From contig NZ_BAEE01000062.1 of the NCBI RefSeq assembly GCF_000241265.1, positions 1-64,000 of the forward strand: a stretch of 64,000 nt of DNA, read 5' to 3'. The notes below the pieces were generated by a model. It did not search any database and was not told the origin of the DNA. It saw only the letters and a list, made by a program, of their open reading frames with translations. The translations under genes were made by a program, and so were the position numbers. Shown one piece after another: positions 1-64,000 of the stretch; within the stretch, counting starts at the first letter, position 1, and every line of letters begins with the position of its first letter. The stretch is from Gordonia araii NBRC 100433 (GTDB taxonomy: Bacteria; Actinomycetota; Actinomycetes; Mycobacteriales; Mycobacteriaceae).

Positions 1-106
1 ATGCATGATCTGTCGGCCCGGCACGGGGCGCAGATCGCAACCTGACCAGGATAGCCGCAGCGCGGGGCGGCATCCAAATCCGGCCGCTGGGCTAATCTCA
101 ATTCCA

Positions 107-1792
107 ATGTCGGATTCTGCCCCAGCCACAGCGTCGCGCGGTGACCGCCCACCCCGGGTCAACCCGCAGTTGCTGCGCGACTGGGCACGGGCGGCGGCCG
201 ACGGATTGACCGCCGCGCGCGCGGAGATCAACGAACTCAACGTCTTCCCGATCCCCGATTCCGACACGGGTTCCAACATGGCCTTCACGATGGCCGCCGC
301 GGCCGAGGCGGCCGAGCAGGCCGAACCCGGGGCCGACGTCGCCACCGTGACTCGGGCGATGGCTGACGCCGCCGTTGGCAGCGCACGCGGAAACTCGGGG
401 ATCATCCTGTCCCAGGTACTCGTCGGCGTCGCCGACGCGGCCGCGATCGCCGAGACCGAGCGCGACCACTCCTTCGCCCGGCTGTTCGCCGGCGGACTGC
501 AACTGGCCTCCCTGGCGGCGGTGCGCGCGGTCAGCGACCCGCGAGAGGGCACCGTGCTGACCGTCCTGCGCGAGGCCGCCACCGCGGCCCACGACAACGC
601 CGCGGCCTCGCCCGCGGACTTGGCGCGCGCGGCCGCCGAAGCGGCGGCGGACGCGCTGGAGCGCACCCCCGAGCAACTCGCGGAACTGGCGTACGCGGGT
701 GTTGTCGACGCCGGGGGCCGCGGCATGTTGGTGCTGCTCGACGCGATGGTGCTGGTGCTGACCGGCGTCGCGAACCGCCGGCGGAACTACCGCGGGCTGC
801 TCGTCGACCGCGACCTGCCGCTCATGCGGGCCGACGAGGCCTGCGACGGCAGCAGCGACATGGATTTCGAGGTCATGTACCTGCTCGACGGCATGGCCGA
901 CGAGCGCATCGGCCGGTTGCGCGACTACCTGGCCGAGATCGGCGACGCGGTCGTGATCGTCGGCGACAGCAGCGCCGACGGGGAGCGCTTCTCGGTGCAC
1001 GTGCACACCAACGAGCCGGGTAAAGCGGTGGAGGCGGGTGCCGTGGTCGGCACCATCAGCGACGTGCGGATCTCCTGCTTCGCCCTCGACGCGCTGCGGT
1101 CCAGCGCGCCCGACGAGCCGCTGCCGCGTCACAAGCGCGCCATCGTCGTCGTCGCGAAGGGGGAGGGCGCGCAGGAGCTGTTCGCCGATGCCGGCGCCGC
1201 CGTGGTCCGCGCCGACGACGGGGTGTCCGCCGATCCGGTGGCCGAGGCGATCCGGGCCACCGACGCCGCTCACGTCATCGTCATGGCCAACGGTGAGCTC
1301 GCCTCGCAGGAATTGGTGTCCGTGGCGGCCGGGGCGCGCTCGGCCCACCGCACCGTCGTGTTCATCCCGACCCTGTCGATGGTCCAGTGCTTGTCGGCGC
1401 TGGCCGTGCACGACCCGACCGAGTCGCCTGACGTCGACGCCTACGCCATGGCCGAGGCCGCGGCCGGGACCAGGTGGGGGTCGGTGCGCAGGGTCGCGGA
1501 GCGGATGATGACGCTGGCCGGAACGAGCGAGCCGGGCGACATGCTCGGCTACATCGGTTCGGATGCGCTGGTGATCGGGCATGATCCGCTGACCGCGACG
1601 ACCGCGCTCCTCGACCTGATGCTCGCGACCGGCGGCGAGATGATTACCGTCCTGGGCGGACGCCTGCTCGACGAGCATCCCGATGTCATCGCGGGCCTGG
1701 AGGACCATGTTCGTCGGGTCCACCCCGGTGTCGAACTCAACGTGTACCCGTGCGGCCAGGCCGACTCCGTCCTGCAGGTGGGAGTTGAGTGA
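107..1792 (+). CDS. DAK2 domain protein, FakA-like (fatty acid kinase type)
   Basis: 561 aa. The N-terminal DAK2/DhaL-type domain carries NVFPIPDSDTGSNM (residues 45-58) and GSARGNSG (91-98), the nucleotide- and Mg-binding loops of dihydroxyacetone-kinase-like proteins. A long C-terminal half follows, as in FakA/YloV. In Firmicutes FakA phosphorylates fatty acids held by a DegV-fold FakB; a DegV gene lies in this window at 13453. I chose ATG 107 because an upstream in-frame ATG at 5 would add a 34-residue low-complexity leader. The gene ends 4 bp before the recG GTG, so the two are probably cotranscribed. Family is firm; the fatty-acid kinase role is inferred from homology. Confidence 0.85.
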   Translation: MSDSAPATASRGDRPPRVNPQLLRDWARAAADGLTAARAEINELNVFPIPDSDTGSNMAFTMAAAAEAAEQAEPGADVATVTRAMADAAVGSARGNSGIILSQVLVGVADAAAIAETERDHSFARLFAGGLQLASLAAVRAVSDPREGTVLTVLREAATAAHDNAAASPADLARAAAEAAADALERTPEQLAELAYAGVVDAGGRGMLVLLDAMVLVLTGVANRRRNYRGLLVDRDLPLMRADEACDGSSDMDFEVMYLLDGMADERIGRLRDYLAEIGDAVVIVGDSSADGERFSVHVHTNEPGKAVEAGAVVGTISDVRISCFALDALRSSAPDEPLPRHKRAIVVVAKGEGAQELFADAGAAVVRADDGVSADPVAEAIRATDAAHVIVMANGELASQELVSVAAGARSAHRTVVFIPTLSMVQCLSALAVHDPTESPDVDAYAMAEAAAGTRWGSVRRVAERMMTLAGTSEPGDMLGYIGSDALVIGHDPLTATTALLDLMLATGGEMITVLGGRLLDEHPDVIAGLEDHVRRVHPGVELNVYPCGQADSVLQVGVE

Positions 1793-1796
1793 ACCG

Positions 1797-4061
1797 GTGA
1801 GCGACACGGGATCGGTGACCTCGGCGATGCCGTTGGCCGAGGTCCTCGACGGCGACACCGCCGCCAAGCTCGCCGCGCTCGGACTCGAGACGGTCGGCCA
1901 ACTGCTCTTCTACACGCCGCGTCGCTACGCCCAAGCAGGTGTGGTCGCCTCCGACGAACTGCCCGAGGCGGGGGAATGGATCACCATCGTCGGGCGGATC
2001 ACGCGTGCCGACATGATCCGGATGAAACGTCGCAACGGGCAGTTCCTCAAGGTGCTCGTCGACGACGATGCGCGGGTGTACGAGGCGAGCTTCTTCAATC
2101 CGCGCTACATCAAGAACAAACTGCGGCCGGGCGCGCGCGTGATGATGGCCGGAAAGGTCGGTCTCTACCAGGGCCGGGTGCAGCTCTCCCACCCGGAATG
2201 GGCGGTCCTCCCCGACGGGGCCGATCCCGACGTCGCCGCGGTCGGGAACTCGATGATGCAGCAGCTCTACGCCGTCGAACAGGAGGCCCGCGAGGCCGCG
2301 ACCGGCGACGAGGTCAGTCTCGACGACGCCTTCGACCGCGCGATTCTGCCGATCTACCCGGCGACCAAGGACGTGCAGACCTGGGTCATCTGGCGCGCGG
2401 TCCGCCGCGTGCTGGGGGAGTTGGCGCCCGTTCCCGATGCGTTGACCCCGGAGCAGCGCGAGGAACGCGGGTTGATGACGACTCAGGAGGCATGGCGGGC
2501 GATTCACGTGCCCGACGACCTGGACGAGGTCGAAGCCGCGCGTGAACGCCTGCGCTTCGACGAGGCCTACGCCATGCAGCTGATCCTGGCCCAGCGCGCG
2601 TTGCTCGGCCGGGCCGAGACGGCGAAGGCGTGCCCCCACGTGAGCGGCGGACTGGAAGACGCGCTGCGGCAGCGCTTGCCGTTCACCCTTACCGACGGGC
2701 AGACGACGGTGCTCGCCCAGATCGACGACGAACTCGATGCCAGCGTGCCGATGAGCCGCCTGCTGCAAGGAGAGGTCGGCTCGGGTAAGACCCTCGTCGC
2801 CCTGCTGGCGATGTCGCGCGTCGTCGACAACGGTCAGCAGTGCGCGCTTCTCGCACCCACCGAGGTCCTCGCGGCGCAGCACTACCGCACGATTCGCGGC
2901 ATGCTCGGCGACTTGGGCCTGGGCGGCGAACTCGGGGCGGCCGACGGCGCGACGACGATCACGCTGGTCACCGGGTCGCAGCGCACCGCCGACAAACGCC
3001 AGGCGCTGCTGGACGTGATGACGGGTACGTCGGGGATCGTCATCGGCACGCACGCGTTGTTGCAGGACAACGTCGAGTTCTTCGACCTCGGTCTCGTCGT
3101 CGTCGACGAGCAGCACCGATTCGGCGTCGAGCAGCGCGACGTGCTCAAGGCGAAGGCGTCCGGCGGCCGCGTTCCCCACCACCTGGTGATGACGGCGACG
3201 CCGATTCCGCGCACGGTCGCGATGACGGTGTTCGGGGACCTGGAGACCTCGGTGCTCACCGAACTGCCCAAGGGGCGCCAGGAGATCAGCAGTTCGGTCG
3301 TGCCGATGGGCAAGCCGGCCTGGATGAACCGCGTGTGGGAGCGCGCGGCCGAAGAGGTCGCCGCCGGCCGGCAGGTGTACGTCGTGTGTTCACGGATCGG
3401 CGACGAGGTGAGCGAGAAGAAGGCGGCCAAGAAGCAGGGCGAAGAGAACAAACGCGAGCCGATCGCCCTGCTGAACCTGTTGGACGAGGCGATCGCCCGA
3501 CTGCCCCAATGCCGGGTCGAGATGCTGCACGGCCGGATGCCGTCCGACGAGAAGGCCGCCGTCATGGACGCGTTCACCGCGGGGGAGGTCGACGTCCTGG
3601 TGTCGACGACGGTGATCGAGGTGGGCGTCGACGTGCCCAACGCGTCGATGATGATCATCATCGACGCCGACCGGTTCGGGGTCTCGCAGCTGCACCAGCT
3701 CCGCGGTCGTGTCGGTCGTGGCGGGTTGCCCGGCCTGTGTCTGCTGGTCACGGCGGTCCCGGAGGCGTCGGCACCGTTCCGGCGGCTGACCGCGGTCGCG
3801 GGCACGACGGACGGCTTCGAACTGGCGCGCCTCGACCTGGCCGAGCGGCGCGAGGGCGACGTACTCGGCGAACTGCAGTCGGGCGGTTCGTCGTCGCTGC
3901 GATTCCTCTCGCTGCTGACCGACGCCGAGATCATCGCAGACGCCCGCGAACTCGCCCGATCCGTCGTCGACGAGCACTTCACTCTCGCAGGCAATCCGGG
4001 TGCCGCCATGATCGTCGACGCCGTCGTCGGATCGCGCGCTGAGTTCCTCGACAAATCCTGA
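1797..4061 (+). CDS. recG: ATP-dependent DNA helicase RecG
   Basis: 754 aa, usual for actinobacterial RecG. An OB-fold wedge domain lies in the N-terminal third, then a superfamily-2 helicase core. Walker A is GEVGSGKT (325-332), the DEQH box is at 437-440, and a C-terminal helicase domain with the QLRGRVGRG motif follows. RecG remodels stalled replication forks and Holliday junctions. The GTG at 1797 is chosen because it follows the previous stop by 4 bp and gives a normal N terminus; the frame stays open upstream only inside the DAK2 gene. Confident. Confidence 0.97.
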   Translation: MSDTGSVTSAMPLAEVLDGDTAAKLAALGLETVGQLLFYTPRRYAQAGVVASDELPEAGEWITIVGRITRADMIRMKRRNGQFLKVLVDDDARVYEASFFNPRYIKNKLRPGARVMMAGKVGLYQGRVQLSHPEWAVLPDGADPDVAAVGNSMMQQLYAVEQEAREAATGDEVSLDDAFDRAILPIYPATKDVQTWVIWRAVRRVLGELAPVPDALTPEQREERGLMTTQEAWRAIHVPDDLDEVEAARERLRFDEAYAMQLILAQRALLGRAETAKACPHVSGGLEDALRQRLPFTLTDGQTTVLAQIDDELDASVPMSRLLQGEVGSGKTLVALLAMSRVVDNGQQCALLAPTEVLAAQHYRTIRGMLGDLGLGGELGAADGATTITLVTGSQRTADKRQALLDVMTGTSGIVIGTHALLQDNVEFFDLGLVVVDEQHRFGVEQRDVLKAKASGGRVPHHLVMTATPIPRTVAMTVFGDLETSVLTELPKGRQEISSSVVPMGKPAWMNRVWERAAEEVAAGRQVYVVCSRIGDEVSEKKAAKKQGEENKREPIALLNLLDEAIARLPQCRVEMLHGRMPSDEKAAVMDAFTAGEVDVLVSTTVIEVGVDVPNASMMIIIDADRFGVSQLHQLRGRVGRGGLPGLCLLVTAVPEASAPFRRLTAVAGTTDGFELARLDLAERREGDVLGELQSGGSSSLRFLSLLTDAEIIADARELARSVVDEHFTLAGNPGAAMIVDAVVGSRAEFLDKS

Positions 4062-4110
4062 CGGGTGTCGTCGCGGGAACCGGATGCGGGTGCGCCGCGT
4101 CTAAGTCCGC

Positions 4111-4809
4111 ATGATGCGCATGACGAGAGGGCTGCCGCGTCGGGCGTGGTTGGCGATCATCGGCTGCACCGCGCTGGCGGTGTTCGCCGCCGGGTCGTTG
4201 GCGGTCGATCATCGGCGACCGTCACTGTCGTCGGCCGCGATCGGGCTGGCGGAACTGGAGCGCATCCCGCGCGTCGCCGCGCGGCTTCCGCATCGACAGG
4301 ACTACCGGCGCGCCGCGTTCGGGGCGGCGTGGGCGGACGCCACCGATGTGTTCGGCGGCAACAACGCCTGCGACACGCGCAACGACATCCTGCGTCGCGA
4401 CCTCGACGAAGTCGTCACGACCACCGGGCCGCGCTGCGCCGCGACGGTGACCGCCGGGAGACTGCGCAGCCCGTACACCGGGCGGGTGCTCGTGTTTCGG
4501 CGCAGCCGCGCCACCGCGGTCCAGATCGACCACATCGTGCCGCTGTCCTACGCGTGGGACATGGGCGCGCACGGCTGGCCGCCGACCGCGCGTCTGCGCT
4601 TCGCCAACGACCCGGCCAACCTCGTCGCCGTCGACGAAAGGTCGAACCAGGACAAGCGCGACCTCGAGCCGGCTCGGTGGATGCCGCCCGCGCGCGGCTT
4701 CCACTGTCAATACGCCAAACAATTCGTCGCGGTGCTCGCCGCCTACCCGGTGCTGTTGGACGAACCGTCGGCGCAGACGCTGGAGAGAGCGCTTCGCCGG
4801 TGCGAATGA
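4111..4809 (+). CDS. Exported HNH-type (DUF1524-like) nuclease family protein
   Basis: 232 aa. A basic N terminus and a hydrophobic stretch (about residues 12-31) make a signal peptide or anchor. The body has the HNH/DUF1524-type core: DH at 140-141 in QIDHIVPL, then NDPANLVAV (166-174) and SNQDKRD (178-184). Two cysteines (87 and 109) could pair outside the cytoplasm. Such proteins are common single-copy exported proteins next to recG in Mycobacteriales (Rv2972c position). The substrate is unknown, and a nuclease activity is only suggested by the motif. A paralogue, with a lipobox, starts at 63545. Confidence 0.85.
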   Translation: MMRMTRGLPRRAWLAIIGCTALAVFAAGSLAVDHRRPSLSSAAIGLAELERIPRVAARLPHRQDYRRAAFGAAWADATDVFGGNNACDTRNDILRRDLDEVVTTTGPRCAATVTAGRLRSPYTGRVLVFRRSRATAVQIDHIVPLSYAWDMGAHGWPPTARLRFANDPANLVAVDERSNQDKRDLEPARWMPPARGFHCQYAKQFVAVLAAYPVLLDEPSAQTLERALRRCE

Positions 4810-4821
4810 CGTCGTCTCGCC

Positions 4822-4872
4822 GGGTCTCGATACGCCGGCTCGCCTTGCGGCTCGCCGGCACTCGACCACCCA
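4822..4872. repeat. 51-bp direct repeat, copy 1
   Basis: Runs from GGGTCTCGATACGCC to CTCGACCACCCA. It matches the copy at 5042-5092 except one base (T versus A in the centre). Inside, GGCTCGCC occurs twice and CCGGC/GCCGG flank it, so it can fold. This looks like a dispersed intergenic element rather than a terminator; I recall similar sequences scattered in Gordonia genomes. Confidence 0.85.
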
Positions 4873-4920
4873 AACGGGAAGCGTGCGGGCTCCAGCTGAC
4901 GGGTCCATTTGGGTGATCGA

Positions 4921-5003
4921 GGTTTCGATACGACCGCTCCTTCGTCGCGGTCACTCAACCCACCGGTGCCCGAGGAGCGCAGCGACTCGGGTGTATCGAG
5001 ATC
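4921..5003. repeat. 83-bp imperfect palindromic intergenic element
   Basis: Outer arms TCGATAC (4925-4931) and GTATCGA (4993-4999) are inverted. Inside are two further hairpins, GACCGC/GCGGTC around the CCTTCGT loop and CCGAG/CTCGG. The nested folding suggests a REP- or MITE-like element. It has no coding capacity and no flanking target duplication I can recognise. Confidence 0.7.
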
Positions 5004-5041
5004 ACCGCACCGGTGTGCCATATCGATCCATGTGGCGCACT

Positions 5042-5092
5042 GGGTCTCGATACGCCGGCTCGCCTAGCGGCTCGCCGGCACTCGACCACCCA
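5042..5092. repeat. 51-bp direct repeat, copy 2
   Basis: Second copy of the repeat at 4822-4872, same orientation, 50 of 51 bases identical. It lies about 90 bp upstream of proA and could contribute to its untranslated leader. Confidence 0.85.
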
Positions 5093-5180
5093 GGAGCCCG
5101 CACGATCTGGCCCTCGGAAGGATGCCTTCGGTCACGGCGTTAACCTGGTGGGAAGACGAATCTCTGAACGAAGGAACCTG

Positions 5181-6445
5181 ATGAGTGCACCCGCCGTCGA
5201 CACGGATGCCGTGACCGCGGAGGTGACCGCGCTGGCCACGGCGGCCAAGGCGGCGTCGCGGAGCCTGGTCGGGCTCTCGACCGCAGCCAAGAACGCCGTG
5301 CTCACCGCTGCCGCCGACGCCATCGAGGCCGCACAGGAGAAGATTCTCACGGCGAACGCCGCCGACCTCGCCCGCGCGGAGGCCGACGGGATCGAGGCCA
5401 GCCTCCTGGATCGCCTGCGTCTGACTCCCGACCGGGTCACGGGGATCGCCGACGGGCTGCGTCAGGTCGCCGCGCTGCCCGATCCGATCGGCGAGGTGCT
5501 CGCCGGCAAGACCCTGCCGAACGGCCTGACGTTGCGCCAGGTGCGCGTGCCGCTGGGCGTCGTCGGAATCGTGTACGAGGCCCGCCCGAACGTGACCGTC
5601 GACGCGTTCGGCATCGCCTTCAAATCGGGCAACGCGGTACTGCTGCGCGGCTCCAGTTCCGCCGCCGACTCGAACGCCGCGCTGGTGGCCGTGCTGCGCG
5701 ACGTCCTGGTATCCCACGGCGTCGACCCGGACGCGGTGGCGCTGCTGCCCGCGCACGACCGGGCGAGTGTCACCGCGCTCATCCGGGCACGAGGACTGGT
5801 TGACGTGGTGATCCCGCGCGGCGGTGCCGGCCTGATCAACGCCGTCGTCGCCAACGCCACCGTCCCGACCATCGAGACAGGCACCGGAAACTGCCACGTG
5901 TACGTGCACTCCGCCGCCGACCTCGACATGGCCGAAACAGTCGTCATCAATGCCAAGACCCGCCGGCCCAGCGTGTGCAACACCGCCGAGACGGTCCTCA
6001 TCGACGAACAGATCGCCGACGTGGCCCTGCCGCGCATCACCGATGCCCTGAAGGCGGCCGGCGTCACCATTCACGGCGACGAAGAGGGGATGGAACCGGC
6101 TGACGAGCGTGACTGGAGCGACGAGTACCTGTCGCTGGACATCGCGGTGCGCCGTGTCGCCGGACTCGACGAGGCCATCGACCACATCGGCCGGTACGGC
6201 ACCGGCCACACCGAGGCGATCATCACCTCCGACCTCGCCGCGGCCAACGAGTTCACCAAGCGCGTCGACGCCGCCGCCGTGATCGTCAACGCCTCCACCG
6301 CCTTCACCGACGGCGAGCAGTTCGGCTTCGGCGCCGAGATCGGCATCTCGACGCAGAAGCTGCACGCGCGCGGTCCGATGGGTCTGCCCGAACTGACCTC
6401 GTCGAAGTGGGTCGTGTGGGGCGACGGCCAGATTCGGCCCGTCTG

Positions 6446-6446
<1 letters not shown>
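5181..6446 (+). CDS. proA: Glutamate-5-semialdehyde dehydrogenase (gamma-glutamyl phosphate reductase)
   Basis: 421 aa, normal for ProA. It reduces gamma-glutamyl phosphate to glutamate-5-semialdehyde with NADPH in cytoplasmic proline synthesis. The aldehyde-dehydrogenase fold is clear: the catalytic cysteine is Cys266 in PSVCNTAET, and EARPNVTVD and IPRGGAGL are family signatures. ATG 5181 is chosen because it follows a GAAGGAA ribosome binding site and gives a normal N terminus. Its TGA overlaps the next ATG by one base, so the following ATPase is translationally coupled. Confidence 0.97.
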
Positions 6447-7401
<955 letters not shown>

Positions 7402-7402
<1 letters not shown>

Positions 7403-8808
7403 TGTCGTCGCCGTTCATCGATCACCTCGTCGAATTCGTCGACGAGCTGCGGCGCCGCGGTATCGACATCGGCCCGGCCGCCCTCCTCGACGCAGGTAAG
7501 GCGGTGGAGGTCCTGGATCTGCTGGACCGCGAACAGTTCCGGGAAGGCCTTGCCGCGACGCTGCTGTCGACCAGCATGCACCGCGACGTCTTCGACCGCG
7601 CCTTCGATCTCTGGTTCCCGCTGGGCAGCGGCGCGCGGACCACCGATGTGGACGTCCCGCGCGACGCCGACGGCAACGCCGACGTCGAGGCGTTCCGCCA
7701 GATGGTCGCCGAGGTCATGGCCGACGACCAGGCTGCCGCCGACGGGCGGCAAAGCGAGATGGTGGCGCTCATCGTCGACCAGTTCGGCAGCTACGAGGGT
7801 GCGCGGGGCGAAGCCTTCTCCGCATACCAGGCGACGTCGACGATTAATCCCCAGACCCTGATCGCTGCTATCGCGGCCGCCATGGCGCGCGGTGCAGGCG
7901 ACGACGAACCGGGGGTTCGTGCCGGCACCCAGCCCCGGTACCGACGCGCCGCGGCCGATCGTGCGGCCAATCTGCGGGCCGCCATCGAGTCGGAGACGCA
8001 GCGTCGGATGGCCGGGCGCCACGGGCGTGACCGCGTCGCCGACTACGCGGTGCCCAAGCTGCCCGAACACATGAGCTTCCTGCATTCCAGCGCCCGCGAC
8101 CTGGCGCAGATCCGGCGAACGGTGGAACCGCTGGCGCGTCTGCTCGCCGCCCGGCTGGAGATCCGGCGCCGGCGTGCGCGCCACGGCCCGGTCGATGTGC
8201 GCCGCACGCTGCGCGCCTCCATGTCGACCGGCGGCGTGCCGATCAAGCTGACCCATCGCCGCCCGCGGCCCGGACGCCCCGAGCTGGTGATCATCTGCGA
8301 TGTGTCCGGCTCGGTGTCGGGCTTCTCCAAGTTCACCCTGCAGCTCGTGTACGCGTTGCGCCAACAGTTCTCGAAGGTGCGGGTGTTCGCGTTCGTCGAC
8401 ACCGTCGACGAGGTCACCGACTATTTCGACCGGGGCCAGGCCGACGAGTCCTTCGGCGAGGTCATGCACGAGATGATCACCAAGGCGAGGATCTCGACCC
8501 GCGACGGCCACTCCGACTACGGCCACATGCTCAAGGGCTTCGCCCGCGACTACCTCGACTCGCTGACGCATCGTGGCGCGCTGCTCATTCTGGGCGATGC
8601 GCGCAACAACTATCACTGGACGGAGAAGGAGTCGCTGCAGACGCTGACGGAGAAGGTTCGCCACTCGTACTGGCTGAATCCGGAACGTCGCGAGGAGTGG
8701 GGCAGCGGCGACTCCGACGCCGATGTCTACGCGGAGATCATCGATATGTACGAGTGCCGCAACGCCGAGCAACTCGCCAGGGTGATTGGTGACCTGCTGC
8801 CCGTGTGA
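7402..8808 (+). CDS. CoxE-like VWA domain protein, MoxR partner
   Basis: 468 aa. The N-terminal region is helical and charged; the C-terminal von Willebrand A domain has an intact MIDAS motif DxSxS at D300, S302 and S304. It starts on the ATGA overlap with the MoxR gene. Proteins of this family assist their MoxR ATPase partner in activating metalloenzymes or complexes. It is cytoplasmic, with no signal peptide or membrane segment. Family is clear; the target is not. Confidence 0.88.
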
Positions 8809-8825
8809 GCGTAAGCTTTGGCCGC

Positions 8826-9560
8826 ATGTCAGCAGATGGGCCGACCTCTCCGGGTCGTGACCGTGTGCCCGCCGGGCCTCGCCGTCGCCGCCGAGTCGGC
8901 GTCATGGGCGGCACCTTCGATCCGATTCACAACGGCCACCTCGTGGCGGGCAGCGAAGTGGCGCACCGGTTCGGACTCGACGAGGTCATCTTCGTCCCGA
9001 CCGGACGCCCGTGGCAGAAGACCGGTGACGGCGATGCCGAGCCCGGCCAGGTGGTGTCGCCGCGCGACGTTAGCCCAGCCGAGGACCGCTATCTGATGAC
9101 CGTCATCGCGACCGCGTCCAATCCGCGGTTCTCGGTGAGCCGCGTCGATATCGACCGCGAGGGCAACACCTATACCGTCGACACGTTGCGCGACCTGAAG
9201 CGCCTGCTGCCCGACGCGGAGCTGTTCTTCATCACCGGGGCTGACGCGCTGGAATCGATCCTCTCCTGGCAGGAGTTCGACGAGCTGTTCTCGCTGGCGC
9301 ATTTCATCGGTGTCAGCCGGCCCGGGTACGAACTCTCGGCGACGCATCTGGCCAAGCACCTGAGGGAGCTACCGCCGGACACGCTGCAAATGCTGGAGAT
9401 TCCCGCGTTGGCGATCTCGTCGACGGAGTGTCGTGCGCGCGCCGCCGCCGGGCAGCCCGTGTGGTACCTGGTGCCCGACGGCGTGGTGCAGTACATCGCC
9501 AAGCGCGGGCTCTATCGGCGCTGGCCGCACTCCGGTCCGAGCGTGTCGGCACCGGGGTGA
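8826..9560 (+). CDS. nadD: Nicotinate-nucleotide adenylyltransferase
   Basis: About 244 aa. Converts nicotinate mononucleotide and ATP to deamido-NAD in NAD synthesis. The nucleotidyltransferase signature [11 protein letters not shown] and the C-terminal ISSTECR motif are present. The start is uncertain: ATG 8826 is used here. GTG 8805, overlapping the previous stop as GTGA, is also possible, as is an ATG at 8904 immediately before the GGTFDPIH motif. It heads a conserved cluster with rsfS, gpgP and octT, here interrupted by the permease gene. Confidence 0.93.
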
Positions 9561-9683
9561 TCGTGGCGTGCGCGTGACGAATTCGCTGCAACCGCGCCAC
9601 ATCTCGCACTGCTCGCTAGAGTGTTTCGCAGTTTGCCGACGAGTCGCCCAGATTCGCCCGTACCGAGTCGAAGGATTGCACCT

Positions 9684-11615
9684 GTGACGATCACTGAACC
9701 CACTCCGGCCGGCCCGCCGCACCCGGTGGCCGTGGATACCGACGCCGGCTATCAGCGCGGGCTGACGCAGCGAACGGTTCAAATGATCGCGCTGGGCGGT
9801 GCGATCGGTATCGGGCTGTTCTACGGTTCCGGTGCCGCCATCGAGAAGGCCGGTCCAGCGCTCATTCTGGCCTACCTGGTTGCGGGCCTCGGTGTGTTCG
9901 TCGTGATGCGCGCGCTGGGGGAGCTGTTGATGTACCGGCCCGTCGCCGGTGGCATCAGCGAATACGCGGACGAGTTCCTCGGCCGCTTCGCCGGTTTCAG
10001 CCAAGGGTGGACCTACTGGGCCGTCTGGGTGACCACCTGCATGGCGGAGATCACCGTCGCCGGCATCTACATCAACTACTGGTGGCCGTCGATCCCGGTC
10101 TGGGTGACCGCGCTCGTCGCCCTGGGAGCGCTGTTCACCGCCAACCTGATCTCGGTTGGCGTGTTCGGCCGCGCCGAGTTCTGGTTCGCCAGCATCAAGA
10201 TCGCGACGATCATCGGCATGATCGTCATCGGCGCCGCGGTGCTGCTGCCGATCGCGGGATTCGGCCCGGAGGTCGGCCCGTCGGTCACCAACCTGTGGAA
10301 CGACGGCGGCTTCTTCGCGACCGGCTACTGGAACGCGCTGCTGGCGCTGCAGATCGTCATGTTCGCCTACGTCGGCGTCGAGTTGGTCGGCGTCACGGCC
10401 GGTGAGGCCCAGAACCCCCGGGTCACCCTGCGCAAGGCGATCAACGCCGTGCCGTTCCGTATCGCGATCTTTTACGTCGGCGCCCTGTTCGTCATCCTGT
10501 GCGTGAAGGGCTGGCGCAACTACCGTGAGGGCGTCAGCCCGTTCGTCCAGGTCTTCGAAGACGTCGGGATCCCGGGCGCCGCCGGCATCATCAACTTCGT
10601 GCTGCTGACCGCCGCGCTGTCGTCGTGCAACGCCGGTATCTATTCGACGGGCCGCATGCTGCGCTCGCTTTCGATGCGCGGTGACGCGCCGCGCCAGCTT
10701 TCGGGCCTGTCGTCGCGGCACGTGCCGATCGCCGGGATCGTGCTGTCGGCCGCGGTCATGGTTGTCGGCGTGGTGATCAACTACTTCGATTCGCAGCGGG
10801 CGTTCATGTGGATCATCTCGGTGGCGACGGTGGGCATCCTCGTGGTGTGGTCGACGATCATCGCCAGCCACCTCGTCTACCGCAACCGGACCAAGAAGGG
10901 ACTGCTGCCGCCGTCGGAGTACCCGGTGCCGGGCGCCCCGTATACCTCGGTCGCCGCGCTGGCGCTCTTCGTCGGCGTGCTCTTGCTGCTCTTCTTCACC
11001 GAGTCCGGTCGTACCGCCCTTGTCGTCGGTGCCATCTGGTTCGCCCTCGTGATCATCGGGTACCTGATCTGGCGGGCCCTGATGCAAAGCCGTGCCGCGC
11101 AGGCCGGTGTCGGTGTCACCGCGCCGATCGCCGGTACCGGCGCGTCGGTGCCGGCGGCGGTCGGTGCTGGTGCCGCGGCGGTCGGTGCCGCTGTCGCCGG
11201 CGCTGCGACGACCGCGCGCGCGGCGGACGAGGCGACGGCGAATATCGTTCCGGCGGGCGTCTCGGCGAGCGACGTGACGACCGAGATCGAGAGGATTGCC
11301 GACCCCGAACCGGCGCCCGTTGTCCCACCCGCGCCCGCGCCGCAACCGGCACCGCGCCGCCTCTCACCCGAGGAAGCCGGCCCCGAGCCCAAGGACAACT
11401 TCCTCTGGGCCGTCCTCTCGTGTGCCTTGTTCTGGCCGATCGGCCTGTTCGCCGTGTTCAAGGCGGCCTCGGTCAAACCCCAGTGGCAAGACGGCGAGTA
11501 CGAACTCGCGCGGCGGTCGGCGTCGACGTCGCGCACCGCCGCGGTCATCGCAGCGGTGGTCGGTGTCGTCGTGATCTTGGCGGTGCTGGCCTGGCTGATC
11601 ATCAGTACCCGGTAG
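9684..11615 (+). CDS. APC-family amino acid permease with C-terminal CD225-like domain
   Basis: 643 aa, against about 450-480 for ordinary permeases. Residues 1 to about 460 form an AAT-type permease resembling CycA (D-Ala/D-Ser/Gly), with the GGAIGIGLFYGSG first helix and GISEYADEF loop. A linker of about 105 residues rich in Ala and Pro follows. Residues 570-643 then show a two-helix pattern: LWAVLSCALFWPIGLFAVF, a middle WQDGEYELARR segment, and a final hydrophobic helix. This resembles CD225/dispanin domains. Start GTG 9684 follows a purine-rich AAGGA. It splits nadD from rsfS. Substrate not determinable from sequence. Confidence 0.85.
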   Translation: MTITEPTPAGPPHPVAVDTDAGYQRGLTQRTVQMIALGGAIGIGLFYGSGAAIEKAGPALILAYLVAGLGVFVVMRALGELLMYRPVAGGISEYADEFLGRFAGFSQGWTYWAVWVTTCMAEITVAGIYINYWWPSIPVWVTALVALGALFTANLISVGVFGRAEFWFASIKIATIIGMIVIGAAVLLPIAGFGPEVGPSVTNLWNDGGFFATGYWNALLALQIVMFAYVGVELVGVTAGEAQNPRVTLRKAINAVPFRIAIFYVGALFVILCVKGWRNYREGVSPFVQVFEDVGIPGAAGIINFVLLTAALSSCNAGIYSTGRMLRSLSMRGDAPRQLSGLSSRHVPIAGIVLSAAVMVVGVVINYFDSQRAFMWIISVATVGILVVWSTIIASHLVYRNRTKKGLLPPSEYPVPGAPYTSVAALALFVGVLLLLFFTESGRTALVVGAIWFALVIIGYLIWRALMQSRAAQAGVGVTAPIAGTGASVPAAVGAGAAAVGAAVAGAATTARAADEATANIVPAGVSASDVTTEIERIADPEPAPVVPPAPAPQPAPRRLSPEEAGPEPKDNFLWAVLSCALFWPIGLFAVFKAASVKPQWQDGEYELARRSASTSRTAAVIAAVVGVVVILAVLAWLIISTR

Positions 11616-11651
11616 CTGTGGAGGTGTGTTCGGCGTGAGACGCTGTAACCC

Positions 11652-12035
11652 ATGACCGCAGCACCAGAATCGGTGGAAGTGGCGCGGATCGCCGCGGCTG
11701 CCGCCGCCGACAAACTAGCCACGGACGTCGTCGCCATCGACGTCTCCGCGCAACTCGTCATCACCGACGTCTTCGTCATCGCGTCCGCCGACAACGAGCG
11801 GCAGGTCAACTCGATCGTCGACGAGGTCGAGGACAAGATGCGCGAAGCGGGCCACAAGCCGGCGCGCCGCGAAGGTGCGCGCGAAGGCCGATGGGCGCTG
11901 CTGGACTACACCGATGTCGTGGTCCACATCCTCCATGCCGACGAGCGTGAGTTCTACGCGCTGGAGAAGCTGTGGAAGGACTGTCCCCAGATCGAACTCG
12001 ACCTCCCGGAGGCCCCCGAGGCGCAACCGCGGTGA
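11652..12035 (+). CDS. rsfS: Ribosomal silencing factor RsfS
   Basis: 127 aa, iojap/RsfS family. It binds ribosomal protein L14 on the 50S subunit and blocks subunit joining under starvation. The family core, with WALLDYTDVVVHIL and the acidic FVIASADN strand, is intact. ATG 11652. Its TGA overlaps the next ATG (ATGA at 12035), coupling it to gpgP as in mycobacteria. Confidence 0.95.
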   Translation: MTAAPESVEVARIAAAAAADKLATDVVAIDVSAQLVITDVFVIASADNERQVNSIVDEVEDKMREAGHKPARREGAREGRWALLDYTDVVVHILHADEREFYALEKLWKDCPQIELDLPEAPEAQPR

Positions 12036-12730
12036 TGGCCGGACCCGATACCCACGACACCAGTGTCGAGCGGCTCACCCCGGTCGTTCGTCGCCTCGTG
12101 CTGTGGCGCCACGGCGAGACCCACTACAACGCGGCTAGCCGGATGCAGGGCCAGCTCGATACCGACCTGTCCGAGCGCGGTCACCGGCAGGCGATCGCCG
12201 CGGCCTCGGCGCTGGCGCAGCGCGACCCGCTGCTGATCCGGTCGTCAGACCTGCGCCGCGCGGCCGAGACCGCCGATCAGCTGGGCAAGCTGACCGGTTT
12301 GGGCGTCGACCGCGATCCGCGCCTGCGGGAGACGCACCTGGGCCGGTGGCAAGGGTTAACCCACGCCGAGGTCGACGCGGTAGCACCGGGCGCCCGGCGG
12401 ATCTGGCGCGACGACGCGACCTGGTCGCCGCCGGAGGGCGAATCACGCGTCGATGTCGCCGAACGCATTAGACCCGTCGTCGACGATCTGCTGGTGGCGC
12501 TGCCCGAGTGGGGGTCGGGGCAGCGGCCCGAGTCGCCGGTGGTCCTCGTCGCCCACGGCGGCTCGATCGCCGCGCTCACCGCATCGCTGCTGCAGTTGCC
12601 GGTCGCCAACTGGCCGGTGTTGGGTGGTTTGGCCAACGCCGGGTGGGTGCAGTTGTCCGGCCATGAACTCGCCGAATCGGTCATCAAATGGCGGCTCGAC
12701 GTCTGGAACAGCGGGGTCGACGAGTCGTGA
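12035..12730 (+). CDS. gpgP: Histidine phosphatase, probable glucosyl-3-phosphoglycerate phosphatase
   Basis: 231 aa. Histidine phosphatase fold: RHGE at 25-28 with phosphorylated His26, and second catalytic His174 in VAHGG. By position (between rsfS and octT, as Rv2419c) it is the phosphatase making glucosylglycerate from glucosyl-3-phosphoglycerate in methylglucose lipopolysaccharide synthesis. The family alone only supports a phosphatase of the phosphoglycerate-mutase type; the specific substrate rests on synteny. Confidence 0.88.
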   Translation: MAGPDTHDTSVERLTPVVRRLVLWRHGETHYNAASRMQGQLDTDLSERGHRQAIAAASALAQRDPLLIRSSDLRRAAETADQLGKLTGLGVDRDPRLRETHLGRWQGLTHAEVDAVAPGARRIWRDDATWSPPEGESRVDVAERIRPVVDDLLVALPEWGSGQRPESPVVLVAHGGSIAALTASLLQLPVANWPVLGGLANAGWVQLSGHELAESVIKWRLDVWNSGVDES

Positions 12731-13443
12731 GCATTGTCGTCCTGTCGGATTCACTGGCCTACTACGGGCCCAAGGGCGGGCTCGCCGCCGACGACGAGCG
12801 GATCTGGCCGAACCTGGTGGGGCAGCGGCTCGGCGCTCCCGTGGAATTGTTCGGTCGTATCGGCTGGACGAGTCGCGACATCTGGTGGGCCGTCACCCAG
12901 GATCCGCGGATCTGGGCCGCGCTGCCGAAGGCCGAGGTGGTCGTGCTCGCCTACGGCGGAATGGACAGCCTGCCTTCGCCCCTGCCGACGGCGTTGCGCG
13001 AACAGATCCGCTATTTGCGGCCGGCCCGGCTGCGCCAGGCCGTCCGCGACGGCTATGCCTGGGTGCAGCCGCGGGCGTCGCGGACGGGGTGGCCGATGGC
13101 ACTGCCGCCGCGCGTCACGATCGAGTACCTGGAGAAGGTGCGCGGATCGCTGGCTCACCTGCGTCCCGACCTTCCGATCGTCGTATGCCTGCCGCCCACA
13201 CACGCCAGTCCCTACTACGGGAACGTGCACGCCGGGCGAGTGCCGACGACGGCCGCGATGCGCGCCTGGGCCGCTGAACACGGTTTGGCGACGGTGGATT
13301 TCTATCCGACGACGCGCGACGAGTTCGCCGACCATCCCGACGACATGAACCCCGACGGCATCCACTGGGGCTTTCGGTGTCACAGCGACATCGCCGGTCT
13401 CGTCGCCCCGGTCGTCGGCGCGGCGCTTGAGCGGACCGGCTAA
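12727..13443 (+). CDS. octT: SGNH-family diglucosylglycerate octanoyltransferase
   Basis: 238 aa. SGNH hydrolase fold: nucleophile Ser9 in LSDS and the C-terminal DGIH (Asp210, His213). GTG 12727 overlaps the gpgP stop (GTGA). The Rv2418c-type enzyme acylates diglucosylglycerate with octanoate early in methylglucose lipopolysaccharide synthesis, consistent with gpgP next to it. The assignment to octanoyl transfer is by synteny and family. This pathway is restricted to Mycobacteriales and relatives and therefore helps place the organism. Confidence 0.85.
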   Translation: MSIVVLSDSLAYYGPKGGLAADDERIWPNLVGQRLGAPVELFGRIGWTSRDIWWAVTQDPRIWAALPKAEVVVLAYGGMDSLPSPLPTALREQIRYLRPARLRQAVRDGYAWVQPRASRTGWPMALPPRVTIEYLEKVRGSLAHLRPDLPIVVCLPPTHASPYYGNVHAGRVPTTAAMRAWAAEHGLATVDFYPTTRDEFADHPDDMNPDGIHWGFRCHSDIAGLVAPVVGAALERTG

Positions 13444-13452
13444 CGTAGAGCC

Positions 13453-14298
13453 GTGCCCGTCGTCGTCGTCACCGATTCGTCGTGTTGTCTGCCGCCCGAG
13501 ATCGCCAAGCGCTACAAGATCCGCCAGGTCCCGCTGCACGTCGTCTTCGAGGGCGAGGACTACCGCGAGAACATCGACGAAGTGCCCGACAGCCTCATCA
13601 GCACGCCGGGCGTCACCACCTCCGGGGCCACTCCGGCCGACCTGGAGAAGGCGTTCGCCAAGGCGCTGAAGGACTCCAAGGGCGACGGCGTCGTCGCCGT
13701 GCACATGTCCCGCAAACTGTCGAGCACCTGGAGCGCGGCGCGCGTGGTCGCCGACAAGTACGACGGTGCCGTCCGCGTCGTCGACTCGCGCTCGGTCGGG
13801 CTCGCCGTCGGCTTCACGGCGCTCGTGGCGGCGCAGGCCGCGGCGAGGGGATCCGATCGCGACCGGGTCTACGAGGCCGCGGTGCGCGAGGCGGCGACGA
13901 TCGAATCGATGATCTGCGTCTCCGATCTGGATCACCTCCGTGCCAGCGGACGGATCAGCGCTGCCGGGCGGATGCTGGGCTCGGCGCTGTCGATCAAGCC
14001 GGTGCTGCACACGGTCGACGGCTCGCTTGCCCTGCGCGAGCGTCACCGGACGTTCTCCAAGGCGGTCGCGAAGATGGTCGACGCGGCATGCGAGATCGCC
14101 GGTGCGCGACCGGTGTCGGTCGGCGTCCAGCACTGCGGCGCGCCGGACATCGCCGAGCAGGTGATGGAGGAGTTGCGCGGCCGCATCCCGGACGTGGTCA
14201 ACGCGGTGACCGCCCCGCTGGGCCCGGTGCTGAGCGTCCACGTCGGGCAGGGCGCGGTCGGCGTGACGATCGGCTCGACGCTCACCCCGTTGGACTGA
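13453..14298 (+). CDS. DegV family fatty-acid-binding protein (FakB-like)
   Basis: 281 aa, typical DegV length. VVTDSSCCLP at the N terminus, TTSGATPADLEKAF and SRKLSSTWSAAR are the DegV loops that bind a fatty acid carboxylate. In Firmicutes such proteins (FakB) present fatty acids to the DAK2 kinase FakA; a DAK2 protein is encoded at 107. GTG 13453 is 9 bp downstream of octT. Last gene of the nadD-to-degV run, as Rv2417c. Confidence 0.92.
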   Translation: MPVVVVTDSSCCLPPEIAKRYKIRQVPLHVVFEGEDYRENIDEVPDSLISTPGVTTSGATPADLEKAFAKALKDSKGDGVVAVHMSRKLSSTWSAARVVADKYDGAVRVVDSRSVGLAVGFTALVAAQAAARGSDRDRVYEAAVREAATIESMICVSDLDHLRASGRISAAGRMLGSALSIKPVLHTVDGSLALRERHRTFSKAVAKMVDAACEIAGARPVSVGVQHCGAPDIAEQVMEELRGRIPDVVNAVTAPLGPVLSVHVGQGAVGVTIGSTLTPLD

Positions 14299-14328
14299 GC
14301 GCCGAGCCGCCGAGCGTGTCCGCCCCGG

Positions 14329-14781
14329 TCAGCGGCCGGTGGCCTTGCGGACCAATGCCCGCAGTTTCGTCTCGACCTCGTCGGTGATCTCCAGTACGGC
14401 GAACGAGGTGGCCCAGAAGGGACCGTCGTCGAGTGTCGCGGTCTCGTCGAAACCGATGTTCGCGTAGCGCGTCTCGAACTTCGACGCCGGCTGCACGAAG
14501 GTGACGACCTTCCCGTCGCGCGCGTAGGACGGGAATCCGTACCACGTCTTGGGGTCGAGGTCGGGGGCCTCCTCGGTCACGATCCGGTGGTAGCGCTCGG
14601 CGATGGCCTTGTCCGAACCGGACAGCGCGGCGATCGCGTCGTCGCAGGCCTTGGCCTCGCGCGCCTTCTTGGCCGAGCCCTTTCCGGCCTTCTTCTCCGC
14701 CTTCAGTTCGGCCGCACGCTCTTTCATCGCCTCGCGTTCGGCCTCGCTGAACTTGCCGTCGGAGCTGTCGTTGCGGGCCAT
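14329..14781 (-). CDS. DUF1801-like protein
   Basis: 150 aa. The first 50 residues are highly charged with Lys/Ala/Glu-rich helix. The remainder matches the DUF1801/YdhG type, with WYGFPSYARDGKVVTFVQPA. Members are small cytoplasmic proteins; some are called iron chaperones, but I see no ligand set supporting that here. It starts on an ATGA overlap with the VOC gene upstream (both leftward) and converges on the DegV gene. Confidence 0.75.
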   Translation of the reverse strand: MARNDSSDGKFSEAEREAMKERAAELKAEKKAGKGSAKKAREAKACDDAIAALSGSDKAIAERYHRIVTEEAPDLDPKTWYGFPSYARDGKVVTFVQPASKFETRYANIGFDETATLDDGPFWATSFAVLEITDEVETKLRALVRKATGR

Positions 14782-15203
14782 CAGACGGCCGCCTTCGGTG
14801 CGGCCTGGATGCGGATCATATTCCCGGCCGGGTCGCGGAACGCGGCGTCGCGCGCACCCCAGTCCTGGTCGATGGGTTCCTGGATGATGTCGGCGCCGGC
14901 CGCCTCGATGGCGGCGAAGGTCGCGTCCAGGTCATCGGTGGCGAGGTTGACGCCGAAGTAGCTGCCCTTCGCGATCAGGCGTTGCAGAACGTCGCGCTCC
15001 TCGTCGGTGATGTCGGTGCCGACGCCGGGCGGGTGCAGCACGATCGCGGTGTCCGGCTGGTTGGGTGGGCCGACCGTGATCCAGCGCATCTGGCCTTCGC
15101 CGACGTCGAGCCGAACGTCGAATCCGAGGACATCGCGATAGAACTTGAGCGATTCTTCCGCGTCGAGGTGGGGTAGGAAACTGTTTGCGATGGTGATTGC
15201 CAT
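14781..15203 (-). CDS. VOC family (glyoxalase/dioxygenase fold) protein
   Basis: 140 aa with two beta-alpha-beta-beta-beta modules: LPHLDAEESLKFYRDVLGFD near the N terminus and the closing FRDPAGNMIRI. The start at 15203 is chosen because upstream codons form a proline/alanine-rich shadow of the AraC gene. It overlaps the DUF1801 stop-start and lies 10 bp after the AraC gene, so the three probably form one leftward operon. Function unassigned; such VOC-AraC pairs are frequent. Confidence 0.85.
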   Translation of the reverse strand: MAITIANSFLPHLDAEESLKFYRDVLGFDVRLDVGEGQMRWITVGPPNQPDTAIVLHPPGVGTDITDEERDVLQRLIAKGSYFGVNLATDDLDATFAAIEAAGADIIQEPIDQDWGARDAAFRDPAGNMIRIQAAPKAAV

Positions 15204-15213
15204 GGGTCTCACG

Positions 15214-15675
15214 CTAGGCGCGTGCCGACGCCGCCGCTTCTCGATTCCTGATCGGTTTGGTGATCTGTTTGGCGATGCAGGGCAACAGGCCGGGCAGGGG
15301 GATCGCGGTGAGTTCGGCGAGTTCCTCCGGGCGATCCCAATGGTCGCGATAGACGCTGGGCGGCACACCGGTGAGTTCGCGGAACCGGGTGCTGAAGGTG
15401 CCGAGGGAGGCGCAGCCGACGGCGAAGCAGACATCGGTGACCGACAGATCGCCGCGACGCAGAAGCGTCATGGCGCGTTCGATCCGTCTGGTCATCAGGT
15501 AGGAGTAGGGCGACTCGCCGTACGCCAGCTTGAACTGCCTGCTCAGATGCCCGGCCGAAAGGTGGACGTCGCGGGCCAGTGACTCGACGTCCAGCGGCTG
15601 CGCGTATTCGCGGTCCATCCGATCGCGCACCTTGCGGAGGATGACGAGCGTGGAGAGATCGGGTTGGTCGGCCAC
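15214..15675 (-). CDS. AraC-family transcriptional regulator (DNA-binding domain only)
   Basis: 153 aa, essentially only the AraC two-helix-turn-helix domain (residues about 15-115) with LARDVHLSAGHLSRQF and VCFAVGCASLGTFSTRF. There is no sensor domain. It sits first in the operon with the VOC and DUF1801 genes and is divergent from the unknown gene at 15762, so it may control either side. The C-terminal tail of about 40 residues is not part of the domain. Confidence 0.88.
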   Translation of the reverse strand: MADQPDLSTLVILRKVRDRMDREYAQPLDVESLARDVHLSAGHLSRQFKLAYGESPYSYLMTRRIERAMTLLRRGDLSVTDVCFAVGCASLGTFSTRFRELTGVPPSVYRDHWDRPEELAELTAIPLPGLLPCIAKQITKPIRNREAAASARA

Positions 15676-15761
15676 GTGATCAAGTCCACCACATGTTCGT
15701 CACGTTGCGACACTTCGCTGTTTCGCAATTCTCCGACTGCGGTGTCAGTTACGGTCGGTCG

Positions 15762-16517
15762 ATGAGCAACGGGGGAGTACATAACGACGGGCTTGCGACG
15801 GCGGAGCGCAACGGCGCCCTGACGCGATTCTCGGCCGCGATTTCACGAGCGTTGGCACCGCGGGCCGAGCGGGCGATCGAGCTGCCCGACCCGCAAATCG
15901 ACCTGCGACTCACGTCGGTCGAGCCGGGAGCGACGACCGGACTGGCCGCGCACTTCGTGTTCCCGACGGCGCCGAACGGGCGGCCGTACTCGATCCGCGA
16001 GATCGGTGTCGAGTTCCCCGACGGGTTCGACGTCGATTTCACCGCAGTGCCCACCTGCCGGCCCTCGCGCGCCCGAATGTTCTTCAGTCGCGCCGCCTAT
16101 CGCGCGCCGAGCCTGGTCGGGTCGGGCACGGCGCGCGTGGATTTCGGTGTTCCCGGGCTGGAGGAGATCGGCAGCCCGTTGCACGAGATCGTTCTCGGCG
16201 ACGGCTGCTTTTTCTCTTATGAGCACAACCGCGTCGGTATAGGCGGGCGGACGGTCACAGTCTTCCCGCTGGTGTTTCGGACGCCTCTGGACTCGTCGGG
16301 CTTCCTGTGGGAGATCGGTGAGGCACCGAGCTTCCGTCGCCCGGATGGCTTGGACGCGCTGATCAGCGCGTCGGTGGAGTTCGACGACAAGGGGGTGTTC
16401 CGGCTTCCGCCGACCCCGCCTTCGTCGGGCGTCTGGGAGTTCACCTTCCGGTTTCGCTACTACAACGAGTCACGATCACGCGTCGTGGTCGCCGTTCCCG
16501 CCGAGGGCCTACGGTGA
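15762..16517 (+). CDS. Protein of unknown function, coupled to a lipase
   Basis: 251 aa; I do not recognise the family. It lacks a signal peptide and membrane helices. Sequence is mostly alternating beta-strand-like segments (IDLRLTSVEPG, VDFTAVPTCRPSR, WEFTFRFRYY), suggesting an all-beta fold. ATG 15762 is preferred over an in-frame ATG at 15693, which lies inside the divergent promoter region. Its stop overlaps the lipase start (GTGA), so the two proteins are probably made together; it might be a surface, carrier or chaperone partner, which is inference. Confidence 0.75.
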   Translation: MSNGGVHNDGLATAERNGALTRFSAAISRALAPRAERAIELPDPQIDLRLTSVEPGATTGLAAHFVFPTAPNGRPYSIREIGVEFPDGFDVDFTAVPTCRPSRARMFFSRAAYRAPSLVGSGTARVDFGVPGLEEIGSPLHEIVLGDGCFFSYEHNRVGIGGRTVTVFPLVFRTPLDSSGFLWEIGEAPSFRRPDGLDALISASVEFDDKGVFRLPPTPPSSGVWEFTFRFRYYNESRSRVVVAVPAEGLR

Positions 16518-17302
16518 GCGTCGCGCGGACGGCCCGGGTGGCGCTGCACGCGGGATCGGGAGTCGTGGCGACCGCGGCCAGCGCCCTTCGCGGTCGGCGA
16601 GGGTGGCCGGCCGGCGTGAACGATTGGACCGGGTCGGCAGGTTCGGGAATCCCGGTCGTCCTGGTGCCCGGATCCTTCGTCCCCGGCGAGTTCTACTGGC
16701 ACCGCCTGGCGCCGGCGTTGATCGCCGACGGGTACCGCGTCTTCGCGTGCAACCTGCCGGGCCTCGGCACGCGCGAGCCGACCGTTCTGGTCGCGGCCCT
16801 CGATCGATTCGTCTCCGAGGTGCGCCGTGTGACCGGCGCGGACAGCGTGGTGCTGGTCGGACAGTCCTTCGGCGGCGTGATCATCCGCGATCTCCTGCGA
16901 TCGGCCTCCGCCGAGGTCGCGAGCGCCGTGCTCGTGAGCTCCCAGAACCATGGCTTTCGACGGCCGTGGGCCGCGCTGTTCTCCGCGCCCGTCGTGCGCC
17001 GCGTCGTCTCGGTGGTCTGCCCGATGGCGCTGCGTTTGATTCCCGGATCGGCCTATCTGGCTTCCCTCGACGCGTCGTCGGCCAGCTCCGTGCCCGTCAC
17101 GACCATCACCAGTTCGCGCGACGCCTTCGCCTCGGCCGCTTCGGTCGCCGTCGCGACGGCGACGAACATCGTTCTCCAGGACGTCGACCCGGGAATCCGC
17201 AGCGGTCACATGCTGATCGGCTACGACGAGACCGCCGTGAAACTGGTGGTGGCCGCCGTCGGACAACGCACTCGCGACGACGATATCCACAATTCCGCCT
17301 GA
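16514..17302 (+). CDS. Alpha/beta hydrolase, lipase-like
   Basis: 262 aa. Oxyanion region VPGSF (about 51-55), nucleophile elbow GQSFGG (116-121, Ser118) and a C-terminal His232 in SGHMLIGYD give a complete triad candidate with an Asp from the DVDPG loop. The pattern is close to class 2 lipases/esterases. A weakly hydrophobic N terminus could be an uncleaved anchor, but no clear signal peptidase site is seen. GTGA overlap with the upstream unknown gene. Confidence 0.85.
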   Translation: MSVARTARVALHAGSGVVATAASALRGRRGWPAGVNDWTGSAGSGIPVVLVPGSFVPGEFYWHRLAPALIADGYRVFACNLPGLGTREPTVLVAALDRFVSEVRRVTGADSVVLVGQSFGGVIIRDLLRSASAEVASAVLVSSQNHGFRRPWAALFSAPVVRRVVSVVCPMALRLIPGSAYLASLDASSASSVPVTTITSSRDAFASAASVAVATATNIVLQDVDPGIRSGHMLIGYDETAVKLVVAAVGQRTRDDDIHNSA

Positions 17303-17371
17303 TCCACAGGCAGGTTCCGCAGGCGGCTTCTCCACCGTGGAACCGGTCGTCGTGGGCCGTACCGTCGGACC

Positions 17372-18334
17372 ATGGGGAGAGGGCGGGCCGCCGAACCGGC
17401 AATCGTGCGGCAGCGACTGGCACGGCTGGCGGCACGGCCGGAGCCCGAAGAGGCGGCGCCGGATGAGCCGTCGACCGCTGGCGGTGAACAATCCGCGCAA
17501 CCGTCTACGGGGGAGCAGTGGGGAATCGCGGCGACGCCGCAGTGGTTGTCGTCGCGCGAATGGTCCGAGTACGACGTCCCCGACGCCGACGACTTCGCAC
17601 TGACCGACCTCAACGACGAGTCGTACGGCGACGATCGCGGGCACCGGATCCGTCCGCTGCCGCCCGCGGCGGTGGCGCTGATCGGCGTCGGCGTGATGGC
17701 GACGCTGGTCGCCGCGTTCTTCGCGCTGCGCACACCGGACTCGGTCGTGCCAGTGGTCGACTTCCCGGCGTCCGCGGGGCCGACCACCTCGACCGCCGAC
17801 GAGCCACGCGCTTCGTCGGGACCGGACGAGCGATCCCAGGAACAGGTGATCGTCGTGAGCGTCGTGGGTCTCGTCCGCAAGCCGGGATTGCGGAGCCTGC
17901 CGCCGCGGTCGAGGGTGGCCGACGCCGTGCGGGCGGCCGGCGGCGGCAAGCCGGGAGCCGATCTCCTCTCGCTCAATCTCGCCCGACCACTGCGCGATGG
18001 CGACCAAGTCGTCGTCGGACTCGCCGATATGCCGGAGCGGCCCGGGTTGCGCAGCGCCGTGATCGGCGTAGACGGGAGTCCGGCCGGACCGCCAGCCGCG
18101 CCCGCGCCGGGCAACGACGCGGCGCCCGCGGCCGGCAAGGTCGATCTGAACACCGCGACCCTCGAACAGCTCGATGCCCTCCCGGGCGTCGGGCCGGTCA
18201 CCGCGAAGGCCATCGTCGACTGGCGAGCCGCGCACGGGAGGTTCACCTCGGTCGACCAACTCGCCGAGGTCGACGGCATCGGGCCGGCACGATTGCAGCG
18301 ATTGCGCGACCTGGTCACCGTCGGCCATGGGTGA
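17372..18334 (+). CDS. comEA: ComEA-type DNA-binding protein
   Basis: 320 aa. A long cytoplasmic, acidic N-terminal region (1-95) precedes one membrane helix (about 98-119). Outside follow an SLBB domain (about 158-215) and a C-terminal pair of helix-hairpin-helix motifs (about 257-317, LPGVGPVTAKAI and VDGIGPARLQRL). ComEA binds DNA at the cell surface for uptake. It overlaps comEC by 8 bp. Natural transformation itself cannot be inferred, as pilus genes are not in view. Confidence 0.93.
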   Translation: MGRGRAAEPAIVRQRLARLAARPEPEEAAPDEPSTAGGEQSAQPSTGEQWGIAATPQWLSSREWSEYDVPDADDFALTDLNDESYGDDRGHRIRPLPPAAVALIGVGVMATLVAAFFALRTPDSVVPVVDFPASAGPTTSTADEPRASSGPDERSQEQVIVVSVVGLVRKPGLRSLPPRSRVADAVRAAGGGKPGADLLSLNLARPLRDGDQVVVGLADMPERPGLRSAVIGVDGSPAGPPAAPAPGNDAAPAAGKVDLNTATLEQLDALPGVGPVTAKAIVDWRAAHGRFTSVDQLAEVDGIGPARLQRLRDLVTVGHG

Positions 18335-19832
18335 CCCGCATCGGCTGGACCTGCGCCTGGCCGTGCCGGCGACGGCGAGCTGGCTGATCAGCTGGATCGG
18401 CGTCGGAGCGACACGCGGTTTGCTGGTGGCGTCGATCCTGGCGGCGATCGCACTGTCGGGGGGCGCCGCACTGCTTCTCGTCAGTCGCGCCGGAAGGGAC
18501 CGTCGTGCGCGGGCGGCGGCCACAACTGTCTTGGCCGCCGCCGGTCTCGCGATCGGCGTGGGGGTCGCGCTGCTGATCCGGGTGGACCGGGCCGAGGCTC
18601 ACCCGGTGCGGCAACTGGCGGGCGGCGCGGTGCTGGTCGTGGTCAGCGCGACCGAGGACCCCAAGGTGAGTGCGGCCAATCCAGAACTGGTGTGGATGCG
18701 CGCCCGGCTGCACCTCGTGGACGGCCGGGCCGTTCGGCCGGCTGACGTGATCGTGTTCGCATCGACGCGCGGAGCCGACGCACGGTCGGGATGGCTCGAC
18801 CTGCGTGTCGGGCAACGAGCGCGCGGACTGGTCACCGTCGCCATCCCCGACGGTGGTGGTCTCGTCGTCGCCCAGTTGAGCGCGCGAGGTCCGCCGACGG
18901 TCGTCGGAGCCGCCCCGGCGCACCATCGGCTGTCGGAGTCGGTGCGCGAACGGTTCCGGCGAGTCTGCGCGACCTCGCTGGGACATCGGGCCGCCGGGTT
19001 GCTGCCCGGCCTGGTCCTCGGGGATACGAGCATGAGTGAACCGTCGGTCGACGAGGAGTTCCGTCGCGCCGGGTTGACGCACCTGCTCGCGGTGTCCGGT
19101 GCGAACTTCGCCCTCATCGTCGGTGCGGCGGTGCTGCTGATCGCCGTGTGCGGCGGTTCGATTCGCGTGACGGTCGCGATGGGTCTCGCGGTGACCGCCG
19201 GGTTCGCCGTGCTGGTCCAGCTCTCGGCGAGCGTCATCCGCGCGTCGATCATGGGCGGCATCGGGCTGTTGGCGATGGGGGCGGCGCGCAGCAGGGCGGC
19301 GATGCCAGCGTTGGCGGGCGCGGTCATCGTGGCGCTGGTGCTGTGGCCCCACCTGGCAGTCGACGTGGGCTTCGCGATGTCGGTGGCCGCGACCGCTGCG
19401 CTGATCGCGTGGTCGCCGCCGCTGCGCGACCGGCTGGTCGACCGAGGATTGCCGCACGGGGTCGCCGACGCCCTGGCGATGTCCACCGTCGCGTTCGTCG
19501 TCACGGCCCCGCTCGTCGCCGTGATCTCCGGTCAGGTCAGTTGGACTGCGGTCCTGGCGAATATCGCGGTCGCGCCGGTGATCCCGCTGGTGACGGTCCT
19601 GGGTGCGGTGGCGATGACGCTCTCCGCCGCGGACCTGTCGGCCACCACGGCGCTGGCCAGCGTTCTCGTCGCGGCGTGCGAACCGGCACTGTGGTGGGTT
19701 CTGGGTGTCGCGCGTTTCCTCGGCGGTCCGTGGGCGGCGATCCCGGCTGCGCCGTCTTGGCTGCTGCTCATCGGCGTCGGTGTGGTCGGTGCGCGAGCGG
19801 TTCGACGATCTCTGGCACGATTGAGGTCGTGA
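18327..19832 (+). CDS. comEC: ComEC/Rec2 family competence membrane protein
   Basis: 501 aa, multi-spanning. The competence domain signature is present around HLLAVSGANFALIVG. The family's C-terminal metallo-beta-lactamase domain is absent, as is usual in Mycobacteriales, so this is not a truncation. ATG 18327 lies inside the comEA end. Presumed DNA channel partner of ComEA. The stop overlaps the holA GTG. Confidence 0.92.
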   Translation: MGDPHRLDLRLAVPATASWLISWIGVGATRGLLVASILAAIALSGGAALLLVSRAGRDRRARAAATTVLAAAGLAIGVGVALLIRVDRAEAHPVRQLAGGAVLVVVSATEDPKVSAANPELVWMRARLHLVDGRAVRPADVIVFASTRGADARSGWLDLRVGQRARGLVTVAIPDGGGLVVAQLSARGPPTVVGAAPAHHRLSESVRERFRRVCATSLGHRAAGLLPGLVLGDTSMSEPSVDEEFRRAGLTHLLAVSGANFALIVGAAVLLIAVCGGSIRVTVAMGLAVTAGFAVLVQLSASVIRASIMGGIGLLAMGAARSRAAMPALAGAVIVALVLWPHLAVDVGFAMSVAATAALIAWSPPLRDRLVDRGLPHGVADALAMSTVAFVVTAPLVAVISGQVSWTAVLANIAVAPVIPLVTVLGAVAMTLSAADLSATTALASVLVAACEPALWWVLGVARFLGGPWAAIPAAPSWLLLIGVGVVGARAVRRSLARLRS

Positions 19833-20791
19833 CCGACCAACTCTTTCTCCTTCTCGGGGACAACGATTTCCTGATCGAGCGGGGAGTGCGCCAGGTCGTC
19901 GCCGAGGTCGGTCGCGACAGCGCCGAGCCGGTTCCCGTCACCCGCGTCCGCGCGGGCGAGGTCACCGCCGCCGAACTGAGCGAGTTGCTGAGCCCGTCCC
20001 TGTTCGGCGACCTGCGCGTGATCGTGATCGAGGCTGCTGGGGAGGCGGGCAAGGAGCCGGCCGGAGTCATCGCGTCGACGCTGACCGAGATCCCCGACGG
20101 GATCACCCTGGCCGTCGCCCATTCGGGCGGGGGCCGGGCCAAGTCGATGGTCGGCGTCCTGCAGAAGGCGGGTGCGACGGTGATCGACTGCGCCACCCCG
20201 CGGTGGCCGTCGGACCGGGCCGATTTCGTGCGCAGGGAGTTCCAGCAGTCGGGAGTGCGGGTGTCGCGCGACGTCATCGAACTGATGCTCGCCAACGTCG
20301 GTTCCGATCTGCGGGAGTTGGCCGCCGCGGCCAGTCAGCTGGTCGCCGACACCGGGGGGAAGATCACCGCCGAATCGGTGGAGACGTACTACTCGGGCCG
20401 CGCCGAGGTGAAGGGGTTCGAGATCGCCGACAAGGCGGTCACCGGTGACCGGGCGGGTGCGCTGGAAGCGTTGGCCTGGGCCATGCACCACGGCACGCCC
20501 CGGGTGATCCTGGCCGACGCACTGGCCGAGGCGGTACACGGCATCGCCCGGGTGCGCGGCCTCGGCTCCACGAATCCGCAAGCGGCCGCTTCCGAACTGG
20601 GAATGCCGCCCAGCCGGGTGAAGAAGCTGCAGACGCAGGCCGCGGCATGGGACGCCGAATCGATCGGCGCCGCCGCCGTCGTCGTCGCGAAGCTGAACGG
20701 GGACGTCAAGGGACAAGCCGCCGACGCTGACTACAGCCTCGAGCACGCCGTGTCGACGGTGGCGGGCTTACGGCCCCGTCGCGGACGGTAA
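19829..20791 (+). CDS. holA: DNA polymerase III subunit delta
   Basis: 320 aa, normal length. Clamp-loader delta opens the sliding clamp. N-terminal LFLLLGDNDFLIERG and the central ARAEVKGFEIADKAVTGDR-type segment are family typical; Walker motifs are degenerate as expected for delta. GTG 19829 overlaps the comEC stop (GTGA). It ends a comEA-comEC-holA operon, facing rpsT across paired hairpins. Confidence 0.94.
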   Translation: MTDQLFLLLGDNDFLIERGVRQVVAEVGRDSAEPVPVTRVRAGEVTAAELSELLSPSLFGDLRVIVIEAAGEAGKEPAGVIASTLTEIPDGITLAVAHSGGGRAKSMVGVLQKAGATVIDCATPRWPSDRADFVRREFQQSGVRVSRDVIELMLANVGSDLRELAAAASQLVADTGGKITAESVETYYSGRAEVKGFEIADKAVTGDRAGALEALAWAMHHGTPRVILADALAEAVHGIARVRGLGSTNPQAAASELGMPPSRVKKLQTQAAAWDAESIGAAAVVVAKLNGDVKGQAADADYSLEHAVSTVAGLRPRRGR

Positions 20792-20802
20792 CGCGCGTCA
20801 TC

Positions 20803-20866
20803 GCTCCCGCACCGTTTCGCTCTTCCCGCGGCGATCGAAGCGGGAAGAGCGAAACGATGCGGGAAC
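20803..20866. terminator. Long inverted repeat after holA, probable bidirectional terminator
   Basis: Arms 20803-20829 and 20840-20866 (27 bp each, two mismatches) around a 10-nt loop; the inner 15 bp GTTTCGCTCTTCCCGC pairs almost perfectly. It starts 11 bp after the holA stop in a convergent intergenic region. There is no T-tract, as is common in actinobacteria. The unusual length also suits a dispersed palindromic element. Confidence 0.75.
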
Positions 20867-20894
20867 GGCGCGTCGGGCGTCGACTCAACGCAAG

Positions 20895-20929
20895 TCACCC
20901 CGGTGACCGCGTGGTCGTCACCGGGGTGA
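20895..20929 (-). terminator. Hairpin downstream of rpsT
   Basis: Perfect 13-bp arms TCACCCCGGTGAC (20895-20907) and GTCACCGGGGTGA (20917-20929) with a 9-nt loop, 36 bp beyond the rpsT stop on the leftward strand. A likely intrinsic-type terminator lacking a U tract. Confidence 0.75.
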
Positions 20930-20965
20930 TGCGAAAGTGTGCCGCGTCGCGGCGTCAGGCGCGCG

Positions 20966-21226
20966 TCAGAGCTTGTTGACGGCCAGCGCCATGGCCGACT
21001 TCTTGTTGGCAGCCTGGTTGGCGTGGATCACGCCCTTGCTGGCTGCCTTGTCGAGCTGACGGCTCGTCGAAGCGAGCAGTTCGCCCGCCTTGTCCTTGTC
21101 GCCGGCCTCGACGGCCTCGCGGAAGGTGCGGATCGAGGTGCGCAGGGCGGAGCGGACCGACTGGTTGCGCCGGCGCGCCTTCTCGTTCGTCTTGATGCGC
21201 TTGACCTGCGATTTGATGTTTGCCAC
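20966..21226 (-). CDS. rpsT: 30S ribosomal protein S20
   Basis: 86 aa, standard length, rich in Lys, Arg and Ala. [19 protein letters not shown] at the N terminus is diagnostic. The start codon is GTG, preceded by AGAGGA on the leftward strand. It converges on holA, the classic arrangement in Mycobacteriales. Confidence 0.97.
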
Positions 21227-21335
21227 GCGAGTTTGTCCTCTTCATAGATCTGGGATGACAACGACGGTCGACTTTACCAGCCAGCCGCACGGCCACCCAA
21301 ATCGCGACCGTGTGCCGAACACTAGGGTGATGGGT

Positions 21336-22490
21336 ATGTCTGTCGTGTTCGTCCATATCGGCCTGCCGAAGACCGGCACTACCCACGTGCAGGATCGTCT
21401 GTGGCGCAACCGCGACCACGCGTTGACGGCCGGCCTGCTGTACCCCGGCGACGCGATCGACGACCACTTCCACGCGGCGGCCCACCTGCAGCCGGAACGG
21501 TACCTGGATTGGGTCGATCCGGAACACAAGCAGGCCTGGCCGACGATGGTCGCGCAGATGCGGGCGTGGCCGGGCGCGAGTCTGGTCTCCCACGAACTGT
21601 TCGCCACCGCGAACGCCGAGCAGATCGCTCAGCTCGTCGGTGATCTCGACTTCGCCGACGAGGTGCACGTGATCGCCACGGTCCGCGACCTGGCCCGCCA
21701 GCTGCCGTCGGCATGGCAGGAGAACGTGAAGAACCAGCGCAGGGGGACGTTCGGCGAATTCGTCGACGCGGTCGCCGAGCGGGCGAATTCAGCCGATCTC
21801 AGCCACGGCGAGGAGGGGCCGTTTTGGGAGTTCCAGGATTTCGTCCGGATTCTCGACGACTGGTCGCGCGTGGTACCGCAGGAGCGCATCCACGTGGTGA
21901 CCGTGCCCCAGCGAGGCGCGCAGGGCGACGGGCTGTGGGAACGGTTCCTGAGCGTCCTACAGGTCGATCCGACCGCGTTGTCCGCGCCGATCGAAAGCTC
22001 CAACTCGTCGCTCTCGGCGGCTCAGGCCGAGTTCCTGCGCCAGCTCAACGACCGCCTGCAGCCGACCGATGTCGAATGGGCGCGCTACGAGCGGGTCGTG
22101 AAGGGCGAACTCATCGGCGGGGTCCTCTTCGCCGGCGAACGGGGCGAACCGCAAGGATTGTCGGCCGAACAGCGGTTCTGGGCATCGCGACAGGCCAAGC
22201 GGATGACTGCCGCGCTGGCGGAACGCGACTACGACATCGTCGGATCGCTCGACGAACTGGCCGTCGCCGAGCAGGCCGGAGCCGACGCGCAACCGCCGAC
22301 GCGGCAGGAAGTTCTCGACGCCGCGCTGGACGCGCTGGCCGGCTGGGTGAAGGTCGCCCCGGTTCCGGAGCCGGCGCCGCGGTGGAAATCAGCCGCGCGC
22401 AACGTGGTGCGCAAAGCGCGTCGCCGCGCCGTCGGCGTGCGCAACAGGGCGCGGCAACGCCGGGCGAAGGGCTCGCGGAACGGCGGCTAG
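21336..22490 (+). CDS. Sulfotransferase-like protein
   Basis: 384 aa. The N-terminal GLPKTGTT (residues 9-16) is the phosphate-binding loop that holds the 5'-phosphosulfate end of PAPS. A later VRDLARQLPSAWQ segment resembles the 3'-phosphate region. The C-terminal 60 residues are Arg/Ala-rich and basic, perhaps membrane- or nucleic-acid-facing. ATG 21336 has AGGG 8 bp upstream; ATG 21330 is an alternative. The acceptor is unknown (glycolipid is possible in this group). It ends tail to tail with the PemK-like gene, sharing a CTAG. Confidence 0.8.
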   Translation: MSVVFVHIGLPKTGTTHVQDRLWRNRDHALTAGLLYPGDAIDDHFHAAAHLQPERYLDWVDPEHKQAWPTMVAQMRAWPGASLVSHELFATANAEQIAQLVGDLDFADEVHVIATVRDLARQLPSAWQENVKNQRRGTFGEFVDAVAERANSADLSHGEEGPFWEFQDFVRILDDWSRVVPQERIHVVTVPQRGAQGDGLWERFLSVLQVDPTALSAPIESSNSSLSAAQAEFLRQLNDRLQPTDVEWARYERVVKGELIGGVLFAGERGEPQGLSAEQRFWASRQAKRMTAALAERDYDIVGSLDELAVAEQAGADAQPPTRQEVLDAALDALAGWVKVAPVPEPAPRWKSAARNVVRKARRRAVGVRNRARQRRAKGSRNGG

Positions 22491-22903
22491 CGCCAGCCGT
22501 AGTGCGTGCGCAGTTCGAGGGCGACCGTCTCGAAACGCTGCCGGTCGAGAATGGCGCCTTCCCGCCGTATCTGATCGGCGACGATGACGAGCACGCGGTC
22601 GAGCCGGACATAGCTGGTGCGGCTGTCGGAGTCCCAGATGCCCGAGCCGATGGCTCGCCAGTCGGGGTCGCCGGCGTGGTAGGACTGGCTCGACAGCATC
22701 AGACCGAGCACGCGGTCGGGAGCGGTGTCGCGCCCGACCACCAGGACCGGACGGTCCTTGCCCTGCGAGGGATCCTCCTCGTAGGGAACCCAGGTCCACA
22801 CGATCTCGCCCGGATCGGCGTCACCGTCGAGATCGGGGTGGTAGGCGACCGAGCGCGCCAACGACGCCGTTGGAGACGAATGCGGTCCTTGAGGGTCGGT
22901 CAT
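22487..22903 (-). CDS. PemK/MazF-like protein (toxin family)
   Basis: 138 aa. The PemK/MazF SH3-like core begins at PGEIVWTWVPYEED, with QGKDRPVLVVGRD and a conserved SGIWDSDSRTSYVRLDRV stretch. No antitoxin-type gene lies next to it, which matches the solitary Rv2405-like gene beside lepA in mycobacteria. It may therefore not work as a toxin. Start 22903 is chosen since upstream in-frame codons are the shadow of the DUF4189 gene. Confidence 0.8.
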   Translation of the reverse strand: MTDPQGPHSSPTASLARSVAYHPDLDGDADPGEIVWTWVPYEEDPSQGKDRPVLVVGRDTAPDRVLGLMLSSQSYHAGDPDWRAIGSGIWDSDSRTSYVRLDRVLVIVADQIRREGAILDRQRFETVALELRTHYGWR

Positions 22904-22922
22904 GCGGAGCCCGGGCGGTCGG

Positions 22923-23312
22923 TCAGCGCGACGTGCAGGACCAACCGCGCACGTGCGACCCGGGGCCGGCCTGGATGCGGGCGGCACGCGAGGCGGCGGC
23001 GCGAGTGGGGTAGCCGCGGGCGTGGCCGACCCGGGTGCGGTAGCCGAACCGGTAGGCCACCGCGCCGCACGAGTTGTAGAAGCTGAACTGGCCGCAGTGG
23101 CGGCCGCAACGCGCCTTGACGGCGTTCACCGCGGAGCGCGACGTCGGGAAGTTGGTGCGGGTGACGGCGACTCGACCGTTGTAGTCGTAGGCGATCGCGC
23201 CCCAGTTGTACCGGTAGGCCTCGGCCGACGGGGTGGTCGACGGGAGCAGGGTGCCGGCGGTCGCGATGGTCGCGGCGATACCGAACGTGGCGAAGAAGCG
23301 GCGAGTGATCAT
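22923..23312 (-). CDS. Secreted DUF4189 protein
   Basis: 129 aa. A signal peptide (1-32) ends in SAEA; mature protein begins at YRYNWGAIAYD. The body matches DUF4189, with CG...C and four cysteines likely forming two disulfides outside the cell. Function unknown. ATG start at 23312. Precedes the PemK-like gene on the same strand with a 19-bp gap. Confidence 0.85.
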   Translation of the reverse strand: MITRRFFATFGIAATIATAGTLLPSTTPSAEAYRYNWGAIAYDYNGRVAVTRTNFPTSRSAVNAVKARCGRHCGQFSFYNSCGAVAYRFGYRTRVGHARGYPTRAAASRAARIQAGPGSHVRGWSCTSR

Positions 23313-23345
23313 GGCGGGAAACTCTATTGGCGTCCGCCGTCGTTG

Positions 23346-24002
23346 TCATCCGTTGTCGGTCGATCGACGCACCTGTGTCAGCAGTTCGAGCACCGCGTCG
23401 GCGGCCAGTCGAGCGACGTCGGTGCGGCCGGGGTTCAGCGCGTGCGGGGCGGCGACGGTGACGGTCCGCGTCGGCGCACCGATGAGCGCGACCGCTTCGG
23501 CCAGCTCCTCGGTCGTGGCGAAGGGGTCGCTGCTGCCGTGGACGATGACGGTGGGCACGCTGATCTCGGGCAGGTGCTCGGTGCGCATCCTTTCCGGCTT
23601 GCCGGGCGGATGCAGGGGATAGGAGCTGAGGAAGAGGCCGGCGGCGAGATCGGGCCGTTCGGCGACGAGCATGGAGGCCTGCCGTCCCCCGTAGGAGTGG
23701 CCCCCGACGACGAGCGGCGCGTCGGTGAGCTTCCCGACCTCGGCGCATGCCGCGGCGATTCCTTCTCGGTCGCGTTGGGCGTCGGACCGGCCGGGAGGGC
23801 CTTTGGGCCGCCGCTGCCGGTAGGGCAGGTCGATCCGGGCGACGAGCAGACCGCGATCGCAGAACTCGTCGGCGTAGGCGCGCAGAATCACGGCGTCCCG
23901 GTTGCCGCCCGCGCCGTGGGCGAGGACGACGGCGGCCCGTGGGGTCTGATCGACGGGTTCATGCAGGTCGGCAACGACGTCGGCGGTCTCGATGGTGCGC
24001 AC
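23346..24002 (-). CDS. Alpha/beta hydrolase, KANL3/Tex30-like
   Basis: 218 aa. HGAGG oxyanion loop at 29-33, nucleophile elbow GGHSYGG with Ser103, Asp in HGSSDPF and His in PHALN. Cytoplasmic. GTG 24002 is chosen over upstream ATGs that lie in lepA on the other strand. Divergent from lepA with an 82-bp gap. Substrate unknown. Confidence 0.85.
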   Translation of the reverse strand: MRTIETADVVADLHEPVDQTPRAAVVLAHGAGGNRDAVILRAYADEFCDRGLLVARIDLPYRQRRPKGPPGRSDAQRDREGIAAACAEVGKLTDAPLVVGGHSYGGRQASMLVAERPDLAAGLFLSSYPLHPPGKPERMRTEHLPEISVPTVIVHGSSDPFATTEELAEAVALIGAPTRTVTVAAPHALNPGRTDVARLAADAVLELLTQVRRSTDNG

Positions 24003-24070
24003 ATCTCTACCGTAGGCCGCACGCCCGTGACCGGTGCGGGCATGACAGACTGGAGAGTGAACCTTTCTAC

Positions 24071-24076
24071 GAGGAG
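24071..24076 (+). promoter_or_regulatory. Ribosome binding site deciding the lepA ATT start
   Basis: GAGGAG lies 8 bp upstream of ATT 24085. No ATG, GTG or TTG occurs in the lepA frame between an in-frame stop at 24058-24060 and the ATG at 24187, which is far inside the conserved GTPase domain. Confidence 0.65.
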
Positions 24077-24084
24077 CGATTCTC

Positions 24085-25944
24085 ATTTCCAGTTTTGCCG
24101 ACACGACGTTCACCGATCCTGAGCGCATCCGGAACTTCTGCATCATCGCCCATATCGACCACGGCAAGTCCACCCTGGCCGACCGCATGCTGCAGCTAAC
24201 GGGCGTGGTCGAGGAGCGGCAGATGCGTGCCCAGTACCTCGATCGGATGGACATCGAGCGCGAGCGCGGCATCACGATCAAGGCGCAGAACGTGCGTCTG
24301 CCGTGGCAGGTGACCGGGGCCGACGGGACGCCGACCGACTACGTCATCCACCTCATCGACACGCCCGGGCACGTCGACTTCACCTACGAGGTCAGCCGTG
24401 CGCTCGAAGCCTGCGAGGGCGCGGTGCTGCTCGTCGACGCCGCGCAGGGAATCGAGGCGCAGACCCTGGCCAACCTGTACCTGGCGATGGAGAACGACCT
24501 GGAGATCATCCCGGTCCTCAACAAGATCGACCTGCCGGCCGCCGATCCGGAGCGTTACGCAGCCGAACTCGCACACATCGTCGGCTGCGAGCCCGACGAG
24601 GTGCTGCGCGTCTCCGGCAAGACCGGCGTCGGCGTTCCCGAGTTGCTCGACCGGGTCATCGAGAAGGTGCCGGCGCCGGTCGGCGACCCCGACGCCCCCG
24701 CGCGGGCGATGATCTTCGACTCGGTCTACGACACGTATCGCGGTGTCGTCACCTACGTCCGCGTCGTCGACGGCAAGATCGTGCCGCGCGAGAAGATCGC
24801 GATGATGTCGACGGGCGCAACGCACGAACTACTCGAAGTCGGCATCGTCTCGCCGGAGCCCAAGCCGACGAAGGGCCTGGGGGTGGGCGAGGTCGGATAC
24901 CTCATCACCGGTGTGAAAGACGTGCGTCAGTCGAAGGTGGGCGACACCGTGACGACGGCCCGCAACGGTGCCGAGACAGCGCTGACCGGGTATCGCGAGC
25001 CGGTCCCGATGGTCTATTCGGGGCTGTACCCGGTGGACGGATCCGACTACCCGGTATTGCGCGAGGCGCTGGAGAAGCTGCAGCTCAACGACGCGGCGCT
25101 CACCTACGAGCCGGAGACGTCGGTCGCGTTGGGGTTCGGGTTCCGGTGCGGGTTCCTGGGACTGCTGCACATGGAGATCACCCGCGAACGCCTGGAGCGC
25201 GAGTTCGGTCTCAACCTCATTTCGACCGCGCCGAACGTCGTCTACCGAGTCGTGATGGACGACGGGACCGAGCACATCGTCACCAACCCGTCGGATTGGC
25301 CGACGGGCAAGACCAAGCAGATCTTCGAGCCGATCACCAAGACGACCATCATCGCGCCGAGCGAGTACATCGGGGCGATCATGGAGCTGTGCCAGTCGCG
25401 GCGCGGTGACCTCGGCGGGATGGACTACCTGTCCGAGACGCGGGTGGAGATCCGCTACACCCTGCCGATGGCGGAGATCATCTTCGACTTCTTCGACTCG
25501 CTGAAGTCGCGCACCCGCGGCTACGCCAGCCTCGACTACGAGGAGTCGGGCGAGGCCGAGGCCGATCTGGTGAAGGTCGACATCCTGCTGCAGGGCGAGG
25601 CGGTCGACGCGTTCAGCGCGATCGTCCACCGCGACGCGGCGTACGCCTACGGCAACAAGATGGCTCTCAAACTCAAGGAACTCATCCCGCGCCAGCAGTT
25701 CGAGGTGCCGATCCAGGCGGCGATCGGATCCAAGATCATCGCCCGCGAGAACATCCGGGCGATCCGCAAAGACGTGCTCGCCAAGTGCTACGGCGGTGAC
25801 ATCAGCCGTAAACGCAAACTGCTGGAGAAGCAGAAGGAGGGCAAGAAGCGGATGAAGACGATCGGTCGTGTCGACGTTCCGCAGGAGGCCTTCGTCGCCG
25901 CACTGTCTTCCGACGCGGTCGGGGACAAACCGAAGGGAAAGTAG
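24085..25944 (+). CDS. lepA: Elongation factor 4 (LepA), apparent ATT start
   Basis: 619 aa from ATT 24085. G1 loop AHIDHGKST at 22-30, then DTPGHVD and NKID, followed by the EF4-specific C-terminal domain. It back-translocates stalled ribosomes. Conserved residues [18 protein letters not shown] precede the G1 loop, so translation must start at or before 24085, yet no standard start is in frame. ATT as initiator, as in infC of many bacteria, with GAGGAG 8 bp upstream fits. A sequencing frameshift joining an upstream ATG is the alternative. The first ATG (24187) would delete the G1 loop. Confidence 0.93.
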
Positions 25945-25948
25945 ACCG

Positions 25949-28003
25949 GTGTCGCACTCGGTGACCAATCCGGTGCTCGACGCCGGCGACCTGCCGTACG
26001 GGCTGCCCGATTTCTCCTCGATCTCCGACGCGGATTTCCTTCCGGCCTTCATCGAGGCGATGGCGGCCCACCGCGCCGAGGTCGAGGCGATCATCGCCGA
26101 TCCCGACGAGCCGAGCTTCACCAATACCGTTCTCGCCCTGGAGAAGTCAGGGCAGGCCTTGGCCCGCGCGCAGCGCGTCTTCTACGGTGTGCTCGGGCCC
26201 GACGCGACACCGTCGCGCAACGACATCGCCGCCGAGCTGGCGCCCAAGCTCGCCGAGCACTACAGCGCGATCGCGACCGATGCGCGGCTGTTCGAGCGGG
26301 TGTCGGCCGTGTGGGAGCGCCGCGACGACCTGGCTCTCGAGGTCGACGAGTACCGGCTGCTGGACAAGCGCTACCGCGACGCCGTCCGGTCCGGAGCGGC
26401 CCTCGACGACGCCGGCCGGGACGAGATGCGCCGGATCATCGCGCGGCTGGCCGACCTCACCACCGAGTTCGGCCGCCTGGTCCTCGACGAGGCGAACGCG
26501 TCGGCCGTGGCATTCGACGACGAATCCGAACTGGACGGACTCTCGCCCGGGGCGCTGGCCGCCGCACGCACCAAGGCCCGCGATGCCGGCCGCGACGGGT
26601 ACCTCGTCGCACTCGAACTGCCGACGAGCCAGGCCAGCGTCGCCGAACTCGCCGATCCCGCCGCCCGCCGGCGCGTGTTCGACGCGTCGCTGGGGCGCGG
26701 TTCGCGCGGCAACGAGTTCGACACGACCGGGCTCATCGCCGAGATCGTCGCCTTGCGCGCCCGTCGCGCCGAACTGCTCGGCTATGCCGATCACGCGGCG
26801 TATGTGATCGCCGAGGAGACCGCACCGGATGTCGACGCCGTCGAGGACCTGCTGCGCCGGTTCGCCGGCGCTGTGGCCCCGGCGGCCGCGGCCGAGGAGG
26901 AAGCCCTGCGCGAACTCGCCGGCGACGAGTTCGACGCAGCGGGATACACGTACTGGCTCGCTAGGCACCAGCGATCACAGGCCGCAGCCGATATCGATGC
27001 CTTTGCCCAGTACTGCGGGCTTGACCGAGTGCTGCGGGACGGGGTGTTCTTCGCCGCGCGGCGACTGTACGGTCTGACGTTCACCGAGCGGGACGACCTG
27101 GCGGGTTACCACCCCGAGGTCCGTGTCTTCGAGGTCTTCGACGCCGGCGGGCGCGGGATCGGCCTCTACCTGGCCGACCTGTACGCCCGCCCCACCAAGC
27201 GCGGCGGCGCCTGGATGACCTCCTTCGTCGACCAGTCCCGCGAACTCGGTGAACGCCCGGTCGTGGTCAACGTCCTCAACATCCCCAAACCCGACGACGG
27301 ACAGCCGACCCTGCTGAGCATCGACCAGCTGATGACGCTGTTCCACGAGTTCGGTCACGCGCTGCACGGATTGCTGTCCGACGTCCGGTTCGCGTCGCAA
27401 TCGGGCACATCGGTGCCGCGCGACTTCGTGGAGTTCCCGTCGCAGGTCAACGAGCACTGGGCGCTCCACCCCGATGTGGTGGCCAACTATGCGCGCCATG
27501 TCGAAACCGGCGAGCAGGCGCCGGCGGATCTGGTCGAGCAGGTCCGGGCGACTTCGGGAACCGAGCCGGCCCACGCGACGGTCGAATACCTCGGCGCGGC
27601 CATCATCGACCTCGGGTGGCACCGGCTGAGCACCGCGCAGATCGACGCGCTCGACCTGCCGCGGTCGCCGGACGCGTGGTCGTCGGTGGAGAGTCGGGCA
27701 CTGAACGCTCTCGGAGCCGGCAACCCCCATATTCCGCCGCGCTACCTCAGTCCCTACTTCAACCACATCTTCGCCGGTGGCTACTCGTCGGCGTACTACG
27801 CCTACATCTGGTCCGAAGTACTCGACGCCGCGACCCGCGAATGGTTCGACGCCAACGGCGGTCTCAGCGCCGAGCTGGGCGGTCGGTTCGCCGAACTCGT
27901 CCTGTCCAAAGGGGACAGCGTCGATCCGCTGGCGGCGCACCGGGAGTTGATCGGCGGGACAGCCGACGTGGCGCCGCTGCTGCGGCGTCGTGGCCTGGCC
28001 TAA
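25949..28003 (+). CDS. dcp: M3 family peptidyl-dipeptidase (Dcp-like)
   Basis: 684 aa, normal for Dcp/oligopeptidase A. Zinc motif HEFGH at 466-470, with the third ligand expected in the FVEFPSQVNEHW segment. Removes dipeptides from C termini; no signal peptide, so probably cytoplasmic. GTG 25949 lies 4 bp after the lepA stop, suggesting one transcript with lepA. Confidence 0.93.
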   Translation: MSHSVTNPVLDAGDLPYGLPDFSSISDADFLPAFIEAMAAHRAEVEAIIADPDEPSFTNTVLALEKSGQALARAQRVFYGVLGPDATPSRNDIAAELAPKLAEHYSAIATDARLFERVSAVWERRDDLALEVDEYRLLDKRYRDAVRSGAALDDAGRDEMRRIIARLADLTTEFGRLVLDEANASAVAFDDESELDGLSPGALAAARTKARDAGRDGYLVALELPTSQASVAELADPAARRRVFDASLGRGSRGNEFDTTGLIAEIVALRARRAELLGYADHAAYVIAEETAPDVDAVEDLLRRFAGAVAPAAAAEEEALRELAGDEFDAAGYTYWLARHQRSQAAADIDAFAQYCGLDRVLRDGVFFAARRLYGLTFTERDDLAGYHPEVRVFEVFDAGGRGIGLYLADLYARPTKRGGAWMTSFVDQSRELGERPVVVNVLNIPKPDDGQPTLLSIDQLMTLFHEFGHALHGLLSDVRFASQSGTSVPRDFVEFPSQVNEHWALHPDVVANYARHVETGEQAPADLVEQVRATSGTEPAHATVEYLGAAIIDLGWHRLSTAQIDALDLPRSPDAWSSVESRALNALGAGNPHIPPRYLSPYFNHIFAGGYSSAYYAYIWSEVLDAATREWFDANGGLSAELGGRFAELVLSKGDSVDPLAAHRELIGGTADVAPLLRRRGLA

Positions 28004-28119
28004 TCCAGGCTCTTCGTAAAACCGATTGTGTCGGTCCTCGCGTCATGCGAGTCTGGTCCACTGCCCACGACCGGGCATCCGACACGGGCCAACCAGACAT
28101 AGCGAGGACTGAATTCGCC

Positions 28120-29421
28120 ATGGACGCAACGACTCTCGACGACATCGTCGCCGGTGAGAGCGTCGCGGTGCGCCGTACCATTGAGGTGCTCGCCGCGGTC
28201 TTGAGCGGTGCGGTCGACAAGGCCAAGCCCACCGTCGACGCGTTTCTCACCGAACACCTGGGCGCGCCTCGTCGGGACCTCGCGTCGCACTACGTACGTC
28301 TCTCGCCGTCGACGATGGTGGCGGCCGGTCTGGTCGTCGCCGAGCTGGCCGACGAGCACGGCGCGATCATCGGTCCCGACGAGGACGACGATCCGCCGCA
28401 GTGGGTGCAGCACACGGTCGGCGAGGACGAGTACTCCATCCCCAGCGATGCCACCTTCGCGTTCGCGCCGGGCAACCCGTTCGGGGCGGGACCGCTCGCG
28501 ATCCAGATCACGGCGCATCCCGGGTATGCGCGGAGCCGGATCACGGTCATGGCACCCCACAGCGCCGGTGACGCTTTCCCGGGTGCGGTGGTGAGCGACC
28601 TCACGCATCGCATTCGAGAGCGGAACCCGTTGCGGGGGCGGGTGATCCGCGCGGAATACGACGGCGGAATCGAGTTCTCGGTCGTCGACGGATTCACGGC
28701 TTCGCGCGGCCGCGTCCAGGTGCCCGACGCCGTTTGGCGAGAAGTCGATCTCGCGGTGTCCGCGGTCACCACCCGTTACGAGGCACTGCGCACGGCCGGG
28801 TTGTCGACCAGTCGCGGGCTGATGCTTGCCGGACTGCCCGGTGTCGGCAAGACCGCGGTCGCCCGCACGGTGATGAGCGAGCTCGCCGGGCAGTTCACCA
28901 TCGTGATCGCCGGCGCTTCGGCGATGGCGTACGGCATCGCCGAGATCTACCGTGCCGCCGACGAATTCGGTCCGATGGTGGTACTGCTCGACGATGTCGA
29001 CCTGCACGTCGGCCGACGAGGCGACGGCAACGACGGCGCCCTCGGTGCGCTCCTCGCCGCGCTCGACGGCGCCGACAAGCTCGACCGGGTGCTGACGATC
29101 GCGACGACGAACGACCCCAAGGCGATCGATCACGCGGCCACGCGCGCCGCACGCTTCGATTCGATCGTCGAGATCGAGCCCCCGAGCGACGCTGCGGTGG
29201 CGGCGATCCTGCGCGAGCTGCTCGGCGCCTTGCCGCGCGCCGACGTCGATACGCTGCGGGTGGCGGCGTCGTTCCCCGTCGGTCGCAGCGGCGCGGACGT
29301 CGTCGAGGCGGTGCGCCGAGCCGTCCTCATCGACGGTGCGGAAGTGACGACGTCGACGATGCTCGAGGTGATCGGAGCCAGGGAGTACGCCGCTTCGGTT
29401 CCGGTGGGCACTTACCTGTAG
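28120..29421 (+). CDS. AAA+ ATPase with novel N-terminal region
   Basis: 433 aa. Residues 1 to about 225 match no family I recognise; the AAA+ module has Walker A GLPGVGKT (238-245), Walker B LLDDVD (289-294) and sensor 1 in TIATTND. The C-terminal part is short. Classic-type AAA domains with variable N termini remodel or degrade proteins. ATG 28120 follows an AGCGAGGA site. An ATG at 28045 is possible but gives a weak N terminus. Not part of the mycobacterial synteny I recall, so accessory. Confidence 0.85.
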   Translation: MDATTLDDIVAGESVAVRRTIEVLAAVLSGAVDKAKPTVDAFLTEHLGAPRRDLASHYVRLSPSTMVAAGLVVAELADEHGAIIGPDEDDDPPQWVQHTVGEDEYSIPSDATFAFAPGNPFGAGPLAIQITAHPGYARSRITVMAPHSAGDAFPGAVVSDLTHRIRERNPLRGRVIRAEYDGGIEFSVVDGFTASRGRVQVPDAVWREVDLAVSAVTTRYEALRTAGLSTSRGLMLAGLPGVGKTAVARTVMSELAGQFTIVIAGASAMAYGIAEIYRAADEFGPMVVLLDDVDLHVGRRGDGNDGALGALLAALDGADKLDRVLTIATTNDPKAIDHAATRAARFDSIVEIEPPSDAAVAAILRELLGALPRADVDTLRVAASFPVGRSGADVVEAVRRAVLIDGAEVTTSTMLEVIGAREYAASVPVGTYL

Positions 29422-29514
29422 TCGCCCGGTTCGATCGACGGCTGCGAGGACTATGCTCGGGTGGCGGCGCGGAGCCGCTTTTCGATCACGCTGATTCGTA
29501 ACGAGAGGGACGCG

Positions 29515-29811
29515 GTGTCGGGGTTTATCGCCTGGTGGGACGGCGTGGAGGAATGGCTGATCAGACTGCCGTTCGTGCCGCAACTGCTCGTGACCCTCGT
29601 CGTCGTCGTGCCGGTGGCGATCGTCGCCGCGATGGTGCTCTCGGTCGTCGTCGACGCCGTCACCGACGTCGCCGCGCGTCTCGGCAGTGCCGTGTCGACC
29701 GCATGGAATTCGCAGGTCAGGACACGTGGAGGTGGCGCGGCCCCGGTGCGCACCGCAGAAACTGAGTCGTCGTCGGATACTGCCGACGGGAAGGTTGAGT
29801 CGTCGTCGTGA
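29515..29811 (+). CDS. Small membrane protein upstream of sulfate importer
   Basis: 98 aa, one predicted membrane helix at about 24-46, hydrophilic Ser/Thr/Glu tail. GTG 29515 is preferred because GAGAGG lies 6 bp upstream; GTG 29461 is also in frame. Function unknown. It precedes a 25-residue membrane peptide and then subI; the position resembles Rv2401/Rv2401A in M. tuberculosis. Confidence 0.65.
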   Translation: MSGFIAWWDGVEEWLIRLPFVPQLLVTLVVVVPVAIVAAMVLSVVVDAVTDVAARLGSAVSTAWNSQVRTRGGGAAPVRTAETESSSDTADGKVESSS

Positions 29812-29885
29812 AGCGTTCGCCCGTGACCTGGGCCCTGGTTGGCCTGATGGCCCTCGTCGTCATCGCCTGGTTCGTCATCGGCTAG
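29808..29885 (+). CDS. 25-residue single-helix membrane peptide
   Basis: GTG 29808 overlaps the preceding TGA (GTGA), and the ORF ends in TAG at 29885. After a KRSP start the peptide is almost entirely hydrophobic (WALVGLMALVVIAWFVIG), a single membrane helix. Translational coupling to the 98-aa membrane protein supports expression. Similar tiny membrane proteins occur at this locus in related genomes (inference from memory). Confidence 0.6.
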   Translation: MKRSPVTWALVGLMALVVIAWFVIG

Positions 29886-29889
29886 CACA

Positions 29890-29914
29890 GGCCGGGGTGC
29901 CGTGCACCTCGGCC
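29890..29914 (+). terminator. Hairpin between small membrane gene and subI
   Basis: GGCCGGGGTGC and GCACCTCGGCC form an 11-bp stem with one G-U pair around CGT. It lies 4 bp after the small-ORF stop and before the sulfate importer promoter region, so it probably ends the upstream transcript. Confidence 0.6.
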
Positions 29915-30005
29915 GGAAACCCGTCCGCGCGCAGGTGCGGAACGGGCCTCCAGCCTTGTTAGGTTGTTGCCGGTCCGACAAGCGACGACAGGTGGAGGAG
30001 GCCCG

Positions 30006-31133
30006 GTGAGAACGACAACCCAGCGGCGCCCATGGGTGCCGCGCACGGTGCGCGCGCTGGTTGCGGGTGCTGTCGCCGTGACCACCGTGCTGGGGATGAC
30101 CGCATGCGGCGGCGGCTCGACCGACGAGCCGGGCGGCGAGGACATCTCCTCGGGCAGCCGGCAGCTGAAGCTGGTGGCCTACGCGGTGCCCAAGCCGGGC
30201 TTCGACAAGATCATTCCCGCCTTCCGGGCGACGCCCGAGGGTCGCCACATCGGGTTCTCCCAGAGCTACGGCGCCTCCGGCGATCAGTCCCGCAAAGTCG
30301 CCCGGCGCGTTCCGGCCGACGTCGTGAACTTCTCGGTGGAGCCCGACATCAGCAGGCTGGTGAAGGAGGGCGTCGTCGACGAGGACTGGAAGACGCAGGC
30401 GCCCAACAACAGCACGCCGTTCGGTTCGGTCGTCGCCCTCGTGGTGCGCAAGGGGAACCCGAAGAACATCCGCGACTGGGACGACCTGCTGAAGCCGGGC
30501 GTCCAGGTGATCACCCCGAATCCGGGCAGCTCCGGTTCGGCGAAGTGGAACCTGCTGGCGCCGTACTCGGCCAAGAGCGACGGCGGTCGCAACCCGCAGG
30601 CCGGGTTGGACTATGTATCCAAGCTCGTGCGCGACCACATCACCGTGCAGCCCAAGTCCGGTCGCGAAGCGACCACCGCTTTCGAGCAGGGGCAGGGCGA
30701 CGTGCTGATCAGCTACGAGAACGAGGCGATCATGCTCACCCGGGAGAGCACGGAGCAGCGGCAGCAGGTCGAGTATGTGATTCCGCCGCAGACCTTCAAG
30801 ATCGAAAACCCGGTCGCGGTTGTCAACACCAGCACCGACAAGCCGGCGGCGAAGTCCTTCGTGAGCTTCCTGTTCACCCCGGAGGGGCAGCGGTTGTGGG
30901 CTCAGACCGGTTTCCGCCCGGTGATCCCCGAGGTGATCGAGGAGACCGCGTCGTTGTTCCCCGGACGGATCGAACGCCTGTGGACCATTGCCGAACTCGG
31001 CAAAGTCCTCGGTCAAGGCACCGCGAACGAGAACGACGGCAAAGACCTGACCGGCTGGAAGGCGGTCGACACCGCACTGTTCGGCTCGAAGGGCGCGATC
31101 ACCCAGATCTACAACACAGGAGGCCGCAAATGA
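30006..31133 (+). CDS. subI: Sulfate ABC transporter substrate-binding lipoprotein
   Basis: 375 aa. Signal peptide with lipobox MTAC at 31-34, so Cys34 is lipidated and anchored outside. The mature part is a type-2 periplasmic binding fold of the sulfate/thiosulfate family (FSQSYGASGDQSRKVARR; later PNPGSSGSAKWN). It delivers sulfate to CysTWA. GTG 30006 follows AGGAGG. ATGA overlap with cysT. Confidence 0.95.
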   Translation: MRTTTQRRPWVPRTVRALVAGAVAVTTVLGMTACGGGSTDEPGGEDISSGSRQLKLVAYAVPKPGFDKIIPAFRATPEGRHIGFSQSYGASGDQSRKVARRVPADVVNFSVEPDISRLVKEGVVDEDWKTQAPNNSTPFGSVVALVVRKGNPKNIRDWDDLLKPGVQVITPNPGSSGSAKWNLLAPYSAKSDGGRNPQAGLDYVSKLVRDHITVQPKSGREATTAFEQGQGDVLISYENEAIMLTRESTEQRQQVEYVIPPQTFKIENPVAVVNTSTDKPAAKSFVSFLFTPEGQRLWAQTGFRPVIPEVIEETASLFPGRIERLWTIAELGKVLGQGTANENDGKDLTGWKAVDTALFGSKGAITQIYNTGGRK

Positions 31134-31984
31134 GCACGGGTGTCGTCCCGGACGCCGCGCCGCCGCGGGGTTTCCTCGGCCGGTCGCGGACGTTCACCGG
31201 TGTGTCGCCGCTGGGCGTCGGTACCGCCTGGCTGTGGTTGAGCGTCATCGTGCTGCTGCCGCTCGCCGCGATCGCGGTGCAGTCCTTCGGCGGAGGCTGG
31301 AGCGGACTCTGGGGTGCGATCACCGAACGCAACGCGATCGACGCGCTGCTGATCACGGTCGGCGTCTCGCTGGTCGTCGCCGTCATCAACGTGGTGTTCG
31401 GCACGCTGATCGCGTGGGTCCTGGTGCGGGACGACTTCCCGGGCAAGGGATTCGTCAACGCGATCATCGACCTGCCGTTCGCCCTGCCGACGATTGTCGC
31501 CAGCCTCGTGCTGCTGTCGCTGTACGGGCCGAACTCGCCGATCAACATCCAGCTGAACGCGACGAAGCCCGCGCTGGTGATCGCGCTGACCTTCGTCACC
31601 CTCCCGTTCGTCGTACGTCAGGTGCAACCGGTGCTCTTGGAACTCGACAAAGACGTCGAGGAGGCCGCTGCCGTCCTCGGTGCGAGCAACCGGGTGACCT
31701 TCACGAAGGTGGTCTTGCCGGCCTTGCTGCCGGCGATCCTGACCGGTGCCGGACTCGCCTTCACCCGTGCGATCGGCGAATTCGGTTCGGTCGTGCTGAT
31801 CGGCGGCAACGTCCCGGGCGACACGCAGGTCGCGTCGCAGTACATCCAGCAACAGATCGAGATCGACGAGCCGATCAACGCGGCCGCCGTCTCGGTGGCG
31901 CTGCTGTTCATCGCGTTCGTGGCGCTCTTCGTGCTGCGAGTCGTCGGGCGTCGGCAGTCCGTGCGAGAGGAAGAAGACCGATGA
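31130..31984 (+). CDS. cysT: Sulfate ABC transporter permease CysT
   Basis: 284 aa, six membrane helices, with the ABC coupling loop EEAAAVLGASNRVTF. Start ATG 31130 overlaps the subI stop; AGGAGG lies 6 bp upstream. Forms the channel with CysW. ATGA overlap with cysW. Confidence 0.95.
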   Translation: MSTGVVPDAAPPRGFLGRSRTFTGVSPLGVGTAWLWLSVIVLLPLAAIAVQSFGGGWSGLWGAITERNAIDALLITVGVSLVVAVINVVFGTLIAWVLVRDDFPGKGFVNAIIDLPFALPTIVASLVLLSLYGPNSPINIQLNATKPALVIALTFVTLPFVVRQVQPVLLELDKDVEEAAAVLGASNRVTFTKVVLPALLPAILTGAGLAFTRAIGEFGSVVLIGGNVPGDTQVASQYIQQQIEIDEPINAAAVSVALLFIAFVALFVLRVVGRRQSVREEEDR

Positions 31985-32895
31985 AGGTTTCCCCGCTCAC
32001 GCGCTACACGCTGCGCACGATCGCGCTGGTGTACCTGTTCGTGTTGCTCGTCGTGCCCGTCGGATTGATCTTCTGGCGGTCGTTCGAGCACGGCTTCGGG
32101 CAGTTCTGGGAGTGGATCACCACCCCGGCCGCGATCGCCGCGCTGCAGCTCAGCCTGTTGATCGTGGTGATCGTCGTGCCGCTGAACGTCATCTTCGGCG
32201 TCGCGACCGCGCTGGCGCTGGCCCGGGGCAACTTCCCCGGCAAGGGGCTGCTGCAGTCGGTGGTCGACCTGCCGTTCGCGGTGTCGCCGGTGGTCGCCGG
32301 TGTCGCGCTCATCCTGCTGTGGGGTCACGGCGGTTGGTTCGGCGGCGTCGAAAGCCTCGGATTCAAAGTGATCTTCGGCTTCCCCGGACTGGTACTCGCG
32401 ACGCTGTTCGTGACGCTCCCGTTCGTCGTCCGCGAGGTCGAGCCGGTGCTCCGCGAGATCGGCACCGAGCAAGAGCAGGCCGCCGCGACCCTCGGCGCGA
32501 GCGGGTGGCAGACGTTCAGCCGGGTCACGCTGCCCGCCATCCGCTGGGGTCTGACCTACGGTGTCGTATTGACCATCGCCCGCTCGCTGGGTGAGTACGG
32601 TGCGGTGACCATGGTTTCCTCCAACTTCCCGGGTGTCTCGCAGACGTTGACCCTGCTGGTCCACTCGCGCTACACCGACGACTACAACGAGTTCGGCGCC
32701 TATACCGCGGCGACGCTGCTCATGCTGGTCGCGATCCTGGTGCTGGTGGCCATGACGCTCATCGAGCGCCGTGTCCGCAACCGCTACGCGGAGGCCAGCG
32801 AATCGACGTCATCGTCGGAGATCGTCGCCGAGGTCCCCGACGGGCCCGCGGCACTTGCCCCACAACTACCCGCGCATCACAAGGAAGGCGTGTGA
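31981..32895 (+). CDS. cysW: Sulfate ABC transporter permease CysW
   Basis: 304 aa, six helices, coupling loop [15 protein letters not shown], partner of CysT. Its C-terminal tail of about 40 residues is hydrophilic and slightly longer than usual. Ends 1 bp before cysA. Confidence 0.95.
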
Positions 32896-32896
32896 C

Positions 32897-33889
32897 ATGT
32901 CCATTTCGGTAATCGGGGCCAATAAGCGCTACGGCGACTTCGCTGCCCTCGACGACGTCTCGCTCGACATTCCGGAAGGCTCGCTGACATCCCTGCTCGG
33001 CCCGTCCGGCTCCGGCAAGTCGACATTGCTGCGCGCCATCGCCGGGCTCGACAGCCTCGACTCCGGAACGGTGATCATCAACGGCACCGACGTGTCGTCG
33101 GCCTCCCCGCAGAAGCGGGACATCGGGTTCGTCTTCCAGCACTACGCCGCGTTCAAGCATCTCAACGTGCGCGACAACATCGCCTTCGGCCTGAAGATCC
33201 GCAAGCGCCCGAAGGAGGAGATCGACAAGAAGGTCGACGAATTGCTCGACATCGTCGGTCTGACGGTCTTCCAGAAGCGGTTCCCGGCGCAACTGTCGGG
33301 CGGTCAGCGTCAGCGCATGGCCCTGGCCCGCGCGCTGGCCGTCGACCCGCAGGTGCTGCTGCTCGACGAGCCGTTCGGCGCGCTCGACGCGAAGGTCCGC
33401 GAAGACCTGCGCAAGTGGCTGCGCCGCCTGCACGACGAGGTGCATGTGACGACGGTGCTGGTCACCCACGACCAGGCCGAGGCGCTCGACGTCTCCGACC
33501 GCATCGCCGTGCTCAACCAGGGCAGGGTCGAACAGGTCGGCTCGCCCGATGACCTGTACGACCGTCCGGTGAACCCGTTCGTCGCGTCGTTCCTCGGGTC
33601 GACGGTGCGGGTCAACGGCGAGCTGGTCCGTCCGCACGACATCCGCATCGGCCGCAATCCGGAGATCGCCTTGCCCGGTGGCGATGCCGACCTCGACACC
33701 GGAGTGGTGAAGGCGACCGTCCAGCGCGTCGTGAACCTGGGCTTCGAGACGCGCGTCGAGTTGCTCGCCTCCGCCACCGGCGACGAGTTCGCGGCGCAGA
33801 TCACCCGGGGCGACCAGAACGCGTTGCACCTCCAGCCCGGTGAGACCGTGTACGCGCGCGCGACGAAGGTGGCCGCCTTCGACGGCTAG
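32897..33889 (+). CDS. cysA: Sulfate ABC transporter ATP-binding protein CysA
   Basis: 330 aa. Walker [10 protein letters not shown] (35-43), signature LSGGQ (133-137), Walker B VLLLDEP, then an H-loop THD. A C-terminal TOBE-like regulatory domain follows. Energises sulfate uptake through CysTW. Last gene of the importer operon. Confidence 0.96.
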
Positions 33890-33900
33890 CCACGTCCCGT

Positions 33901-34016
33901 CGAGCGTGCCCGGATTCTCGCCGAGCGTGCCCGGATTCTCGCCGAGCGTGCCCGGATTCTCGCCGAGCGTGCCCGGATTCTCGCCGAGCGTGCCCGGATT
34001 CTCGCCGAGCGTGCCC
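33901..34016. repeat. 21-bp tandem repeat (5 full copies plus 11 bp)
   Basis: Unit CGAGCGTGCCCGGATTCTCGC repeats perfectly at 33901, 33922, 33943, 33964 and 33985, then 11 bp at 34006. The unit is longer than most simple repeats and copies are identical, so it is recent. It fills the gap between cysA and the esterase. No spacers, so not CRISPR. Confidence 0.95.
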
Positions 34017-34034
34017 AGTGCGTAGGTTTGGAGT

Positions 34035-34958
34035 ATGGCCGAGCCCGACGACGAGACCGCAGCCGTACTCGCAGAGATCGATCTGCTCCCGCGACTCCAC
34101 GAGATGACGCCGACGCAGGCCCGTGCCGCGTTCGACGTCATCTGCAAGCGGTTCGGAGTGCAGCCGGTCGGCGTCGCGGCGATCGACGACCGCGTCGTGC
34201 CCGGTCCTGCCGGCGACATCCCGGTGCGGGTCTACACGCCGGACGGCGAGGGTCCGTTTCCCGTCCTCGTCTACTTCCCGGGAGGCGGCTTCGTGGTCGG
34301 CTCGCCCTACTCGGTGCACGGACCGTGCACCGTGTGGGCGCGCGACGTGGGCGCGGTCGTCGTGTCCGTCGACTACCGAAAGGGTCCGGAGGCGCCGTTT
34401 CCGGCCGCCTTCGACGACGCCGTCGCCGTTACGACCTGGATCGGCGAACACGCCGCCGGATTGAACGGCGATCCGTCGCGGATCGCGGTCGCCGGGGACA
34501 GCGCGGGAGGGAACCTGTCGGCCGTCGTCGCTCTCGATGCCCGCAATCGGGGCGCATCCGGGCTGGTCGGGCAGGTGCTGATCTACCCGGCGACCGACAT
34601 CACCAAGAAGTACCCGTCGGTCGACGAGAACGGCGAGGGCAAGTTCCTCACCAAGGCCCTGCTGCGATGGTTCGGGGAAAACTTCGCCGCCGACCCGTCG
34701 GATTGGCGGGCGTCGCCGATCCTCGTCGACGACCTAAGCGGCGCGGCACCGGCGTTGGTGATCACCGCCGAGTGCGATCCGATGCGCGATCAGGGCGAGG
34801 CCTACGCCGAGCGCCTGGCCGAGGCGGGTGTCGAGGTGCGGGCGCGTCGCTACGACGGGCAGATTCACGGCTTCGTCGCCAACCTCGCCGGTGCGCTACC
34901 CAGGGGACGCGAGGCCATGGATGACGTCAGCGAGTTCTTGCGGGCGCGCTTTCGGTAG
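34035..34958 (+). CDS. Alpha/beta hydrolase, HSL-type esterase
   Basis: 307 aa. GDSAGGN carries the nucleophile serine; acid and base are in ECDPMRDQ and QIHGF. The family's oxyanion motif HGGG is replaced by PGGG in YFPGGGFVVG. Two Gly of the oxyanion hole are kept, so it may still be active. Start ATG 34035 is 18 bp after the tandem repeat. The gene's last 32 bp overlap the sirohydrochlorin chelatase gene tail to tail. Confidence 0.85.
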   Translation: MAEPDDETAAVLAEIDLLPRLHEMTPTQARAAFDVICKRFGVQPVGVAAIDDRVVPGPAGDIPVRVYTPDGEGPFPVLVYFPGGGFVVGSPYSVHGPCTVWARDVGAVVVSVDYRKGPEAPFPAAFDDAVAVTTWIGEHAAGLNGDPSRIAVAGDSAGGNLSAVVALDARNRGASGLVGQVLIYPATDITKKYPSVDENGEGKFLTKALLRWFGENFAADPSDWRASPILVDDLSGAAPALVITAECDPMRDQGEAYAERLAEAGVEVRARRYDGQIHGFVANLAGALPRGREAMDDVSEFLRARFR

Positions 34959-35721
34959 CTTCCTCCCGATCGGGTCCGCGTTTCCCGACGGGATTGCGTC
35001 GGGATGTGCGGATCGGTGCGGGAGGAATGAGCGCGACGATCGCCCCGACGACGAGTTCGTGCGAGCCGAGGGCCCCGGCGATCGGGCTGCCGGGGGCGTG
35101 TTCGTCGATGAGCGCCTCGACGCGCTCGGTCAAGAGCCCGGGGGAGAGGAAGTACGGGAGGCCGACGACGCGGCCCGCGCCTGTCGTGCGCAGCCGGTCG
35201 ATGGCGTCGCGCAGCGCGAACCCGTCCGGGCCGAGTTTCGTCGCGAACACGACCTCGACCGGATGACCGAGGTGGCGGCCCAGTTCGGCGCCGCGCCGCC
35301 GGGCGGCATCGTCGGAGCGCTCGTCGGAGGAACCGACCGCGTACATCACGATGCCGTCGCCGGTGCGCAGGCCCGCGGCGCGCACTCGGTCGGCGAGAGA
35401 GCCGGTGAGGTCGGCGGATCCGAGTACCGGTGATTGCGTCATCTCTACCGCAGGCCACCGCCGCCGGGCGGCGTCGAGGAGCACCGGCAGGTCGAACCGG
35501 CTGTGGTAACCGTCGCCGAGAAGCAGGGGAATGACGGTGACCGGCTCGCCGGTCTGGGCGAGCTCGTCGAGCACGGTGCCGACCAGCGGCTCGTTGAGGT
35601 CGAGGTAGGCCAACTCGACGCGCGTCGTCGGCACCGCGGCGCGTACCGCGTCGCGAATGCCCGTGACCCTCAGGGCGAACCGGGAGTCCCGGCTGCCGTG
35701 CGCGACGAGGAGGACGCTCAT
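34927..35721 (-). CDS. Sirohydrochlorin chelatase (CbiX/SirB-like)
   Basis: 264 aa. MSVLLVAHGSRD at the N terminus and a second half LGDGYHSRFD and PYFLSPGLL mark the chelatase superfamily. It inserts iron in siroheme synthesis, the cofactor of SirA in the same operon. Equivalent to Rv2393 (che1). Starts on ATGA overlap with cysN. Its C-terminal 40 residues are basic and may be a tail of no function. Confidence 0.88.
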   Translation of the reverse strand: MSVLLVAHGSRDSRFALRVTGIRDAVRAAVPTTRVELAYLDLNEPLVGTVLDELAQTGEPVTVIPLLLGDGYHSRFDLPVLLDAARRRWPAVEMTQSPVLGSADLTGSLADRVRAAGLRTGDGIVMYAVGSSDERSDDAARRRGAELGRHLGHPVEVVFATKLGPDGFALRDAIDRLRTTGAGRVVGLPYFLSPGLLTERVEALIDEHAPGSPIAGALGSHELVVGAIVALIPPAPIRTSRRNPVGKRGPDREEATESAPARTR

Positions 35722-37019
35722 GCCGGGACCGAAAGGTGAAGCGTCTCCAGCGCGTCGCCGACGAGCCCGGCGGCGAGCGTGTTGCCGCCCGCGGGATCGA
35801 TGAGCAGGAAGCTGCCCGATTCGCGGCTGTGGCTGTAGTCGTCGGCGACGATGGGATCGGCGGTCTGCACCGAGATCCGCCCGATCTGGTTGAGCTCCAG
35901 CGATTCTGGCGCGTCGACCAGGGCGAGTTCCTGCTCGTCGAAGAGCACGTCGAGCGAGCCCACAATGGCCTGGGTGGTCCGGGTCCCGTGCTTGAGAAGC
36001 AGGCGCGCGCCCGGCCGCAGTGCTTTGTCGCCGAGCCAGCACACCGTCGCGGTGAACTGCTGGATCGGTTCGGGTGCATCGGCCACCGCCGCGATGACGT
36101 CACCCCGCGAGACGTCGACGTCATCGGCGAGTAGCAGCGTCACGCTGTGTCCCGCGCCGGCGGTGGCGAGCTGGCCGTCGGCGGTGTCGATCGCCTCGAC
36201 CGTGGTGCGGGTCCCCGACGGGAGGATGACCACCTCGTCGCCGGGTGAAACCGTGCCGGCCGCGATCTGGCCCGCGTAGCCGCGGTAATCCGGGAACTCC
36301 GCGGTGCGCGGCCGGATGACGTACTGCACCGGGAAGCGCAGTCCGACGGGGTCGCCGGCGCGCTCGTGGATGTTGGGGACCGTCTCCAAGTGCTCGATGA
36401 GCGTCGGGCCGTCGTAGTAGGGCGTGCGGTCGGACCGGTTCGCGATGTTGTCGCCGTGCAGCGCGGACACCGGGATTGCCAGCACCTGCTCGTCGGTCCA
36501 GCCGAGTGAACGCGTCAGCTCCGCGAAGTCGGCGGTGATCCGCGGGAAGACTTCCTCCGCGTTAGCCACGAGGTCGACCTTGTTGACCGCGAGGACCAGC
36601 TGGGGCACGCCGAGCAGCGCCATGACCGCCGCGTGACGGCGGGTCTGGGCGACGACGCCGTTGCGGGCGTCGACCAGCAGGATCACCAGCTGGGCGGTGG
36701 AGGCGCCGGAGACGGTGTTGCGGGTGTACTGGACGTGGCCCGGGGTGTCGGCGAGTACGAAGGAGCGCTCGGCGGTCGCGAAGTACCGGTAGGCCACGTC
36801 GATCGTGATGCCCTGCTCGCGCTCGGCGCGCAGACCGTCGACGAGCAGCGACAAGTCGGGGCCGTCGAGTCCGCGGGCCGTCGACGCTCGGTTGACCGCC
36901 TCGATCTGGTCGGCGAGCACCGACTTCGTGTCGTAGAGCAGGCGGCCGACGAGCGTCGACTTCCCGTCGTCGACGCTGCCCGCCGTGGCGATCCGCAGCA
37001 GGTCGGGGGAGTGCTTCAT
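35718..37019 (-). CDS. cysN: Sulfate adenylyltransferase subunit 1 (GTPase) CysN
   Basis: 433 aa. G1 GSVDDGKST (14-22), DTPGH and NKVD motifs. With CysD it makes APS from sulfate and ATP, driven by GTP hydrolysis. There is no C-terminal CysC (APS kinase) fusion, unlike the M. tuberculosis CysNC protein. ATGA overlaps on both sides. Confidence 0.96.
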   Translation of the reverse strand: MKHSPDLLRIATAGSVDDGKSTLVGRLLYDTKSVLADQIEAVNRASTARGLDGPDLSLLVDGLRAEREQGITIDVAYRYFATAERSFVLADTPGHVQYTRNTVSGASTAQLVILLVDARNGVVAQTRRHAAVMALLGVPQLVLAVNKVDLVANAEEVFPRITADFAELTRSLGWTDEQVLAIPVSALHGDNIANRSDRTPYYDGPTLIEHLETVPNIHERAGDPVGLRFPVQYVIRPRTAEFPDYRGYAGQIAAGTVSPGDEVVILPSGTRTTVEAIDTADGQLATAGAGHSVTLLLADDVDVSRGDVIAAVADAPEPIQQFTATVCWLGDKALRPGARLLLKHGTRTTQAIVGSLDVLFDEQELALVDAPESLELNQIGRISVQTADPIVADDYSHSRESGSFLLIDPAGGNTLAAGLVGDALETLHLSVPA

Positions 37020-37960
37020 CAGAAATATCCTTCGCGCTTGCGGTCTTCCATGGCGGCCTCGGACACGCGGTCGTCACCGCGCGTGGCGCCGCGCTCGGTC
37101 AGGCGGGAGGTGGCCACCTCGGCCAGTACGGCCTCGTTGTCGGCGGCATCGGACAGGACCGCCCCGGTGGTCGAGCCGTCGCCGACGGTACGGTAGCGCA
37201 CCGAGCGGGTCTCGACGGTCTCGCCGTCGCGCGGTCCGCCCCACGGCCCGGCGGTCATCCACATGCCGTCGCGGGAGAACACCTCGCGCTCGTGCGCGTA
37301 GTACAGCGGGGCGAGCAGAACCTGTTCGCGAGCGATGTAGCGCCACACGTCGAGTTCGGTCCAGTTGCTCAACGGGAACACGCGGACATGCTCGCCCGGC
37401 GCGTGACGGCCGTTGTAGAGGTTCCACAGCTCGGGGCGCTGACGCTTGGGATCCCACTGGCCGAAGGCGTTGCGCAGCGAGAACACGCGCTCCTTGGCGC
37501 GGGCGCGCTCCTCGTCGCGGCGGGCGCCGCCGAACACCGCGTCGAAGCGGTTCTCGGTGATCGCGTCGAGCAGCGGGATCGTCTGCAGCGGGTTGCGGAT
37601 GCCGTCGGGACGCTCGGTGAGCCGGCCGTCGGCGAGGTACTCCTCGACGCTGGCGACGTGCAGCCGCAGGTTGTGGCGCTCGACGATCTCGTCGCGGAAC
37701 TGGATGATCTCCGGCAGGTTGTGGCCGGTGTCGACGTGCAGCAGCGAGAACGGCAGCGGTGCCGGCCAGAAGGCCTTGAGCGCCAGGTGCAGCAGCAGCG
37801 TCGAATCCTTGCCGCCGGAGAACAGGATCACCGGGCGCTCGAACTCGCCGGCCACCTCCCGGAAGATATGGATGGACTCCGACTCCAGTGCATCGAGAGT
37901 GTCGAATTCGTCGCCGGTCTTGGCGACGGCGAGGACGGAGGTCTGGGTATCGATGCTCAT
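37019..37960 (-). CDS. cysD: Sulfate adenylyltransferase subunit 2 CysD
   Basis: 313 aa, usual size. PP-loop SGGKDS at 48-53; nucleotide-binding and sulfate-activating subunit, partner of CysN. ATG at 37960 overlaps the cysH stop; an upstream frame extension is just the shadow of cysH. Confidence 0.96.
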   Translation of the reverse strand: MSIDTQTSVLAVAKTGDEFDTLDALESESIHIFREVAGEFERPVILFSGGKDSTLLLHLALKAFWPAPLPFSLLHVDTGHNLPEIIQFRDEIVERHNLRLHVASVEEYLADGRLTERPDGIRNPLQTIPLLDAITENRFDAVFGGARRDEERARAKERVFSLRNAFGQWDPKRQRPELWNLYNGRHAPGEHVRVFPLSNWTELDVWRYIAREQVLLAPLYYAHEREVFSRDGMWMTAGPWGGPRDGETVETRSVRYRTVGDGSTTGAVLSDAADNEAVLAEVATSRLTERGATRGDDRVSEAAMEDRKREGYF

Positions 37961-38688
37961 GAGACGTGCAACCCGCATTCTGTCTTGGCGCGCCCGGCCC
38001 AACGGCCGCTGCGCGGATCGGCTCCGATAGCTGGCTTCGCGGTGCACGGCGCGCACCCGATCGAGGGGTAGCCCTCGTCCACCAGCGGATTCACGAGGAC
38101 ACCGTGGTCCTCGATGTAGGTCTGGAATTCCTCGTCCGACCAGGCGGCCAACGGGTTGATCTTCACCAACCCGAAGCCCTCGTCGAAGGAGATCAACGGC
38201 GAGTTGGCGCGCGTGGGCGCCTCGACGCGGCGGATGCCGGTCACCCAGGCGGAATATCCGGCCAGCGACTTGCTCAGCGGTACGACCTTGCGCAGCCGGC
38301 AGCATTCGCCCGGGTCGCGGGAGAACAGGTCCTTGCCGAGCAGGGCGTCCTGCTGGGCGACGGTCTGCTCGGGGGTGACGTTGACCAAGTCGAGGTCATA
38401 GACCTGCGTCACCGCGTCGCGGGTGCCGATGGTCTCCGCGAAGTGGTACCCGGTGTCGAGGAAGAGCACCTTGAGCTTCTGGTGGTCGATGGTCGCCGGA
38501 TCGATGGCCTTGTCGGCGACATCGATGAGCACCGCGTCCTGCATGTTCGCCGCGATGATGAAATCGGTGCCGAAGGTCTCGGCGGTCCAGCGAAGCAGTT
38601 CCTCCGCGGTGGCGTCGGGGCCGAGTTCGGCCGCACCGCGCGCGGCGATGTCGCGCAAGTGGTCGACGTCGGAGGTAGCGGTGGTCAT
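37957..38688 (-). CDS. cysH: Adenylyl-sulfate (APS) reductase CysH
   Basis: 243 aa. Cys129-Cys130 and the CAPC pair 212-215 are the four ligands of a [4Fe-4S] cluster, characteristic of APS (not PAPS) reductases. The catalytic cysteine is Cys238 in ECGLH. Reduces APS to sulfite with thioredoxin. ATGA overlap with sirA and cysD. Confidence 0.95.
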   Translation of the reverse strand: MTTATSDVDHLRDIAARGAAELGPDATAEELLRWTAETFGTDFIIAANMQDAVLIDVADKAIDPATIDHQKLKVLFLDTGYHFAETIGTRDAVTQVYDLDLVNVTPEQTVAQQDALLGKDLFSRDPGECCRLRKVVPLSKSLAGYSAWVTGIRRVEAPTRANSPLISFDEGFGLVKINPLAAWSDEEFQTYIEDHGVLVNPLVDEGYPSIGCAPCTAKPAIGADPRSGRWAGRAKTECGLHVS

Positions 38689-40466
38689 CGCAGCCACTCC
38701 TCGTCTGCGCGCACGGCCCACTGGGCGAATCGTTCGCCGTCCTCGCGGTGTTCGATGAAGTTGCGGACAACGCGCTCGATGTAGTCGCCCAGTTCCGCGG
38801 TGGCCACCTTGTGCTGGCGCAGTTTGCGACCGAAGCCCGAATCCAGGCCGAGGCTGCCGCCGAGGTGAACCTGGAAGCCCTCGCTGGGCTTGCCGTCTTC
38901 ACCCTCGATGAGCTGGCCCTTGAAGCCGATATCGGCGATCTGCGACCGCGCGCAGGAGTTGGGGCAGCCGTTGATGTTGACGGTGACGGGCACGTCGAGC
39001 TGCTCGTTGATGTCGGCGAGTCGCGCTTCCAGCTCGGGGACGAGGTCCTGGGAGCGCTTGCGGGTCTCGGTGAACGACAGCTTGCAGAACTCGATGCCGC
39101 TGCACGCCATGAGGTTGCGGCGCCAGTTCGACGGGCGCCCCTGCAGGCCGAGCTTCGCCAGCTCGGCGATCAAACCGTCGACCTGGTCGTCGGGCACGTC
39201 CAGGACGATCAGCTTCTGGTACGGGGTGAACCGAACCTGATCCGATCCGACCAGTTCGGCGGCGTCGGCGACCTTCTGCAGGATCGTGCCGGACACGCGA
39301 CCGGCAATCGGCGAGAAGCCGACCGCATTGAGGCCGTTCTTCTGGCGGGTGACGCCGACGTGGTCGATGGGGTGGGCCAGCGGCGCAGGTGCCGGACCGT
39401 CGATCAGCTTGCGCTCCAGGTACTCGTCCTCGAGGACCTGACGGAACTTCTCGATGCCCCAGTCCTTGATCAAGAACTTCAACCGGGCCTTGTTGCGCAG
39501 TCGGCGATAGCCGTAGTCGCGGAAGATCGAGACCACGGCTTCCCACACATCGGGAACCTCGTCGAGGGGCACCCAGGCGCCCACGCGCTGCGCGAGCATC
39601 GGATTGGTCGAGAGCCCTCCGCCGACCCAGAGATCCAGGCCGGGGCCGTGCTCGGGATGATTCACGCCGATGAAGGCGACATCGTTGATCTCGTGCGCCA
39701 CGTCTTGCAGGCCGGAGATCGCGGTCTTGAACTTGCGCGGCAGGTTCGAATACTTCGGATCGCCGATGTAGCGGCGCACGATCTCGTCGATGGCCGGTGT
39801 CGGGTCCAGCACCTCGTCGACCGAGACGCCGGCCAACGGGGATCCGAGGACCACGCGCGGGCAGTCGCCGCACGCCTCGGTGGTTTTGAGGCCAACGTCG
39901 TCGAGGCGCTGCCAGATCGCCGGGACGTCCTCGACGCGGATCCAGTGGTACTGGACGTTTTCGCGGTCGGACAGGTCGGCGGTGTTGCGCGCGTACTCGG
40001 TGGAGAGTTCACCGAGGGTGCGCAGTTGCCTGGCCGAGAGGGCGCCCCCGTCGCAGCGGACCCGCATCATGAAGTACGGCGCTTCGAGGAGGTCGAGATC
40101 TTCGGGTTCGTCGCCGGTGAAGGTGCCGTCGTAGCCCTCGGCGCGCTGGGTGTAGAGACCCCACCAGCGGAAGCGGCCGCGCAGGTCGGCTTTGTCGATG
40201 CCGTCGAACCCGACCTTCGAGTAGATGTTCTCGATCCGGGCGCGGACGTTGAGCGGGTTGTCGTCCTTCTTGGACTGTTCGTTGGGGTTCAGCGGTTCCC
40301 GGTAGCCCAGGGCCCACTGGCCCTCGGCGCGGCGCTTGGCCGGTCGTGCCCGGCGGGCAGGCCGTTCACCGGCGGCCTTGTCACCCGTCGGACGGGTGCG
40401 GGCGGGCCGCTTGGCGGAGTTGGCGTCGACGTTGTCGTCGACCGACTCCGGGGTCGTGAGCGTCAT
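38685..40466 (-). CDS. sirA: Ferredoxin-dependent sulfite reductase
   Basis: 593 aa. Siroheme and [4Fe-4S] ligands are C455, C461, C501 and C505 (ACSGIEFC and NGCPNSC). Two nitrite/sulfite reductase half-domains are present. Converts sulfite to sulfide with six electrons from ferredoxin. A basic N-terminal tail of about 50 residues precedes the core. AAGGAGA precedes the ATG. It is the first gene of the operon, behind a leader peptide. Rv2391 (nirA) equivalent. Confidence 0.95.
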   Translation of the reverse strand: MTLTTPESVDDNVDANSAKRPARTRPTGDKAAGERPARRARPAKRRAEGQWALGYREPLNPNEQSKKDDNPLNVRARIENIYSKVGFDGIDKADLRGRFRWWGLYTQRAEGYDGTFTGDEPEDLDLLEAPYFMMRVRCDGGALSARQLRTLGELSTEYARNTADLSDRENVQYHWIRVEDVPAIWQRLDDVGLKTTEACGDCPRVVLGSPLAGVSVDEVLDPTPAIDEIVRRYIGDPKYSNLPRKFKTAISGLQDVAHEINDVAFIGVNHPEHGPGLDLWVGGGLSTNPMLAQRVGAWVPLDEVPDVWEAVVSIFRDYGYRRLRNKARLKFLIKDWGIEKFRQVLEDEYLERKLIDGPAPAPLAHPIDHVGVTRQKNGLNAVGFSPIAGRVSGTILQKVADAAELVGSDQVRFTPYQKLIVLDVPDDQVDGLIAELAKLGLQGRPSNWRRNLMACSGIEFCKLSFTETRKRSQDLVPELEARLADINEQLDVPVTVNINGCPNSCARSQIADIGFKGQLIEGEDGKPSEGFQVHLGGSLGLDSGFGRKLRQHKVATAELGDYIERVVRNFIEHREDGERFAQWAVRADEEWLR

Positions 40467-40528
40467 GGAATCTCCTTGCGCAACGCACTGTGCGCAGCGT
40501 TCATGGGGCTGTCATGAAGGGGTGACGC

Positions 40529-40596
40529 GGATTCGGCATCCGGGAATCGGTGCGCTGCGCTGCGCGACCGGAGGGGACTACTCGCTGGCCGAATCC
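40529..40596 (-). promoter_or_regulatory. Inverted repeat in sirA leader, attenuator candidate
   Basis: GGATTCGGC (40529-40537) and GCCGAATCC (40588-40596) are perfect 9-bp arms 50 nt apart, lying just after the leader ORF stop (40599). Nearer the sirA start, TGCGCA at 40477-40482 and 40491-40496 can also pair next to the AAGGAGA site. The layout suggests control by alternative RNA structure; this is inferred, not shown. Confidence 0.5.
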
Positions 40597-40598
40597 GG

Positions 40599-40679
40599 CT
40601 AGCGCATACAGGATGCGCTGTCGCAGCGCATGAGGTCGATGTGGCGCCGCTGGATCAGGCGCAGTCCTCGTGTAGTCAC
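40599..40679 (-). CDS. 26-residue leader peptide of the sulfur operon
   Basis: GTG at 40679 to TAG at 40599. The peptide contains RRHIDLMR and then CDSASC, the pattern (R-R-H-[IV]-D-L-x-R ... C) of actinobacterial leader peptides placed before sulfur-metabolism genes, as I recall. Cys19 and Cys24 make it a plausible cysteine sensor. The GTG lies 7 bp after a CACTAT -10 box, so the mRNA is probably leaderless. sirA follows after 132 bp. Confidence 0.75.
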   Translation of the reverse strand: MTTRGLRLIQRRHIDLMRCDSASCMR

Positions 40680-40686
40680 GCTCTCC

Positions 40687-40716
40687 ATAGTGCCACGTCT
40701 CACCGCACCTCGTCTA
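40687..40716 (-). promoter_or_regulatory. Probable promoter of the sulfur operon (leftward)
   Basis: On the leftward strand TAGACG (40711-40716) and CACTAT (40687-40692) are spaced 18 bp, a fair match to the sigma-70 type -35 and -10. The -10 ends 7 bp before the leader GTG. No experimental start is known. Confidence 0.5.
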
Positions 40717-40755
40717 CTTGGGAAGACTTTGGATCATGATGAGAGAAACAGATCA

Positions 40756-40774
40756 CATCGCGCGATGCGCGATG
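40756..40774. promoter_or_regulatory. Perfect 19-bp palindrome just before hemW
   Basis: CATCGCGC-GAT-GCGCGATG, perfect 8-bp arms with a 3-nt centre, ending 8 bp before the hemW ATG. Could be an operator or an RNA hairpin masking the ribosome binding site. Confidence 0.6.
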
Positions 40775-40782
40775 ATGGGGAC

Positions 40783-41985
40783 ATGACCTCCACCGCCGCC
40801 GTCGAGTGGCGAGACGTGCCGCTGCCGCTCGCCGACCGGCTGCGCCATGCGCGCAACGGCGACGACCTCGGTCTCTATCTGCACGTCCCGTTCTGTGCGA
40901 CTCGCTGCGGCTACTGCGACTTCAACACCTACACGGCTGGCGAGCTGGGGTCCTCGTCGTCGCCGCAGTCCTGGCTTGAGGCGGTGCGTCGCGAACTCGA
41001 CGGCGCGGCGCTCATGCTCGGCCCGCGACCGGTGTCGACGGTGTTCGTGGGCGGCGGTACGCCGTCGCTGCTCGGGGCCGACGGCTTGGGCGACTTGCTC
41101 GCCGCGGTACGGGCGAGCTTCGATCTCGCGCCCGGGGCGGAGGTGACGACGGAGTCGAATCCCGAATCGACGTCGCCGGCCTTCTTCGAACAGATCCGGC
41201 TCGCCGGTTACACGCGCGTGTCGCTGGGGATGCAGTCGGCGGCGGCGCACGTACTCGCGATCCTGGAACGCACGCACACGCCCGGCCGAGCGGTCGCGGC
41301 GGCGCGTGAGGCGACGGCCGCGGGCTTCGACCACGTCAACCTCGACGTCATCTACGGCACGCCGGGGGAGTCGGACGCCGATCTCGATGCGACACTCGAC
41401 GCCGTCCTGTCGGCCCCGGTCGACCACGTCTCCGCCTACGCGCTCATCGTCGAGGACGGCACCGCTTTCGCGCGCAAAGTGCGCCGCGGCGAACTCGCGG
41501 CACCCGACGACGATGTGCTGGCGGCGCGCTACGAGCGCATCGACGCACGGCTCGGTGCCGCCGGTTTCGACTGGTACGAGGTGTCGAACTGGGCGCGAGG
41601 AGCCGACGGCGCCTGCCGGCACAACGAGGCCTATTGGCGCAGCGACGACTGGTGGGGAATCGGCCCCGGTGCGCACTCGCACGTCGCCGGGGCGCGGTGG
41701 TGGAATCGCAAGCACCCGTCGACCTACGCGTCGGCCCTGACCGAGGGCGGCTGGCCCGGCGACGGCTTCGAGATCCTTTCCGCCGCCGACGCGCACACCG
41801 AGGCCGTCATGCTGCGGATGCGCATGCGTTCGGGATTGCCCGCCGACATCCTCGACGGCGACGAGCGGCGGCGTGCCGACGAGGCCGTGGCCGCCGGGCT
41901 GCTGCGGGTCGCCGACGGTGGGTACGTGCTCACCGACGCGGGGCGCTTGCTCGCCGACGGCGTGGTGCGTCAGATCCTCGATTAG
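40783..41985 (+). CDS. hemW: Radical SAM protein HemW (heme chaperone)
   Basis: 400 aa. The 4Fe-4S cluster motif CxxxCxxC is at C38, C42 and C45. HemW is the anaerobic-coproporphyrinogen-oxidase-like chaperone that transfers heme. ATG 40783 is chosen; upstream in-frame codons lie over the leader promoter. Rv2388c equivalent. Its stop is separated by 2 bp from the end of the opposing gene. Confidence 0.93.
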   Translation: MTSTAAVEWRDVPLPLADRLRHARNGDDLGLYLHVPFCATRCGYCDFNTYTAGELGSSSSPQSWLEAVRRELDGAALMLGPRPVSTVFVGGGTPSLLGADGLGDLLAAVRASFDLAPGAEVTTESNPESTSPAFFEQIRLAGYTRVSLGMQSAAAHVLAILERTHTPGRAVAAAREATAAGFDHVNLDVIYGTPGESDADLDATLDAVLSAPVDHVSAYALIVEDGTAFARKVRRGELAAPDDDVLAARYERIDARLGAAGFDWYEVSNWARGADGACRHNEAYWRSDDWWGIGPGAHSHVAGARWWNRKHPSTYASALTEGGWPGDGFEILSAADAHTEAVMLRMRMRSGLPADILDGDERRRADEAVAAGLLRVADGGYVLTDAGRLLADGVVRQILD

Positions 41986-41987
41986 CG

Positions 41988-42371
41988 CTAGTCGGCGCGG
42001 TGACGCGCCACCGAGGGGCGTACATCGGCGTCGGCGACCTGCTGCTCGATCGGCGGTGCGCCGGGGGAGAGGTCGATCGCGTCGAGGTCGAGCAGCCGGG
42101 CGTGGATGATCGGCCGATTCCGCAGTGCGCTGCGGACCGCGCGATGCAAACCGTCTTCGAGGTAGACCTCGCCCTGCCACTTCACGACGTGGGAGAAGAG
42201 GTCGCCGTAGAAGGTGGAATCCTCGCTCAGCAGCTTGTCCAGCGCGAGCACGGTGGTGACGGTGGTCAGCTGATCGAGCCGGAACTGGCGGGGCGGGATC
42301 TTCGCCCAGGCACGCGGCGACAGGTTGTGCTGGGGATACGGTTTCCCGTCCTGCACAGCCTTGAAAATCAT
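41988..42371 (-). CDS. Rv2375-like conserved protein (VapB-antitoxin-labelled family)
   Basis: 127 aa. MIFKAVQDGKPYP, PPRQFRLDQL and WQGEVYLEDGLHRAV are conserved in Mycobacteriales proteins at this position next to hrcA. Some databases call them VapB-family antitoxins, as I recall; no PIN-domain toxin lies nearby, so I leave the role open. Start 42371 is chosen; ATG 42413 would put the first residues over the palindrome. Divergent from hrcA. Confidence 0.75.
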   Translation of the reverse strand: MIFKAVQDGKPYPQHNLSPRAWAKIPPRQFRLDQLTTVTTVLALDKLLSEDSTFYGDLFSHVVKWQGEVYLEDGLHRAVRSALRNRPIIHARLLDLDAIDLSPGAPPIEQQVADADVRPSVARHRAD

Positions 42372-42390
42372 CGCCCCGCCGATCACGCCT

Positions 42391-42416
42391 AATATGGTTT
42401 GTACTCCGACCATATT
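42391..42416. promoter_or_regulatory. Palindrome in the divergent region before hrcA
   Basis: AATATGGT (42391-42398) and ACCATATT (42409-42416) are perfect 8-bp arms with a 10-bp spacer. It is AT-rich against the local GC background and lies between the two start codons. It does not match CIRCE (TTAGCACTC-N9-GAGTGCTAA). It could also contain -10 boxes. Confidence 0.6.
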
Positions 42417-42467
42417 GCACGTTGCGCGTGTGCAGGGAGACGAACCGCCGGGAGGGAGGACGCGGGC

Positions 42468-43502
42468 ATGACAACGACCGACGACCGCCGCTTCGAAGTC
42501 CTGCGCGCCATCGTCACCGACTACGTCGATACGCAGGAGCCGATCGGTTCCAAAGCGCTGGTCGAGCGCCACCAGCTCGGCGTGTCCAGTGCGACGGTCC
42601 GCAACGACATGGCCGTGCTGGAGGCCGAGGGGTATATCGCACAGCCGCATACGAGTTCGGGTCGCGTGCCCACCGACAAGGGCTATCGCCTGTTCGTCGA
42701 CCGCATCAGCGAGATCAAGCCGCTGTCGAAGGCCGAGCGGCGGGCGATCATGTCGGTCCTGGACTCCAGCGTCGACCTCGACGACGTCCTCCGGCGCTCG
42801 GTCAAGCTCCTCGCCGAGCTGACCAGGCAGGTCGCGGTGATCCAGTACCCGGTCCTGTCGTCGGCGACGGTCCGTCATCTGGAGTTGGTCGCGATCACGC
42901 CGTCGCGGCTGCTGATGGTCGTCATCACCGACAGCGGCCGCGTCGAGCAGCGGATGGTCGCGCTGAGTCGCGACATCTCCGACGACGACGTCACCAAGCT
43001 GCGCGACGTCTTCGCCGGCGCCCTCGACGGCAAGCGTCTGACCGAGGCGTCGGCCGCCGTCGCCGACGTGGCGAACCACGCGCCGCCGGAAGTGTCCGAC
43101 CTGGCCATCGCGGTGGCAGCCGTGCTGGTCGAGACCCTCGTCGAGCGCGACGAGGACCGTCTCGTCCTCGGCGGGACGTCGAACCTGGCCCGTGCCGCGT
43201 CGGACTTCTCCTCCGACCTCGGGGGAATGGATTCGGTCCTCGAAGCGCTGGAAGAGCAGGTCGTCGTTCTCAAGCTGCTGGCGCGCACCCAGCGCACCGG
43301 ACGCGTGACCGTGCAGATCGGCCGCGAGACCAAGAGCGATAATCTACGCGGTGCTTCGGTGGTCTCGACCGCCTACGGCGCCAGCGGCACCGTCTTCGGC
43401 AGTGTCGGCGTGCTCGGACCCACGAGGATGGACTACCCGAGCACCATCGCGTCGGTGGCCGCGGTCGCCAAGTACGTTGGAGAGGTGCTGGCCGAGCGCT
43501 GA
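42468..43502 (+). CDS. hrcA: Heat-inducible transcription repressor HrcA
   Basis: 344 aa. N-terminal winged helix with [21 protein letters not shown], then the dimerisation and inserted domains. Represses heat-shock genes through CIRCE sites; none is visible in its own promoter here. ATG 42468 follows GGAGGGAGGA. First gene of an hrcA-dnaJ-rsmE run. Confidence 0.96.
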
Positions 43503-43566
43503 ACCCGCCCGTGTCGCGAGGTTCGCGCCGCCACCACCAGGAATCGACGAAGGATAGAAGTAGCAA

Positions 43567-44718
43567 GTGTCACGTGACTACTACGGCATTCTGGGCGTGT
43601 CCCGGGGTGCGACCGACCAGGAGATCAAGCGCGCCTACCGCCGCCTCGCGCGTGAACTCCACCCCGATTTGAACCCCGCGGAAGAGGACCGGTTCAAGGA
43701 GGTCACCACCGCCTACGAGGTGCTCAGCGACCCGGAGAAGCGGCGCATCGTCGACGCCGGCGGCGATCCGCTTGCGGGACCGGGCGCCGGCGGCTTCGGC
43801 GCGGGCGGCCTGGGCGACATCTTCGAACAGTTCTTCGGCGGCGGGTCCGGGTTCGGAACCCCCGGGTTCGGCGGCCGCCGACCACCGCGCAGCCGCGTCC
43901 AGCCGGGTGAGCCCGCGTTGGTCCACGTAACCCTCGACCTGGCCGAATGCGCCGCGGGGGCCAACAAGGAGATCACCATGGACACGGCGATCCTGTGCGA
44001 CGAGTGCACCGGCGCTGGCACCAACGGCGACTCGTCGCCGGTGGGTTGCGAGACCTGCGACGGTGCGGGAGAGATCCAGGCGGTGCAGCGGTCCTTCCTC
44101 GGCCAGGTCATGACCGTGCGCCCCTGCCCGACGTGCGGCGGGACCGGCCAGGTGATTCCGGATCCGTGCCACAAATGCGGCGGCGACGGGCGTGTCCGTA
44201 CGCGGCGCACCGTCACCGTGAAGATCCCGGCCGGTGTCGAGGGCGGGATGCGCGTGCGGTTGTCTGGCCAGGGCGAGGTCGGACCCGGCGGTGGCGCGGC
44301 CGGCGACCTCTACGTGGAGATCAAGGAACGGCGCCACGAGATCTTCGTCCGCGACAAGGACGATCTGCACGCCACCGTCAACGTCCCGTTCGCCGACGCG
44401 GCGCTGGGCGGCGAGCTGACCATCGACGGCATCCTCGACGGGGAACGCATCGACGTCACGATTCCGTCCGGCACCCAGCCGGGCCAGATCGTGACGATTC
44501 GCGGCCATGGCATGCCGCACGTCAACAACGGCGTCCGCGGAAACCTGCACGCCCATCTCGAGGTCAGCGTCCCGACCAAGCTGGACGCGCGCGCCACCGA
44601 ACTGCTGAAGGAATACCGCGAGCACGCTGGCGAAACGATCGAATTGGCCTCTGCGAACTCCACCGGCACGAGCAGCGGCCTGTTCTCCCGGCTGCGCAAC
44701 GCGTTCGCGGGACGCTGA
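43567..44718 (+). CDS. dnaJ: Molecular chaperone DnaJ
   Basis: 383 aa. J domain with HPD at 32-34, Gly/Phe-rich region, zinc finger region with four CxxCxGxG motifs ([32 protein letters not shown]) and C-terminal substrate domains. Co-chaperone of DnaK; DnaJ2 type as it follows hrcA. GTG start at 43567. Confidence 0.97.
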
Positions 44719-44725
44719 CGCCGCC

Positions 44726-45493
44726 ATGAGCCCGCCGCTGTTCTGGGTCGACGAGGCGCCGAGTGCGGGCACCGAGATCGAATTGACCGGGGCAGAGGGT
44801 CGGCACGCGGTCACCGTGACCCGCATCGCCGTCGGCGAACAGATCCTCCTCGGCGACGGTCGAGGAGCCTCGGCGCATTGTGAGGTATCGGCCATTCGGG
44901 GCAAGGACACGTTGCGCGCCCGGGCGCTGCAGTACCGGTTCGCCGACCGGCCAAGGCCGCTGGTCACCGTCGTGCAGGCATTACCCAAGTCGGAGCGTTC
45001 GGAACTGTTCGTCGAACTCGCGACCGAAGCCGGCGCCGACGTCATCGTGCCGTGGCAGAGTTCGCGCAGCGTCGCCCGCTGGGTCGGGTCGAAGGCGCAG
45101 AAGGGCGTAGCCAAATGGCGCGCCACCGCATCGGCGGCGGCCAAGCAGAGCCGGCGGGCGTGGATTCCGGAGGTCGCCGACCTGGCTTCGACGACCGACG
45201 TGCGGGCCCGCTGCGCCCAGGTCATCGACGAAGGCGGGATCGTCGTCGCGCTGCATGAAAGCGGGGACGAGTCCTTCGGCAGCTTCCCGTTCCGCACGGC
45301 ACCGCACGTGCTGCTCGTCGTCGGACCCGAAGGTGGATTGTCCGAGGAAGAGTTGACCGATCTTTCGGCGCTGGGCGCCCATGTCGCGGTGCTGGGTCAA
45401 CAGGTCTTGCGGACGTCGACGGCGGCGGCGGTCGCGCTCGGTGCGCTGGGTGCGCTCACGGACCGGTGGGACCCGGAACGAGGCACGCCCTGA
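44726..45493 (+). CDS. rsmE: 16S rRNA (uracil-1498-N3)-methyltransferase
   Basis: 255 aa. SPOUT methyltransferase with the knotted C-terminal region GPEGGLSEEE and QQVLRTSTAA. N-terminal PUA-like domain. Methylates U1498 of 16S rRNA. ATG 44726, 7 bp after dnaJ. Confidence 0.95.
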   Translation: MSPPLFWVDEAPSAGTEIELTGAEGRHAVTVTRIAVGEQILLGDGRGASAHCEVSAIRGKDTLRARALQYRFADRPRPLVTVVQALPKSERSELFVELATEAGADVIVPWQSSRSVARWVGSKAQKGVAKWRATASAAAKQSRRAWIPEVADLASTTDVRARCAQVIDEGGIVVALHESGDESFGSFPFRTAPHVLLVVGPEGGLSEEELTDLSALGAHVAVLGQQVLRTSTAAAVALGALGALTDRWDPERGTP

Positions 45494-46263
45494 AACGCCA
45501 CAAGGTCGCCTACGGCGACCACGAGTCGCAGTTCGGGCACCTCTACGAGCCCGCGGTCGGGCCGGAGCGCGGCGACGGACCGGTGCCGTTGGTCGTGCTG
45601 ATCCACGGCGGATTCTTCTCGACGCGCTTCGCCCTGACGATCGAGACGGCGATCGCGCGGCTGATGTCCGAACGCGGCGCCGCGGTGTGGAACGTCGAGT
45701 ACCGGCGGGTCGAGGAGGACGGCGGCGGCTGGCCGGGCACGGGAGCCGACGCGGTGGCCGCCTTGCGCGCACTCGACGGCAAGGTGCCCGCCGTGCTGCC
45801 CGCCGAGTTGCTCGACAGCATCGCTTTCGACGACGTCGCCGTCGTCGGACACTCGGCCGGCGGTCTGCTCGCGGTCTGGGGAACGGCCCAGCTCGGGGCC
45901 CGTACCGCGCGCACGCGGATCACCCGCGTCGTGGCGCAGTCGGCGGTGCTGGATCTCACCCATCCGCGAGCGCGGGACCGGCCCACACCGCGCAACCTGA
46001 TGGGCGCGCCCTACGAGGAGATCCCCGACCGCTACGCCCAGGCTTCGCCGATCCTCGCGCCCGTGTTCGACGCACACGTCATCGCCATGCACGCCGGGGG
46101 CGACGCCGCGGTCCCCGTCGAATCCAGTCGCCGCTACGTCGAGGCCGTCTCGGCGCGGGGTCAGTCAGCAGAACTCGTCGTCGTGGCGGACGAGGGACAC
46201 GACGCGTTCGTCGACCCGCGCAGCGCCTGCACGCGGCAGACGCTGCGCTTGCTCGGCCTCTGA
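45466..46263 (+). CDS. Alpha/beta hydrolase
   Basis: 265 aa from GTG 45466. HGG oxyanion loop at 47-49, nucleophile Ser130 in VVGHSAGG, His in DEGHDAF. The start overlaps rsmE by 28 bp; a CTG at 45490 on the rsmE stop is an alternative. Peptidase S9/dienelactone type; substrate unknown. In other Mycobacteriales a hydrolase often lies in this position between rsmE and phoH. Confidence 0.85.
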   Translation: MGPGTRHALKRHKVAYGDHESQFGHLYEPAVGPERGDGPVPLVVLIHGGFFSTRFALTIETAIARLMSERGAAVWNVEYRRVEEDGGGWPGTGADAVAALRALDGKVPAVLPAELLDSIAFDDVAVVGHSAGGLLAVWGTAQLGARTARTRITRVVAQSAVLDLTHPRARDRPTPRNLMGAPYEEIPDRYAQASPILAPVFDAHVIAMHAGGDAAVPVESSRRYVEAVSARGQSAELVVVADEGHDAFVDPRSACTRQTLRLLGL

Positions 46264-46315
46264 TCATGCGGCCCGTTCGCTGGCGCTCCCGGCGCCGGTG
46301 GACGGCGTGGGCGGA

Positions 46316-46321
46316 TACACT
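46316..46321 (+). promoter_or_regulatory. Possible -10 box upstream of phoH
   Basis: TACACT fits TANNNT, about 50 bp upstream of the phoH start in the 110-bp gap after the hydrolase. No convincing -35 was found. Confidence 0.35.
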
Positions 46322-46373
46322 GGGCTGAGTCCATGTCGCCGGGGCCGAACCCGCTGGGCACGAACAAGGAGTG

Positions 46374-47396
46374 ATGTCGCACGTGACGCAAGCCGATCAA
46401 CCGCATGCCGAAACGGTGGTGGAGGTCGCGCCAGAGCGGATTATCGGTTTGCTCGGCACCGGCGATGTGAATCTGCGGGTACTCGAGGAGTTGCTCGACG
46501 CCGACATCCACGCCCGCGGCAATCGAATCACCCTCTCCGGCACTCCCGCGGAGGTCGCGACCGCCGATCGGGTGGTCGCCGAACTCCTCGATGTCGTCGG
46601 GCGGGGCGCCGCGCTCACCCCGGACGCCGTTCGACGGTCGGTGGCAATGCTGGCCGACCCGACCGCGGAGTCGCCTGCCCAGGTGCTGAGCCTGGACATC
46701 ATCTCCCGGCGCGGCAAGACCATTCGGCCAAAGACGCTGAACCAGAAGCGCTACGTCGATGCGATCGACGAGAACACCATCGTGTTCGGGCTGGGGCCGG
46801 CGGGCACCGGAAAGACCTACCTGGCGATGGCGAAGGCCGTCGCGGCGCTGCAGGCCAAGGAGGTCACGCGGATCATCCTCACCCGCCCGGCCGTCGAGGC
46901 GGGGGAGCGGCTCGGCTTTCTGCCCGGGACGCTGAGCGAGAAGATCGACCCCTACCTGCGGCCGCTCTACGACGCGTTGCACGACATGATGGACCCGGAG
47001 GCGATCCCGAAGCTCATGGCCGCCGGTGTCATCGAGGTGGCACCGCTGGCGTACATGCGTGGAAGAACCCTGAACGACTCGTTCATCATTCTCGACGAGG
47101 CACAGAACACCACGGGTGAGCAGATGAAGATGTTCCTCACGCGCCTCGGATTCGGCTCGAAAGTGGTGGTGACCGGCGACGTCACGCAGGTCGACCTCCC
47201 GGGCGGCGCGGAGAGCGGGCTCAACGCCGCCACCCGCATCCTGGAGGGGATCGACGACATCCACTTCTCCCGGCTCACCAGTGCGGACGTGGTGCGGCAC
47301 CGGCTCGTCGCGAACATCGTCGACGCCTACGACCGCGACGAGAACGGCGGCGGCAACCGCGCCGCGCGCCGCGCGGGACGGGAGCGCCGTCAGTGA
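46374..47396 (+). CDS. phoH: PhoH-like ATPase
   Basis: 340 aa. N-terminal KH-like region, then Walker A GPAGTGKT (141-148) and Walker B IILDEAQN. PhoH proteins are ATPases, perhaps RNA-helicase-like; conserved next to ybeY. AAGGAG at 46366-46371 lies only 2 bp before ATG 46374, so GTG 46383 may be the true start. GTGA overlap with ybeY. Confidence 0.94.
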
Positions 47397-47938
47397 GCAT
47401 CGAGCTGGCCAACGAGTCCGGCGTCGATGTCCCCACCGACTTGGTGCTCGACGCCGCCCGATTCGCCATCGCGCGGATGGACGTGCACCCCGGCGCCGAG
47501 CTCTCGGTGCTCTTCGTCGACCTGGACACGATGGCCGACTTGCACATGAAGTGGATGGATCTGCCCGGTCCCACCGATGTGATGAGCTTCCCGATGGACG
47601 AGTTGACCCCGGGCGCCGGCCGGCCGGACGCCGCCGAACCCGGTCCGGCCACGCTCGGCGACATCGTGCTGTGCCCCGAGTTCGCCAAGTCGCAGGCAGC
47701 GGAGGCGCGGCACTCGTTCGAGCACGAACTCGCCGTTCTGACTGTCCACGGCGTGCTGCACCTGCTCGGCTATGACCATGCCGAGCCGGAGGAGGAGCGC
47801 GAGATGTTCGGCCTGCAGGGCGCGATCCTCGACGAGTGGTACGAGGACCGTCGGAATCGCCGCGTGTCCGAGCGGCTTTCGCAACGCGACGAGGATCTGT
47901 TGCGCAAGACCGGTTTCGCCGACCCGGATGAGGGCTGA
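47393..47938 (+). CDS. ybeY: Endoribonuclease YbeY
   Basis: 181 aa. Zinc motif HxxxHxxxxxH: H119, H123, H129 in [11 protein letters not shown]. Involved in 16S 3'-end maturation and ribosome quality control. Start GTG 47393 overlaps phoH. The usual phoH-ybeY-CNNM-era order of actinobacteria is followed. Confidence 0.96.
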
Positions 47939-47941
47939 GAG

Positions 47942-49273
47942 TTGCCGTCTGAACTCGTCTTTCTGCTGGTCGCGGCGGCACTGACCCCGGTGGGCGGCGT
48001 CTTCGCCGCCGTCGATGCCGCGCTGACCACCGCCTCGCCCGCCCGAGTCGCCGACCTGGTGAGTCAGGCCCGCCCGGGCGCCCGCCAACTCGAAACGGTG
48101 CTCAAGCAGCGGTCCACGTATGTCGCCCTGGTGGTGTTCCTCCGGGTGATCTGCGAGACGGCGGCCACGGCGTTCGCCGCGGTGGCGCTCGTACGGATGT
48201 GGGGGACGGCCTGGGGCGTGCTCGCGACGATCGCGGTGATGGCGGTGGTCTCCTTTGTCGCCGTCGGCGTGGGTCCGCGCACGCTCGGCCGCCAACACGC
48301 CTACACCATCGGCATCCTGAGCGCCCCGGTCCTGCGTGCGGTCGGCTTCCTGCTGACCCCGCTGACGCGACTGCTCATCCTGATCGGAAACGCGGTCACC
48401 CCCGGCAAGGGCTTCCGCAACGGGCCGTTCTCGACCGAGATCGAGTTGCGCGAGGTGGTCGACATGGCGACCGAGCGCGGTGTCGTGGAGGACGACGAAC
48501 GACGCATGATCCAGTCCGTCATCGATCTCGCCGACACGCACGTGCGCGAAGTGATGGTGCCGCGGCCGGAGATGGTGTGGATCGAGCAGGACAAGAGCGC
48601 GGCGCAGGCCGCGAGCCTGGCCATCCGGTCGGGTCACTCGCGGCTGCCGGTGATCGGCGAGAACCCCGACGACATCCGCGGTGTGGTGTACCTGAAGGAC
48701 GTCACCAGCCGCGCGATCGCCGGGCTCGCGGCATCGGTCAAAGTCGCCGACGTGATGCGGCCGGCTCAGTTCATCCCGGACTCCAAGACCCTTGATCGTG
48801 TCCTCGCCGATATGCAGCGGACCCGCAACCACATGGCGATGCTCGTCGACGAGTACGGCGGCATCGCGGGACTGGTCACCATTGAGGACGTACTCGAGGA
48901 GATCGTCGGCGAGATAGCCGACGAGTACGACCGCGGCGAGGTGGCGCCCTTCACCGAACTCGGTGACGGTATCTACCGGGTGTCCTCGCGGCTGCCGGTG
49001 GAGGATCTCGGCGAACTCTTCGGGATCGACATCGACGAAGACGAGGTCGAGACCGTCGGCGGCCTGGTCGCACTCGTGCTCGGACGCGTCCCGCTGCCCG
49101 GCGCCGAAGTCGAGTGCCACGGCCTGCGCCTCGTCGCGGAGGGCGGGCCCAATCGGCAGGGCCGTCAGCGGATCACCTCGGTACTGGTGAACAGGATCGA
49201 ATCCGGCGAGGCGGCCGACGATGCCGACGACCGCGAGGACGCGACGAGGGGGATCGACAATGGCGCAGCATGA
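47942..49273 (+). CDS. CNNM/CorC-type membrane protein with CBS domains
   Basis: 443 aa. Four hydrophobic segments in an N-terminal CNNM domain (about 1-180), two CBS domains (about 195-315) and a CorC/HlyC C-terminal domain. Possibly a divalent cation exporter; family names such as hemolysin are historical. TTG start 47942, 3 bp after ybeY. Ends by overlapping the next gene by 14 bp. Confidence 0.92.
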
Positions 49274-49604
49274 CGGTGATTCGGCGGCGCTCGACGCCGA
49301 GGATGCGAAGTTGGTGACATTGGCGCGAGGAGCGATGGCCCGCGTCGGCGCATCGTCGGGTGCGGCGGTGCGCGACCTCGACGGCCGCACCTACGCCGGC
49401 GCGCCGGTCGGCCTGCGCGCGCTGGAGCTCACCGCGCTGCAGGTGGCGGTCGCGACGGCGTTGTCCAGCGGGGCCCAGGGATTCGAGGCAGCGGCGCTCG
49501 TCGGGGGTCCCGACGACGACCCGGGGCTCGCCGCGGTCGCCGAAGTGGGCGACGGAGCCGCGGTGATCCGCACCGACCTGCGCGGAGAGCCGATCGATGC
49601 CTGA
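49260..49604 (+). CDS. Cytidine deaminase-like protein, catalytic residues lacking
   Basis: 114 aa. Aligned by eye to the CDA fold ([25 protein letters not shown] is family-like), and positioned before era as Rv2365c. The zinc-binding Cys/His and glutamate of active deaminases are not seen; the protein contains no cysteine at all. So probably a non-enzymatic relative. ATG 49260 lies inside the end of the CNNM gene; its stop overlaps era by 8 bp. Confidence 0.75.
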
Positions 49605-50514
49605 TTCTTCGGCCGGCGAATTCCGGTCCGGCTTCGTGTGCTTCGTCGGCCGCCCCAACACGGGGAAGTCGACGCTGACGAACGCGCTGGTCGGCGAGAA
49701 GATCGCGATCACGTCGAACCGCCCGCAGACGACGCGCCACACCATCCGCGGCATCGTCAACCGCCCCGACGCGCAGCTGATCCTCGTCGACACGCCGGGA
49801 CTGCATCGTCCCCGCACCCTGCTGGGACAGCGCCTCAACGACCTGGTGCGCGACACGTACTCCGAAGTCGACGTCGTGTGCATCTGCATTCCCGCTGACG
49901 AGGCGATCGGACCGGGAGATCGCTGGATCATCGACCAGGTCCGCACGATGGCGCCGACGACGACCGTCGTCGGGGTGGTCACGAAGATCGATCGAGTGAC
50001 ACCGGGCAAGGTTGCCGAGCAGTTGCTGGCGCTGTCGAAGGTGCTGGGCGAGAAGAGCGAGGTCGTGCCGGTGTCGGCGAAGTCCGGCGACCATCTCGAC
50101 GTCTTCGTGAATCTGCTGGTGTCGCTGATGGAACCCGGTCCGGCGTTCTATCCCGACGGGGAACTCACCGACGAGCCCGAGCAAGTGCTCATGGCCGAGT
50201 TCATCCGGGAGGCGGCGCTGGAAGGGGTGCGCGACGAGTTGCCGCACTCGCTGGCGGTGGTGATCGACGAGATGATCCCGCGCGAGGACTCCGACCCGCC
50301 GATCATCGACGTCTACGCCATTCTCTACGTCGAGCGCGACAGCCAGAAGGGCATCATCATCGGGCACCGCGGTTCGCGTCTCAAAGCCGTCGGGACGCAG
50401 GCTCGCCAGCAGATCGAGCGGTTGCTCGGCTGCAAGGTCTACCTCGATCTGCGCGTGAAGGTGGCCAAAGACTGGCAGCGCGATCCGAAGCAGTTGCGGC
50501 GGATGGGTTTCTAG
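49597..50514 (+). CDS. era: GTPase Era
   Basis: 305 aa. G1 GRPNTGKS (18-25), DTPGL, TKID and C-terminal KH domain with GHRGSRLKAVGTQAR. Assists 16S maturation and 30S assembly. ATG 49597 overlaps the preceding gene. Confidence 0.97.
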   Translation: MPDSSAGEFRSGFVCFVGRPNTGKSTLTNALVGEKIAITSNRPQTTRHTIRGIVNRPDAQLILVDTPGLHRPRTLLGQRLNDLVRDTYSEVDVVCICIPADEAIGPGDRWIIDQVRTMAPTTTVVGVVTKIDRVTPGKVAEQLLALSKVLGEKSEVVPVSAKSGDHLDVFVNLLVSLMEPGPAFYPDGELTDEPEQVLMAEFIREAALEGVRDELPHSLAVVIDEMIPREDSDPPIIDVYAILYVERDSQKGIIIGHRGSRLKAVGTQARQQIERLLGCKVYLDLRVKVAKDWQRDPKQLRRMGF

Positions 50515-50567
50515 GTTCGGCTCGGGGCCTACCGTCGGATGGCCGACAGCAGTGCGAGAATGGGCCG

Positions 50568-52022
50568 ATGGGTGCCAAGACGGCGATCGAATCCGATGCA
50601 CAGCACGACGAGCAGGCAAGGGCGGCGATCCGTGATGTCGTCGGCCATCCCCGGTTCTGGATCGCGCCGGTGGCGGTGGTCATCGCGCTGATGAGCCTGA
50701 TGGCGGCGGTCTACATGGGGGCCGTGGTCAACACCCGCGAGAACTTGCACGACTTCCATGTCGCGCTGGTCAACGAGGACACCGGCGGGCAAGTGGCTCC
50801 CGGCGAGCCGGAGATGAACATCGGCAAGCAGATCGTCGAGCAGCTCGTCCCGACCACCGCGAAGCAGGGCATCGTCCTGGACGAGATGAGTCGCGAAGAG
50901 GCGATGAAGAAGCTCTACACCGGCAAGGTGTACGGCGTCGTGGCCATCGACTCGAACTTCACCAATCTGATGCTCGGCCTGGCACGATCCGCGGTTCTGC
51001 AGAACGCGCCGGTACAGCCGAAGATCGACGTGCTGATCCACCGCGGGTCGGGGACCTTCGCCTCGTCGATCACGACGATCATGGCCGAGGAGATGAGCGT
51101 CCAGGTCAACAAGCAGGCGGGCGAACAGCTACTGGAGAACGTGCGTTCGCAAGTCGGCCGCGACTTCAAGCTCGCCGGAGCGACACAGCTGGCGCTGTCG
51201 CAGCCGATCAACGTCGCGGTGTCGGAACCGCAGCCGCTGCCCGACGGCGCGGCCAACGGGCTGAGCGCCTTCTACTTCACGCTGCTGTTGATCCTCGCCG
51301 GATTCACCGGCGCCATGATGGTCTCGATCATCGTCGACGGCCAGTTGGGGCAGATGCCGATCGAGTTCGGGCCGTTGTTCCTGCTGCGCAAGCGGTTGGC
51401 CGTGTCGCGGTGGGGCACACTCGCGTCGAAGTGGGCGGTCATGCTGATCATCGCCGCGATACAGGCGGGGTTGTTCCTGCTGGTCTGTTCGCTGGTGGGG
51501 ACATCGCTGCCCAACTCCTTCGTGCTGTGGGCGTTCTCGGTGCTGGTGATCACGGCGGTGGGTGTCACGGCGAGTTCGATGATGGCGGTCTTCGGTAATC
51601 CCGGCCTGTTGGCGAATCTGGTGTTCTTCGTGATTCTCGGCCTCCCGTCGTCGGGCGGGACCGTGCCCTTGGAGGCCAGTCCCCGGCTGTTCAGCTGGAT
51701 CGCGGCGGTGGAGCCCATGCACCTCGTCTATTACGGCGTGCGATCGATCCTCTACTTCGATGCCGATCCCGCGTCGGGGCTGACCCGATCGGTGGTGATG
51801 ACGGTGGTCGGCTTGGTGTTCGGGCTGGTGCTGGGCATCGTCGGAACGAAGTACTACGACCGCAAAGGCTGGTACCGGAGGCCGAACGCGCTGTCGGTGC
51901 CGCCGCGGCTGGCGAAGCTCGTCGACGCCGATCCCGACGCCTCGGTCACGGTCACCGAGGTCGCGGCGCAACCGGTACCCGCGCCGCCCGTGTCACAACC
52001 CAACGTGACCCGGCATCGGTGA
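50568..52022 (+). CDS. DUF3533/ABC-2-like membrane protein
   Basis: 484 aa. One N-terminal helix (about 31-53), a large extracytoplasmic domain (to about 225) and five or six further helices, the YhgE/Pip-type DUF3533 layout. C-terminal tail hydrophilic. No ATPase partner gene adjacent. Function unknown; some relatives are linked to drug efflux or envelope stress. ATG 50568. Confidence 0.85.
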   Translation: MGAKTAIESDAQHDEQARAAIRDVVGHPRFWIAPVAVVIALMSLMAAVYMGAVVNTRENLHDFHVALVNEDTGGQVAPGEPEMNIGKQIVEQLVPTTAKQGIVLDEMSREEAMKKLYTGKVYGVVAIDSNFTNLMLGLARSAVLQNAPVQPKIDVLIHRGSGTFASSITTIMAEEMSVQVNKQAGEQLLENVRSQVGRDFKLAGATQLALSQPINVAVSEPQPLPDGAANGLSAFYFTLLLILAGFTGAMMVSIIVDGQLGQMPIEFGPLFLLRKRLAVSRWGTLASKWAVMLIIAAIQAGLFLLVCSLVGTSLPNSFVLWAFSVLVITAVGVTASSMMAVFGNPGLLANLVFFVILGLPSSGGTVPLEASPRLFSWIAAVEPMHLVYYGVRSILYFDADPASGLTRSVVMTVVGLVFGLVLGIVGTKYYDRKGWYRRPNALSVPPRLAKLVDADPDASVTVTEVAAQPVPAPPVSQPNVTRHR

Positions 52023-52034
52023 CAGAATGACTCG

Positions 52035-52787
52035 GTGAGGTTCTACCGCGACGAGGCCGTCGTCCTGCGCCAGCACAAGCTGGGCGAGGCCGACCGCATC
52101 ATCACCCTGCTGACCCGTCAGCACGGTTTGGTGCGCGCGGTGGCCAAAGGGGTGCGACGCACCCGGTCGAAGTTCGGGGCGCGTCTGGAACCGTTCGCCC
52201 ACATCGACGTCTGCCTGTATCCCGGTCGCAGCCTGGACACGATCACCCAGGTGCAGAGTCTCGACGTTCTCGCCGAGGCGATCGTCGCCGACTATGCGCG
52301 CTACACCACGGCGTGCGCGGTCCTCGAAACGGCGGAACGCCTCGCCGGCGAGGAGCGCGCGCCCGCACCCGACTTGCATCGACTGACCGTCGGAGCGCTG
52401 CGAGCACTGGCCGCGCAGACCAGGGAGAACCAGCTGATCCTCGACGCGTTCCTGCTCCGGGCGATGCACTGCGCGGGATGGATGCCGGCTCTCGAGGAGT
52501 GCGCGCGGTGCGCCACGCCCGGTCCGCACCGCGCCTTCCACGTCGCCGCCGGCGGGGCGGTGTGCGTGCACTGCCGACCCGCCGGTGCGGCCATGCCGTC
52601 GCCGGGAGTGCTCGATCTGATGGACGCGATGTTCCGCGGGCAATGGGAGGTCACCGTCGATGCGACGGAGTCGCTGAGGCGCCAGGCGAGTGGACTGATC
52701 GCCGCGCATCTGCAGTGGCATTTGGAGCGGCAGCTGCGGACCCTTCCGCTCATCGAGCGGGGCGATCCCCATAGGGTTGCCCTGTGA
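52035..52787 (+). CDS. recO: DNA repair protein RecO
   Basis: 250 aa. N-terminal OB fold ([20 protein letters not shown]) and a zinc site C156, C159, C177, C180. Helps load RecA in the RecFOR path. GTG 52035; GTGA overlap with uppS. Confidence 0.96.
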
Positions 52788-53548
52788 GCACTGTTCGTCC
52801 GCCCGATCCGCACCCGTCCGGCGCGCGACCGCCGGCGATTCCCGCCCAGTTCGTGCCCAACCACGTCGCCCTGGTCATGGACGGCAACGGGCGCTGGGCG
52901 ACCGATCGCGGCCTACCTCGCACCGAAGGGCACAAGCGCGGCGAGGCGGTTCTGATGGACACCGTGTGCGGCTGTATCGAGATCGGTGTGAAGTGGTTGT
53001 CGGCGTACGCGTTCTCCACCGAGAACTGGAGCCGCAGTCCCGACGAGGTGCGCTTCCTGATGGGGTTCAACCGCGACGTGATCCGTCGTCGGCGCGACGA
53101 GATGAACGAGATGGGCGTGCGGGTTCGCTGGGCCGGCCGCCGACCCCGGTTGTGGCGCAGCGTGATTCGCGAGTTGGAGATCGCCGAAGAACTCACCAAG
53201 GACAACACGGTGATGACATTGACGATGTGCGTCAACTACGGCGGCCGTGCTGAGATCGCCGACGCCGCGAAGGAGATCGCGATGCGGGCGGCCCGCGGCG
53301 AGATCGACCCCAAGCGGATCAACGAATCTACGTTCGCCCGCTATCTCGACGAGCCCGACATGCCCGACGTCGACCTGTTCCTGCGGCCGTCGGGGGAGCA
53401 GCGGATCTCCAACTTCCTGCTCTGGCAGTCGGCGTACGCGGAGATGGTCTACCAGGAGAAGCTGTTCCCGGACTTCGACCGTCGCGACCTGTGGGCGGCG
53501 TGCCTCGAATACGCCGAGCGCGACCGTCGATTCGGTGGGGTCAAATGA
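52784..53548 (+). CDS. uppS: Isoprenyl (decaprenyl) diphosphate synthase
   Basis: 254 aa. cis-prenyltransferase with VMDGNGRWA, catalytic Asp33 and the Arg/Trp that follow. Rv2361c type makes decaprenyl diphosphate for cell-wall synthesis. Its stop overlaps the next ATG. Confidence 0.95.
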
Positions 53549-53928
53549 GCGACATCAAGCGGATCGCCGCCCTGCTCGGGGAACTGGGCACGGTGGAGAC
53601 GGCCGACGACGAGTCGGTGCTGGTGCACGTCGGCACGACGCGGGCGTCGGTGCGCGTCCTGGATCTGTCGGAGGAACTGAAGGTCGTGTCCGTGACCCAG
53701 TTGGTCGCGCGCAAGGCGACCAACGACGAGCGGCTGCGCGACCTGCTGGACGAACGCGGCGCAAGTCTGAGCTTCGGCTCGCTGCGTCGAACCGATCCGG
53801 GCGAGCGCCACACCGACGTCCTGCTGTCGTACGCGTTTCCGCTCGGCGACCTCGACGACATCCCACTGCTGACGGTCTTCCACCTGGTGCTCTCGGGCGG
53901 GTCGTCGCTGGCGGAGGATTTGGCCTGA
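53545..53928 (+). CDS. Small conserved protein of unknown function
   Basis: 127 aa, ATG overlapping the uppS stop. Alternating strands and helices, with [19 protein letters not shown]; looks like a YbjN/T3SS chaperone fold but I cannot assign it. Coupled to uppS, so probably cotranscribed. Converges on the RCC1-like gene. Confidence 0.65.
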
Positions 53929-53935
53929 GCGAGGC

Positions 53936-55294
53936 TCACTGGCGCTTGACGACCTGGCCCGGTGTCGCCTGCCGCTTCGACGAGGTGCCGTTGCCGACTT
54001 GGCGCGAGGTGTTGTCCCCCCAGCAGTAGATGCCGCCGGCCGAGATGGCGCACGAATTCTTGCCGCTGGTCGCAAGAACGCTGACTGTGGACAGGTCCTT
54101 GACGCGAGTGGGTGTCTTTGTCACTCCGCTCGTTCCGTCGCCTACTTGCCCTTCCCAATTGCTTCCCCAGCAGTAGGGTGCGCCGTCGGCGATCGCGCAA
54201 CTCGTATGGTCGGTCGTGGACAGGGACGACACGTTTCGCAGCCCGACAACTTTGGTCGGGGCTGTTACGAATTCATCTGAGCTGCCGACGCCCAGAGTCT
54301 GGTTGAGATTGTCGCCCCAGCAGTACAGATCGCCATCGGCGATTGTGCAGGCCGCGGCGCCGTTAGCAGTTAGCGAGGACACCCCGGTCACGCCGGCGAC
54401 AGGCCTCGGCGACGGGGCTATCTCCGTTGTGGTGACGTTGGCCAGCCCCCAGCAGTACGCGGATCCGCGAGACAGCGCGCAAGTCTGCGATCGTGCTGCG
54501 GCAATCGTGGTGACGTCAGTGATCCCCTTTACCTGGACCGGTGTGGATTGTCCGCGGCGCTGGCCGTTTCCGACCTGGCCGGCTGCGTTCTCTCCCCAGC
54601 AGTACGCGAGGCGATTCGCAAGCGCGCACACATGCCCGTCGCCGATCGAGACGTCGCTGACGTCGCTGACGTTCTGGACACGGGAAGGAGTGTTTCGCGC
54701 ATCCTGAGTGCCGTCACCGAGCTGACCGTGCACGTTCTGCCCCCAGCAGTACAGGTCACCGGACGCGATCGCGCAGGTCATTCCGTAGCCGGTGGTCACC
54801 GCGGTCACGTCGTTCAACCCGACGACCCGGGTCGGGCGGGTGCGGTCCTCGGTCGTACCGTCGCCGACTTGGCCGGCGTTGTTGGCGCCCCAGCAATACA
54901 GCGATCTGTCGCTGATAGCGCAAGTCGTCGATCCACCCGCCGAGATATTGGTGACGCTTGAGATGCCGATGACGTGGGTGGCGACATCTCGATTCTTGGT
55001 CGTCCCGTCTCCGATTTGACCATCCTCGTTGTCGCCCCAGCAGTAGGCGGTCTCGTCGGCGATCGCGCAGACTGTCCGGTCGCCCATCGCAAAGGCGGTG
55101 ACGTCGGTCAACGGAGTTCCGCTGGGCCCACGGTCCCACAGGTAGACGGCGGCGCCGCCGGCGACGGCCAGGAGAAGGAGTGCCGCAGCCCCTAGGACGC
55201 CCACGATCAGTAGGGTCTTCTTTCCTCCCGACGCCGGTGGCGTCGCGGGTGGGTGCGGTGGCCACATCGGAGGCGGTGGCGGGATGTGCTCCAT
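53936..55294 (-). CDS. Membrane-anchored RCC1-like beta-propeller protein
   Basis: 452 aa. Pro-rich start, one membrane helix (about 27-51), then eight repeats of about 46-50 residues, each with C-A-I-A...YCWG..N..GQ.G.GT. Each repeat has two cysteines, 16 in all, so the exported propeller could be disulfide-braced. The fifth repeat is degenerate. No enzyme motif. Likely extracellular binding. The base composition is less GC-rich than neighbours in places, suggesting acquisition. Confidence 0.85.
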   Translation of the reverse strand: MEHIPPPPPMWPPHPPATPPASGGKKTLLIVGVLGAAALLLLAVAGGAAVYLWDRGPSGTPLTDVTAFAMGDRTVCAIADETAYCWGDNEDGQIGDGTTKNRDVATHVIGISSVTNISAGGSTTCAISDRSLYCWGANNAGQVGDGTTEDRTRPTRVVGLNDVTAVTTGYGMTCAIASGDLYCWGQNVHGQLGDGTQDARNTPSRVQNVSDVSDVSIGDGHVCALANRLAYCWGENAAGQVGNGQRRGQSTPVQVKGITDVTTIAAARSQTCALSRGSAYCWGLANVTTTEIAPSPRPVAGVTGVSSLTANGAAACTIADGDLYCWGDNLNQTLGVGSSDEFVTAPTKVVGLRNVSSLSTTDHTSCAIADGAPYCWGSNWEGQVGDGTSGVTKTPTRVKDLSTVSVLATSGKNSCAISAGGIYCWGDNTSRQVGNGTSSKRQATPGQVVKRQ

Positions 55295-55303
55295 CCCGGC
55301 AGC

Positions 55304-55720
55304 TTAATTCGACGGCGTGCGGCAGCTCGCGCAGGTCCCGAAGATCTCGACCGTGTGACTGATATCGCTGAACTTGTGCGACTTGGCGACCTTCGAGGCC
55401 CAGCTCTCCACCTCGTCCGCGTGGATCTCCACGGTGGTCCCGCACGCGCGGCAGACCAGGTGATGGTGGTGTGACGCCGAGCAGTGCCGATAGCGCGTTT
55501 CGCCGGAGCCGTCCCACAGCGCGTCGACGATCCCGGATTCGGCGAGTGCCTGCAGATTGCGGTACACGGTGGTCAGCCCGATGGACTCGCCCTGTTCGAC
55601 CAGCTGGTCGTGGAGTTGCTGGGCCGACCGAAAATCGTCAGTCGCCGCGAGTGCCGCGGCGATGGCTTCGCGCTGGCGCGTGTTGCGCTGTCCGGTGACC
55701 GGCTTGGCTGGTCCGGTCAC
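55304..55720 (-). CDS. zur: Fur-family zinc regulator Zur (FurB)
   Basis: 138 aa. Winged helix with LTTVYRNLQALAESG, then HHHHLVCRACG and C-terminal CASC for structural zinc. It represses zinc-uptake genes. Coupled to smtB by GTGA overlap; matches Rv2359 furB. Confidence 0.94.
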   Translation of the reverse strand: MTGPAKPVTGQRNTRQREAIAAALAATDDFRSAQQLHDQLVEQGESIGLTTVYRNLQALAESGIVDALWDGSGETRYRHCSASHHHHLVCRACGTTVEIHADEVESWASKVAKSHKFSDISHTVEIFGTCASCRTPSN

Positions 55721-56097
55721 GAGGCGGTCGGGCGGATCGGCTGCGGCTGCGCTTCCGGCCGCTCACAGGTGTCGTCGACGCGTTCGCACGCATGGACGAT
55801 CGCGTCGGTGGCGATATGGGCGACATGGTCGTCGACGAGGGCGTATTCGACCTCGCGCCCGCGGCGGCGACCGTCGACGAGTCCCAGGTCGCGCAGTACC
55901 CGCAGATGCTGGCTGACCTGAGGCTGGTTCAGTCCGAGTTCATCGACGAGCTGGTGTACGCAACGCGGCGATTCGGCGAGGAGCATGACGATGGCGATCC
56001 GCGTCGGCGCCGCCAGCGCGCGCAGGAGGTCGCTGGCCGCTTCGAGGGCGGCCGGATCGGTCCGGACCGCGGTGCGGCTGTGGGGCAGGGTGGTCAC
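55717..56097 (-). CDS. smtB: ArsR/SmtB-family metal regulator
   Basis: 126 aa. Winged helix with NQPQVSQHLRVLRDLGLV. The C-terminal alpha-5 metal site D-x-H-x10-H-x2-E is intact in DDHVAHIATDAIVHACE, the SmtB/CzrA zinc site. GTG 56097 follows GGAG. Expressed with zur; in mycobacteria SmtB represses this operon when zinc is low. The region just upstream is AT-rich and probably contains the operator. Confidence 0.92.
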   Translation of the reverse strand: MTTLPHSRTAVRTDPAALEAASDLLRALAAPTRIAIVMLLAESPRCVHQLVDELGLNQPQVSQHLRVLRDLGLVDGRRRGREVEYALVDDHVAHIATDAIVHACERVDDTCERPEAQPQPIRPTAS

Positions 56098-56150
56098 GGC
56101 GGGCTCCTTCACCGGGAGAAACAACACCACCAGCTTATCGGAACCTGTTT

Positions 56151-56939
56151 TCAATTGGGGTGCACCGTGCCGCGGTAGGCGCTCGGGCTGAAGGCCAGCA
56201 CGGACCGGAAGTCGTTGGAGAGGTGTGCGTGGTCGGTGTATCCGAGGTCGGCCGCGATCGACGCGAGGTCCGCCGCCGGGTCGTCGCGGATCAGTTGCGC
56301 GGCCTCCTGGAGTCGGCGACGGCGGATCATCGCCGACGGGGAGAGGCCGACATATCGGCGCGCGAGCCGCTGCAGGGTTCTCGGTGAACTGGCCAAGGCC
56401 TGCGCCGCGTCGTCGAGTCGAAGGATCGTCGGATCGCTCATCAACAGATCGGCCATGGCGTTGGCCAGGCGAGCCTCGTCGGACGGCTCGGGCACGCGAT
56501 CGGCGAGCCAGTCGGCAAAGGCGGTGATCGCCCGGGAGTGGCGGGTCGCCGCGTCGCCGTCGGTCATCGCGGCAAAGACGGCGTCGTGCAGGTCGGCCGC
56601 CTCGAACGGCTGGTACGAGTCGACGTACGCACCGGGATCGTCGATCAGCGCCGCGACGCCGGCCGGTCGCAGCAAGGCGCCGACGGCCCAGCCGGTGCCG
56701 GTCAGGTCCCGGTGGGAGATCGTCGTCGCCGGCCCCGTGAAGCCGACGTGGTCGAGTTCGACGACCAGGTTCGACGCCGGAAAGGGCACGAGCTCTTGGC
56801 GCGACGAGCGGCCCGCCGCGATCTGCCATTCGGGAATCCAGAACCATCCGACCAGCTCTGCCGCGAGCGGCGGCGGGGCGAGCCGCGTGAGGGTGGGCAG
56901 CTTGGCCGGATAGAGCACGCCGCGCGAGGGGTCGACCAT
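56151..56939 (-). CDS. AraC-family regulator with DUF6597-like N-terminal domain
   Basis: 262 aa. N-terminal domain of about 130 residues (SRGVLYPAKLPTLTRL), then AraC helix-turn-helix pair (SSPRTLQRLARRY and IAADLGYTDHAHLSNDFR). ATG 56939. Divergent from the VOC gene at 57027, likely its target. Confidence 0.9.
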   Translation of the reverse strand: MVDPSRGVLYPAKLPTLTRLAPPPLAAELVGWFWIPEWQIAAGRSSRQELVPFPASNLVVELDHVGFTGPATTISHRDLTGTGWAVGALLRPAGVAALIDDPGAYVDSYQPFEAADLHDAVFAAMTDGDAATRHSRAITAFADWLADRVPEPSDEARLANAMADLLMSDPTILRLDDAAQALASSPRTLQRLARRYVGLSPSAMIRRRRLQEAAQLIRDDPAADLASIAADLGYTDHAHLSNDFRSVLAFSPSAYRGTVHPN

Positions 56940-57026
56940 GCTCTCAGAGTAGGCCGGTAGCCGGACATCCCGAACTTGTCGCGAATCTCCAAGCCGGGCG
57001 CGCTCGGCCGCTTCTAGCGTGGAGCC

Positions 57027-57530
57027 ATGACCGAAACAATTCAGGCGGCGAACGGCCGTCACACGACCAACGGCACACCCAACGGATTCACCAGCATCAC
57101 CCCGTTCCTGGCCATCCGCGACGCCAAGGCGGCCATCGAGTTCTACCGTGACGTCTTCGGAGCGCGCGTCCTGGGCGTCACCGAGTCTGACGGAGTGGTT
57201 CACCACGCGGAACTCGACTTCGGCAACGGACGTCTGCAACTCGGCGAGCCGGTAGCCGACTACCACCTCATCGCCGGGCCAGAGGGGGAGGACGACTGCT
57301 ATTCGCTGGGGCTCTACCGCCCGGACGTCGACGCCCTGACGGCCCGCGCCGAGCAGGCCGGCGCTACCGTCCGCGAAGCCCCCTCGACCTTCGTCTCCGG
57401 CGATCGATTCTCCAGCATCCGCGACCCCTTCGGCGTGCGATGGTCGATCATGACCCGCGTCGAAGACCTGTCGCAGGAGGAGAGTGACGCGCGGGTCGCG
57501 GAATGGGCCAAGTCCCTCGGCGACGGCTGA
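57027..57530 (+). CDS. VOC family protein (PhnB-like)
   Basis: 167 aa. ITPFLAIRDAKAAIEFYRD and closing FSSIRDPFGVRWSIM; resembles PhnB/28 kDa-type glyoxalases. ATG 57027, 87 bp from divergent AraC gene. Substrate unknown. Confidence 0.88.
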   Translation: MTETIQAANGRHTTNGTPNGFTSITPFLAIRDAKAAIEFYRDVFGARVLGVTESDGVVHHAELDFGNGRLQLGEPVADYHLIAGPEGEDDCYSLGLYRPDVDALTARAEQAGATVREAPSTFVSGDRFSSIRDPFGVRWSIMTRVEDLSQEESDARVAEWAKSLGDG

Positions 57531-57625
57531 GGCGGGGGCGGCGGATCGCGCTCACCTGCTGCGACTAGGCTGGGAGGTCAACCCTGATCGCCCCGTCTAG
57601 TCAGTCTGAGTGGAGAACCGAACCC

Positions 57626-59011
57626 GTGGCCGTCCAGTCCAAAGTCGATGCTGTCGTCAACCTCGCCAAGCGGCGCGGTCTGGTGTTCCCGTGCGGTGAG
57701 ATCTACGGCGGTACGCGGTCGGCCTGGGACTACGGGCCCCTGGGCGTCGAACTCAAGGAGAACATCAAGCGGCAGTGGTGGCGCACCATGGTCACCAGCC
57801 GCGACGACGTCGTCGGCCTCGATTCGTCGGTGATCCTCCCGCGCCAGGTGTGGGAGGCCTCCGGGCACGTCGAGGTGTTCACCGATCCGTTGGTCGAGTC
57901 GCTGTACACGCACAAGCGCTACCGCGCCGACCACCTGCTGGAGAACTACGAACTCAAGCACGGTCGCCCGCCGGCCAACGGCCTCGCCGACATTCCCGAC
58001 CCCGACACGGGGCAGCCGGGTAAATGGACGGAGCCCAAGGCGTTCTCCGGCCTGATGAAGACTTTCCTCGGCCCCGTCGACGACGAGGAAGGCCTGCACT
58101 ATCTACGCCCGGAGACCGCGCAGGGCATCTTCGTCAACTTCAAGAACGTGCTGACCACGTCGCGTCGGAAGCCGCCGTTCGGCATCGCGCAGATCGGCAA
58201 GAGTTTCCGCAACGAGATCACGCCGGGCAACTTCATCTTCCGCACGCGTGAGTTCGAGCAGATGGAGATGGAGTTCTTCGTCAAGCCGGGCGAGGACGAG
58301 ACCTGGCACCAGTACTGGATCGACGAGCGACTGAACTGGTATATCGACCTGGGCATCGACCGCGACAACCTGCGACTGTTCGAGCACCCCAAGGACAAGC
58401 TCTCGCATTACTCCAAGCGGACCGTCGACGTCGAGTACAAGTTCGGCTTCTCCGGCAACCCGTGGGGCGAACTCGAAGGCGTGGCCAACCGCACCGACTA
58501 CGACCTCGCCACGCATTCGAAGCACTCCGGCGAGGATTTGGTCTACTTCGACCAGGCGTCGGGGGAGAAGTACACGCCGTATGTCATCGAGCCGGCCGCC
58601 GGCCTGACGCGTAGCCTGATGGCGTTCCTGTGCGACGCGCTGGTCGACGAGGAGGTGCCGAACGCCAAGGGGGGCACCGATACGCGCACCGTGCTGAAGC
58701 TCGACCGCCGGCTCGCGCCGGTCAAGGCCGCCGTGCTGCCGCTCTCGCGCAACGAGGCGCTCTCGCCGAAGGCTCGCGACCTCGCCGCCGAGCTGCGCAA
58801 GCACTGGAACGTCGACTTCGACGACGCGCAGGGCATCGGCAAGCGCTACCGCCGCCAGGACGAGATCGGTACGCCGTTCTGTGTGACCGTCGACTTCGAC
58901 ACCCTCGAAGACCAGGCGGTCACGATCCGCGAGCGCGACACCATGGCTCAGGAGCGCATCGCGCTCGACAAGGTCGTGGAGTACCTCGGCGGCAAGCTCG
59001 TCGGAGCGTAG
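57626..59011 (+). CDS. glyS: Glycyl-tRNA synthetase
   Basis: 461 aa, dimeric (non-alpha2beta2) class II type. [26 protein letters not shown] and [19 protein letters not shown] are class II motifs; C-terminal anticodon-binding domain. GTG 57626. No T-box-like leader seen. Rv2357c equivalent. Confidence 0.97.
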
Positions 59012-59020
59012 GCAGCACCC

Positions 59021-59069
59021 GATCCCTTTGGTTTTTGGCCCGGAAACCGGCGCAAACGACAAAGGGATC
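59021..59069. terminator. Inverted repeat downstream of glyS
   Basis: Perfect 10-bp arms GATCCCTTTG (59021-59030) and CAAAGGGATC (59060-59069) around a loop that itself can fold (GGTTT/AAACC). It begins 10 bp after the glyS stop. Terminator or dispersed repeat element. Confidence 0.6.
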
Positions 59070-59155
59070 TGGTCGGACTCTGCGAAGATGGAGAAGTGTC
59101 GCGGGCCGGTTTGGCCCCGGCGTTGGAATCAGTGGTTTGGAAGTGGGTAAGGGTT

Positions 59156-59635
59156 GTGGCAGTCAGTGGGAAAATCGTGCATTTCGACACGAACAAGGGG
59201 TTCGGGTTTCTCGCGCCGGACGAGGGCGGCGCGGATGTGTTCATCCACATCAACGACCTCGACATCGACGAGTCACAGCTGAAGCCGGGCGCGCTGGTCG
59301 AGTTCGACATCGAAGACACCGATCGTGGTGCCAAGGCGACCAACGTCGTCATCACCCAGGAGGCGCCGGCGGGGGGCTTCGACGCTGACGCCCGGGCAGA
59401 GCGTCGCGCCGAGCACCGCCGCGACGACAACCACCGTCCGGGCCGTCGAGCCGAGCGTGGGGACCGCCCCCGGCGTTCGCGCGGCGGCCAGGGTTCGATG
59501 GATGCGGCGTCGTTCACCGAGGAGATCACCGAACTGCTCCTCGATTCCTCCGGCACGTTGACCGCCGCTCAGATCGTGGCGATCCGCCAGCGCGTCACCG
59601 ACTTCGCCGTCGACCGGGGCTGGGTGCTTGACTGA
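59156..59635 (+). CDS. Cold-shock domain protein with C-terminal extension
   Basis: 159 aa. CSD at 1-70 with RNP1 KGFGFL (14-19) and RNP2 VFIHI (28-32). Then an Arg/Asp/Glu-rich linker (about 80-125) and a conserved-looking last 40 residues that are helical. Single-CSD proteins are 67 aa, so the extension is large. GTG 59156. Overlaps dgt by 8 bp. Confidence 0.88.
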
Positions 59636-60911
59636 CCCAGTCGGCGAGGCCGTCTATCGCGCGGCCGACGTGGCCCGGCGCGTGGCCGAAGGCGAGAAGG
59701 TCGCCGGGCTGCCCGGCAGCAGTATCGAGCATCGCAGCGCCTTCTCCCGCGATCGGGCCAGGGTGCTGCACTGCGCCGCGTTGCGCCGTCTCGCCGACAA
59801 GACTCAGGTCGTCGGGCCCCGCGAGGGCGACACCCCGCGCACGCGCCTGACGCACTCGTTGGAGGTCGGGCAGATCGGCCGGGGCATCGCCGTCGGCGTC
59901 GGATGCGACCCGGATCTCGTCGAACTGGCCGGTCTCGCCCACGACATCGGGCACCCGCCGTACGGGCATAACGGCGAACGCGCTCTCGACGAGGTTGCCG
60001 CCGACATCGGCGGCTTCGAAGGCAACGCGCAGAACCTGCGGATCCTGACGCGCCTGGAGCCGAAGATCCTCGACGAGGACGGCAACAGCGCGGGGCTCAA
60101 CCTCACCCGCGCCTCGCTCGACGCCACGTTGAAGTACCCGTGGACGCGGCGGGAGCCGGGCAGCAAGTTCGGCGCCTACGAGGACGACGCGGAGGCGCTC
60201 GCCTGGATCCGGCAGGGCGCGCCGGAGCGCCGCCAATGTCTGGAATCGCAGGTCATGGATTGGGCCGACGACATCGCCTACTCGGTGCACGACGTTGAGG
60301 ACGGGGTGATCTCGCACCGGCTCGATCTGCGATCGCTCGCCGACCCCGGCGAGCGGCAGCTCCTCGCCCGGCTTGCCGTCACACACTTCAAGGGCCTCGA
60401 CGAGGCCGAACTGGTGGAGGCCGCGCAAAGGCTGTCGCAGATGGACGTCGTCACCGCGATCGGCGAGTACGACGGGACGCTCGCCTGCTCGGTAGCGCTC
60501 AAGCGGATGACCTCCGAGCTGATCGGACGATTCGCCACGGCGGCGGTCATGGCGACCCGCGAACGGATCGGCGACCGCCCTGTCGCTCGATACGACACCG
60601 ACCTGGCGGTTCCGCCGCTGGTCGCCGCGGAGGTCGCGGTGCTCAAGACGATGGCGCTGCAGTTCATCTTCTCCGACCAGCGCCACCTCACCGTGCAGGA
60701 CCGCCAGCGCGAACGGATTCACCGGGTCGCGACCTGGATGGAACAGGCTGGTCCGGGCGGTCTGGATCCGCTGTTCGTGCCGGCGTGGGAAGCGGCCGAC
60801 GACGACGGTGCGCGGTTGCGCGTCATCGTCGATCAGATCGCGTCGATGACCGAGGGGCGCCTCGAACGCACCGACAAGCGCAACTCCGATATCCAGGCGC
60901 ATCTCGGGTAG
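59628..60911 (+). CDS. dgt: Deoxyguanosinetriphosphate triphosphohydrolase-like protein
   Basis: 427 aa. HD-domain motif: H76 in RLTHSLEV and H105-D106 in [10 protein letters not shown]. Hydrolyses dNTPs; regulates the pool. TTG start at 59628 overlapping the CSD gene. Rv2344c equivalent, before dnaG. Confidence 0.94.
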
Positions 60912-60938
60912 GCACGAGTTTTCGCTACCCTCGGCGCA

Positions 60939-61550
60939 ATGCTGATTTGGATCAACGGCGCCTTCGGCGCGGGCAAGACGCAGGTGGCGCACGAACTCCA
61001 ACGGCGGCTGGGACGGGCACACGTCGCGGACCCGGAGCTGATCGGCTACGCGATCCACAAGATGTTGCCTCCCGGTTCGCGCGACGACTTCCAGGATCGG
61101 CCGCAATGGCGTGCCGCCGTGGCCGAAACCCTTCGCCAGGCCGACGCGGAGGCGGACTCGCCGGTGATCGTGCCGATGACGATGGTCGACCCGGTCTACT
61201 TCGACGAGACGGTCGGGACGCTGCGAGACGCCGGGACCGACGTGCGACACGTGGCGCTCGTCGCGAGCCCGGAGACCCTGCGCCGACGCCTCGCCGGGCG
61301 CGTGTCCAGTGTTCTCGCCGCGGTACTGGGCCGTGACGAGACCTGGGCGACCGCGCAGATCGATCGCTGCGTGACCGCGCTCGCCGACGAGCGGTTCGCC
61401 GTACACATTGACACCGACGAGCGGTCCCTCGACGAGGTGGTCGAGGCGGTGGCGGCAGCGGTCGACGTGGAGTTGACGGCGGGTCGCCTGGGGCCGGTGA
61501 GGTCTGGTGCGCGGCGCCTGGAGGTCGCCGCCCGCCACATCCGGCTCTGA
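60939..61550 (+). CDS. P-loop protein similar to TmrB
   Basis: 203 aa. P-loop GAFGAGKT at 7-14; FQDRPQWRAAV, VIVPMTMVDPVYFDE and TAQIDRCV match Bacillus TmrB (tunicamycin resistance, 197 aa), as I recall its sequence. TmrB is an ATP-binding protein that binds tunicamycin. Between dgt and dnaG, not part of the usual order. Whether it acts on nucleoside drugs here is unknown. Confidence 0.82.
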   Translation: MLIWINGAFGAGKTQVAHELQRRLGRAHVADPELIGYAIHKMLPPGSRDDFQDRPQWRAAVAETLRQADAEADSPVIVPMTMVDPVYFDETVGTLRDAGTDVRHVALVASPETLRRRLAGRVSSVLAAVLGRDETWATAQIDRCVTALADERFAVHIDTDERSLDEVVEAVAAAVDVELTAGRLGPVRSGARRLEVAARHIRL

Positions 61551-61579
61551 CCGTTCGGCCTGACACTAGACTGTCTCTC

Positions 61580-63490
61580 GTGCCAGGCAGAATCCCCGAT
61601 CGCGACATCACGGCAATCCGTGAACAGGTCCGCATCGAGGATGTCATCGGCGACTACGTCGCCCTGCGTCGCGCCGGCGCGGACCGTCTCACCGGACTGT
61701 GCCCCTTCCACGACGAGAAGACGCCGTCGTTCCACGTTCGTCCGAACCACGGGCACTTCCACTGCTTCGGCTGCGGCGAGGGGGGCGACGTCTATTCCTT
61801 CCTGCAGAAGCAGGAGCACATCAGCTTCGTCGAGGCGGTCGAGCAGCTCGCCGACAAGGTCGGCTACCGGATCAACTACGAGGGCGGTGGCACCAGCGTT
61901 CAGCGCGACCGCGGTACACGCGCACGGCTCGTCGCGGCGAACGCCGCCGCCCAGAAGTTCTACGCGGAGCAGTTGCGCAGCCCGGAGGCGCAGGCGGCCC
62001 GCGACTACCTCAAGGAACGGAACTTCGACGGCCAAGCGGCATTGAAGTTCGGCTGCGGATACGCGCCTGCCGGGTGGGACACGATGACGAAAGCCCTTCT
62101 GGGACAAGGGTTCGAGTTCAAAGAGTTGGAAGCCGCCGGACTGTCGAAGCAAGGGAGGCAGGGGCCGATCGACCGCTTCCACCGGCGGCTGCTGTGGCCG
62201 ATCAAGAATCTGGGCGGCGACGTCATCGGTTTCGGGGCGCGCAAGCTCTACGACGACGACAACCTCGGCAAGTACATGAACACGCCCGAGACGATGCTCT
62301 ACAAGAAGTCGCAGGTGCTGTTCGGTCTCGACCACGCGAAGAAGCACATCGCCAAGGGGCACCAGGTCGTCGTCGTCGAGGGTTACACCGACGTCATGGC
62401 GATGCACGAGTCCGGCGTGCAGACCGCCGTGGCCAGCTGTGGCACGGCCTTCGGCGAAGATCACCTCGCGCTGATACGGCGCCTCATGATGGACGATTCG
62501 TACTACCGGGGCGAGGTGATCTATACCTTCGACGGCGACGACGCCGGCCAGGCGGCGGCGATGAAGGCGTTCGAGGGGGAGCAGGCGATCGCCGGGCAGA
62601 CCTTCGTCGCCATCGCTCCCGACGGGATGGACCCGTGCGAGTTGCGCCAGCAGCAGGGCGAGGCCGCCGTTCGCGATCTGGTGGCCCGGCGGATCCCCAT
62701 GTTCGAGTTCGCCATCAAGACGTTGCTCCGCAAACACGATCTCGACACGGCCGAGGGGCGGGTGCACGCCCTGCGTGAGACCGTCCCCGTCGTGGCCCGG
62801 ATCAAAGATGTCGCACTGCGCGACGAGTACGCGCGCCAGTTGGCCGGCTGGGTCGGCTGGGACGACGTGTCGCAGGTGTTGCGCCGGGTCCGCGAGGAGG
62901 CGTCGCGCAATGCGAAGCGGCGGGGTCGGCCGATGCGGCACGAGCCCGCCCGCACCCGCCCGGAAGCGTCGTCGACGCCACCTCCGACCGCCAAGCCGCT
63001 GCCCAACGACCCGAGGCTCTGGCCGCAGCGGGAGGCGCTCAAAGCGGCGCTGCAGTACCCGGCGATCGCGGGCACCGTTTTCGACTCCCTGCCCATGGAG
63101 TGCTTCACCGAACCCGCGTATGCCGCGATCCGCGCGGCCATGCGGTCCCTGGGAGACACGGCATCGGGCCTGGGCGGCGCGCAATGGGTGGACGCGGTAC
63201 ATCACGCCATCGACGATCAGGCGATCAGCCCGTTGGTCACCGAGCTGGCCGTCGAGCCGATGCGCGTCGAGGATGACGCGGTGCCGCGCTACATCGGTTC
63301 GGTGTTGGCGCGGTTGCAGGAGGTCTGGGTCGGGCAGCAGATCGCCGACATCAAATCGAAACTGCGGCGGATGTCGCCCACCGAGGACGCCGATACGTAC
63401 AACGGTGTGTTCGGCGATCTCGTCGCGCTGGAGGCCTACCGGCGTAGTCTGCTGGAGCAGGCCGTCGACCCGGTGATGGACGTCGGGTGA
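61580..63490 (+). CDS. dnaG: DNA primase
   Basis: 636 aa. CHC2 zinc finger at C41, H44, C62, C65; TOPRIM (VVVVEGYTDVMA and TFDGDDAG) and C-terminal helicase-binding domain. GTG start 61580. Synthesises primers for replication. Confidence 0.97.
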   Translation: MPGRIPDRDITAIREQVRIEDVIGDYVALRRAGADRLTGLCPFHDEKTPSFHVRPNHGHFHCFGCGEGGDVYSFLQKQEHISFVEAVEQLADKVGYRINYEGGGTSVQRDRGTRARLVAANAAAQKFYAEQLRSPEAQAARDYLKERNFDGQAALKFGCGYAPAGWDTMTKALLGQGFEFKELEAAGLSKQGRQGPIDRFHRRLLWPIKNLGGDVIGFGARKLYDDDNLGKYMNTPETMLYKKSQVLFGLDHAKKHIAKGHQVVVVEGYTDVMAMHESGVQTAVASCGTAFGEDHLALIRRLMMDDSYYRGEVIYTFDGDDAGQAAAMKAFEGEQAIAGQTFVAIAPDGMDPCELRQQQGEAAVRDLVARRIPMFEFAIKTLLRKHDLDTAEGRVHALRETVPVVARIKDVALRDEYARQLAGWVGWDDVSQVLRRVREEASRNAKRRGRPMRHEPARTRPEASSTPPPTAKPLPNDPRLWPQREALKAALQYPAIAGTVFDSLPMECFTEPAYAAIRAAMRSLGDTASGLGGAQWVDAVHHAIDDQAISPLVTELAVEPMRVEDDAVPRYIGSVLARLQEVWVGQQIADIKSKLRRMSPTEDADTYNGVFGDLVALEAYRRSLLEQAVDPVMDVG

Positions 63491-63544
63491 CCGATTTCCG
63501 CTCGGGCCGACTGAGTTGTCGGTGGCGTACGCGACACTGACCGC

Positions 63545-64000
63545 ATGAGAGCGACGTACTCATGGCGCATCGGCGTCGGCGCGGCGGTGGTCTGGTCGGC
63601 GCTCACCGCGTGCGCCGTGACGCCTGCGCCGGGGGATTCCGATGTCGCCGGTGGCCAGGCGCCACCGGCTGAATCCTCGTCGAACCCGACGGCGGCGGCG
63701 AAGGCTGCGCTGATGCGGCTGGACCGACTCGAGGTGAAGGGCCGGGCACCCAAGACCGGGTACCGACGATCGGTGTTTGGCCGGGCGTGGTCCGACGAGG
63801 TCGCGGTCGCGTTGGGCCGTAACGGTTGCCGCACACGCGAGGACATCCTCCGCCGCGACCTCACCGACGTGCGCCTGAAGGGGCATTGCGCGGTGATGAG
63901 CGGTTGGCTCGACGACCCGTACACCCGTGAGCGCCTGCGATTCGAGCGCGGTGTCGACGTGCGGCGGATCCAGATCGATCACGTCGTCGCGCTTGCCGAT
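63545..64000 (+). CDS. HNH-type (DUF1524-like) lipoprotein, 3' end outside window
   Basis: 152 codons visible. Signal peptide with lipobox LTAC (Cys23), linker, then the HNH family start: YRRSVFGRAWSDE, CRTREDILRRDL and IDHVVALAD at the edge. The DH is at 145-146. Clear paralogue of the protein at 4111, but lipid-anchored. The remaining part (NDPANL-like and SNQDK-like motifs) should lie beyond position 64000. Confidence 0.85.
   Translation, partial: MRATYSWRIGVGAAVVWSALTACAVTPAPGDSDVAGGQAPPAESSSNPTAAAKAALMRLDRLEVKGRAPKTGYRRSVFGRAWSDEVAVALGRNGCRTREDILRRDLTDVRLKGHCAVMSGWLDDPYTRERLRFERGVDVRRIQIDHVVALAD

Follow-up and report, generated by a model that had tools for sequence, protein, structure and literature searches.

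The window analysed here, a 64,000-nt stretch of Gordonia araii DNA, carries a sulfate assimilation gene set preceded by a short ORF with two separated cysteine codons. The locus raises the question of whether a leader peptide with so few cysteines could sense cysteine, and through which of its codons. We find that the feature belongs to a known class of cysteine leaders, of which it is a divergent Gordonia form. What is new, at the level of sequence comparison, is a single invariant UGU cysteine codon at a fixed spacing behind a conserved peptide. We consider it likely that the leaderless ORF controls sirA-cysH-cysD-cysN in response to cysteine through a ribosome stall at this codon (UGU24).

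Results

A leader ORF and promoter upstream of sirA

The ORF lies on the minus strand between sirA and the divergent hemW (about 40771-41985, plus strand). It starts with GTG at 40679, runs for 26 codons to 40602, encodes the peptide VTTRGLRLIQRRHIDLMRCDSASCMR and is closed by a TAG at 40601-40599, leaving a gap of 132 nt before sirA (Table 1). Its promoter reads TAGACG-18 nt-CACTAT, with TGG preceding the -10 hexamer, and CACTAT ends at 40687, 7 nt upstream of the GTG. The first-pass annotation of this DNA had described a 26-codon ORF 7 bp after a plausible -10, and both ORF and promoter proved to be above chance. In 119 distinct relatives, the distance from the end of TGGCANNNT to the start codon was 7 nt in 104, 6 nt in 11 and 8 nt in one, the element being unmatched in three. 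An in-frame ATG at 40690, upstream of the GTG, lies across the -10, and the relative locus L002 has nothing in frame that corresponds to it, so we take GTG 40679 as the conserved start. For the window leader, the observed promoter spacing points to a 5'-terminal GTG, that is, to a leaderless start. The earlier proposal of a leaderless, cysteine-related leader before the sirA operon has good support from its position, its start codon, the spacing to the promoter and the conservation of the peptide.

Behind the leader come sirA, then cysH, cysD and cysN, the genes of sulfate assimilation, and we infer that leader and genes share one transcript. Two copies of TGCGCA (starts 40496 and 40482, minus strand) stand beside the sirA Shine-Dalgarno (SD) sequence, as had been noted before; shuffles averaged 0.27 copies, and 12 of 500 reached two. 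A scan for intrinsic terminators found none in 40467-40598. Its two hits, overlapping terminator-like hairpins, lie on the minus strand at 40754-40774, upstream of the leader promoter and near the start of the divergent hemW. Rfam gave no family match at E<=1 in the window interval 40300-40900.

Table 1. Coordinates of the leader, its RNA elements and the genes behind it
Feature	Position	Strand	Basis
-35-like TAGACG within AAGTAGACG	40711..40716	-	sequence; AAGTAGAC upstream of the leader in 30/33 distinct Gordonia loci
Extended -10 TGGCACTAT	40687..40695	-	TGGCANNNT 6-8 nt before the start codon in 116/119 distinct relatives
Leaderless leader ORF, 26 codons + TAG, GTG at inferred +1 (40679)	40599..40679	-	ORF, conservation
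Hairpin 1:2, 8 bp, 3-nt loop, ATGCGCTG-CGA-CAGCGCAT, codons 17-22	40613..40631	-	folding
Cys codon 19 (TGC)	40623..40625	-	same Cys at 20 or absent in relatives
Hairpin 2:3, 7 bp, AGCGCAT-CCTGT-ATGCGCT, UGU codon in loop	40601..40619	-	RNAalifold
Cys codon 24 (TGT), proposed control codon	40608..40610	-	invariant in comparison
Stop-codon hairpin CGCT-A-GCCG-GATT-CGGC-C-AGCG	40583..40604	-	folding; loop is the part varying in close relatives
Inverted repeat, left arm, 10 bp	40588..40597	-	repeat search
Inverted repeat, right arm, 10 bp	40528..40537	-	repeat search
sirA Shine-Dalgarno AAGGAG, adjoining TGCGCA-containing hairpin	40472..40477	-	sequence, RNAalifold
sirA/nirA-type sulfite/nitrite reductase, NIR_SIR domains	38685..40466	-	domain matches
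cysH, (P)APS reductase	37957..38721	-	ORF as listed; true start maybe further in
cysD, sulfate adenylyltransferase small subunit	37019..38305	-	ORF as listed; CysD match from residue 137
cysN, sulfate adenylyltransferase large subunit	35718..37019	-	domain matches

Conservation and distribution of the leader

A SirA scan over 84,980 species, each represented by one genome, gave at least 536 confirmed relatives, and we analysed the best 80; among the matches listed, the nearest named relatives were Gordonia. Within these best 80 of at least 536, an RRH[IV]D leader stood upstream of sirA in all 79 loci with enough upstream DNA, the 80th being left out of the leader count since its contig stops 57 bases short of the match. 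Ten codons ahead of RRH, 96 of the 97 leaders located among 99 loci tried have ATG or GTG; the exception, from Aldersonia (L084), has a longer N-terminus and, read by eye, an ATG again 7 nt past the -10. A profile of 19 leaders (E<=1e-4) matched 58 of 59 Gordonia genomes, 58 of 60 genomes of a genus inferred to be Mycobacterium (g18), and 61 of 61 genomes of one inferred to be Streptomyces (g22), the last with 1-10 matches each. At E<=0.01, it matched 25 of 296 genomes sampled from the whole phylum, in several cases weakly. CAGCCC occurs within 240 nt past the leader in 33/33 distinct Gordonia loci, in a stretch that is itself C-rich.

At the peptide level, all of 103 distinct leaders have L8, R18 and C24, with synonymous codons varying, and G5 is present in 100 of them. 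The pN/pS ratio for codons 8-18 is 0.32 when every row is taken and 0.16 within the variant subclade, with pN lowered by the picking of rows by RRH[IV]D, which fixes R11, R12, H13 and D15. Leaders carry from one to seven cysteines, a single one in 24 of 118; the 50 distinct Gordonia leaders have two (36), one (13) or three (1). The window leader, with cysteines at 19 and 24 only and no contiguous cysteine codons, is thus less exceptional than the first-pass annotation supposed, one or two being the number in 49 of these 50. Nor does its motif set it apart as had been claimed: RRHxDLxR is the signature of the known actinobacterial leaders NF042936 and NF042934 (NCBIfam), and we read it as a family signature since all 79 sirA loci carry a leader and the window leader is the positional counterpart of the mycobacterial Ms4527A.

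The window subclade, nine loci in eight genomes with LMRCDSASC, is a divergent form of this family. The window peptide is identical to the leaders of genomes G005, G008 and G015. In G008, which has two of the nine loci, the sirA region occurs twice (L118 and L119) with identical printed peptides on two contigs, one of them short, and this looks like assembly redundancy. From residue 50 onward, the window SirA is 70-74% identical to L002-L006 (73.6% for L005, over residues 50-455) and 83-86% identical to most Gordonia loci with other leaders. This mismatch between SirA and leader possibly reflects gene replacement, or else it comes from the N-terminal region and the alignment. A record titled Maritimibacter sp. 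MAG (L055) holds a Gordonia-like sirA and leader; as Maritimibacter is an alphaproteobacterial name, it is probably a binning error.

Related leaders precede other genes as well. The window genome has a second one, MQTGRELMLTRRYAIDFCRFAACCCR (L123:4520-4810, minus strand), of cysA2 type, before a rhodanese-type sulfurtransferase gene. It resembles leader_Ms5788A (35.4 bits, cut-off 45), and its last cysteine codon is TGT, followed by C. Five other hits to NF042934 in the same genome lie within open frames of 97-1568 residues and were dropped. In other genomes, some leaders with RRHxDLxR precede genes for a sulfatase, a serine acetyltransferase and a Cys/Met PLP enzyme (Pfam). The same Pfam set, ten proteins hand-picked from 26 behind leaders for frames reading well, also included a luciferase-like monooxygenase, binding proteins of the NMT1-like type (two) and of family 5, an ABC permease, a 2OG-Fe(II) oxygenase and one protein with a GST domain.

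Codon 24 is almost always UGU

Codon 24 is TGT in 79 of 79 sirA leaders (70/70 distinct) from the best 80 of at least 536 relatives, and C24 stands at an invariant distance from both the start and the motif. In the sirA frames of the 80 loci (the Gordonia/Nocardia/Rhodococcus set), TGT makes up 9 of 539 cysteine codons (1.7%); these codons come from 76 loci, as the frames of L048, L053, L088 and L113 were read for one codon only, and the Fisher comparison of TGT use in leaders and in sirA takes the genomes as unrelated. In eight reading frames of the window, 2 of 28 cysteine codons are TGT. Codons 1-23 of these 79 leaders hold further cysteines, 67 encoded by TGT and 67 by TGC.

Across several genera, from Gordonia to inferred Streptomyces, 185 of the 189 distinct leaders with a cysteine at 24 have TGT there. 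These 189 were left from 231 distinct matches after 42 without Cys at 24 (among them chance frames and nine g22 leaders) had been excluded, and many came from profile A1, which has C24 in every row and so favours the residue, not the codon. The remaining four have TGC24, two of them (L234 and L248, both g22) with nearly one and the same peptide; the gene after L234 resembles, by eye, a regulator. The nine g22 leaders set aside (L168, L197, L239, L242, L244, L252, L254, L255 and L259) read RRHIDLxRVCSA, with a single cysteine at 20 (TGC) and none at 24, and perhaps represent another sensing mode. A count of 11 C20-only leaders also includes the chance frame L214 and L157, from another genus. 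The gene behind L242 has a GST C-terminal domain. On this sequence evidence, a single invariant cysteine codon, UGU in nearly every case, seems to outweigh runs of cysteine codons.

The base after UGU24 is C in 95% of leaders and A in the window and its three nearest relatives. Since UGU is mostly followed by C, the constraint may in part concern the nucleotides themselves and not their decoding. Codon 21 encodes serine in 77 of the 79 leaders, always as AGC or AGT, which account for 20% of sirA serines; this bias can be inertia, as AGY to TCN takes two changes, whereas TGT to TGC takes one. The RNA polymerase pause consensus, weighed by hand, did not fit at UGU.

Among the genome's 46 tRNA hits, we found one tRNA-Cys, with anticodon GCA, which would read UGU by wobble. 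It carries A36-A37-A38, the target of MiaA/MiaB thiomethylation, and MiaB is encoded in the genome (460 bits, cut-off 355).

A proposed stall at UGU24

In the mechanism that we propose, the ribosome would start at the 5'-terminal GTG of the transcript. Were Cys-tRNA scarce, it would stall mainly at codon 24, a UGU that is decoded by wobble and lies two codons ahead of the stop, and this stall would allow the operon behind to be expressed; with enough cysteine, the ribosome would finish the leader and the operon would stay low. RRHxDLxR, 6-13 residues before codon 24, would lie inside the exit tunnel at that moment and may lengthen the stall. The output step could be either the freeing of the sirA ribosome-binding site, as is reported for M. 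smegmatis leaders, or the blocking of Rho. The first-pass annotation's variant of the polycysteine mechanism is thus plausible by way of the invariant UGU24, not by way of the motif or the number of cysteines.

Several points weaken the cysteine-sensor model: no general SD exposure in simulated stalls and no repeated competing arm (both below), NCBIfam cut-offs that the window peptide does not reach, the nine C20-only leaders of g22, and the C that mostly follows UGU. In the portion of the S. lividans reannotation available to us (PMC8079986), eight leader peptides appear and none is for cysteine, which weakens the model further.

An extension of the stalling model is more speculative, and we hold it to be the less likely case. 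Actinobacterial RRHxDLxR leaders would be single-codon sensors, not counters of codon runs, in which the tunnel-held motif makes UGU24 hypersensitive. Given the thiomethylation target in tRNA-Cys, UGU decoding could report both cysteine charging and sulfur-dependent tRNA modification, and the polycysteine runs of other genera would be later additions.

RNA structure and alternative explanations

For the step after the stall, attenuation by Rho is conceivable but doubtful. Rho would load on the C-rich, ribosome-free gap after leader termination, and a ribosome stalled at codon 24 would cover the entry site, as in the analogous E. coli tna operon. Consistent with this, the stretch between leader and sirA has no intrinsic terminator. 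Seliverstov et al. 2005 (PMC1262725), in the passages available, proposed Rho for the Mycobacterium cys leaders, calling the prediction weak, and also named the E. coli tna operon; on the other side, an excerpt of PMC13236596 cites the M. smegmatis leader work as translation attenuation. All 94 loci have a gap rich in C and poor in G (mean C 0.42, G 0.27), but C-richness is unspecific: in each of the 94, C exceeds G within the sirA coding DNA as well, though less so (0.37/0.32).

Slightly less probable again is sequestration of the SD by alternative hairpins (1:2, 2:3, the stop hairpin or an inverted repeat), from which a stalled ribosome would release it, as reportedly happens in M. smegmatis polycysteine leaders. 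The first-pass annotation had built an attenuator on a perfect 9-bp inverted repeat with 50-nt spacing. The repeat exists, with 10-bp arms 50 nt apart, but is barely beyond chance, a perfect repeat of at least 9 bp turning up in 78 of 500 dinucleotide shuffles of this 250-nt segment. Among three aligned close relatives it is perfect in one and has one uncompensated mismatch in each of the other two, falling in the stop-hairpin loop, and RNAalifold does not pair its two arms with one another. On shuffles, relatives and RNAalifold, we rejected the repeat as a switch, and the attenuator drawn from it falls away.

The local hairpins give sequestration better but uneven support. The window and its three nearest relatives contain overlapping hairpins, and in these relatives a hairpin adjoins the SD. 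Hairpin 2:3 is mutually exclusive with 1:2 and with the stop hairpin. Folded alone, 58 nt of the window form 1:2 together with the stop hairpin, no more than 1.9 sd below shuffles, while RNAalifold on four sequences picks 2:3, not 1:2 (72 pairs, two with a double change). All 8 pairs of 1:2 (G-U allowed) are kept in 8 of 8 distinct variant-subclade leaders, a retention that peptide conservation alone could largely explain. Hairpin 2:3 is intact (7 of 7 pairs) in the window and in the three relatives nearest to it but is broken in the four other variant leaders, with 2-5 of 7. Simulated ribosome stalls (Boltzmann folding of 93 leaders, near-duplicates included) brought no general SD exposure: over codons 11-24, the mean change in SD accessibility was +0.01 to +0.05 and the medians 0.00-0.01, with changes in single sequences such as L009. 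SD sequestration fits the term translation attenuation used for the Cys-codon regulation of M. smegmatis leaders in the accessible part of PMC13236596. A classical hairpin switch is not established here.

It is improbable that RNA structure is the sole constraint, with UGU24 kept for hairpin pairing and cysteine incidental. Non-variant Gordonia have a different, covarying stop-codon hairpin that starts from codon 24 and includes the last two UGU bases, in 21 of 24 distinct leaders, the other three being Williamsia. This hairpin was complete in 16, while 1000 exchanges of 3' halves gave 5.7 on average and at most 11, a control that takes the genomes as unrelated, and a second copy of its arm as competing partner was found in 0 of 26 sequences at p<=0.05. 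In the window subclade, however, the stop hairpin is shifted and UGU is still kept. At its third position, UGU is predicted to be unpaired (p<=0.3) in 44 of 91 leaders; in the others, the partner is an A or G whose distance varies widely, so base pairing does not account for UGU in general. A small protein acting in trans, without regulation in cis, would account for the peptide conservation but is very improbable, given a leader in cis before sirA in 79 loci of the best 80 of at least 536 relatives, a start fixed relative to the promoter, and other RRHxDLxR leaders before other sulfur genes.

Discussion

If stalling at UGU24 is what the leader is kept for, the view of actinobacterial cysteine attenuation as a matter of polycysteine would need correction. 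The constant unit, from Gordonia to inferred Streptomyces, is a peptide motif and one UGU at fixed spacing. UGU24 is constant although UGU is rare in sirA frames, so a synonymous UGU-to-UGC change would test sensing directly. The codon may also help to find sulfur-regulated leaders in other genomes.

Leaders of this kind are already known, from Shell et al. 2015, from Canestrari et al. 2020 by way of citing papers, and from Seliverstov et al. 2005. In the parts of these sources that we could consult, Shell et al. (PMC4633059) describe leaderless small ORFs, one of them upstream of nirA/Msmeg_4527, and suggest cysteine-directed attenuation; PMC9031893, citing Canestrari et al., states that M. 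smegmatis leaderless small ORFs with contiguous cysteine codons regulate downstream translation; and Seliverstov et al. (PMC1262725) predict leader peptides of cys operons in Mycobacterium and P. acnes, without terminators. In the papers accessible to our literature search, we recognised no treatment of the invariant UGU or of a role for RRHxDLxR, though one may be in print.

Measured against the known families, the window peptide scores 20.1 bits with NF042936 (leader_Ms4527A; cut-off 45) and 16.4 bits with NF042934 (cis_reg_atten; cut-off 27), below both. With NF042936, another variant leader reaches 24.4 and four non-variant Gordonia leaders 35.1, 41.3, 42.1 and 46.5, the last above the cut-off; with NF042934, a single-Cys sirA leader of g22 (inferred Streptomyces) passes at 32.9 bits. 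Like the Ms4527A family, the window leader lies directly upstream of sirA/nirA and, judged from the relatives compared here, it also has in common with that family a putative leaderless start, RRHxDLxR and a Cys24 encoded by TGT. It differs in that RVCS is RCDS, K17 is M, and two separated cysteines stand in place of a run. With cis_reg_atten it shares the core RRH[VI]DLxR...C.

As far as the accessible parts of the sources describe them, the M. smegmatis polycysteine ORFs are leaderless, as the window leader is predicted to be, and lie upstream of cysteine genes, with ribosome slowing at cysteine codons, as proposed here; the window leader, unlike them, has no contiguous cysteine codons. The predicted cys leaders of Mycobacterium and P. 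acnes (PMC1262725, in part) also precede a cys operon without a terminator but have runs of cysteine codons near the stop. The uORFC-8-2 motif before cysS in Rhodobacterales (PMC8632094, in part) is similarly a leader with cysteine codons and a proposed ribosome-mediated attenuator, and differs in its tandem cysteine codons, the dominance of UGC and an intrinsic terminator.
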